Positions 1 through 64,000 of a stretch of 64,000 nucleotides of DNA are shown here, in pieces. The stretch spans positions 2,060,663 through 2,124,662 of the forward strand of contig NC_092089.1 of NCBI RefSeq assembly GCF_045679555.1, read 5' to 3'. A program made the position numbers and the translations under genes. Below the pieces are notes generated by a model. It was not told the origin of the DNA. It did no database searches and saw nothing but the letters and a program-made list of their open reading frames with translations. Each line of letters begins with the position of its first letter. Position 1 is the first letter of the stretch. This DNA is from Salvelinus alpinus (lineage: Eukaryota; Chordata; Actinopteri; Salmoniformes; Salmonidae).

Positions 1-3000
1 CAGTGTGGGAGCATATTGTTACAGGGTGTGCAGTGTGGGAGCATGTTGTTACTGGGTGTGCAGTGTGGGAGCATGTTGTTACAGGGTGTGTAGTGTGGGA
101 GCATGTTATTACAGGGTGTGTAGTGTGGGAGCATGTTATTACAGGGTGTGTAGTGTGGGAGCATGTTGTTACTGGGTGTGTAGTGTGGGAGCATGTTGTT
201 ACAGGGCGTGTAGTGTGGGAGCATGTAATTACAGGGTGTGTAGTGTGGGAGCATGTTGTTACTGGGTGTGCAGTGTGGGAGCATGTTGTTACAGGGTGTG
301 TAGTGTGGGAGCATGTTATTACAGGGTGTGTAGTGTGGGAGCATGTTATTACAGGGTGTGTAGTGTGGGAGCATGTTGTTACTGGGTGTGTAGTGTGGGA
401 GCATGTTATTACAGGGCGTGTAGTGTGGGAGCATGTAATTACAGGGTGTGTAGTGTGAGAACATGTTATTACAGGGTGTGTAGTGTGGGAACATGTTATT
501 ACAGGGTGTGTAGTGTGAGAACATGTTATTACAGGGTGTGTAGTGTGGGAACATGTTATTACAGGGTGTGTAGTGTGAGAACATGTTATTACAGGGTGTG
601 TAGTGTGAGAACATGTTATTACAGGGTGTGTAGTGTGGGAGCATGTTGTTACAGGGTGTGTAGTGTGGGAGCATGTTGTTACAGGGTGTGTAGTGTGGGT
701 AGACATAAAACATGTTATTACAGGGTGTGTAGTGTGAGAACATGTTATTACAGGGTGTGTAGTGTGGGAGCATGTTGTTACAGGGTGTGTAGTGTGGGTA
801 GACATAAAACATGTTATTACAGGGTGTGTAGTGTGGGAGCATGTTATTACAGGGTGTGTAGTGTGGGAACATGTTATTACAGGGTGTGCAGTGGGAGCAT
901 GTTGTTACTGGGTGTGCAGTGTGGGAGTATGTTGTTACTGGGTGTGCAGTGTGGGAGCATGTTGTTACTGGGTGTGCAGTGTGGGAGCATGTTGTTACTG
1001 GGTGTGCAGTGTGGGAGCATATTGTTACAGGGTGTGCAGTGTGGGAGCATGTTGTTACTGGGTGTACAGTGTGGGAGCATGTTGTTACAGGGTGTGTAGT
1101 GTGGGAGCATGTTGTTACAGGGTGTGTAGTGTGGGAGCATGTTGTTACTGGGTGTGTAGTGTGGGTAGACATAAAACATGTTGTTACAGGGTGTGTAGTG
1201 TGGGTAGACATAAAACATGTTATTACAGGGTGTGTAGTGTGGGAGCATGTTGTTACTGGGTGTGCAGTGTGGGAGCATGTTATTACAGGGTGTGCAGTGG
1301 GAGCATGTTGTTACTGGGTGTGCAGTGTGGGAGCATGTTGTTACTGGGTGTGCAGTGTGGGAGCATGTTATTACAGGGTGTGCAGTGGGAGCATGTTGTT
1401 ACTGGGTGTGCAGTGGGAGCATGTTACTGGGTGTGCAGTGTGGGAGCATGTTGTTACTGGGTGTGCAGTGTGGGAGCATGTTATTACAGGGTGTGCAGTG
1501 GGAGCATGTTGTTACTGGGTGTGCAGTGTGGGAGCATGTTGTTACTGGGTGTGCAGTGTGGGAGCATGTTGTTACTGGGTGTGCAGTGTGGGAGCATGTT
1601 GTTACTGGGTGTGCAGTGTGGGAGCATATTGTTACAGGGTGTGCAGTGTGGGAGCATGTTGTTACTGGGTGTGCAGTGTGGGAGCATGTTGTTACAGGGT
1701 GTGTAGTGTGGGAGCATGTTATTACAGGGTGTGTAGTGTGGGAGCATGTTATTACAGGGTGTGTAGTGTGGGAGCATGTTGTTACTGGGTGTGTAGTGTG
1801 GGAGCATGTTGTTACAGGGCGTGTAGTGTGGGAGCATGTAATTACAGGGTGTGTAGTGTGGGAGCATGTTGTTACTGGGTGTGCAGTGTGGGAGCATGTT
1901 GTTACAGGGTGTGTAGTGTGGGAGCATGTTATTACAGGGTGTGTAGTGTGGGAGCATGTTATTACAGGGTGTGTAGTGTGGGAGCATGTTGTTACTGGGT
2001 GTGTAGTGTGGGAGCATGTTATTACAGGGCGTGTAGTGTGGGAGCATGTAATTACAGGGTGTGTAGTGTGAGAACATGTTATTACAGGGTGTGTAGTGTG
2101 GGAACATGTTATTACAGGGTGTGTAGTGTGAGAACATGTTATTACAGGGTGTGTAGTGTGGGAACATGTTATTACAGGGTGTGTAGTGTGAGAACATGTT
2201 ATTACAGGGTGTGTAGTGTGAGAACATGTTATTACAGGGTGTGTAGTGTGGGAGCATGTTGTTACAGGGTGTGTAGTGTGGGAGCATGTTGTTACAGGGT
2301 GTGTAGTGTGGGTAGACATAAAACATGTTATTACAGGGTGTGTAGTGTGAGAACATGTTATTACAGGGTGTGTAGTGTGGGAGCATGTTGTTACAGGGTG
2401 TGTAGTGTGGGTAGACATAAAACATGTTATTACAGGGTGTGTAGTGTGGGAGCATGTTATTACAGGGTGTGTAGTGTGGGAACATGTTATTACAGGGTGT
2501 GTAGTGTGGGAACATGTTATTACAGGGTGTGTAGTGTGGGAACATGTTATTACAGGGTGTGTAGTGTGGGAGCATGTTATTACAGGGTGTGTAGTGTGAG
2601 AACATGTTATTACAGGGTGTGTAGTGTGGGAGCATGTTATTACAGAGTGTGTAGTGTGGGAGCATGTTATTACAGGGTGTGTAGTGTGGGAGCATGTTGT
2701 TACAGGGTGTGTAGTGTGGGAACATGTTATTACAGGGTGTGTAGTGTGGGAACATGTTGTTACAGGGTGTGTAGTGTGGGAACATGTTATTGCAGGGTGT
2801 CTAGTGTGGGAACATGTTATTACAGGGTGTGTAGTGTGAGAACATGTTATTACAGGGTGTGTAGTGTGGGAGCATGTTATTACAGGGTGTGTAGTGTGGG
2901 AACATGTTATTACAGGGTGTGTAGTGTGAGAACATGTTATTACAGGGTGTGTAGTGTGGGAGCATGTTATTACAGGGTGTGTAGTGTGGGAACATGTTAT

Positions 3001-3525
3001 TACAGGGTGTGCAGTGTGGGAGCATGTTGTTACAGGGTGTGTAGTGTGGGTAGACATAAAACATGTTATTACAGGGTGTGTAGTGTGGGAGCATGTTATT
3101 ACAGGGTGTGTAGTGTGGGAGCATGTTGTTACAGGGTGTGTAGTGTGAGAACATGTTATTACAGGGTGTGTAGTGTGGGAACATGTTATTACAGGGTGTG
3201 TCGTGTGGGAACATGTTATTACAGGGTGTGTAGTGTGGGAACATGTTATTACAGGGTGTGTAGTGTGGGAGCATGTTATTACAGGGTGTGTAGTGTGGTA
3301 ACATGTTATTACAGGGTGTGTAGTGTGGGAACATGTTATTACAGGGTGTGTAGTGTGGGAACATGTTGTTACAGGGTGTGTAGTGTGGGAACATGTTATT
3401 ACAGGGTGTGTAGTGTGGGAGCATGTTATTACAGGGTGTGTAGTGTGGGAACATGTTATTACAGGGTGTGTAGTGTGGGAGCATGTTATTACAGGGTGTG
3501 TAGTGTGGGTAGACATAAAACATGT
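1..3525. repeat. 30-bp minisatellite array with higher-order duplication
   Basis: More than 110 head-to-tail copies of a 30-bp unit (form tagtgtgggagcatgttatt followed by acagggtgtg) fill the window from its first base, so the array continues outside. Variants include cag/tag starts, actggg/acaggg, gagaaca/gggagca, and a longer unit carrying ggtagacataaaac. Because 30 is divisible by 3, long open frames exist on both strands, but they only encode 10-residue repeats and are not genes. The order of variants in 1 to about 885 recurs from 1614 to about 2498. The array lies directly downstream of the 3' end of epb41l4b. Confidence 0.97.
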
Positions 3526-3696
3526 TCCTTTTAAAATAACACTTCAGCAAAGTCTTTTGTATGCAAATCTAGAAAGGTTGACTGCATTATGTACAGTAAA
3601 TGCAGACTGCTGAGTGCAGCCAGTGGACGTGGGACTCCTGAAGGTCGTCTCGCACCAGGTCCATGAGGCATCCATGATGTCACAAGGGTCACGGAC

Positions 3697-6600
3697 TCAG
3701 AGCTCCGTCATCAGGAGAGCCCTGAGAATCTTCTCTCTGCCCAACCTCATCTCTTCCCCGCTAAACACAGACACACACACAGACAGACACACACACACAC
3801 ACACAGATCATCAAGAGGAATGTTACATGACTGAGATTTGTGTGTTAAGTGTGTCTGTAACCTGAGTGTGTCTGTAACCTGAGTGTGTGTGTAACCTGAG
3901 TGTGTGTGTAACCTGAGTGTGTGTTACCTGTTGGTGTGAGAGGCGAGGCAGGGTACCAGGGGAGGGATGGAGGTGTGGTAGTAGGAAGGGGAGAGGTGGG
4001 GAGAGGCAGAACGCTCACAGCATGGACTCCTCAGCTCCAGTATCGGCATGTCCATCTGCAACACACACAAAACAGTTTAGTTCACAATCCACTATTATCC
4101 TGGTATTTGCTTAGAAATGACAAGGCTCTGATCCAAATGGGCAAATGCTCTGCTATGAAAAGTGTGTGTTGCTGAGTGCTCTGGGGTATGATAACCTGTG
4201 TGTTTGTTTCCTGAGGGTATATGGAGGGTTGTGTCTGGTTGTCCAGTGAGTTGTTAGATCCACACTTCCCAGTGCTCCGGGAAGAGATCGCTGCAAGGGC
4301 CTCTGGGAGATTATCCTCGTCCTCATGGTTACTGAGGACCAATTACAGGACAGTGTTCAGCCACAGCATTCTAATGTATCACGAGTAGTGAATAACTAAC
4401 ATCATAGGTTTTTGTGTAGAGTGGCTAGGTTATGACAGTACTTTGAGTACAGGACACAGCTGTGAGCATCGTATGGAATCCCAGAGCAGGTTGTGAATAC
4501 CCTGCCATACTTACAAGCTGAACTGCCTGACCAGTCTTTTCCTGCGGTTGGTGTTAGGGTTCGACTTGGCGGGTCTGTCTGTGGTTGAGTTGTGGTCAGG
4601 GCGGAGGGATGTTTTCTCTGTGGTCAGACTGGAAGTGGCAGAGTCTCTAGAGTCCTGACTGGAGCTCTGATACCTGAGACACACACATACCATTATCATC
4701 CACCATCAAACACACACACTGGGAGGAGTATTGTATCACTGCTACTACTGGCCTGTCATTGATCTCCTGACTACAGGTCTTCCCTCTGGGCGTCAGCGGA
4801 GCATCCTTCATCAAGAGAGGAAGAAGAGGAGAGGACAGGAGGATGACAGAGGAGAAGAGGATGACAGAGGAGAAGAGAAGGGGAGGATGGGAGAAGAGGA
4901 GAGGACGATGACATAGGAGAAGTGGAGGATGAGAGAGGAGAAGAGGAGAGGACAGGAGGATGACAGAGGAGGATGAGAGAGGACAGGAGGATGACAGAGG
5001 AGGATGAGAGAGGAGAAGAGGAGGATGAGAGAAGAGGAGAGGACAGGGGGATGACAGGAGAAGAGGAGAGGACAGGAGGATGACAGAGGAGGATGAGAGA
5101 GGAGAAGAGGAGGATGAGAGAAGAGGAGAGGACAGGGGGATGACAGGAGAAGAGGAGAGGACAGGAGGACGACAGAGGAGAAGAGGACAAGAGAATGAGA
5201 GAGGATGTAAGCTTTTACACGGCTACTGCAAACACACACTCAATAGGGTCAGAACTCACTCTATAGACAGCCTCCATCACTAGGTGTCAGTACTCACTCT
5301 ATAGACAGCCTCCATCACTAGGTGTCAGTACTCACTCTATAGACAGCCTCCGTCACTAGGTGTCAGTACTCACTCTATAGACAGCCTCCATCACTAGGTG
5401 TCAGTACTCACTCTATGGACAGCCTCCGTCACTAGGTGTCAGTACTCACTCTATAGACAGCCTCCGTCACTAGGTGTCAGTACTCACTCTATAGACAGCC
5501 TCCATCACTAGGTGTCAGTACTCACTCTATAGACAGCCTCCATCACTAGGGGTCAGTCCTCACTCTATAGACAGCCTCCATCACTAGGGGTCAGTCCTCA
5601 CTCTATAGACAGCCTCCATCACTAGGGGTCAGTACTCACTCTATGGACAGCCTCCGTCACTCACTAGGTGTCAGTACTCACTTTATAGACAGCCTCCATC
5701 ACTAGGGGTTAGTACTCACTCTATAGACAGCCTCCGTCACTAGGTGTCAGTACTCACTCTATGGACAGCCTCCGTCACTAGGGGTCAGTCCTCACTCTAT
5801 AGACAGCCTCCATCACTAGGGGTCAGTCCTCACTCTATAGACAGCCTCCGTCACTCACTAGGTGTCAGTACTCACTTTATAGACAGCCTCCATCACTAGG
5901 GGTTAGTACTCACTCTATAGACAGCCTCCATCACTAGGGGTTAGTACTCACTCTATAGACAGCCTCCATCACTAGGGGTTAGTACTCACTCTATAGACAG
6001 CCTCCATCACTAGGGGTTAGTACTCACTCTATAGACAGCCTCCATCACTAGGGGTCAGTACTCAGTCTATAGACAGCCTCCATCACTAGGTGTCAGTACT
6101 CAGTCTATAGACAGCCTCCATCACTAGGTGTCAGTACTCACTCTATAGACAGCCTCCATCACTAGGGGTTAGTACTCACTCTATAGACAGCCTCCATCAC
6201 TAGGGGTCAGTACTCACTCTATAGACAGCCTCCATCACTAGGGGTCAGTACTCACTCTATAGACAGCCTCCATCACTAGGTGTCAGTACTCACTCTATAG
6301 ACAGCCTCCATCACTAGGGGGCAGTACTCACTCTAAAGACAGCCTCCATCACTAGGTGTCAGTACTCACTCTATAGACAGCCTCCATCACTAGGTGTCAA
6401 TACTCAGTCTATAGACAGCCTCCATCACTAGGGGTCAGAACTCACTCTATAGACAGCCTCCATCACTAGGTGTCAGTACTCACTCTATAGACAGCCTCCA
6501 TCACTAGGGGTCAGTACTCAGTCTATAGACAGCCTCCATCACTAGGGGTCAGTACTCAGTCTATGGACAGCCTCCATCACTAGGGGTCAGTACTCACTCT

Positions 6601-9600
6601 ATAGACAGCCTCCATCACTAGGTGTCAATACTCAGTCTATAGACAGCCTCCATCACTAGGTGTCAGTACTCACTCTATAGACAGCCTCCATCACTAGGTG
6701 TCAATACTCACTCTATAGACAGCCTCCATCACTAGGGGTCAGTACTCACTCTGAAGACAGCCTCCATCACTAGGTGTCAGTACTCACTCTATAGACAGCC
6801 TCCATCACTAGGGGTCAGTACTCACTCTAAAGACAGCCTCCATCTGAGCTTTGAAGATGTTACACTTGAGATGGTCTGGAGGGCTGCGGGGAGAGGAGGG
6901 CTGGAGAGACTTCTCAGACAACTGCTTCTCCTCTGCCTGAGAGATGAGAGATGAGAGATGGAGTCCAAATGTGTATTAAAATAACTGCTAAAATATGTCT
7001 GACCTGGTGTGTAACCGTACCTTGTTGTCCATGTTGACATGTAGTGAAGGCCAGGGAGAGGTGTTGCTGTCTGTCTCCAGGGGGTTGAGCAGACAGAGCT
7101 CCAACTCATCTACAGGACAGGGAGGGGCTCTGTGTTCTAAACACACACACAGTGTTAACATATAACCTGGCTGCCGTGGTGTCTGTAACCTGCCTGCCGT
7201 GGTGTCTGTAACCTGGCTGCCGTGGTGTGTATAACCTGGCTGCCGTGGTGTCTGTAACCTGCCTGCCGTGGTGTCTGTAACCTGGCTGCCGTGGTGTGTA
7301 TAACCTGGCTGCCGTGGTGTGTATAACCTGGCTGCCGTGGTGTCAGTAACCTGGCTGCCGTGGTGTGTATAACCTGGCTGCCGTGGTGTGTGTAACCTGG
7401 CTGCCGTGGTGTCTGTAACCTGGCTGCCGTGGTGTGTATAACCTGGCTGCCGTGGTGTCTGTAACCTGGCTGCCGTGGTGTCTGTAACCTGGCTGCCGTG
7501 GTGTGTATAACCTGGCTGCCGTGGTGTGTATAACCTGGCTGCCGTGGTGTGTATAACCTGCCTGCCGTGGTGTCTGTAACCTGGCTGCCGTGGTGTGTAT
7601 AACCTGGCTGCCGTGGTGTCTGTAACCTGGCTGCCGTGGTGTGTATAACCTGGCTGCCGTGGTGTGTATAACCTGGCTGCCGTGGTGTGTATAACCTGCC
7701 TGCCGTGGTGTCTGTAACCTGGCTGCCGTGGTGTGTATAACCTGGCTGCCGTGGTGTGTGTAACCTGGCTGCCGTGGTGTCTGTAACCTGGCTGCCGTGG
7801 TGTGTATAACCTGGCTGCCGTGGTGTCTGTAACCTGCCTGCCGTGGTGTCTGTAACCTGGCTGCCGTGGTGTGTATAACCTGGCTGCCGTGGTGTGTATA
7901 ACCTGGCTGCCGTGGTGTGTATAACCTGGCTGCCGTGGTGTCTGTAACCTGCCTGCCGTGGTGTCTGTAACCTGGCTGCCGTGGTGTGTATACCCGTGTG
8001 TGTGTGTATACTCACTGTTCTTGCTGTGTGTGTGACAGTAAGTCTCCTGGCTGTTGTCGTAGTGTGTGTGTCTGCGGTGGCGATGGTGTATGTTTCCAGA
8101 GTACGGCGTCTCGTTCTCCTCAACACTGAACTGCTGCTCCCCTCCCAGGACAGGACCACTCAGAGGGAAACTGGGGACAGCACATCACACTCACTCAAAC
8201 CCAGTCCAGAAACCCAGAACCAGACCAGCACCCTGTTCCACCTTCATTACCACAGTAACACCAGTTTTTAAAACCTCTTTGGTACACAGGCTGCTGAGGG
8301 GAGAGCAGCTCATGGAAACCACGTTTGATAACATTCTATGAGCCCATCTTCCCCAATTAAGGTACAATCAGCCACCTGTGCTTTGGTAGTCGGTGTGTGG
8401 TCTTGTGTGTGTGTGTGTGTGTATGGCACACCATTTTAACAATCAATCAGTGTGTGTGTGTGTGTACACGTGTACATTATTCAACTTCAGTGAAGGAGTT
8501 TAAGCAGTGTGTTTATTCAACAAGGCTGTAGCAACCAATCTAAGGCTGGTTGTGATAAGAGTAACAATTTTAAGGCAACAGGAAGGAATGTTGAGCATGA
8601 AGAGGATGTAAACACAATCAGCATTAACACAGGTAAACAAGGCTATTGATCTATGGGGGTTGATTAAGCTGAGTCAGAACCCCTCACACACAACATTCAT
8701 GTCTCTGAAGAACAAAGGCAGATATGGAAGTCTTGAGTCTATCGCTGCATAACATGACACCCTATTGTACTGTATATATTGCTGATAAGGATTTAACAAG
8801 AACATTTTCCTTCATCGTTTAGCTGAGATTTCCAAAGTAGCTATATTCCCCTACAGATGTAATGTAGAACCATGTGACCCCTAGTTACAGCAGTTTATGA
8901 TGACACAGACTACTTCACACACTCAAATGATTGGCATCTTACATTCAAACAATGAATCCTGATCTAGGATAACTTTTAAAACATGAAATTATTTGGCTTG
9001 CTCTAAAAGGATTTGGCTAAAAGCAAATCTACCCGCTAATAATTTTGTAAAGCATAAACGGAATTTCAATCTCACCCAGTTACATTTGAGGACTTTGTAG
9101 CATTCAGCCACTAAAGTATCAACAACAATTACATGAACTAACAAGGCACTGAACATCAAACATCATGGTCCAATCCACTAGGACAGAGATCTCTCTATGG
9201 TCTCTCTGTGTTTAACGTCTCTCTCTTTCTGTTAGGAGTCTCTGTCTCCACAGCATGGTGGTGGTGATCTGATGGAGAAGACACATGGTAGACAAGGCTG
9301 GTGTGTAATGATGGTGATGATGAGGAGGGTGATGAGGAGGAGGATGGCGAGGTATTTTGGTCCATGAGTCCACAACCAGAGTGTTTCTCTGTCCCCCAGT
9401 CTCTCTCTGTCTTCTGTATTCCAATTGTCTCCTATGCATGTGTGTATGCGTTAGAGTTTAGATTTAGAGGTGGGTTTGGGACAGGGTCCTGGGTCAGAGC
9501 TATAGAGGTTAGGGTGGAGGGGTCAGAGTGCAGTCATGACCTTGTCTCTGTACACAACACTGATGGATCCTGGGAAAGACCCGCTGGTCCTCTCTGGTAC

Positions 9601-12600
9601 TGACCGATGACTGGGCTCTTGACTCACTGCTACTGCGGCAGGCGCTCTGGACATGGGAAATTACACACATGGTACGCATACAGACACGGTAAGCATACAC
9701 ACACACAGCCTGTCTAAATGATGCAACACATGAATGATGTAACAGTGATATGAAGTGAAAGAGACATTCAAAAATAAAAAGATAGTGGAGATACCTGGCA
9801 GAGAGAAAGAGAGCACCTCTGAAATGAGAGAGAACTCTGGGGGCTAGGGGGACTCACTATACACCATTAAGAAGACAACTGCCTTACCTATGTGTGCGTC
9901 TGTCTGTCTGTCTGTCTGTCTCACCTGTGCGGGGATGTGTGTCCTGAGTGTTGTAGGTAGATGGGGGGTGTGAGGGCTGGGTGCCAAGGCTCCTGGGCTA
10001 TAGGGATGTTACGCTGGTACTGAACAGAGATAGATGGAGAAAAAGACTGAGAAAATTATATTCAGTTGAATATTGCAGATGCATTGCCATGGTAATCAGT
10101 CACAAAGGTATCCACTGACGTTTTCCTTTTTAACCTTCATATCCATGAGGAACCATTGTGTGTGTGTGTCTTACCGGGTGTAGACTAGGTTCGGGGCTGG
10201 TGTGGGCGCTGAAACAGAACAATATAACTGCTCAATAAGATTACATTTACATACAGATCATTAACCGAAACATATCTTCAATTTACTTACATTGTTATAA
10301 AATGTACATCTAGCTCATTACCATACTGCTCTGTAACATGAATAGAGGCGTAACATACAACTCCTTCAGAAAGGACTCACACCCCTGGACTTTCTCCACT
10401 TTGTTGTGTTACAGCCTGAATTAGAAAATGGATTAAATATACATTTGTTTTGCTCACCGGCCTACATAAAACACCTCATAATGTCCAAGTGGAATTATGT
10501 TTTCAGAAATGTTTACAAATTAATTACAAATCAAAAGCTGAAATGTCTTGAGTCAAGAATTATTCAACCCCTTAGTTTTGGCAAGCCTAAATAAATTCAG
10601 AAGTAAAAATGTGCTTAACATTTAAAATAAGTTGCATGGACTCACTGTGTGTGAAATAATAATATATTTTTTAAGACTACCTCATCTCTGTACCCCACAC
10701 ATACAGATAATTGTAAGGTCCCTCAGTCGAGCAGTGAAATACAAACAGATTCACCCACAAAGACCATGGAGGTTTTACAATGCCTCGTAAAGAAGGGCAA
10801 CTATTGGTATTTATTTTTATTTTTTATAAAGCAGACATGGAATATCCCTTTGAACATGATGAAGTTAATAATTACACTTTGGATGGTGTACCAATACACC
10901 CAGTCACTACAAAGATACAAGCGTCCTTCCTAACTCAGCTGCCAGAGAGGAAGAACACTGCTCAGGGATTTCACCATGAGGCCAATGGTGACTTTAAAAC
11001 AGTTAAAGAGTTTAAGGGCTGTGATAGGGGAGAACTGAGGATGGAAAAACATTGTAGTTACTCCACAATACAAACCTAATTGACGGCGTGAAAAGAAGGA
11101 TGCCTGTACAGAATACAAAATATTCCAAATATTCCTCCTGTTTGCAACACGGCACTAAATACTGCAATGTGGCAAAGCAATTCACTTTTTGTCCTGATTA
11201 CAAAGTGGTATGTTTGGAGCAAATCAAATATGCAACACATCACCAAATACCCCTCTGTATTTTCAAGGATAGTGGTGGCTGCAGCATGTTATGGGTATGC
11301 TTGTAATTGTTAAGGACTGGGGAGTTTTTCAGGAAAAATAAGAAAATGTAATGGAGCTAAGCACAGGAAAAATCCTAAAGGAAAACCTGGTTCAGTCTGC
11401 TTTCCACCAAACACTGGGAGATTAATTCACCTTTCAGCAGGACAATGACCTAAAACACAAGGCCAAATTTATACTGGGGTTGCTTACCAAGACAGTGAAT
11501 GTTCTGAGTTATAGTTTTTACTTAAATCTACTTGAAAATCTATGGCAAGACCTGAAAGTGAAAATGGTTGTCTAGCACTGATCAACAACCAATTTGACAG
11601 AGCTTGAAGTATTTAGAAAAAAATTAATAGGCAAATGTTGCACAATCCAGGTGTGGAAAGCTCATAGAGACTTACCCAGAAAGACTCTGGCAAAGGTGAT
11701 TCTAACGCTGCCAAAGGTGATTCTAACATGTATTGACTCAGGTGGTTGAATACTTATCTAATCAAGATACATTAGTGTTACATTTTTACAAATGTTAGAA
11801 TTTTTCTACCACTTTGACATTAGTATATTTTGTGTAGATTGTTGACAGAAAGTTACAATTAAATCCATTTAAACCCACTTTGTAACAACAACATGTGGAA
11901 AAAGGTCAAGGGTGTGCATACTTTCTAAGGGCTCTGTACATGCTTGGTTGTCCTGTGCTCTCAGGGACCCACCTGATATGTGGTGGTTTGGCTGGAGAGA
12001 GGGCTGTAGAGAGAGAGAGAAAGCCAGGTTAAATCAGGTCAGTGAATCAAGCACAGGAGAATTGACATGGGAAACTGCCTGTAAGGGTGTTTTACTGTAT
12101 GGGGGAACTGGGAGCTATAGGGATGTAGAGCTGTAGGGTATAGGATATAGTGTGTACTGGGGAGAATATACCAACCCTTGCCCCCCAGTGAGTGAGTGCG
12201 GGAGGGGTATCTCTTGCTGGGTCGCCTCTCAAACGTACTGGCCCTCCTCAGCCTCCCTCCGTGGGTCGCCTGGTACTCAGTCTTTCCACTGAGAAGGAGA
12301 GAGCAAACACTTTAAAGGGATACTTCAGGATTTTGGCAGTGAGTCAGATTAACTCGTTGATACCATTTTTATGTCCCTGCTGGGAGCTGTAGGGTATAGG
12401 CTATAGTGTGTACTGGGGAGAATATACCAACCCAGTTTAAAGGAATTTGCTAACTAGCTTTAGCGTAATTGCTAACTAGCATTAGCACAATGATTTGAAG
12501 TCTATGGTAACTGCTAGCATGCTAGTAGATCTCATAGACCTCCAATCATGTGCTAATGCCAGTTAGCATTGGCTCGTAAAACTGCTGATAACTTCCTTAA

Positions 12601-15600
12601 TACTGGATGCAGATACATAAAAATGGTATCGTTGAGTCAATCTGACTCTGGGGAAGTAGATAAAGGGCTTCATTGCCAAAACCCCCAAGTTTCCCTTTAC
12701 CGACGATGAACAGTAGCTGGCATCTCTGTATTTGGCATGTCAGGATGTACAGAACATTTACATGACTCAACATACTGTGTCCCTGTATGTTGGTGATAGA
12801 TGCATGGAAGAGTGTGTATATCTGAAGAGGTCATTTCAGTTTGACATGTAAACAAACGGCATTTCCCTGTAACCATAGCTTCCATCATGTAACCATAGAG
12901 ACAGAACTTGCATCTCGGATGGCGCACTAGTCCTCAGTTAGTGCACTACTTTTGACCAGAACCCTACCTAGTCTCAGAGTGCATCCAACACGGCACTCTA
13001 TTCACTATATAGTGCACCCTAGAACTCTGGTCAAAAGTGGTGCACTATATAGGGAATAGGGTGCCATTTTGGGCACAACCTCTGTTGTAGAGTTGAGTGT
13101 TGGTGCGAGCCCCACCCACCTGAACCTGAAGCGTGATCCAAGGCGTGTGAAGTCACTGCTGGAGGCCTTCCCAGCAGTGGGCTGGCGCAGCCGGAAGAAG
13201 GCGTGGCTCTCCACAGCACATTTCCACAAGTGTTTACACGTCTTCGAACTGTCCAATTGGAACACAAAGGTGTGCTCCTGCTCCCGCCCCTAAACACACA
13301 ACAGCCAATCACAATCAAACACCACTCCGACAAAAGCAGTCCAAATATTTCAATGTCAATGAAATGGTCTTTGTTGTCAAGTCAAAAGGTGAAATAGGGG
13401 GCGATCACATACAAGTGTGTAGCCTGTAAATGTGTGGTGCTGTGAAATGGAAATGATTTTCTTTGCATATATGAGACACCCTCGGAGAGTGGGGTCATGG
13501 GCAGGGGTATTTGTGTATTGCTCACCTGATCATCGTCCTCCGTCACCACTAGGGTGAGTCGACTCTTTTTGAAATCCAGGCGGGTGATCTTGGGCCTGGA
13601 ACACACACAGTTGACATTGCAGACTACGCAGCTGTTTTCAAGAATATATCATTGTGTGTTGGAGTGTTCATGTCAAAGTGTGTGTGTGTGTTTACCAGAA
13701 GAAGAGGCCTATCTTGGTGGAGCCCTCAAACACCAGGATGCCAGTGGGAGTGAGACCCAGAGCGTACTCCGCTCCGTCCCTTCCCTGAGGACGACACAGT
13801 CACACACGCTCAGCGCTACTCTACAACACAACTCTCTTCAAAAACATCAAACACTGACAACAGCAGCACACGCACCAACCTTGACAAAGTGCATGTCCAC
13901 TCCGTACAGCTCCAGCCATTTACACTTGTTGAGGAAGTTTGTCTCTGCCTGGGATGGATCCTTACCCCTGGGGAAACACAACCACATGCTCAGTCTCTCT
14001 CTAACACACATACCCTGCACCCCGGGTGGAATGTCCTCCATACTTCTTGCAGTAATCCAGTTCAGATGTACACAACAGATTAGGGCCTAAGGGTTTATCT
14101 GGCCAATAGAGAGAGAGCGGAACTCAGTAGGGTTTCTCTTTGGTTTCTCGCTTCCACTGGTGTCATGTCAGCTCAGTGAGCCCCAGTGTATGTGTGTGTA
14201 ATCTGTGTGTGTAATCTAATCTGAGATTGGAGCGATCATACACTAGCAGGGTTAAATACTGCCTGGATTCAATCAAGACGCTCCAGGGATTAATCCCTTG
14301 ATCCGTCACACAGACAGAGGCAAACAGAGAGAGATAGAGGGAGAGGGAGAGAGAGATAGGGAGAGAGGGAGAGAGAGATAGAGAGGGAAATCTACATTGG
14401 TGTTTTCTAGTGCTGTATCAAACCTGAGTGATACACTCCTCTATCTGAGTTGATGTTAAAGAACCAGACATTGTTCATGTGGTTATCACCTGTCCTGTGT
14501 TCTTAACCAGACACACCTACAGTCTGTTCAGACAGACACCAGTGGAGATGTCCTGTGTTCTTATCCAGACACACCTAGTCTGTTCAGACAGACACCAGTG
14601 AGGATGGTTGGATGGCGTTTTAACTCACCTTAGGTCCACCCACTTGTTAAAGATGTCTGCCTCCATGGTCTCACTCTGTTTGGGTGTGAAGCGGAACTCT
14701 GACACCAGCTCAGGAGAATGCTCTAGAGGGTCACAGTCCCCCAGCTCACCTACACACACAAGCACGCACGCGTTATAGTCAGGTGTAAAAGAAACATGAA
14801 TGCTGATTCCAGAGATACCGTAGTGTGTAAATCATCACCTACTCTGTAAGCAGTAGGCCCCCAGGTCTACTGAGACATCATATGGACACTTCAACCTGGA
14901 GGGAGAGAGGAAGGTTCCAGAACAGAGAGATCACACCAAATGCAGCGTTACTTCCAACACTGTGTGTAAGTATGTAGTGCATTCAGAAAGTATTCAGACC
15001 CCTTGACCTTTTCCACATTTTGCTACGCTACAGCCTCATTCTAAAATGGATAAAATAAAAATGTCCTCATCAATCCACACACAATACCCCATAATGAAAT
15101 AACAAAAACAGATTTGAAATAGTATTAAAGTAGTATTTAAAAATAAAACTGAAATATTACATTTACATAAGTATTCACACCCTTTACTCAGTACTTTGTT
15201 GAAGCACCTTTGGCAGCGATTACAACCTCAAGTCTTCTTTGGTACGACGCTACAAGCATGGCACACCTGTATTTTGGGAGTTTCTCCCATTCTTCCCCGC
15301 AGATCCTCTCAAGCTCCGCCAGGTTGGATGGGGAGTGTCGCTGCACAGCTATTTTCAGGTCTCCAGAGATGTTCAATTGAGTTCATGTCCAGGCTCTGGC
15401 TGGGCCACTCAAGGACATTCAGAGACATGTCCCGAAGCCATTCCAGCATTGTCTTGGCTGTGTGCTTAGGGTCATTGTCCTGTTGGAAGGTGAACCTTCG
15501 CCCCAGTCTCAGGTCCTGAGCGCTCTGGAGCAGGTTTTCATCAAGGATCTCTGTACTTTGCTCCATTCATCATTCCCTCGATCCTGACTAGTCTCCCAGT

Positions 15601-16545
15601 CCCTGCCACTGAAAAACACCCCCACAGCATGATTCTGCCACCACCATGCTTCACTGTAGGGATGGTGCCAGGTTTCCTCCAGACGTGACGCTTGGCATTC
15701 AGGCCAAAGAGTTCAATCTTGGTTTCATCAGACCAGAGAATCTTGTTTCTCATGGTCTGAGAGTCCTTTAGGTGCCTTTTAGCAAACTCCAAGCAGGTGG
15801 TCATGTGCCTTTTACTGAGGAGTGGCTTCTGTCTGGCCCCTCTACCATAAAGAACTGATTGGTGGAGTGCTGCAGAGATGGTTGACCTTCTGGAAGGTTC
15901 ACCCATCTCCACAGAGGAACTGGAGCTCAGTCAGAGTGACCATCAGGTTCTTGGTCACCTCCTTGACAAAGGCCCTTCTCCCCAGATTGCTCAGTTTGGC
16001 AGTGCGGCCATCTCTCTGAAAAGAGATGGTGGTTCTTGGTGGTCAAACTTACCCCATTTAAGAATGATTGAGGCCACTGTGTTCTTGGGGACCTTCAATG
16101 CTGCAGACATTTTTTGGTACCCTTCCCCAGATCTGTGTCTCGACACAAACCTGTCTGAGCTCTATGGACAATTCCTTCGACCTCATGGTTTGGTTTTTGC
16201 TCTGACATGCACTGTCAACTGTGGGACCTTATATAGACAGTTGTGTGCCTTTCCAAATAATGCCCAATTAATTGAATTTACCACAGGATGATCAATGGAA
16301 ACAGAATGCACCGGAGCTCAATTTCAAGGTCTCATAGCAAAGGGTCTGAATACTTACGTAAATAAGGCATTTCTGTTTTTTTTATACATTTGCAAACATT
16401 TCTAAAAACCTGTTTTTGCTTTGTCATTAAGAGGAATTTTGTGTAGATTGATGAGGGGGAAAATAATGTAATTCATTTTAGAATAAGGCTGTAACGTAAC
16501 AAAATGTGGAAAAATGGAAGGGGCCTCGATACTTTCCGAATGCAC

Positions 16546-16632
<87 letters not shown>

Positions 16633-19600
16633 TGGGGAGGAGAGGTCCTTTTCTTTAAATGATCAGCCCTCTGATGTTCTGATCCTGTACTTTATTATAG
16701 AGCTACACACAGGAGATGTGACCCAGATGGAGAGAGAATGAGAGACAGAGAGAGTGAGAGAGAGGTTTAGTGTGTGTGTGTGTGTTGGGGGTGTTAGGAG
16801 CTGCTTACTTGCCGGACAGAATGTCTTGTCGAAGCTGCAGCACAAACAGGTACCTGGAACACAGACAAAAGGAGTGAGAATAAAACCACTGATGTAGAAT
16901 CAATCTTTCTCCCTTTCACACTGACTGACTGGCACACTGTCTTTCTCCCTCTGAAGAGGTCAGTCATTTTGCCTTAATTAGTCTCTTCCCCACTGGACCA
17001 AAGTAATTAGCTACACTGCACCCTTACACCTCTACACTACACCGAGGAGGGGGTGAGATTGTGTGAATGAGACCGTATGTATATGAGTGTGTGTGTATTC
17101 ATGTGTGCAGAATGTGCGCGCGAGTGTGTGTGTGTGCGCACAGGCAGCCAGTGGTGGTGTTACCTGGTGAACTCCTCATGTAGGTTATTGGGCTCTGAGG
17201 AGTAGAACTTCACCCTGAAGAACAGTCTGTATGGAGGACCATCTGAAACAGAGAGACAGAGCCAGAGAGATTCAATTAGGGGGAAGAAGATAGTCAGGCC
17301 AATCTGTCATTCTACCACATATTGTATAAAAAAAAAAATATATATATATATTTTAACTTATTTTATATATAAATAAAAAAAATCCTGGGGACACCAGGCA
17401 CTTAATTTAAAAATTGTCTGGAAACTTGGGTAAGAACCAGGCAGCCCTCTCTGTGAGAGGGGCGTTTCCTGACAAAGTAAACATTGGCGTCACCCTGCAC
17501 CACTCACTAATCACCATGTCAACAGCTGGTAATGAACCACCTGCCTTCCCACACACAAACCCACTTTATACAGTGCACACATTGAGTACAGGACACTGCC
17601 AACAGTCTGGCAAAAGTAGCTGGGTTTCGCTTGTTATTAAGTATACACCACACACACACTAAGAATATTAGATAGTGGGAGTGAATGGATTCACCTCTGA
17701 TCTGTTTCTTTATGGGCTTGGACACATCCAGCCAGTGCTGCAAGAGACACAAAGAAGTAGACAACAGAATGTTATACATATGAGGGGTTACAACCATCCC
17801 AGCTCTGCAGATTTTGCTGTGAAGAGACAGAATCATTAGAGCATTTGTTTTGGTACTGTCCATATGTAGCTTGTTTTTGGTCGCAGGTCCAGGAATGGCC
17901 CAAGAATTGCAACATTTACCTGCAGCTAACGCTTCAAATTGCACTGCTGGGTGATCTGAAAAGTCATAGTCAGTCAATCAATCATATAATCCTTTGTCAA
18001 ACTTGTTTATCTTTAATTTACAATGTGTAGAAACTATGAGAATAGAAAGGTTCAGAACTTGTGAAACATCACAGTTAAAAAATAAATGACAAATAGAAAT
18101 CAAAACAGGATTGTGTTCAGAGACAGATGGGAGGGGTTCAGAGAATGTATTTATTAACCCTTATTTTACCAGGTAAGTTGACTGAGAACACATTCTCATT
18201 AACAGCAAGGACCTGGGGAATAGTTACAGGGGAGAGGAGGGGGAATGAATGAGCCAATTGTAAGCTGGGGATGATTAGTTGGTCATGATGGTATGAGGGC
18301 CAGATTGGGAATTTATCCAGGACACCAGGGTTAATACTCCTACTCTTACAATAAGTGCCATGGGATCTTTAGTGACCACAGAGAGTCAGGACACTCGTTT
18401 AACGTCCCAGGACACCCTACACAGAGCAATGTCCCCAATCACTGCCCTGGGGCATTGGGATATATATATTTATTTTTAGACCAGAAGAAAGGGTGCCTCC
18501 TACTGGCCCTCCAACACCACTTCCAGCAGCATCTGGTCTCCCATCCAGGGACCAACCCTGCTTAGCTACAGAAGCAGGCCAGCAGTGGGATGCAGGGTGC
18601 TATGCTGCTGGCTAGATGGGAGGGGTTCAGAGATAGATGGGAGGGGTTCAGAGATAGATGGGAGGGGTTCAGAGATAGATGGGAGGGGTGAGTGGAGCTG
18701 AAGGCTGAGACTCATAACAAACAAAAGATTACTATTGTAAAAGACATTGTGTCTGTAATATGTATAAACTGGAAGTAGAAGCCTAAGTAGAAGCCTTCAG
18801 TCTCTTGGTCCCTGCATCAAAGCAGGGACCGAGAGACTGAAAAACAGCTTCTATCTCAAGGCAATCAGACTGTTAAACAGCCACCACTAACATTTAGTGT
18901 CCGCTGCCAACATACTGACTCAACTCCAGCCACTTTAATGATGGAAATTTATGTAAAAATGTATCACTAGCCACTTTAAACAATGCCACTTAATATAATG
19001 TTTACATACCCTACATTACTCATCTCATATGTATATGTATATACTGTACTCTATATCATCTACTGCATCTTGCCATCTTTATATAATACATGTATCAATG
19101 TATCACTAGCCATTTTAAACTATGCCACTTTATGTTTATATACCCTACATTACTCATCTCATATGTATATACTGTACTCTATACCATCTACTGCATCTTG
19201 CCTATGCCGTTCTGTACCATCACTCATTCATATATCTTTATGTACATATTCTTTATCCCTTTACACTTGTGTGTATAAGGTAGTAGTTGTGGAATTGTTA
19301 GGTTAGATTACTTGTTGGTTATTACTGGATGGTCGGAACTAGAAGCACAAGCATTTCGCTACACTCGCATTAACATCTGCTAACCATGTGTATGTGACAA
19401 ATAACATTTGATTCGATTTGATTTGAAAAGTGTTGTTGTCCATTACTTTACTCCAATTAGGGGAGGGGTGGTAGAGGAAAATAATAAAGGAAAATATAAA
19501 AATGTATGGGGGATTGGAAATGATGCAGACAATTAGATTGATAGAACCCACAATCTATCTGCAATATTAAAGCTGATCTACCCCTAAAAATAAAAAGTAG

Positions 19601-22216
19601 AGAGAGAGACAGGCAGAGAGACAGCGACAGGCAGAGAGACAGCGACAGGCAGAGAGACAGAGAGAATATGACAGATAGCTGGAGCGTCAGATCAATCATT
19701 TTAACACCACACTGTGATTGATTTAACTAGTGTCATTACATCATAGGGAAGCCCCTCAGCAATGGCAGGTTGTGGTGTGTGTGTGTTCAGAGGCTTTGAG
19801 TATATCTACTCACTGAGACTTGTTCTGGGTCCATGAACTGCAGTCCAAAGTAGTCAGCCTCCACCAGGTCCAGATGATACCTGATCTGGTCAAACAGCTC
19901 CTGGCCCTTTGACCTTTTCTGTTAAACACACACATGTATTATAGTCACAATAGGGAGGCTGGAGAATAAACAGCCTAGACCTTGTGTGTGGATATGGAGC
20001 AGAATGACAGAGTGTGGGTGTGTGTCATTACTAGGGACTGCATCTGGGGCAGAATCAGAGGGAGAATACCTGAGGAAGAAGCCATAATTCAGGCCTTTGT
20101 CTTTGAAACACCCACAATCCATAGGGCTCTTGAGCTGAACACCCACCAAGATGCAATGCCCCAAACCACTAAAAAGCTGCACCCCTCAAAGTGTGTTTTT
20201 AAAAGAGAGAGGATAACCTTGTACTTTGTTTCCTGATAACAAGTATGAACCTGCCAACCTGTGTGTCACACACACACACACAAAAAAAAACTCTTGCCCT
20301 TCCTGTTCCTCTCCAGCTCCCGTCAAAGCACAGCACAACACACACACACACTTCCAAAACAGCCCCTACCCAAAGCACTATCCCTAGACAGACAGACATT
20401 CCCCCTAGATATTATCCCCAAAGCTCCTGTGTAGATCTGGATTAGACAGCAGGTGCAAGTAAAAATGGGACAAAGTCCATCAAGCCTATGTGAAGGCAGA
20501 AAAGGTGAAGTTAACACCATAGTGTTAGTACCCATCAACTCATATCTAGATGAGTGTTTAGGGGGTAGTGGCTAGCTGAAAGTGCCTAGGGGCATAGCAC
20601 TGGGGTGTTAAGGGGTGTTGAGGGTGCTACAGCACCCCTTGATAAATCACAAGAAAAACATTTTAAATACATAATATTTTTGTTCACAAAAGTAGTGCCC
20701 TTGGCCTTTACTACTCCTGTATGAGCAGACCCCTGACAAATAAAAGTCAGCACCCCCACCCCTAAACATCTTCCCCTAGGGGGCAGGCCCTAGCAGGTCG
20801 ATTTTGGATGAAGACAAGAGTTCAATTGAATTCATTTCAACTCAATACAGCTGTAGATGAATCCCTGAGGGAGGATTCAGCAGTCATGTTCAGGCTTGTT
20901 CCTGTTAGAGCTCTATATAGACTCTGGTTTCAATCAGCTGACGTCTGGTGGCCGTTAGCATGAGCTAGTTCTAATTAACAAGAGAAAACTAAGGAAATAG
21001 TCCTTACATACACACGCCTGTATTCTCTAAGGCAAAGTTATAGCCTACTGTTTGGAATAGATTTAATGTGATATTACTGAATGTACTGTTTAGTTCTGAA
21101 GAGAGGATGCTTTCCACACACTGCAATAAATTATCTCCGGAGTCAAACTTCATAAAGCATATTAACTACACCCAGGCTCCACGCACCTGCAGCGCACTAA
21201 TTTAACTTCAACAACTTACATCCTCACACAGTGAATTGCTATCATGTTCTGATGTTTTGTCTATTTGCCAGAGAATTTCTTGCCTGATACAAATCAAACG
21301 TAACTACTCGCGTCTCTACAGTAACATTAGGTCATAGGTTCTCTATCCATGACCATTGATTCCCTCAGCAGTCTTCCTGTATGTATTCAAAAAGTGACGC
21401 ATGAGACGGCTTCACTGACCATGATGACACGCGCACAAACTCGACCTTTATGATAAAACTCTCTCAAGACAACATGACGCACACATGCCTACGTCTCCCC
21501 TGGACACACACATTCTTTCTCGTCACAGCGCCACAAGATAAATCACATCACTCCCTCACAGAGAAGAGAGAGAGATAGAAAACTGAGGATGGCGGGAAGG
21601 TGGCAGAGAGGGGGAGGGAGATGGGCAGAGAGAGGGAGGGAGATGGGCAGAGAGAGAGAGGGAGGGAGATGGGCAGAGAGAGAGAGGGAGGGAGATGGGC
21701 AGAGAGGGAGGTGGAGGTTTCTCTGAGGTAGGCAGCTTCCTGCCAACAGTCAGAATGGGGAAGTAATGTGGTGTATTGGCTGATCACAACACCATCTGTA
21801 GCCCTACCCCTCACCGCACAGAACACACACAATGACAGGTGTTAAAACTCCATGGTGCTGAATGACCCAAGCCATACAACCATAGAAGAACAGTCACTTT
21901 ATATTCTGCTGAGAGACAATTATATCTGAAAATAATATGGAGACACCACACACACACTCACTGGTATATCCACGTTAACGTCCGACCCATCCAGCAGCAG
22001 CACGCGGCAGGTGATTGCATCCTTGTCGGTCCCAGCCGCTGGGATGTGTACGGCCGCTCCCCCGGTCACCACGGCGGGCGCGTGGACGACCTGCTGCTGG
22101 TGCGCGAGGAGCGCGGGGTTCGCGGTTCCCCCTCTTCCTTTCCCGTCCCGTTCGTCCGCTGTCTGAAACCGTCTGCGCGAGCGGTGGCTGAACGTCCGGC
22201 GTAGGAAGCCCATCAT
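3697..22216 (-). CDS. epb41l4b: Band 4.1-like protein 4B (FERM protein, EHM2-type), long isoform
   Basis: Cortical FERM scaffold linking membrane proteins to actin in the family. Exons read on the minus strand: 22216-21962, 19918-19814, 17737-17695, 17242-17164, 16853-16809, 14895-14843, 14749-14629, 13967-13880, 13784-13696, 13595-13526, 13289-13120, 12288-12176, 12003-11973, 10208-10175, 10019-9925, 8170-8016, 7136-7021, 6936-6826, 4673-4515, 4331-4196, 4055-3928 and 3760-3697. Start MMGFLRRTF resembles human MLRFLRRTF. The FERM domain spans about residues 66-365, with [17 protein letters not shown] and the FERM-adjacent LGSRFRF then TEYQATH. The tail keeps [21 protein letters not shown] and terminal LLMTEL, all recognisable in the human long form from memory. 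All junctions keep phase except between 6826 and 4673, where an exon of length 2 mod 3 is missing or unseen. The 12176 and 4196 donors (GTTGGT, GTTATC) are weak. Without that exon about 753 aa. Confidence 0.93.
4795..5205. repeat. GA-rich imperfect tandem repeat in epb41l4b intron
   Basis: Purine-rich segment built from variants of gagaagaggagaggacagga and gatgacagaggaggatgaga. It lies between two 3'-end exons of epb41l4b, in the interval where one exon could not be found. Open frames here (poly-Ser/Leu on the minus strand, poly-Glu/Arg on the plus) are products of composition. Confidence 0.85.
5240..6839. repeat. 38-bp minisatellite derived from an exon/splice-donor junction
   Basis: About 42 copies of a 38-bp unit, actcactctatagacagcct followed by ccatcactaggtgtcagt. 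Read on the minus strand each unit holds GATGGAGGCTGTCTATAGA followed by GTGAGTACTG. This is the last part of the epb41l4b exon at 6936-6826 (codons for MEAVFR) plus its splice donor. The array is continuous with the true exon end, so its founder was the exon-intron boundary. Variants are gtgtc/ggggtc, ccatc/ccgtc, cactct/cagtct, and a few units with an extra cact. Confidence 0.95.
7160..7996. repeat. 23-bp minisatellite filling an epb41l4b intron
   Basis: About 36 copies of a 23-bp unit, ataacctggctgccgtggtg plus tgt, with ata/ctgta and ggc/gcc variants. The array occupies nearly the whole intron between the exons at 8170-8016 and 7136-7021, leaving about 20 bp on each side. Confidence 0.95.
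8171..9924. other. Intron of epb41l4b without recognisable features
   Basis: AT-rich single-copy-looking intron sequence with a short GT tract near 8408-8463 and no supported exon. An acceptor-like site near 9650 was considered, but the flanking exons (10019-9925 and 8170-8016) join in frame without it and the joined product matches the family. Confidence 0.6.
10358..11936 (+). mobile_element. Tc1-like DNA transposon, decayed, in epb41l4b intron
   Basis: Inverted ends: the left end begins after TA at 10356-10357 and reads through ttgttgtgttacagcctgaa. The right end carries the inverse (cactttgtaacaaca, aaaaaggtcaagg, catactttctaagg) and stops before TA at 11937-11938. The plus-strand interior is a degenerate transposase: an N-terminal fragment near 10780, and near 11430-11570 a DDE-type remnant resembling QQDND, KTVNV and LENLWQDL. 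Many stops and frameshifts make it inactive. Related to the copy at 60233-63456. Its right end is about 36 bp from the exon at 12003-11973. Confidence 0.9.
12311..12700. mobile_element. MITE-like element with terminal inverted repeats
   Basis: The left end tttaaagggatacttcagga (12311) is mirrored by the right end, which in reverse complement reads GTAAAGGGAAACTTGGGGG then TTTTGGCA. Further matching arms include agtcagatt and taccatttttatgt. No coding capacity. It starts about 22 bp upstream of the splice acceptor of the exon at 12288-12176. A 50-bp stretch inside it (about 12379-12429) duplicates sequence beside that exon's donor (about 12127-12177). Confidence 0.75.
12940..13085. mobile_element. 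Palindromic MITE-like repeat (TATAGTGCACT type)
   Basis: Two inverted arms, gtgcactacttttgaccaga (about 12941) and tctggtcaaaagtggtgcac (about 13027), with a further tagtgcaccct core. This matches the common teleost palindromic repeat reading CCCTATATAGTGCACTACTTTTG. No coding content. Lies in the epb41l4b intron just downstream of the exon at 13289-13120. Confidence 0.75.
14977..16545 (-). mobile_element. Tc1-like DNA transposon with broken transposase
   Basis: The left end gtgcattcagaaagtattca and the inverted right end (reverse complement GTGCATTCGGAAAGTATCG) define an element of about 1.57 kb after TA at 14975-14976. The minus strand encodes Tc1-family transposase pieces: [17 protein letters not shown], then [14 protein letters not shown] (catalytic D and E region) at 15566-15309, a [11 protein letters not shown] fragment (15912-15541), and the helix-turn-helix region further upstream. 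Frames are interrupted, so it is inactive. It lies in the epb41l4b intron between exons 16853-16809 and 14895-14843. Confidence 0.93.
16553..16626. repeat. (TG)n(TA)n microsatellite at transposon end
   Basis: A short TG run followed by about 30 TA dinucleotides, directly beside the right end of the Tc1-like element. Such AT runs are typical of Tc1 target regions. Confidence 0.95.
18148..18612 (-). mobile_element. 5S rRNA-derived SINE (OS-SINE1/Deu-SINE type)
   Basis: At 18536-18612 the plus strand reads ggtctcccatccagggacca and then ccctgcttagctacagaagc. This is the reverse complement of the 5S rRNA internal promoter region (GCTAAGCAGGGT and GATGGGAGACC), so the SINE head lies at the right and the element runs on the minus strand. 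Its 3' tail lies near 18150-18190 (ttattaacccttattttacc). The middle part is conserved-looking body sequence. 5S-headed SINEs are known from salmonids; the exact family name is inferred. Confidence 0.7.
18612..18690. repeat. 21-bp short tandem repeat
   Basis: About four copies of agatgggaggggttcagagat in the epb41l4b intron, beside the SINE head. A single similar unit lies at 18124, on the other side of the SINE, so the SINE may have inserted into this array. Confidence 0.85.
18797..19426 (+). mobile_element. 3' end of a LINE (5'-truncated)
   Basis: From about 18811 to the tail gattcgatttgatttg the sequence matches, base for base over long stretches, the 3' part of the LINE at 60464-62198, including the duplicated cactagccactttaaacaatg block. 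At its 5' edge cagtctcttggtccctg is the inverse of the following cagggaccgagagactg, giving a 17-bp hairpin absent from the longer copy. Confidence 0.9.
20545..20795. mobile_element. Possible small hairpin element
   Basis: Ends are inverted: tgtttagggggtagtggc near 20556 against cagcacccccacccctaaac near 20750, with a further inner pair (ggtgctacagcacccc). No coding content. It could be a MITE or a chance GC-rich inverted pair. Lies in the first intron of epb41l4b. Confidence 0.4.
21590..21715. repeat. GA-rich tandem repeat near epb41l4b exon 1
   Basis: Five or six imperfect copies of gggagggagatgggcagaga, 250 bp inside the first intron. Open frames on it are compositional. Confidence 0.85.
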
Positions 22217-22720
22217 CTTTCCAATTGTTAATTCTACCCACAGCGCGAGCACCGTGTTCGGTGTCCACGGGGAGGCTTACTACACGGAAACAATGTGTGT
22301 GGCGTTTGTCCCACTGCCACCACCCCGGGGCGAAGAGTCCCTCACCGCAGGCACGGAGACTTCAGGCTGCCGCTGAATCCTGAAACTCGGCAGCCGTGGG
22401 GATCACCAGCCGCATAATTGAGCAGGACCCGACAATTCGGCATTTAAAAAAAACAACCAGTTGAATTTCCCAATCATTTATTCCGTTTCAATAGTGAACT
22501 CACTCACGGAAACACACACCCCCCTCTTCGTCTCCTCTCACCGTTTGTCCCCGCTCGCGCACCTGCTGTTGCACAGATTCTGAAATCCTGGCGAAATCTC
22601 GAGCAGCTCCGCAGCGGGCGTCCCTATAGTCTCACATACCGAGGAATGAGGTTGTAGTCTCCCGGGACGCGCTTACCCAAACCCGTGGTCGGTATTATTT
22701 AATCCTCTCACGAAGAACCG
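22217..22720 (-). promoter_or_regulatory. epb41l4b: GC/CpG-rich 5' region of epb41l4b
   Basis: CpG density rises sharply from exon 1 (21962-22216) through about 22700, with runs such as ccgcagcgggcg, cccgctcgcgc and gggacgcgcttaccc, then falls to ordinary AT-rich sequence. This marks a CpG-island promoter. No TATA box is evident. An in-frame ATG 36 bp upstream of the chosen start exists ([12 protein letters not shown]), but the family N-terminus begins with the M-x-FLRRTF peptide. The transcription start cannot be placed exactly. Confidence 0.6.
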
Positions 22721-23444
22721 AAACTGCTCCACCTCACAGGTAAGTCAACCAGAGAAACTGGACAAACAGCATGCTTTGCGCCTGCGTAAAAACAACGCAG
22801 AACAAACTTTTTTTTATTTATACTGGGGCCAGGCTGTGTCAGCGAAGCAGCGCTCCCTGCCGGCCAGAGGCGACACCACGGCCAGCGCGGTGAAGGACAA
22901 ACAACAAGAGGGACAATGTAATGTTGAGGACAAGAAAAAAATAATGCAATTTCAGAACAAACCGGTAGGATTATGGTTTAGCCGAGGGATTCAGGCAGAA
23001 AGAAACACCCACACACCAGTGAAAGTGCAGAGAGTTCACCTCTCCTAAAACAAATATATTAATTTTACTCACTCCGGATATCTGCCTGCTATGGTTGTTT
23101 AGTAGTAATGGCTACTATGCCCCTCAAATCTTTCTATGATATCAGTAGACTGTACAACATGGTCTGGGACTTATGTTGGCACTGAACTGGAGCATGCAGA
23201 CATCTAGGGCAGGTAACAGGAATGTGTTTAAATGGGGTCTAACTGCACTGCAGCCTGTAGGACTCAACTCCTACAATGTTTTGATATGTACAGGCAACTC
23301 CACAGACCACAAATATACATAACAATGGACCTGGAACTGATATTACATTATCTGTCATCTAAAATTCACTCAGAATGTAAGATACCATCAACTGACTTAC
23401 TACGTCAACAAACAGACTAAGAGCTCCAAGTAGATGTCAGTGTG
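22721..23444. other. Intergenic sequence between epb41l4b and ptpn3
   Basis: Short spacer between the epb41l4b promoter region and the 3' end of ptpn3. A poly-T/A tract at 22808-22816 and no supported gene. The two genes are transcribed in the same direction with under 1 kb between them. Confidence 0.6.
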
Positions 23445-23450
23445 TTTATT
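23445..23450 (-). terminator. ptpn3: Candidate polyadenylation signal of ptpn3
   Basis: AATAAA on the minus strand (tttatt on the plus), about 535 bp downstream of the ptpn3 stop at 23985-23987, followed by a TG-rich stretch. No nearer canonical signal was seen. Confidence 0.5.
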
Positions 23451-23694
23451 CAGTGTGTCAATAATTTAGGGAAGGTGGGAGCGTGGGGTAGTGTGTGGTG
23501 GCTCTGGCAGTGTTCGTCTCTACTGTGAATCCACCGAAAGCCTCAACACTCTCCCAACAATACAGACAGACCAGTCAATCCTATAGCCGCCACTCAGGAG
23601 GAACTGAGATACAGTCTTCAGTCACTCATACAGTAGCACTTTGGTCCCAGAGAATTAAAAACATTTTTAAAAAATTGCTTTACAGTACATAGTC

Positions 23695-23984
23695 CTTCCC
23701 TGCTAGCGGTGCTCTATGGCTAACATAAGGATCGGACTAGCTGAGCACATTCGGCACTATGGCTCATTATGTGCTGTAGCAACAGAAGGCTAGCTGTTGC
23801 CGAGCACTTAAGGCTAGTGGAATGCTATGGCTCTCTAAGGCTACAGCCTAGCGGTCCTCTTCTCCTGTTAGCCTAGTGCTGGGGCTAGCAGTCCTCTTCT
23901 CCTGTTAGCCTAGCATTGTGGCTAGCTGTCCCCCCATCCTCCTGTTAGCCTAGTGCTGGGGCTAGCTGTCCCCCCATCCTCCTG

Positions 23985-24005
<21 letters not shown>
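23695..24005. repeat. Diverged ~40-bp repeats across the ptpn3 stop and 3' UTR
   Basis: Four to five clear copies of a unit like ctagctgtccccccatcctc plus ctgttagcctagtgctgggg, with older copies built on gcta/tagc words. The ptpn3 stop codon (23985-23987) falls inside the last unit, cctcctgttaatggtcc, against cctcctgttagcctag in the others. The repeat therefore supplies the last coding bases and the start of the 3' UTR. Confidence 0.75.
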
Positions 24006-35086
<11,081 letters not shown>

Positions 35087-36559
35087 GTCTGTTACCGCGG
35101 GTTACTCAAACTCTTACACACACACACACGTCTATCAGAGTCCAAAATGTGCACGCACAGCAATATTCTAGAATATTGGACCATTGGCCTTCATACTTTT
35201 GTAATTCTCAATGCAGCTCAAGCTATTTCTCCAATTGTCAACACATTCAAATCAATAGAGGGACGCGTATGCGAAGCCGCGTTGGTTGGGGAGGTACCCG
35301 TTATGGCTGTGTGTTCCCCCCGCGGACAATGGTCTCAGAGCTGCGTAGCTATGTTACAATGGGACACGGGACAATGACGTCTCTCTGTGTCTTTGCACTC
35401 TGAATTACGCGTCACTCACTCACACACACACTGACACAACCCTCAGTCCATCTCCACAACCTGGGGAGAGATAAAACACACATCTTAATGAAACACCTCC
35501 AGACTCTGGAAACTGTGATGATATCTGCTCATGTAGTTTAGCCCCTCCCTAAGGATGACATCGTCTGCAGTGAACAGCCGCTTTTCTACTTCTCTCTCTC
35601 ACACACACACAGGCCCAGTGAGTAATTTGTGTGTCTGTGAAGCAGTATCATGCTACAATGAGTAATGCAGTGTGTATGTTGGTAATACATTATTATCTGT
35701 CCAGAGTCTGAACATGTCCTTTTTTTCCCTGTTCTCTCCTCCGCCCTGTGTAGACTGCTGAATGATAAGAATGTTAAATATTGTCAGAGACAAGCTAGTC
35801 CATCCACAGGCCTAGGAACTGATCTCAGCTCTACATGCACACACACCAGTGCTGCAGTGTTGTTTACACACCAGTTCTACTGGGCATCAACCCACTAACC
35901 CATGCTTTTAATAACAGCTGTGTGTGTGGTTGTTAATGTAGGCTAAGGGGAGTGGGCCAGGTCTTTTTGTAGGCCTCTCTCACACACGTTAATGTTTGGA
36001 CTCACTCTGAATACATTACAGTGAGTAGAGCACTCTCTCACGCCTGATTTGCCATAATGATAATGACATTCACACCAGTTAGAACTGAGCTGTATAAACT
36101 ATTTTAGGACCGAGTTTTTTTACCAAGTCTAGATTGTTGAGTGGGCAGTATTGGTATACAACATTGCTTATTTAAAGTGTATCAGCTAGGCCGGAGATTT
36201 GTTCCTGGTTGCATTGGCGAACTTGTTTTCAGATGAGCAACGTCATCTCGGTTATCGATTAAACTAGTGTATCGCAATGATTAACACGGAGAATAAGATA
36301 ACGTCCAATATACTATATGGTCGGTTATTTGAAACATACAGCCTCGACGTGGACTTTAAACTAAGTAGGCTCTATGAACGACCAACATAAACGTAGCCTA
36401 ATGTTATAGGTTCTTCTGCTGCTACGCTCAACATGCCATTCAGCAACTTTAACGTTACTTCACTTCAGATATCAAGTTGATCCTGGAGGATTGTTATGAG
36501 AACACAGACAATCTAGCTTGAGAAGATCAGTTAAAATACCTCAGTAGTCCTGGATTTGG

Positions 36560-36720
36560 GAACTTTGTCATGTCCGTTGATACTACCGCTGTTAAAAACC
36601 TTGGAACTGGGCGCGTCGCGCGGGCAGGTGGAGGTAAATATCCGGAAAGAGATATTCCCGCTGCCCCGCCTCTTCACAATGCGCGCTCCCGCTTTGATGG
36701 ATGCGTGTTCTGGTCCTCAA
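36560..36720 (-). promoter_or_regulatory. ptpn3: Candidate ptpn3 promoter/first-exon region
   Basis: Local CpG-rich block (gggcgcgtcgcgcgggcagg, gctgccccgcctc, caatgcgcgctcccgc) about 1.5 kb upstream of the first visible ptpn3 coding exon, in otherwise AT-rich DNA. This fits a promoter for the minus-strand gene. No first coding exon matching the mammalian MTSRLRALGGRIN peptide could be found, so the assignment is positional. Confidence 0.4.
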
Positions 36721-37580
36721 CCACCCCCGCTGTAGGCTACAGCAGATCATATTCTTTCATCAGAGGAAGAATATATCATGTAATCTGTTCACGCAGAACT
36801 GTAGAGTGACACTCTGATTCACCAGAACAAGGGGTGGAATATACTTTGAAAAAAAGCTCAACTTCCAGAGATGTGAAAGTGAAACTCGGTCTAGGTTCTT
36901 GGCAGGTCCGCAAAAGAGTGGAGTTCCTCCGGTTTTGTTAATTGGGACTACTTTGGGAATGCATCATTCTTTCCTTGAAGTAGCCTAGGTTACTTATTTA
37001 TAGGAGAAAACGAATGGTGCCTCAGCATAGCTTCCACATGTCCTGTCGTGAGGAGGCTCATCCATGGTCCAGTCAGGGGCTCGCTTCCTCTCCTAAAGCA
37101 GCGTCATCTCCTTATCTCCTCTCCTATATCTCAATAGTCTAATGACTCCATCTCAATGTCTCATCTCCTCGTTCATCTTTACTCATCTATAAAGTCAGAT
37201 ATTTCCAGTTTTTCCATTCCAGGGCAGATGAAGAGAATGAAACCTGTCTAATTACATCCCCAATTAAAATGTGACTTTCTTATCCGATCGAGACAATCAT
37301 ATCACTATCAATGTACCGGTCTGTGTCCGAACAGAATATGTTGTAATCCTATGTCAAACAGCCTGAGATGCAGCCTGTAATTTACTCCCATATAACCTCT
37401 CTGGGGTGCTGCTGCCATCTACAGGGAAGAAGCGGGTGTTTGTTATTTTCTTTCAATTCGTGTCGAATTAATTTGCGTAGACAACCAGGTGATGGGAGAT
37501 CCTAACTAATCAATGGCGTTAATTGATCAATCAAGTACAAGGGAGGAGCAAAAATCCGCAGACACTCGGCCCACATAGGA
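36721..37580. other. Intergenic sequence, no feature seen
   Basis: AT-rich sequence upstream of ptpn3 with no exon-like open frame, tandem repeat or recognisable transposon. Confidence 0.5.
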
Positions 37581-37860
37581 CAGGGGTGGGCAAACTTTTT
37601 GGTTCGAGGGCCGCACAGATTTTTGGGGGGACTGATTTGTTTGTCAAAATCAATTTGCAGGCCAGAAAAGGGGGAGTTATTTGAAAATCTATACTGTAGG
37701 TCCATTATAATTTATATAAATATATAGTGTTGATCCATTATAATTTATATAAATATATAGTGTAGGCCCATTATAATTTATATAAATATATAGTGTAGGT
37801 CCATTATAATTTCAACATACTTTCTATCTTGTTTTAGACATTCAAGAGTGGCCTGGGGGC
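37581..37860. mobile_element. hAT-type non-autonomous fragment with internal 33-bp repeats
   Basis: The start caggggtgggcaaacttttt is the typical terminal sequence of hAT-superfamily elements in vertebrates, followed by the usual gagggccgcac stretch. No matching right terminus was found, so it is truncated. From about 37692 it contains three and a half copies of a 33-bp unit (ccattataatttatataaat plus atatagtgtaggt). Confidence 0.6.
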
Positions 37861-38261
37861 CACTTGCTCCCTCATGGACACCTGCTCACTCCCCTCCATG
37901 GACAGCATTGCATGGATGTAAGCATAAAGGGATTTTCTGAAATTCAGCGATTGAGAGCTACAGTGTATGCAGCAGGCTTGTGTTCCAGCCCAGTACTAAC
38001 AAACCCGATTCTATTCCACTAACCAATGTTAGGTGTGTCCCTTTTGCCCAATCCAGAGAGTGGCCGTTGTGGTGTCGTCAAAAGAGAGTGCTTCTTCTCT
38101 GTGAGATGTTGGAGGGTTACGGACGTGTTACAATGTGTAGTGTCACCAGTTGCTGTGCCAGTAGGTTACCAAGGTCAGAGGTTATATAGAGTAAGATGGT
38201 GAGTTATAACCAGAAAAGACCGGTTCCTCTGACTCTTAATGACACCCCAACCATCTCTCTG

Positions 38262-38345
38262 TCGGGGGGGGGGGGGGGGTGATAGGATGGGTTAACTTCC
38301 TCTGCCTCCTATCACCCCCCCCCCCATCCCCCCCCCCGACAGAGT
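38262..38345. repeat. G-tract/C-tract inverted repeat
   Basis: ctctgtc plus a run of 16 G, then tgataggatggg on one side; cctatca plus a run of 12 C, atc, a run of 11 C, then gacagag on the other. The arms ctctgtcggggg and cccccgacagag are exact inverses, and gtgataggat pairs with cctatcac. Runs this pure may also be mis-sized in the assembly. Confidence 0.85.
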
Positions 38346-38470
38346 GTCATCTTACTGCTGCAGTAACCAAGACACAACAGCACTGACTGTCCCCTGAACT
38401 CCACTGCCCCAAATATAGAGACTAGTGACAGAGAGAGAGAGAAAGAAAGAGAGATGGGGGAGAGAGAAAC

Positions 38471-39142
<672 letters not shown>

Positions 39143-39276
39143 GAAACAAAGAAGGAGAGAGACAGAGAAAGAGAGAGCGAAATAGAAAGAGAGAGAGAAA
39201 GAGAGTGATAGAGGGGGAGAGAGAATTAGAGAGAGAGAAAGAAAGAGAGTGGTCGAGAGAGAAAGAGAGAGAGAGA
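39143..39276. repeat. GA-rich low-complexity tract
   Basis: Imperfect gagaga/gagaaaga purine run following the solo LTR; a similar gagagagaaagaaagag stretch (38429-38470) precedes it, so the LTR inserted into a GA-rich tract. Confidence 0.85.
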
Positions 39277-39846
39277 TAAATGTCTTTGAAATGTCTTTAT
39301 TCTTTTGGTACTTTTGTGAGTGTAATGTTTACTGTTAACTTTTATTGTTTATTTCACTTTTGTTTATTATCTCCTTCACTTGCTTTGGCAATGTTAACAC
39401 ATTTTCTTTTGTTTTGGTCTCCCCCCACCCCTCTCTCTCTCTGTCCCTCTCTTTCTGATGGTCTTCCTCTGTGTGATGGGCAGAGTGTGTTGTTGGTGTT
39501 GTCCTCGTTGGAGCAGTGTGTTCCCATTTGTCTGTCTCGTTAGGGCAACATGTATGTACTTTCTCGTTAGGACAGTGTGAACCTATTGACTAGAGTCTAG
39601 ACGGTGTCTGATTCAGAAAGTTCTCTCTCTGGCTACATATGAAGAGTTTATTTCCAAAATCTCCATACATTTTTCACGTTTTTCATGTGTGTGTAAAATA
39701 TTACTGTTCTCACTTTTTTTTATTCATAGATTGTAGGTGTGTATTAAAACGTTTTTTTTTTTTTTTGCAAAACGCTATACAGTATATCTATTGTTTAGCT
39801 GGAATGGAATGTTTGTATCCTGTAGACTGTGATATGTGGTTGTCTC

Positions 39847-40249
39847 TGTAACGACTCCCACCGAAGGTGGCTCCCCTTCCTGTTCGGGTGGTGCTCGGCG
39901 GTCGTGTCACCGGCCTACTAGCTGCTACTGACTTTTACTCCCCCTCCCTTTTTGTTGAGTAGGTACACCTGTTTGTGGTTAGGGTGATTTGTGGGGCTTT
40001 ATTACCCAGCAGCCCGGCCTGCTGGGTGTGCGGGATTGTTGTGTGTACACTCTGTACATTCTTGTGTGTCAGGGTACGTGTACGTTGGTTGGTGATTTTC
40101 GTGTTTCTCACTTTGTTTGTGGTGAAGCATTTGTTTTTTGAGTAGCGTCGTGTTTGCACCCGTGTGGGGAATTAAATTTGGAACGCTACTCTGAACTCTC
40201 TGTCTCCTGCGTTTGACTCCTGTTCATCCACTACACCTCGGGCATTACA
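39847..40249 (+). mobile_element. Second solo LTR of an LTR retrotransposon
   Basis: A 403-bp block beginning tgtaacgactccc and ending gggcattaca, flanked on both sides by the 5-bp duplication gtctc (39842-39846 and 40250-40254). No internal region. Its sequence differs from the LTR at 38471-39142, so it belongs to another family. Exact target duplications point to a recent insertion followed by LTR-LTR recombination. Confidence 0.85.
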
Positions 40250-40378
40250 GTCTCACCTAGTTATCTGAAGATGAATAAACTACCTGTAGTCGCTCTGGAC
40301 AAGAGCTTATGCTAAATTACTAAAATGTCAAATGTAAATGTTTTATATACAGATCTCATATTACTGTATTGATTCAAA

Positions 40379-40380
<2 letters not shown>

Positions 40381-40413
<33 letters not shown>
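40381..40413. repeat. (AT)n microsatellite
   Basis: AT dinucleotide run at the insertion site of the adjacent Tc1-like end. Confidence 0.95.
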
Positions 40414-40415
<2 letters not shown>

Positions 40416-40800
40416 TAGTTGAAGTCGGAAGTTTACATACACTTAGGTTGGAGTCATTAAAACTCGTTTTTCAACCACTCCACAAATTTCTTGTTAACAA
40501 ACTATAGTTTTGGCAAATCGGTTAGGACATCTAATTTGTGCATGACACAAGTCATTTTTCCAACAATTGTTTACAGACAGATTATTTCACTTATAATTCA
40601 CTGTATCACAATTCCAGTGGGTCAGAAGTTTACATACACTAAGTTGACTGTGCCTTTAAACATCTTGGAAAATTCCGGATCAGATCAGATCATCAGTCAG
40701 AACTTCCTGACTGATGTCTTGAGATGCTGCTTCAATATATCCACATAATTTTCCTTGCTCATGATGCCATCTATAGTGAAAAAACACCAATATCTTTCAT
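40416..40800 (-). mobile_element. Sleeping Beauty-family Tc1 left end, internally deleted
   Basis: agttgaagtcggaagtttac begins a segment nearly identical to the salmonid Sleeping Beauty-type left inverted repeat. The outer direct repeat is at about 40417-40448 and the inner one (gtcagaagtttacatacact) at 40621-40640. It jumps at about 40690 into transposase sequence, which reads on the minus strand DGIMSKENYVDILKQHL. The right end is absent. This is a deletion derivative, not autonomous. Confidence 0.9.
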
Positions 40801-41827
40801 AAATTCTTTAAACAATAAAAGCTCATTTGCCAACATTTATGAAAATTTATATATAGCCTTTTGGGAAAAAACTCATATTATGTAATGAATTACATGATTT
40901 GTTTTATTATATTATGTAATATTGATACACTCTTTGGCACACACAGAATACAGACCTGTCAGCGTGTGTGTGTGTGTGCGCGTGCGTGCAAGCCTGTGTT
41001 CTCTAAATGGCCAATGAGAGGAAGGTTAAATGTCAGAGGTCATAGATCAGGTCAATGTTGAGTGTGGTAAATCTACAGTAGTCATTCCTCCTCAGACAGG
41101 TCTATATAGCCTACAGTCTGTAGTGACTCTGAACAGAGTGTACCTGTATCTGGACCAAAGCAGATGACCTCTGACCTTGACCTTTGTAACTTCCTGGGGT
41201 AGTTTGGAAAACAGCATGGTCTGACTCGTACCCTACAGCCCCTGCTGTGACTCATTGTGTATATTTGTCTCTCCTATTTGGTCTGTCTTTCTGAATGGTC
41301 AGTGGAAACTATTGGTCAGTATTGACCTCCCCTCTGTGTGTTCTGTCAGCAGAGTTAATTTATCAGGATATAGGACCCTTTAGAGGAACCAGAGTATCTA
41401 CCACACACACACACACACACACACACATTCCCCAAAGCAGTAGCACAGTGTCTGTCCATGCAGAGCTCCTACAAAGTTTTAGAAGGTTTTCCATTGATAG
41501 GAGCGTTGATTCGACAGTACACCCGGGGCACGCGGGAGCCCCTGTCAGGATTTAGTGGATGAGTGACTTGAGCCCAACGCCCACACAATAATGTAGCCTA
41601 CAGGGGTGCCTTGGACTCAATTAGGCCTACGTCAGAGAGTCAGAGAGGTCTTTTGACGGGAGAACATGTGGGATTGTTGTAAATAGCCTGCCTGCCGAGC
41701 GCGCGCTGTCAGTGGTGCTGAACTCTTCAGACCACAGCCACCAGAGTTAAAGAACATCTCAGTTTGTTCGCTCCTTTCACTGGACTTTATTATTTCATCC
41801 AGATGGGCGTTATGCAAAAATGCCAAA
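40801..41827. other. 5' flank of the SGK gene
   Basis: Mostly unique AT-rich sequence with a GT/GC run near 40963-40990 and a short CA tract at 41403-41426. From 41690 a GC-rich patch (ctgccgagcgcgcgctgtca) lies about 130 bp before the SGK start codon and may be its promoter or 5' UTR. No TATA box recognised. Confidence 0.4.
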
Positions 41828-46517
<4,690 letters not shown>

Positions 46518-46544
46518 TATCATTCTGATATTATTTGTGTTTTG

Positions 46545-46550
46545 AATAAA
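46545..46550 (+). terminator. Polyadenylation signal of the SGK gene
   Basis: AATAAA 28 bp after the TGA at 46515-46517, giving a very short 3' UTR if used. Confidence 0.6.
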
Positions 46551-46784
46551 TTAAAATGCATTTTCCTATCATGTATCAGATTGTTTATATCTCACAGAGA
46601 ACGGAGGCTCAGGCCGGGTTAGAACCAGTGGTTAAACTGAACCGGAGCTACCTGGAGTCGGCCTCCTGCACCTTGGGTCAAAGGGAGAACCAGGCGGAGC
46701 CTAGCTTCATCACATTACGGGTCAAAGAGAAAAGTAGGATAAAAAGTAGGATAAACCAACGTTAGGGTCAGGGTTGACTATAAG

Positions 46785-46970
46785 GTGTCGGTCTGGCCTA
46801 GTGGTAGCCCCTCAGACTATGGAACACATACATCCCTGGTGACGTGAGCACCAATCCCGTCTTCCTCTCTGTCTCCCTCTGTATCTGTCTCCCCTCTACA
46901 CTCCAACTATCAGTGGTACTATCACTGTCCATAAAACAATAGAATACAATAAACATATATTTAAAAAACA
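46785..46970 (+). mobile_element. Putative tRNA-derived SINE
   Basis: ggtctggcctagtggtagcc (A-box-like) is followed about 45 nt later by gtgagcaccaatccc (weak B-box), then a pyrimidine-rich body and an A-rich end at 46930-46970. The layout fits a tRNA-headed SINE, but I cannot assign the family. Confidence 0.4.
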
Positions 46971-46977
46971 ACATAAG

Positions 46978-47180
46978 ATTAGGGCTAGGGTTGAGGTGCT
47001 AGGGTTAGGGTCATGGGTGAGGTGCTAGGGTTATGGTAAGGGTTGTGGTTAGGGTAAGGGTTATGGTAAGGGTTGTGGTTAGGGTTGTGGTTGAGGTGCT
47101 AGGGTTATGGTAAGGGTTGTGGTTAGGGTAAGGCTTGTGGTTGAGGTAAGGGTTGTGGTTAAGGTTAGGGTTAGGCTTAA
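46978..47180. repeat. Degenerate telomere-like minisatellite
   Basis: Interleaved agggttagggtt, agggttgtggtt and agggttatggta words, derived from a TTAGGG-type hexamer with a longer unit containing gaggtgctagggttatggta. Next to a long GT tract. It is interstitial and imperfect. Confidence 0.8.
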
Positions 47181-47198
47181 ACCAGGATGTGATAAGAA

Positions 47199-47332
<134 letters not shown>

Positions 47333-47435
47333 GAGTCAGCCCAGGTGTGCGATGTTACAGCTGGTTTAATAGATCTAAGATGATAAATTACATGATTAAC
47401 ATTGTCTGACATAAGATTAACATTCGTAGAGAACA

Positions 47436-47575
47436 CAGATATTACATACTACAGATATTACATACCACAGATATTACATACTACAGATATTACAAACTAC
47501 AGATATTACATACTACAGATATTACATACCACAGATATTACATACTACAGATATTACATACTACAGATATTACAT
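47436..47575. repeat. 16-bp tandem repeat
   Basis: Eight to nine copies of cagatattacatacta (variants ccacagatattacata, caaacta). Ends about 190 bp before the 3' end of tmem244. Confidence 0.95.
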
Positions 47576-47764
47576 ATAAGAGCTGTTTCCTGGACTCAAA
47601 AGATTGCTCAGTGGAGAATCACTTGGCTCAATTGGTGTCTGGGAAGCCGGTCCAACAGAAACAAAGTGCAACAATCAAACAGGTAACCAAGTCAACAGGA
47701 ACATTTGGTTTCCCTCCATTTCCACCGGACTCACTGCAAAGAACTCTAGTCAGTGTGTGTGTAC

Positions 47765-49607
47765 TCAGTAGCTGTTGAAGGTGGGGTAACTCTGGTCACT
47801 CTGGCAGGTGAAGTAAGCTATCAGCTGACCGTTACAGATCATCAGAAACAACCCGCTGCCTTCAAACAAAACATACAACCACACACACAAAACCATTAAT
47901 AAGGAAGAGACATAACCAATTACTCGTCTATAACTCCTCAGAAGGTTTCACACAATAAAACAGAACATGTGTGGGTGAGGTACAGGTCTTACCAAGGGCC
48001 AGCCACCACTGCCATACCAAGGGAAACTCCAACATCACTGAAACACACACATTACACACATATATTACAAACACACATTACAAACACACATTAAAAACAG
48101 GTAATATACCATACAGAACTAAGGATGGGGAGTGTACATCGTATTGCTTTAGAGCTAGACCCATCCAATCCTTACACATGAGGAAGGGGAATTAAAGAAG
48201 ACCATGAGATAGGGTCAATATATGTGCCTTGTTTAGAGCCCAGCTGCTTCTCAACTGTAACCCAACTTCCCGTCCTGTCATGATGTCATCAAAGCTGGCC
48301 CTGAGCACTCTGCTCTGCCAGCAAGTGATTATTCTGAGTTAAGCCAGTGTGTGTGTGTGTGAGAGTGAGTTCAGGCATGTGTATGCATTTCTGTGTGTAT
48401 GTGTGTGTCTCACCTAGGCTGGTGAGCAGTACGTGCAGTAGTGTGACTGTGAGAGCGTAGTCCCAGACCCATCTCCTCACAACGGCTGCAAACAGCAGAC
48501 CACTGCAGAAATAGGTCAACTCCATGGACAGCAGGTTCACTGGAACAACAATATAAGACCATAACCATCTGTAGAGTGTGCGTGCGCACACACACACACA
48601 CACACACACACACTACCATACACATCTTCGCTCACCCAGATATTTGGAGTTGGACTCCAAATTGGTTGGTTCAGTCTTAAGGTCAAAGGGAATAAGTCCA
48701 TCAAAGTGATCCAACCTGAATGCAAACAGAAGAACAGCAGATAAAACAAACAAACAGGATATTCAAAAGAACGAGCTAGGAGGGAACCAGGGGGGTTGAA
48801 ACTGACTGTCATTCCAATCAATGAAAACAGACCAATAGTTGCTGTGGATTCCACGAATCCCTCCCCCTCTCTTCTGTCACCTGGCACCAGGTTTATAGAA
48901 GCCGCGTGAGGACGGCTCACCGTTCCAGCAAGGTCACTTACCCAATAACCACACGTGCACACAGAGAGAGGAAAAGAAAAGTGTCGCACCTGAACGCGCC
49001 GAAACACACACTCCCAGTCATGTAGTAGAGAGAGTAGAATATGACGAGGCACAGCAGCAGGTGTACAAGCACTGTCTGGGGGAGAGAGATCGAGAGAAAG
49101 AGAGTGAAAGAGAGAAATTGATCGAGAGAGTCAGAGTCATTCATCCCAATAATAATATATCACACATCATAGACCTAGGCTATACTCAAATCAGCCGCCA
49201 AGACACTGTAGCAAAGCCGTGACAGCACTGTCAACTGAACCGTGGATCATTCAGCAGGTGTAAAATCTCCCATGGCAGAACTCCAACAGACTCTGCAAGG
49301 GATGCGCACTGCGGGGGAGCAGCAAAGGACAGAAGACCTTAATTTGCACAGACTGAGTGATCATTATCTGTTGCATTTGCCATTCACGATAAATGAAATA
49401 TCAGTCGCTGAATAGAAATGATAGTCTGATAGCTTATGTTTCATAGTCGCCAACAACGACACCTGATGATTTCGTATTTTATTATAACAGCGTCCATATC
49501 TGACCCACGGTTGCCCGGATGGCACATAATCAGATTTTTTCTGAGTATAAAATCCGAGTTAACAGTCCTCTTACCCTCGTGTCGGCCACTTTACCCCTGA
49601 AGGCCAT
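47765..49607 (-). CDS. tmem244: Transmembrane protein 244
   Basis: Small multipass membrane protein of unknown function. Exons (minus): 49607-49575, 49075-48990, 48715-48636, 48539-48414, 48037-47993 and 47859-47765; 154 aa with consistent phases. Starts MAFRGKVADTR. Hydrophobic stretches fit four membrane spans: LLLCLVIFYSLYYM, LTYFCSGLLFAAVV, LTVTLLHVLLTSL and WWLALGSGLFLMIC. Human TMEM244 parallels remembered include PFDFKTNPSWLN (here PFDLKTEPTNLE), EEWVWDYAISVTILHV (here RRWVWDYALTVTLLHV) and VMLEFPL. It is head-to-head with the L3MBTL3-like gene, as in human chromosome 6 order, and tail-to-tail with the SGK gene. No canonical AATAAA was seen close to the stop. Confidence 0.9.
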
Positions 49608-50502
49608 CTCATGGTTTGCATCTGTCGTTCTTCTGATGTTGAGAATAATGTGTGACTGGGCAACTGAGATGTTACAGTGTATTCCGTCAGAAAACATCAT
49701 TATACTGCCATCTAGCGGTAGCGACTGGAAAAAGCATGCTTATTTATAGGCGACACAGCCATTGAAGGTCTGCATCTCATGCCAAATAGACTACAGTAGC
49801 CTCTTCCAGTCCAACGTTTCACTTGTAATAAGAACAGTAGGAATGTCTTATTAATTAACCCTTAAAATAGCAAAGTCAGAGAGATTCTATTTCGGACGTC
49901 TGGTCTGATTGGACATAGATAACAAACATGAAAAGGCATCACGTTTTACAATAAAAAAACATTAAGAGCTGATAGCCTATAGGCCTTGTTGTAATCAATA
50001 CTACGGTCTAACTACTGTAGACCTATTAGGCGTCTGGACTTGACTGTTCTTACTTTTTTGCTGAATTACTGGTTGGAAGTGTGGCCAAGTTCATAAAACA
50101 GCTAGAAGTTGGGTTTATGATTAGTCTACTGTCATCTTTCTTTTAACATATGGGGACAATATTGACTAGTGGTGACGTAAACAGTTATTGACGGCATACA
50201 GCGACATGACCACAATGGAAATCGCGCGCCACGCCAAACAGACTCTGCACGCCCTTGCGCTCCGATTTGATGCTCTCTGAGATTCTGAAAATACACGAGG
50301 GAGAAAGAATAGTCCCAAGGCATGAATAAAATATTTAATAAACCACATGTCCACTCTAAGCGTCCGTCTTGCTGTACCTATTGACCATCGATAGTTGTGT
50401 GCTCAAGTTTACCAAGATCCAAAGTTGTCAGGCAGCGTTCATTGAACGCATGCGCATTGCATCCACTATCCAGCTCAAAATAAGAGTTAAAACAGAAACG
50501 AG
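49608..50502. promoter_or_regulatory. Shared 5' region between tmem244 and the L3MBTL3-like gene
   Basis: About 0.9 kb separates the tmem244 start codon (minus) from a candidate non-coding first exon of the plus-strand gene ending at about 50502 (acagaaacgag before gtgagt). Contains CpG-bearing patches (aatcgcgcgccacgccaaac near 50222, gaacgcatgcgcattgc near 50443; the latter resembles an NRF1 site, GCGCATGCGC). A bidirectional promoter is inferred. Confidence 0.4.
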
Positions 50503-52188
50503 GTGAGTTCCATAATTTTCAAACAATATAATCGCCGTTATACATTAAATGTTGCAAATAACAACAGTAATCGATAAAGCATCGTTCGTTTTATAATTTG
50601 CACCGGTTCTTATTATTTGTACTGTGATTTAAAACCGTAAAGATAAATCGGAGAGTCAAGTTTCTATTGAAGAAATTAAAAGCAAGCAATTCTATATTTT
50701 AGCCTTGAACAAATAAGGCAGTGTAGGGGCGGATATTTACTTATTTATACCAACTAATGTGGAAGTCCGTTCCTAAGCATTTTCTAACGTTCAAAACCTG
50801 GAAACTTATTTATTACTGGTTGTCCTTACTTCGCTACACCAAGCCAAAATGCTAGTCCCAGTTCCTAGCCGTCTAGCTACCAATTTGAATTGAACCGTAG
50901 TGACGCTTTGCTAGCCAAAAGCAGTTAGCAAGCTAGCTGGCAGCTAGCTGGCTGACATTCCGAGACAAGGGGAAAGTAAAGAAAATGGCCATGATGAGGG
51001 ATAACACTAACATATGAAATTGCAGGGTATATATTTGGTTTTATTTGACAGACACGGCCCTGCATTATGTGTTTCAATAAATAACTTGAGTCATTTACAT
51101 AGTTTTAACGTGTTGGTGGCCTCTTCCTTTGCTCCGCCATTTTGTATAAGACGAATGCTAATCATGGGCGCACGTACACTTTATATATGGTCGAATAAAT
51201 TCGAGGTTTAAACTTGGGAACGTAAACTGACAGCTGTTGAACAGCACACTTGATTGTTTACTTCCCATCCGTATATTTCAGTCAAACAAATATTCTTTCT
51301 GACCAAAATATGTGTTGATGCAGCGTCGAGGCGAAAACGTTATATCGTGATCTTGGTTTGATTAAAACACACGTAAATTTGACCTTTCTATGCAGAACAC
51401 ATTGTTTTCATTAAAATCATTGATTATTCTACCATCTCTGTTGTCCGCGTCAATGCAAACAGCCGATTTAATAAGATACTGTTAAAACAAGGAAAAGCTG
51501 AACTTGTTCTTTTAACTTGTATTTGTCACGTCTCTCACGGTGTTTGTCAATACTTGTGTTCTAGGCCAATCCATGCAGGAGTGCTTGTGCATTTATTTTG
51601 TGATATTTAGCTTTAAAAAGTAACATATTTACTTGTTTTGCTTCATATAAGTGCATGCATGTATTCCACAACAGTCGCCCTCTAGCGGCGATGGGATGCG
51701 GTTCTTTAGTACCCGACTTGCACGCGCTGGTTGACTTCTTGCAGGTACCTGTACTTTTTGTGCCAGGGATATTTTTAGAGTACCCCTTTTTGGATAATGT
51801 TATTTGATTCATTGTTTTTATTAGCTAATTTAAAAAAAGACATACACACACACTACATTCATTTAAAAAACTTAACAGGGATTGCTAAATAAAGTCAGTG
51901 ACTTATTCCCATTGTGGTCCCTAAAGTACATGGTGGAAAAATATTACAAAGATACAGACATAGATATCTTATATATAATGAAAACAACACATAGATAGAC
52001 ATTTGAGAAAGATCTGTCAAATTGATACAATTTCAGTTTTACTTTAAGAACATACAGACAGACCTATTCTAGCCCATATCCTTGCATGAACAAACTCCCA
52101 CACATCTTGTCTTAACATGAGAGACAGACAGATGTCAATAGGCATGTGGCAGTGTTTCCCCATCCACTGCTGAAGCGGGCGTGCTGTC
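50503..52188. other. First intron of the L3MBTL3-like gene, 5' half
   Basis: AT-rich sequence with no supported exon or repeat family. Between 50760 and 51240 there is a mildly CpG-containing patch (ttgctccgccattttg) that could be an alternative promoter. Confidence 0.4.
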
Positions 52189-52500
52189 TTAATTCAAATC
52201 AAATGTTATTTGTCTCATGCATCCTAAACAACAGGTGTAGACTAACAATGAAATGCTTACTGATGGGCCCTTTCCAACAATACAGAGAGAAAAATAGAAA
52301 AGTTAAAGAAAAAATAAGAACACAAGAAATAAATCCACAATGAGTAAGGATAACTTAGCTATATACACAGGGTACCAGTACCGAGTCCATGTGCAGGGGT
52401 ACGAGGTAATTTGGATGTGACACCTGTATGGTTATTGATTGATTGGGTATGTTCAAGTAGTAAGGCAAAAAAAAAATTGTGTTAACGAGTAAAGTCAGGC
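52189..52500 (-). mobile_element. LINE 3' end, inverted
   Basis: caaatcaaatgttatttgtc is the reverse complement of the (GATTT)n-tailed LINE end. The following block (caacaggtgtagac, aatgaaatgcttact, tatatacacagggtaccagt) is the inverse of the 3' part of the copy at 53310-54199. Confidence 0.8.
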
Positions 52501-53309
52501 GAGATGCATCTGCGACAACCAAATGTCGGACACTGTAATTGTTAGGCTGTGTATTGCAATACCAGTATTGCAATATTTTTTACATGGCAAAAATTCAAAC
52601 CCGAGGCAGACAGCTCTTTGGTCCTTTAAAAACCTGCTGTTTGTAAAATATTGTGGCTATAGCTTGGAAATAAATCAATGTGATTCTGGATGACACCATA
52701 ATACTGTTTATTTCCACCTATAGGGCTTCTTTCCTAAAGAAATGTGTTTCCTTGCCATGATCCTAACGAGAATCGCAATACTGGTATCTTCCCGGCCCAA
52801 GTAATGGTTTTCCAACAGAAAGGCTCAGATCAACATGGCAGTGTCAACATACCTGCTATTGTATATAAACGTTTTTCTTTATAGATGTCGAAAATAAACT
52901 TTTCTATACTTTTCTATTTCACACACTCACAAACTGAAGACATAACATGTGTACAATTAATTGGTTAGAGAGAGGTCTCAAATATCACTTTCATTTGTAT
53001 CCCCTATAGCTTTAGAATCGTAGTCAAGTTGGTTCCTGTTTCAGTCACGTCTTTGGTCACGTTCACGTGGGTCCACCAAAAACATCCTAATGATTGGTTG
53101 ACAAATAATGCATGGTGCAGTTGGTGAGAAGCAACAGCAGTGACTTCATCAAAAACTGCATGACCTTTGATCACATGGTTTTTGACAAGTTCAAGCAGTC
53201 GACATATAGGCAGGCACAAGTCTGACAATTTTTATCCCTATGTTGCAACACACTTTGAAAGGCGGTGACCGTCGACTAGACAAAATGTATCCGCTCGAAC
53301 ACGCCCATT

Positions 53310-54199
53310 GACTGGCTGACTGGACAACAACCTCTCCCTCAACGTGATCAAGACAAAGGAGATGATTGTGGACTACAGGAAAAGAAGGACCGAGCACGCC
53401 CCCACTCTCATCGACGGGGCTGTAGTGGAGCAGGTTGAGAGCTTCAAGTTCCTTGGTGTCCACATCACCAACAAACAAATGTGGTCCAAGCACACCAAGA
53501 CAGTCATGAAGCGGGCACGACAAAACCTATTCCCCTCAGGAGACTGAAAAGATTTGGCATGGGTCCTCAGATCCTCAGAAGGTTCTACAGCAGCACCATC
53601 GAGAGCATCCTGACTGGTTGCATCACTGTCTGGTATGGCAACTGCAAGGCGCTACAGAGGGTAGTGTGTACAGCCCAGTACATCACTGGGGCCAAGCTTA
53701 CTGCCATCCAGGACCTCTAAACCAGGCGGTGTCAGATGAAGGCCCTAAAAGTTGTCAAAGACTCCAGCCACCCTAGTCATAGACTGTTCTCTCTGCTACC
53801 GCATGGCAAGCAGTACCGGAGCGCCAAGTCTAGGTCCAAGAGACTCCTCAACATCTAATCAAATGGCTACCCAGACTATTTGCATTGCCCCCCCCTCTTT
53901 TACGCTGCTGCTACTTTCTCTTATTATCTATGCATAGTCACTTTAATAACTCTACCTACATGTACATATTACCTCAATTACCTCGACTAACCCCTGTATA
54001 TAGCCTCGCTGTTGTTATTTTACTGCTGCTCTTGAATTATTTGTTACTTTTATTTCTTATTATTTTTAGGTATATTATTTGTTTTTTAAACCGCATTGTT
54101 GTTAAGGGCTTGTAAGTAAGCATTTCACTGTAAGGTCTACTACACCTGTTGTATTCGGCGCATGTGACAAATACCATTTTATTTTGATTTGATTTGATT
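53310..54199 (+). mobile_element. 5'-truncated LINE with reverse-transcriptase 3' part
   Basis: Encodes the C-terminal reverse-transcriptase region ([39 protein letters not shown]) with frameshifts. A 3' UTR then leads to ttttattttgatttgatttg. Related to the LINE at 60464-62198 but with a different 3' tail. It ends about 50 bp before the coding start at 54251, just upstream of exon 2 of the L3MBTL3-like gene. Confidence 0.9.
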
Positions 54200-54250
54200 T
54201 TGACTGATGGATTGATTGATGTCAGTGCAGGAGGAGGAGAGCAGGGAGAG

Positions 54251-57200
54251 ATGACTGACACCCCGCCCAGCGATGGCCCCTCCCAGGGGGCAGAGTTTGA
54301 CATGATGGGCGCTCTGGACTGGCAGGACGGCATCGCCACACTGCCCGGCAGCGACATCAAGGTACGGTGTGTTTGTGTGTCTGTGTGTGTGTGTGTGTGG
54401 ATACTACAGACAGGTGTGTGACTGACTGGTATCTCTCAGTTCCGTATGACAGAGTTTGGAACTTTGGAGATCGTGACAGAGCCAGAGGTCAAAGAGGCAG
54501 GGCCAACCCCCCAGAACTCCGCCCAGTCGAAAAGCCCCACCCCTCCACCAGAGGCCCAATCAGAGAGCAGCGCAGCCTCTTCTGCAGCCAAGGAAGTCCA
54601 GCCACTTGCACCTAAGGGTAAAGTAAACATACGGTTATGAAGGAGTTATAACATAGTTTTGACTGTTTATAATACAGGTGTGTAGAATTTAGACTCATAG
54701 CTCTGATATATGTCAGCACTGTGTATATTAGCATACTACATACTGGGTGCTCTGCAGATAGGGGCATTCAATGTTGAATTCTACAAAGCTTCAATATTAC
54801 TCTGCTCTTTCCCCTAGCCCAAGGGCCTGTGCTTCTGTCTCTAGAGGAGGGTCCCACTGTGGAGGAGCCCAGTGCGGAGGCGGGCCCCAGTGTGGATGTG
54901 GGCCTCAGGGCGGAGGCGGGCCCCAGTGCGGAGGCGGGCCCCAGTGTGGATGTGGGCCCCAGTGCGGAGGCGGGCCCCAGTGCGGAGGCGGGCCCCAGTG
55001 CGGAGGCGGGCCCCAGTGCGGAGGCGGGCCCCAGTGCGGAGGCGGGCCACAGGGCTGCGATGGCTAGCTGTAGGTCGTGTGGGGGCTCCGGTCCACTGGA
55101 GAGTTTCCTCCAGGGCAAATACTGCAGCTCCATTTGTGTCCAGCCCTCCAGTGGCAGGTAAAGATGTTAGCTGTTCTTACTGTACTGTATTTTAGAAAGC
55201 ATATTGATAGTAGTAACAGTTAACCTCTCTGGTATCAGTGGGACGGTAGCGTCCCACCTCAACAACAGCAAGTGAAATTGCAGGGCGCCAAATTAATTAA
55301 AATTCTTCAACCATACAAGTATTATACACCATTTTAAAGATAAACTTCTTGTAAATCCAACCACAGTGTCCGATTTCAAAAAGGCTTTACGGCGAAAGCA
55401 CACCACGCGATTATGTTAGGTCAGCGCCTAGTGACAGAAAACCATACGGCCATTTTCCAGCCAAGGAGAGGGCTCACAAAAGTCAGAAATAGCGATTAAA
55501 TTAATCACTAACCTTTGATGATCTTCATCAGATGGCACTCACAGGACTTCATGTTACACAATAAATGTGTGTTTTGTTCGATAAAGTTAATCTTTATGTC
55601 CAAAAACCTCACTTGAAATTGGCGCGTTATGTACAGTAATCATTGTCTCAAACAAACATCCGGTGAAATTTCAGAGTGCCACATCAAATTACAGAAATAC
55701 TCATCATAAACATTGATGAAAAATACAAGTTTTATACATAGGATTAAAGATAAACGTCTTGTTAATCCAGCCGCTGTCAGATTTCAAAAAGGCTTTACGG
55801 CGAAAGCACACCACACGATTATGTTAGGTCAGCGCCTAGCCACAGAAAACCATACAGCCATTTTCCAACCAAGGAGAGGTGTCACAAAAGTCAGAAATAG
55901 CGTTAAAATTAATCACTTACCTTTGATGTTCTTCATCTGGTGGCACTCCCAGGTCTCCATGTTAGACAATAAATGTTCGTTTTGTTCGATAATGTCCCTC
56001 TTTATGTCCAAAAACCTCAGTTTTATTGGTGCGTTTAGTTCAGTAATCCAAAGGCACAATGCACGCTCTCAACATCCAGACGAAAAGTTTAGAAAAGTAC
56101 AATAAAAGTTCGTAGAAACCTTTCAAACGATGTTTAAAATCAAACCTCAGGTTGTTTTTGTCATAAATAATCAATAATATTTCAACCGGACAAAAGCTTC
56201 GTCAATAGAAAAGGAGAAACAAAGGTGCGCTCCCCGATCATGCGCTGAACTCGTGTCTGGAAATTTCCACTGTCCACTCATTGAAAGTGCTGTATCTCCC
56301 GCATTTTTCAGAGTAAAAGCCTGAAACAATGCCTAAAGACTGGCCACATGTAGAAGAAGCCATAGAGACGGTGAACTGGGTCCTAAGTCTTTGTATGGTG
56401 GATAGGCTTTCAATGGAAAAACAGCCTTTCAAAATAATAGTACTTCCTGGATGGATTTTCCTCAGGTTTTCACCTGCCATATCAGTTCTGTTATACTCAC
56501 AGACATTATTTTAACAGTTTTGGAAACTTTAGAGTGTTTTCTATCCACATCTAATTATATGCATATCCTATCTTCTGGGCCTGAGTAGCAGGCATTTTAA
56601 TTTGGGCACTCTTTTCATCCAAAATTCCAAATGCTGCCCCCTACCCTAGTGAAGTTAAGACCCAAAACAGTCATCACATGAGCATAGTTCCTAGAATGAC
56701 CTCTGTTCCGTGTGTGTTTAGGTCATCTCCCAGAGAGCAGCGGGAGAGAGATGGGCGAGAGGGGGGACTGGGGAAACGAGTGAGGAAGAAGAGGAAGATC
56801 TACATGGACTCTGGTGATGAAGAGGAAGACAACCAGGAGGAGGAAGAGGTGATGATAGAAGATGTGGCCAACGCTGGTCCTGAAAGCATTGTAATGTTGT
56901 GTGTGTGGCAGCTCACCTGCCGATGAGTGACTGTCTCTCTCTACAGGACAAGGCCAAGGCTGTCAAAGGGAGGAGAGCTGCTAAGCTGGCCAAGCTAGGT
57001 ATGTCCTATTATTACACTGAGGGGAGGGAGAGGATGGATAGATGGATTTGTTGGGAATGACAAGGGCTGGAAAGTTTGTCCAATCAGGTAGACTAGAGGT
57101 CATGAGTGCTGCAATCCTGCTGGTTTTCATGTCACTGATTGGCTGATGTGACTGTTTTGTTGTCCCACCCCCAGTGACAGCCCCACCCAATAAGAAGCGA

Positions 57201-57744
57201 CCCTGGAGCTGGCCCTCCTACATGGAGGAGGAGAAGGCTATAGCTGCCCCCCTTAAACTGTTCAAGGAGGTGAGGCACGCACACATTATCATACTCTCTC
57301 TCTCTGACACACACACACAGCTGTACAGACATGTGAAAGAGTGTTATGTGTGTGTGCCTCGCAGCACCAGTCGTTCCCTCAGAGCAGGAATGCCTTCAAA
57401 GTGGGAATGAAGTTAGAAGGACTGGACCCCTGTCACCCCTCTCTGTTCTGTGTGCTCAGTGTTGCTGAGGTACGTGTCTAACAGGTCAGACCAATAAGAT
57501 ATAGGAGGAACGTCTGTTTTCTAACAACTAACCCTTTGCTTTCCCTCATTTCTTTGTGTTCCTTTCTCTCTGTCTCTTTCTCTCTCTGTCTGTCTCTCTC
57601 TCTCAGGTCCAGGGTTATAGGGTAAGGCTTCATTTCGACGGGTATCCAGAGTGCTATGACTTCTGGGTAAATGCTGACACCTGGGATGTGAAGCCGGCGG
57701 GCTGGTGTGAGAAGATGGGACACAAGCTGCTACTGCCTAAAGGT

Positions 57745-57777
<33 letters not shown>

Positions 57778-60700
57778 TACACACACACCCGACACGCATA
57801 CACACACACCCGACATACATACACATACACACACACCCGACACACATGCACACACACACCCCCCCCCCACACACACACACCCCCCCCACACACACACACC
57901 CCAGACACAGATACAAACACACCAGACACACATACACACACACCTGACACACATGCATATTCTACCGACTGTACAATGTTGTGTGTGTTGTTATACAAAA
58001 CTATAACCTTCAACCTTTTGTGTCTAGGTTGTAAGGATGGGGAGTTCAATTGGAACATGTATGTGAAGAACTGCAGAGGTCAGCTGGCCCCCAAACACCT
58101 CTTCAAGAGCCTCAACACGGTGAGCCTACCTGACAGCCTGTGTGGATCCATTAATAGTGTGTTTGTGTTGTGAATTAGTTGGTGACCTTAGGTCCATTCA
58201 AGTTAGTTTGTATATGAACTATGTGGGTGCATGTGTGTGTAGTCGGTGACTCCGTCAGGGTTCCGTGCGGGTATGAAGCTAGAGGCAGTGGATAAGAAGA
58301 ACCCATATCTGATCTGCGTAGCGTCCATCGCAGCTGCTGTTGACAACAGACTCCTCATACACTTTGACAACTGGGACGACACCTATGACTACTGGTGTGA
58401 TGCCAGCAGTCCCTACATCCACCCTGTAGGTTACTGTGAGGAAGCTGAGCTGACCCTCACCACCCCTGCTGGTGAGACACACACAAACCTATTTCAACGC
58501 TTTATTTGGATACACCATGAAACATTGTATAAGGGTGTGTGTTGTGGTTTCTCCTCTCAGAGTATAAGCACCCGAGGAGTTTTTCCTGGGATAAATACAT
58601 GGAGGAGACTGGGACACAGGCAGCCCCTGCACGTGCCTTCAAACTGGTAAAACACTCACATTCTCACACACACATACAGTTGACACTCAAAACATGTGAC
58701 ACATGCAAATTACATTGTTGGTGTTGATTGGGAGGCCTGGGGGAATTTCACATGGAGTTCCTCAGGGCTCTGTTCTGGGTCCACTGACAGTCTTTATTTA
58801 TGTCACCTACACCGTTACAAAACATGCATATTAATCCATCTGTATCACCTGATGTTAACTCTTGAATGTGTCCTGTAGCGTCCGTGCCATGGGTTCCAGG
58901 CTGGAATGAAGCTGGAAGCCGTCGATAAGAGGAACCCCATGCTCATCCGCGTAGCAACCATCGCCGAGGTGGAGGACCACCGACTGAGGGTACGCTGTGT
59001 CTGAGAGTGCAGTATGATTATTGTGGAGTAGTGTGTGTGTGTGTGTGTGTGTGTGTAACTCTCTGTTTTTCTCAGATCCATTTTGATGGCTGGAGTGAGG
59101 AGTATGACTACTGGGTGGATGCTGACTGCCCAGACCTCCACCCTGTGGGCTGGTGTCAGAAGACTAGTCATCCCCTACAACACCCCTCCAATGGTGAGAC
59201 ACACACGCACACACTTCCAAAATGTGTGTGGGGTCAGGTCACTCTCTGGTGTTTTTGTCTTTGTTTATGTATGTATGTGTGTCTCTGTGTGTAGTATTAA
59301 CTAGTAGTATTAACTCTGGTGTTTTTGTCTCTGTTTATGTGTGTAGTATTAACTAGTAGTTTTAACTCTCGTGTTTTTGTCTCTGTTTATGTGTGTATGT
59401 GTGTCTCTGTGTGTAGTATTAACTCTGGTGTTTTTGTCTCTGTTTATGTGTGTAGTATTAACTAGTAGTATTAACTGGTGTGTTTCAGGCTCCACTGATA
59501 TGCTGGTCCTCCCAGGGCAGGGCTGTCCTACCCCAGGGTGCAATGGGGTTGGTCACATCCGAGGACCCCGCTACGGAACCCACTACACGTCAGTAACAAA
59601 CACACACACTAACTGTCAAAAAAGTTTTGTAATCAAAACACGTCATAGAATGACTTGTAATCTGTGAGCAAGGTGATGTGTGTTCCTGTTCTGAACTTGT
59701 GTGTGTGTGTGTAGGGGGGTGAGCTGTCCGTACTCGGAGATGAACCTGAACAGGGAGGGCCAGGTACCAGACCGTCTGAGTGGAGAACGACCTATGACCC
59801 TGAGTGGGCCTCATCACCGTGGGCGATGCCCAGACCCTCCTTCGCACACCCAGACAAACAGCCCCACCACACCAGAGCAGCCCGAGCCTGCAGACGACTC
59901 CCCTCAGACCAGGTATGTGTGGAACATGTAACAGAAGGGGTTCGGAAGAGCTTCCATGACTTTGTTTGTTATCTGACTGCAAATAAAGTCTGGAGTTGTG
60001 GAGTTGTTTCCATGGTAACAGTTGTTTCTATGGTAGTGTAACTAGGGGGCCGATGGTTGACGAGGGCGAACGATCCAGGTGCAGCAGTCAGAGTGAGCCA
60101 CCAGGGGGCTCCACTGAGCCCATCAACGACGGAGCCAAGGCCAAGAGGTAACACACAGACTCCACTCTCTCCTACCAAACTCTAGAATGCATGATGGAGC
60201 AGAGTGTTTGTTGTTGGTTTACTAAGAGAGTACAGTGCCTTCACAAAGTATTCACACCCCTTGACTTATTCCACATTTTATTGTGTTACAGCCTGAATTC
60301 AAAATGGATTAAATAGATTTTTTTCTCACCCATCTGCACATCAAATGACAAAATGATTTTTTTTGTCAATTAATACAGAAATGTCTCATTTACATAAGTA
60401 TTCACACCCGAGTCAATACTTTGTAGAAGCACCTTTGGCAGCGATTACAGCTGTGAGTCTTTACCTTACCCTCCCAAGAAAGCTAAGGTAACTGAGCTAA
60501 ACGACTACCACCCCGTAGCACTCACTTCCGTCATCATGAAGCGCTTTGAGAGACTAGTCAAGGACCATATCACCTCCACCCTACCTGACACCCTAGACCC
60601 ACTCCAATTTGCTTACCGACCCAATAGGTCCACAGACGACGCAATCGCAACCACACTGCACACTGCCCTAACCCATCTGGAGAAGAGGAATACCTATGTG

Positions 60701-63700
60701 AGAATGCTGTTCATCGACTACAGCTCAGCATTTAACACCATAGTACCCTCCAAACTCGTCATCAAGCTCGAGACCCTGGGTCTCGACCCCGCCCTGTGCA
60801 ACTGGGTACTGGACTTCCTGACGGGCCGCCCCCAGGTGGTGAGGGTAGGTAACAACATCTCCACCCCGCTGATCCTCAACACTGGGGCCCCACAAGGGTG
60901 CGTTCTGAGCCCTCTCCTGTACTCCCTGTTCACCCACGACTGCGTGGCCATGCACGCCTCCAACTCAATCATCAAGTTTGCGGACGACAGTGGTAGGCTT
61001 GATTACCAACAACGACGAGACGGCCTACAGGGAGGAGGTGAGGGCCCTCGGAGTGTGGTGTCAGGAAAATAACCTCACACTCAACGTCAACAAAACAAAG
61101 GAGATGATTGTGGACTTCAGGAAACAGCAGAGGGAGCACCCCCCTATCCACATCGACAGGACAGTAGTGGAGAGGGTAGTAAGTTTTAAGTTCCTCGGTG
61201 TACACATCACGGACAAACTGAATTGGTCCACCCACACAGACAGCGTCGTGAAGAAGGCGCAGCAGCGCCTCTTCAACCTCAGGAGGCTGAGGAAATTCGG
61301 CTTGTCACCAAAAGCACTCACAAACTTCTACAGATGCACAATCGAGAGCATCCTGTCGGGCTGTATCACCGCCTGGTACGGCAACTGCTCCGCCCACAAC
61401 CGTAAGGCTCTCCAGAGGGTAGTGAGGTCTGCACAACGCATCACCGGGGGCAAACTACCTGCCCTCCAGGACACCTACACCACCCGATGTCACAGGAAGG
61501 CCATAGAGATCATCAAGGACAACAACCACCCGAGCCACTGCCTGTTCACCCCGCTATCATCCAGAAGGTGAGGTCAGTACAGGTGCATCAAAGCAGGGAC
61601 CGAGAGACTGAAAAACAGCTTCTATCTCAAGGCCATCAGACTGTTAAACAGCCACCACTAACATTTAGTGGCCGCTGCCAACATACTGACTCAACTCCAG
61701 CCGCTTTAATAATGGGAATTGATGGAAATTTATGTAAAAATGTATCACTAGCCACTTTAAACAATGCCACTTAATATAATGTTTACATACCCTACATTAC
61801 TCATCTCATATGTATATGTATATACTGTACTCTATATCATCTACTGCATCTTGCCATCTTTATGTAATACATGTATCACTAGCCACTTTAAACTATGCCA
61901 CTTTATGTTTATATACCCTACATTACTCATCTCATATGTATATACTGTACTCTATACCGTACTCTATACCATCTACTGCATCTTGCCTATGCCGTTCTGT
62001 ACCATCACTCATTCATATATCTTTATGTACATATTCTTTATCCCTTTACACTTGTGTGTATAAGGTAGTAGTTGTGGAATTGTTAGGTTAGATTACTCGT
62101 TGGTTATTACTGCATTGTCGGAACTAGAAGCACAAGCATTTCGCTACACTTGCATTAACATCTGCTAACCATGTGTATGTGACAAATACATTTTTTTTGG
62201 GTTGAGTCTCTAAGAGCTTTCCACACCTTCCACACTTGCCCATTATTCTTTGTAAAATTCTTCAAGCTCTGTCAAATTGGTTGTTGATCATTGCTAGACA
62301 ACCATTTTCAGGTCTTGCCATACTGTAGATTTTCTAGCAGATTTAAGTAAAATCTGTAACTCGGCCTCAGGAACATTCACTGTCTTCTTGGTAAGCAACT
62401 TCAGTGTAGATTTGGCTTTGTTGTTTTAGGTTATTGTCCTGCTGAAAGGTGAATTCATCTCCCAGTGTCTGGTGGAAAGCAGACTGAACCAGGTTTTCCT
62501 CTTGGATTTTGCCTGTGCTTATCTCCATTAGGTTTAATTTTTTACCTGAAAAACTTCCCAGTCCTTAATGATTAAAAGCATACCCTTAACATGATTGCAG
62601 CCACCACTATGCTTGAAATATGGAGAGTGGTACTCCGTAATGTGTTGTATTGGATTTGCCCCCAAACATAACATGTTGTATTCAGGACATAAAGTTAATT
62701 GCTTTGCCACATTTTCTGCAGTACTTTAGTGCCTTGTTGCAAACAGAATGCATGTTTTGGAATATTTTATATTCTGTAAAGGCTTCCTTCCTTCACTCTC
62801 AGTATTGTGGAGTAACTACAATGTTGTTGATCCATCCTTCTACCACAGCCATTAAACTCTGTAACTGTTTTAAATTCACCATTGGCCTCATGGTGAAATC
62901 CTTGAGCAGTTTCCTTCCTCTCCAGCAACTGAGTTAGGAAGAACGGCTGTATCTTTGTAGTGACTGGGTGTATTGATACACCATCTAAAGTGTAATTAAT
63001 AACTTCACCATGCTCAAAGGGATATTCAATGTCTGTTTTTTTATTTATTTTTACCCATCTACCCATAGGTGACCTTCTTTGCAAGGCATTGGAAAACTTC
63101 CCTGGATTTGTGGTTGAATCTGTGTTTGAAATTCACTGCTCGACTGAGGGACCTTACAGATAATTGTATTTGTGGGGTACAGAGATGTTAAACACTATTA
63201 TTGCACTCAGAGTGAGTCTATACAACTTATTATGTGACTTGTTAAGCACATTTTCACTCCTGAACTTATTTCAGCTTTTCATTTTTAATTAGTAATTAAA
63301 ATAAAATAAAAAAACATAATTCCACTTTGACATTATGGGGTATTGTGTGTCGGCCAGTGACAAAACACAGCTCTAATTAATTCATTTTAAATTCAGCCTG
63401 TAACACAACAAAATGTGGAAAGATTTGTGGGGTGTGAATACTTTCTGAAGGCGCTGTATGTTGTCTTTCAACAGGTCTGCTCCAGTCCCAAAGTATCTAA
63501 AGCTGCACGTCGTCAAGCAGGAGAATGGAGATGGGAAAGGTAGAGGTTCTGCTCTCAGAAATAGAGAATGGGTGTAACGCTGTGTGGATTATATATTGTC
63601 TGTTCATGTCTATTGAAGATATTTACAGCTAATTTCTCCTCCCTCTCCCCCAGACTCCCTGTCTCTCCAGCAGGCGCTCCATGAGTCAGTGTTCTCCCCA

Positions 63701-64000
63701 GGTGGCTCCTCCTCTCCCCCTCACAGGGTGGCTCTGTGCTGGGACAAACACTGCCAGCTGCTCCCTGAGGTCCTGGGCCTCACAGCTAAGAGAGTTGCAA
63801 CTTGGACTGCCGACGAGGTCAGACATGCACACATAAGCAATACAAACATGTACAGGCGCTGTATGCATACTGTACAAACCCACATATTGTGCAAAACACA
63901 TACACCCAATACAATAGCTTTGTGTATCCTATTGCATTTTAATCATGTGTGTTTGTGTGTGTGTCTTAATGTTTGTTTCCCTGTGGGTCAGGTGGCCAGT
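54251..64000 (+). CDS. l3mbtl3: L3MBTL3-like MBT-domain chromatin reader (3' end outside window)
   Basis: Nuclear methyl-lysine reader family. Exons: 54251-54361, 54440-54617, 54818-55157, 56722-56848 (or to 56890), 56947-56998, 57175-57269, 57365-57469, 57607-57742, 58028-58119, 58243-58471, 58561-58646, 58879-58989, 59076-59193, 59489-59588, 59715-59912, 60046-60147, 63475-63539, 63654-63817, and 63992 into the window end. All phases agree. [19 protein letters not shown] matches the L3MBTL3 N-terminus; [14 protein letters not shown] is an FCS-type zinc finger; three MBT repeats cover about residues 275-380, 383-487 and 490-592. MBT2 keeps the cage residues (D of AVDKKNP; F, W, Y of HFDNWDDTY). 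A C2HC finger ([11 protein letters not shown]) follows, and the SAM domain starts at about 790. The finger and LHESVF region also resemble L3MBTL4/L3MBTL1, so it may be a diverged paralogue. Confidence 0.85.
54838..55055 (+). repeat. 18-bp minisatellite inside coding exon
   Basis: About eleven copies of gcggaggcgggccccagt in frame, encoding A-E-A-G-P-S with V-D-V-G variants, within the exon at 54818-55157. The frame is maintained because the unit is 18 bp. Acidic, Gly/Pro-rich and probably disordered. Confidence 0.95.
55220..56658. mobile_element. TTAA-flanked non-autonomous DNA transposon with internal duplication
   Basis: Bounded by TTAA at 55220-55223 and 56655-56658, with ends taacctctctgg and (inverse) the ccctagtgaag end. 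The left end holds the palindrome gggacggtagcgtccc. TTAA targets suggest a piggyBac-like origin. Internally, a roughly 390-bp block (atttcaaaaaggctttacgg, ggtcagcgcctag, cagaaaaccatac) occurs twice, at about 55370-55640 and 55770-56050. No transposase. Sits in the intron between the exons ending 55157 and starting 56722. Confidence 0.75.
57746..57955. repeat. Compound CA / cccgacacaca repeat
   Basis: CA tract followed by units such as acacccgacacacatgcaca and C-runs, beginning 4 bp after the exon ending at 57742, so the donor gtccacac merges with the repeat. Confidence 0.95.
59285..59480. repeat. ~50-bp tandem duplications in intron
   Basis: Four imperfect copies built on tattaactctggtgttttt plus gtctctgtttatgtgtgtag and the spacer tattaactagtagtat, ending next to the acceptor of the exon at 59489. 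Confidence 0.9.
60233..63456 (-). mobile_element. Tc1-like transposon split by a LINE
   Basis: The left end cagtgccttcacaaagtatt (after TA at 60231-60232) and the inverted right end gtgaatactttctgaaggcg (before TA at 63457-63458) bound the element. It is homologous to the element at 10358-11936, here inverted. The minus strand carries the same degenerate transposase fragment ([20 protein letters not shown] at 63084-62767). Interrupted at about 60464-62198 by a LINE. It fills the intron between exons 60147 and 63475, its right end only 19 bp before the exon. Confidence 0.92.
60464..62198 (+). mobile_element. 5'-truncated LINE (L2/CR1-like reverse transcriptase)
   Basis: Encodes reverse-transcriptase motifs in order: [26 protein letters not shown] (motif A), [18 protein letters not shown] (motif B) and KFADD (motif C catalytic pair). 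After a frameshift right behind FADD come [31 protein letters not shown] and FKFLGVHIT, to about 61571. A 3' UTR ends in a T-run. No endonuclease domain is left, so it is dead on arrival. The clade is inferred from the RT motifs. Confidence 0.93.

Follow-up and report, generated by a model that had tools for sequence, protein, structure and literature searches.

We analysed a 64,000-nucleotide stretch of the Salvelinus alpinus genome (the window), in which the minus strand carries a gene whose FERM_M, FERM_C, and FA domains (Pfam query) lie on the same strand upstream of the exons considered here, with tyrosine phosphatase exons farther upstream. The best solved relatives of the phosphatase were PTPN3 and PTPN4, whose catalytic domains tied at 135.6 bits, with a long PTPN3 entry reaching 142.4. 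PTPN3 presumably lies beside EPB41L4B and PTPN4 beside EPB41L5, an arrangement that fits, but does not prove, an epb41l4b-like identity for the host gene. The features of the locus are as follows, with a slash marking each splice site here and below.

7021 to 7109, minus strand: exon A, an upstream coding exon of 29 protein letters, read from the sequence and matched in a second copy of the gene.
6826 to 6936, minus strand: exon B, 111 nt, 37 codons, phase 0, AEEKQ...KAQMEAVFR, from translation and from homologous exons with a similar 3' end in two epb41l5-like paralogues.
6820 to 6828, minus strand: authentic donor AGA/GTGAGT, the exon ending at 6826 and the intron starting at 6825, a position backed by the paralogue's AAG/GTACTT.
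5238 to 6844, minus strand: 38-bp junction minisatellite of 42 units, from Tandem Repeats Finder and splitting at the unit core.
6782 to 6790, minus strand: first decoy donor (unit 2), with the same 9-mer as the authentic donor (AGAGTGAGT), 38 nt beyond it.
4815 to 5207, minus strand: another tandem array within this intron, 393 nt long, with 90% pyrimidine and zero AG when read on the gene strand.
4515 to 4666, minus strand: exon C, with its in-frame acceptor CAG at 4669-4667.

Tandem Repeats Finder placed the junction array at 5246-6844 with a period of 38, 41.9 copies, and 94% matches. Splitting at the unit core gave 42 head-to-tail units, 39 of them 38 bp long and two (units 26 and 31) 42 bp long, with unit 42 diverging in its final third and fading out near 5238, in good agreement with the initial annotation, which had described about 42 units of 38 bp. 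The array starts inside exon B (6936-6826), and its further repeats all lie in the intron. The real junction itself forms unit 1, made of the exon's final 18 bases (ATGGAGGCTGTCTTTAGA, 6843-6826) and the intron's initial 20, and the array runs directly onward from it into the intron, so that the unit does hold a coding exon's 3' end plus its GTGAGT donor and is continuous with the junction, as had been proposed. The likeness of the exon end to the array is not due to chance, because unit 1 matched the array (itself excluded) at 40 positions with at least 33/38 bases and at best 37/38, against a maximum of 23/38 over the rest of the minus strand of the window and 22/38 on the plus strand. Branch-point-like TACTGAC or TACTAAC motifs occurred in 32 of the 42 window units with CCTAG shortly after, and a branch-point role was set aside since the A seems too near the AG of CCTAG to serve that AG. 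A coding array was also rejected, with 68-72 stops per frame and a longest open stretch of 18 codons on the minus strand, and 28-30 stops per frame and a longest open stretch of 51 codons on the plus strand.

The intron between exons B and C is 2159 nt long, and the donor array and the pyrimidine array together account for about nine tenths of it. The pyrimidine-rich array (4815-5207) ends about 150 nt ahead of exon C, which is preceded by tandem acceptors 7 nt apart (CAG/GTATCAG/AGC, window 4675-4667), of which the second alone keeps the frame after exon B. Use of the AG at 4675-4674 gives the exon start of 4673 listed in the initial annotation, and the reading frame then closes after eight codons. 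The start that keeps the frame is 4666, 7 nt further.

A second copy of the gene was found at 27.70 Mb on the window's own contig (C4), 25.6 Mb away, and a protein search placed the exon set at these two places only (6 matches, both on C4). Among the stretches compared, copy 2 was collinear with the window over about 3.5-29.8 kb and over 35.0-36.5 kb. When the comparison was made in 500-bp segments, 52 of 61 were matched, with substitutions of 0-7.2% and a median near 1.9%, and 9 had no match in the part of copy 2 compared. Because this divergence is patchy and some patches, such as window 4000-4500, contain no substitutions, the mosaic suggests that sequence has been exchanged between the gene copies. 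One stretch of about 1.0 kb, introns included (window 3810-4829), differed from copy 2 by only 2 substitutions and some gaps and looks like the product of a recent gene conversion. The C4 pair may represent a homoeologous pair or a large segmental duplication, both being possible.

Copy 2 carries an array of its own at the same junction, with 41 units, and an assembly artefact is unlikely because the arrays stand at two separate places. The authentic 9-mer AGAGTGAGT was present in 19 of the copy-2 units, while 14 had no GT at the donor and 8 carried other GT-bearing cores. We distinguished 20 unit types in the window and 17 in copy 2, and since just 8 were common to both, the arrays appear to turn over faster than their flanks. 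Types A and T, which open and close the arrays, are among those shared, with the interior order reshuffled. In copy 2, units 1 and 2 are identical, and therefore the junction unit itself joins in the turnover.

The FERM_C exons of two further genes, on contigs C14 and C20, were 62 and 66% identical to that of the window gene, respectively, and we infer that these genes are epb41l5-like. Each has an exon homologous to exon B, reading KAQAEAALK/GTACTT in phase 0 with the end GCAGAGGCTGCCCTCAAG in C20 (tblastn E 1.6e-4) and KAQAALK/GTACTG with the end GCTGCCCTCAAG, two codons shorter, in C14 (E 0.002); the E-values of these matches are weak and the junctions were partly read by eye. The unit core GGAGGCTGT was absent from the gene strand of both 60-kb paralogue stretches, and no comparable array was found within 4 kb after the homologous exon in either gene. 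In C14, a 33-bp, 13.9-copy array (L021:51-509) precedes the exon homologous to exon B by about 400 bp, its period a multiple of three and the array possibly coding.

Because the two epb41l5-like paralogues share a like junction without an array, the simplest reading is that the exon end predates the array and was the template from which the array was copied. The converse reading, in which a satellite that already existed inserted next to the exon and came to resemble the exon end only secondarily, has in its favour the abundance of minisatellites in the region. It appears extremely unlikely, as a whole-genome search with the junction sequence found the unit (at least 33 matches) only at the two C4 places, which are the two copies of the gene (counts are lower bounds, very common words having been skipped), and the exon end has counterparts in the array-free paralogues.

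The donor cores of the 42 window units were AGAGTGAGT in 30 (the authentic donor included), AGAGTGAGG in 4, AAAGTGAGT in 2, and AGACTGAGT, which has no GT, in 6. Downstream of the authentic donor, 29 of 41 units thus carry an identical 9-mer, bearing out the initial annotation's dozens of donors behind the real one, and 6 of 41 have lost the GT. The GT-less, or dead, units are 6, 8, 9, 12, 20, and 21 in the window and 3, 5, 6, 9-12, 14-17, 23, 25, and 29 in copy 2. These donors had been called near-perfect, a description that proved too strong. With an approximate donor matrix, the authentic donor and every other AGAGTGAGT scored 6.66 against the maximum of 12.61 for CAG/GTAAGT, and the predicted duplex with U1 was -7.9 kcal/mol for the array donor and -14.0 for the consensus. 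Two other donors of the same gene scored 7.9 and 7.1 and the paralogous donors of the epb41l5-like genes 5.0 and 3.8 with this matrix. The decoys are therefore equal to the real site in strength and moderate in quality.

On the gene strand, the array of 1608 bp held 34 sites scoring at least 6.6, or 21 per kb, about ten times their density elsewhere on the same strand (2.1 per kb). A cluster of this kind could act as a platform on which uncut donors bind U1 and either aid exon definition or suppress premature polyadenylation farther downstream, the latter having been put forward in the initial annotation. The authentic donor does not have the consensus at positions -2 and -1, so help of this type could matter, and the short and long isoforms of human EPB41L4B differ by polyadenylation site, although the parts of that report we consulted make no link to this intron (PMC5778607). 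However, a scan for the two hexamers AATAAA and ATTAAA found neither over 3600-6825 of the gene strand, leaving no obvious target for telescripting to protect, and the three AATAAA motifs within 3600-15000 (8517, 10815, and 10821) all lie upstream in the gene. The donor cores are also not conserved, 14 of 41 being dead in copy 2, and overall we regard a U1 platform as very unlikely.

If the decoys were maintained, their donor positions might be expected to vary less than the rest of the unit, and no such sign of preservation was found in either gene copy. With the first and last units omitted, 3 of 9 donor positions and 9 of 29 other positions were variable in the window, compared to 3 of 9 and 7 of 29 in copy 2. 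Mean diversity at donor positions was 0.059 against 0.056 elsewhere in the window, and 0.109 against 0.036 in copy 2. Conservation of the decoys is disfavoured by these data, since donor positions vary as much as the others in the window and more in copy 2. Selection on decoys was also considered from the position of the dead donors, which lean toward the exon in both copies (rank-test p of 0.038 in the window and 0.003 in copy 2). Circular shifts that keep blocks intact reached the observed lean in 5 of 41 cases for the window and 3 of 40 for copy 2, and because the units are copied in blocks and the lean fails this block-preserving test, we do not claim it. Taken together, the moderate strength of the donors, the loss of GT in 6 of 42 and 14 of 41 units, and the absence of constraint at donor positions leave a functional role for the decoys unsupported. 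That both gene copies have kept about forty units could nevertheless reflect retention by selection.

We then considered what the use of a decoy would mean for the message. Eight combinations of donor and acceptor were examined (units 1-4 with 4666 or 4673), and the only one that stays open is unit 1 with 4666. With units 2, 3, and 4, translation ends after VSTDP whichever acceptor is used, and later units, as well as the retained intron, would stop in the same way, for the initial 18 intron bases are common to all of them. Variable donor choice, as raised in the initial annotation, would thus be a poor source of protein variety, because units 2-4 give a premature stop and no open reading frame. 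Decoy splicing or intron retention is predicted instead to lead to nonsense-mediated decay (NMD) or to truncation behind the FERM-FA part of the protein.

The array may recruit U1 or allow leaky splicing from decoys, and a stronger form of the latter holds that some transcripts splice from repeat donors and that the number of repeats sets the level of epb41l4b output by way of unproductive splicing. We consider this rather unlikely. It accords with the 29 of 41 decoys that equal the authentic 9-mer and with the early stop of every decoy product tested, and it has a parallel in the human CBS gene, where a junction VNTR is said to carry a donor in every unit and where the title of a 2001 article by Lievers ties reduced CBS activity to that VNTR, activity reportedly falling as repeat number rises. 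Against it, the nearest decoys face an equally strong site at the very end of the exon, and the CBS link is one of association.

Based on these data, we favour, as likely, an origin by duplication of the junction followed by growth into a tolerated array. A 38-bp stretch over the old exon-intron junction of the epb41l4b-like gene would have been duplicated in tandem and would have grown to about forty units, on the intron side only, by slippage or unequal exchange. Unit 1, which provides the genuine exon terminus with its donor, would remain under selection, with the other units drifting and being homogenised by exchange, so that their donor cores are kept only as copies. Splicing would occur mostly from unit 1 because it is the exon's own end, and leakage to decoys would add 38, 76, or more nt followed by an immediate in-frame stop after VSTDP, yielding targets of NMD or rare truncated protein. 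The array is most likely a junction minisatellite that spreads by itself and is mainly tolerated, perhaps mildly leaky, and any drag that it exerts on correct splicing would be no more than mild and would depend on its length. One consideration counts against this explanation: among equal donors, the intron-proximal site is often favoured in splicing, and therefore use of the decoys would be predicted.

Arrays of this kind have a human precedent, and our array belongs with it. The 31-bp VNTR of CBS, c.1444_1467+7(16_21), has 16-21 units that differ by single nucleotides, its name covers 24 bases of exon and 7 of intron (PMC2630376), and it has been placed at exon 13-intron 13 (PMC1395315). From the parts of these reports consulted, the CBS unit, like ours, joins an exon end to an intron start and is repeated in tandem over a junction. 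The array described here differs in having 42 and 41 units, mostly of 38 bp (18 exon and 20 intron bases), and in lying in another gene and animal group, in two gene copies of one genome. It is unusually long, with more units than the human case. A second CBS variant, c.844_845ins68, creates nearby duplicate sites, termed splice donor sites in the portion of the report seen, of which the distal is strongly favoured (PMC2630376); it shares with our locus the duplication of a splice junction, although the CBS case is not an array. The literature searched, as far as its sources were available to us, held no donor-bearing or junction-spanning minisatellite beyond CBS and, among salmonid intron minisatellites, nothing on epb41l4b. 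The initial annotation's statement that no such case was described may therefore hold for epb41l4b, whereas the arrangement itself was already known from CBS.

The surrounding region is rich in minisatellites, with 56 arrays in 231.5 kb when a period of 15-100 and three or more copies were required. Donor-like sites scoring about 6.6 or more on either strand were found in 14 of the 56, both junction arrays included. Compared to ordinary intronic minisatellites here, the junction array is therefore alike in period range and in carrying donor-like sites, which are common among them. To our knowledge, no other surveyed array is continuous with an exon end, the exons of the region being mostly unannotated, and the unusual feature is this continuity and not the presence of a donor-like site in the unit. 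Two other arrays in the window were recorded. A 58-bp unit at 14491-14600 starts 28 nt beyond a FERM exon's donor, which lies outside the array, and is present in 1.9 copies in the window and 7 in the second gene copy. A 29-bp unit at 30252-34486 forms a very homogeneous array of 146 copies (98% matches) about 6 kb from the phosphatase exons.

A bolder proposal is that the exon end and the array evolve jointly, with exchange renewing the last codons and the donor and the number of live decoys in each gene copy tuning the loss of epb41l4b message to unproductive splicing. We think this unlikely. If true, array length would set the output of a cell-polarity gene within a genome that has been duplicated. 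The locus offers a natural experiment in donor choice, in which about forty near-identical donors follow one exon in two differing patterns of live and dead units, and it bears on whether junction minisatellites lower the output of their genes, as has been suggested for human CBS.
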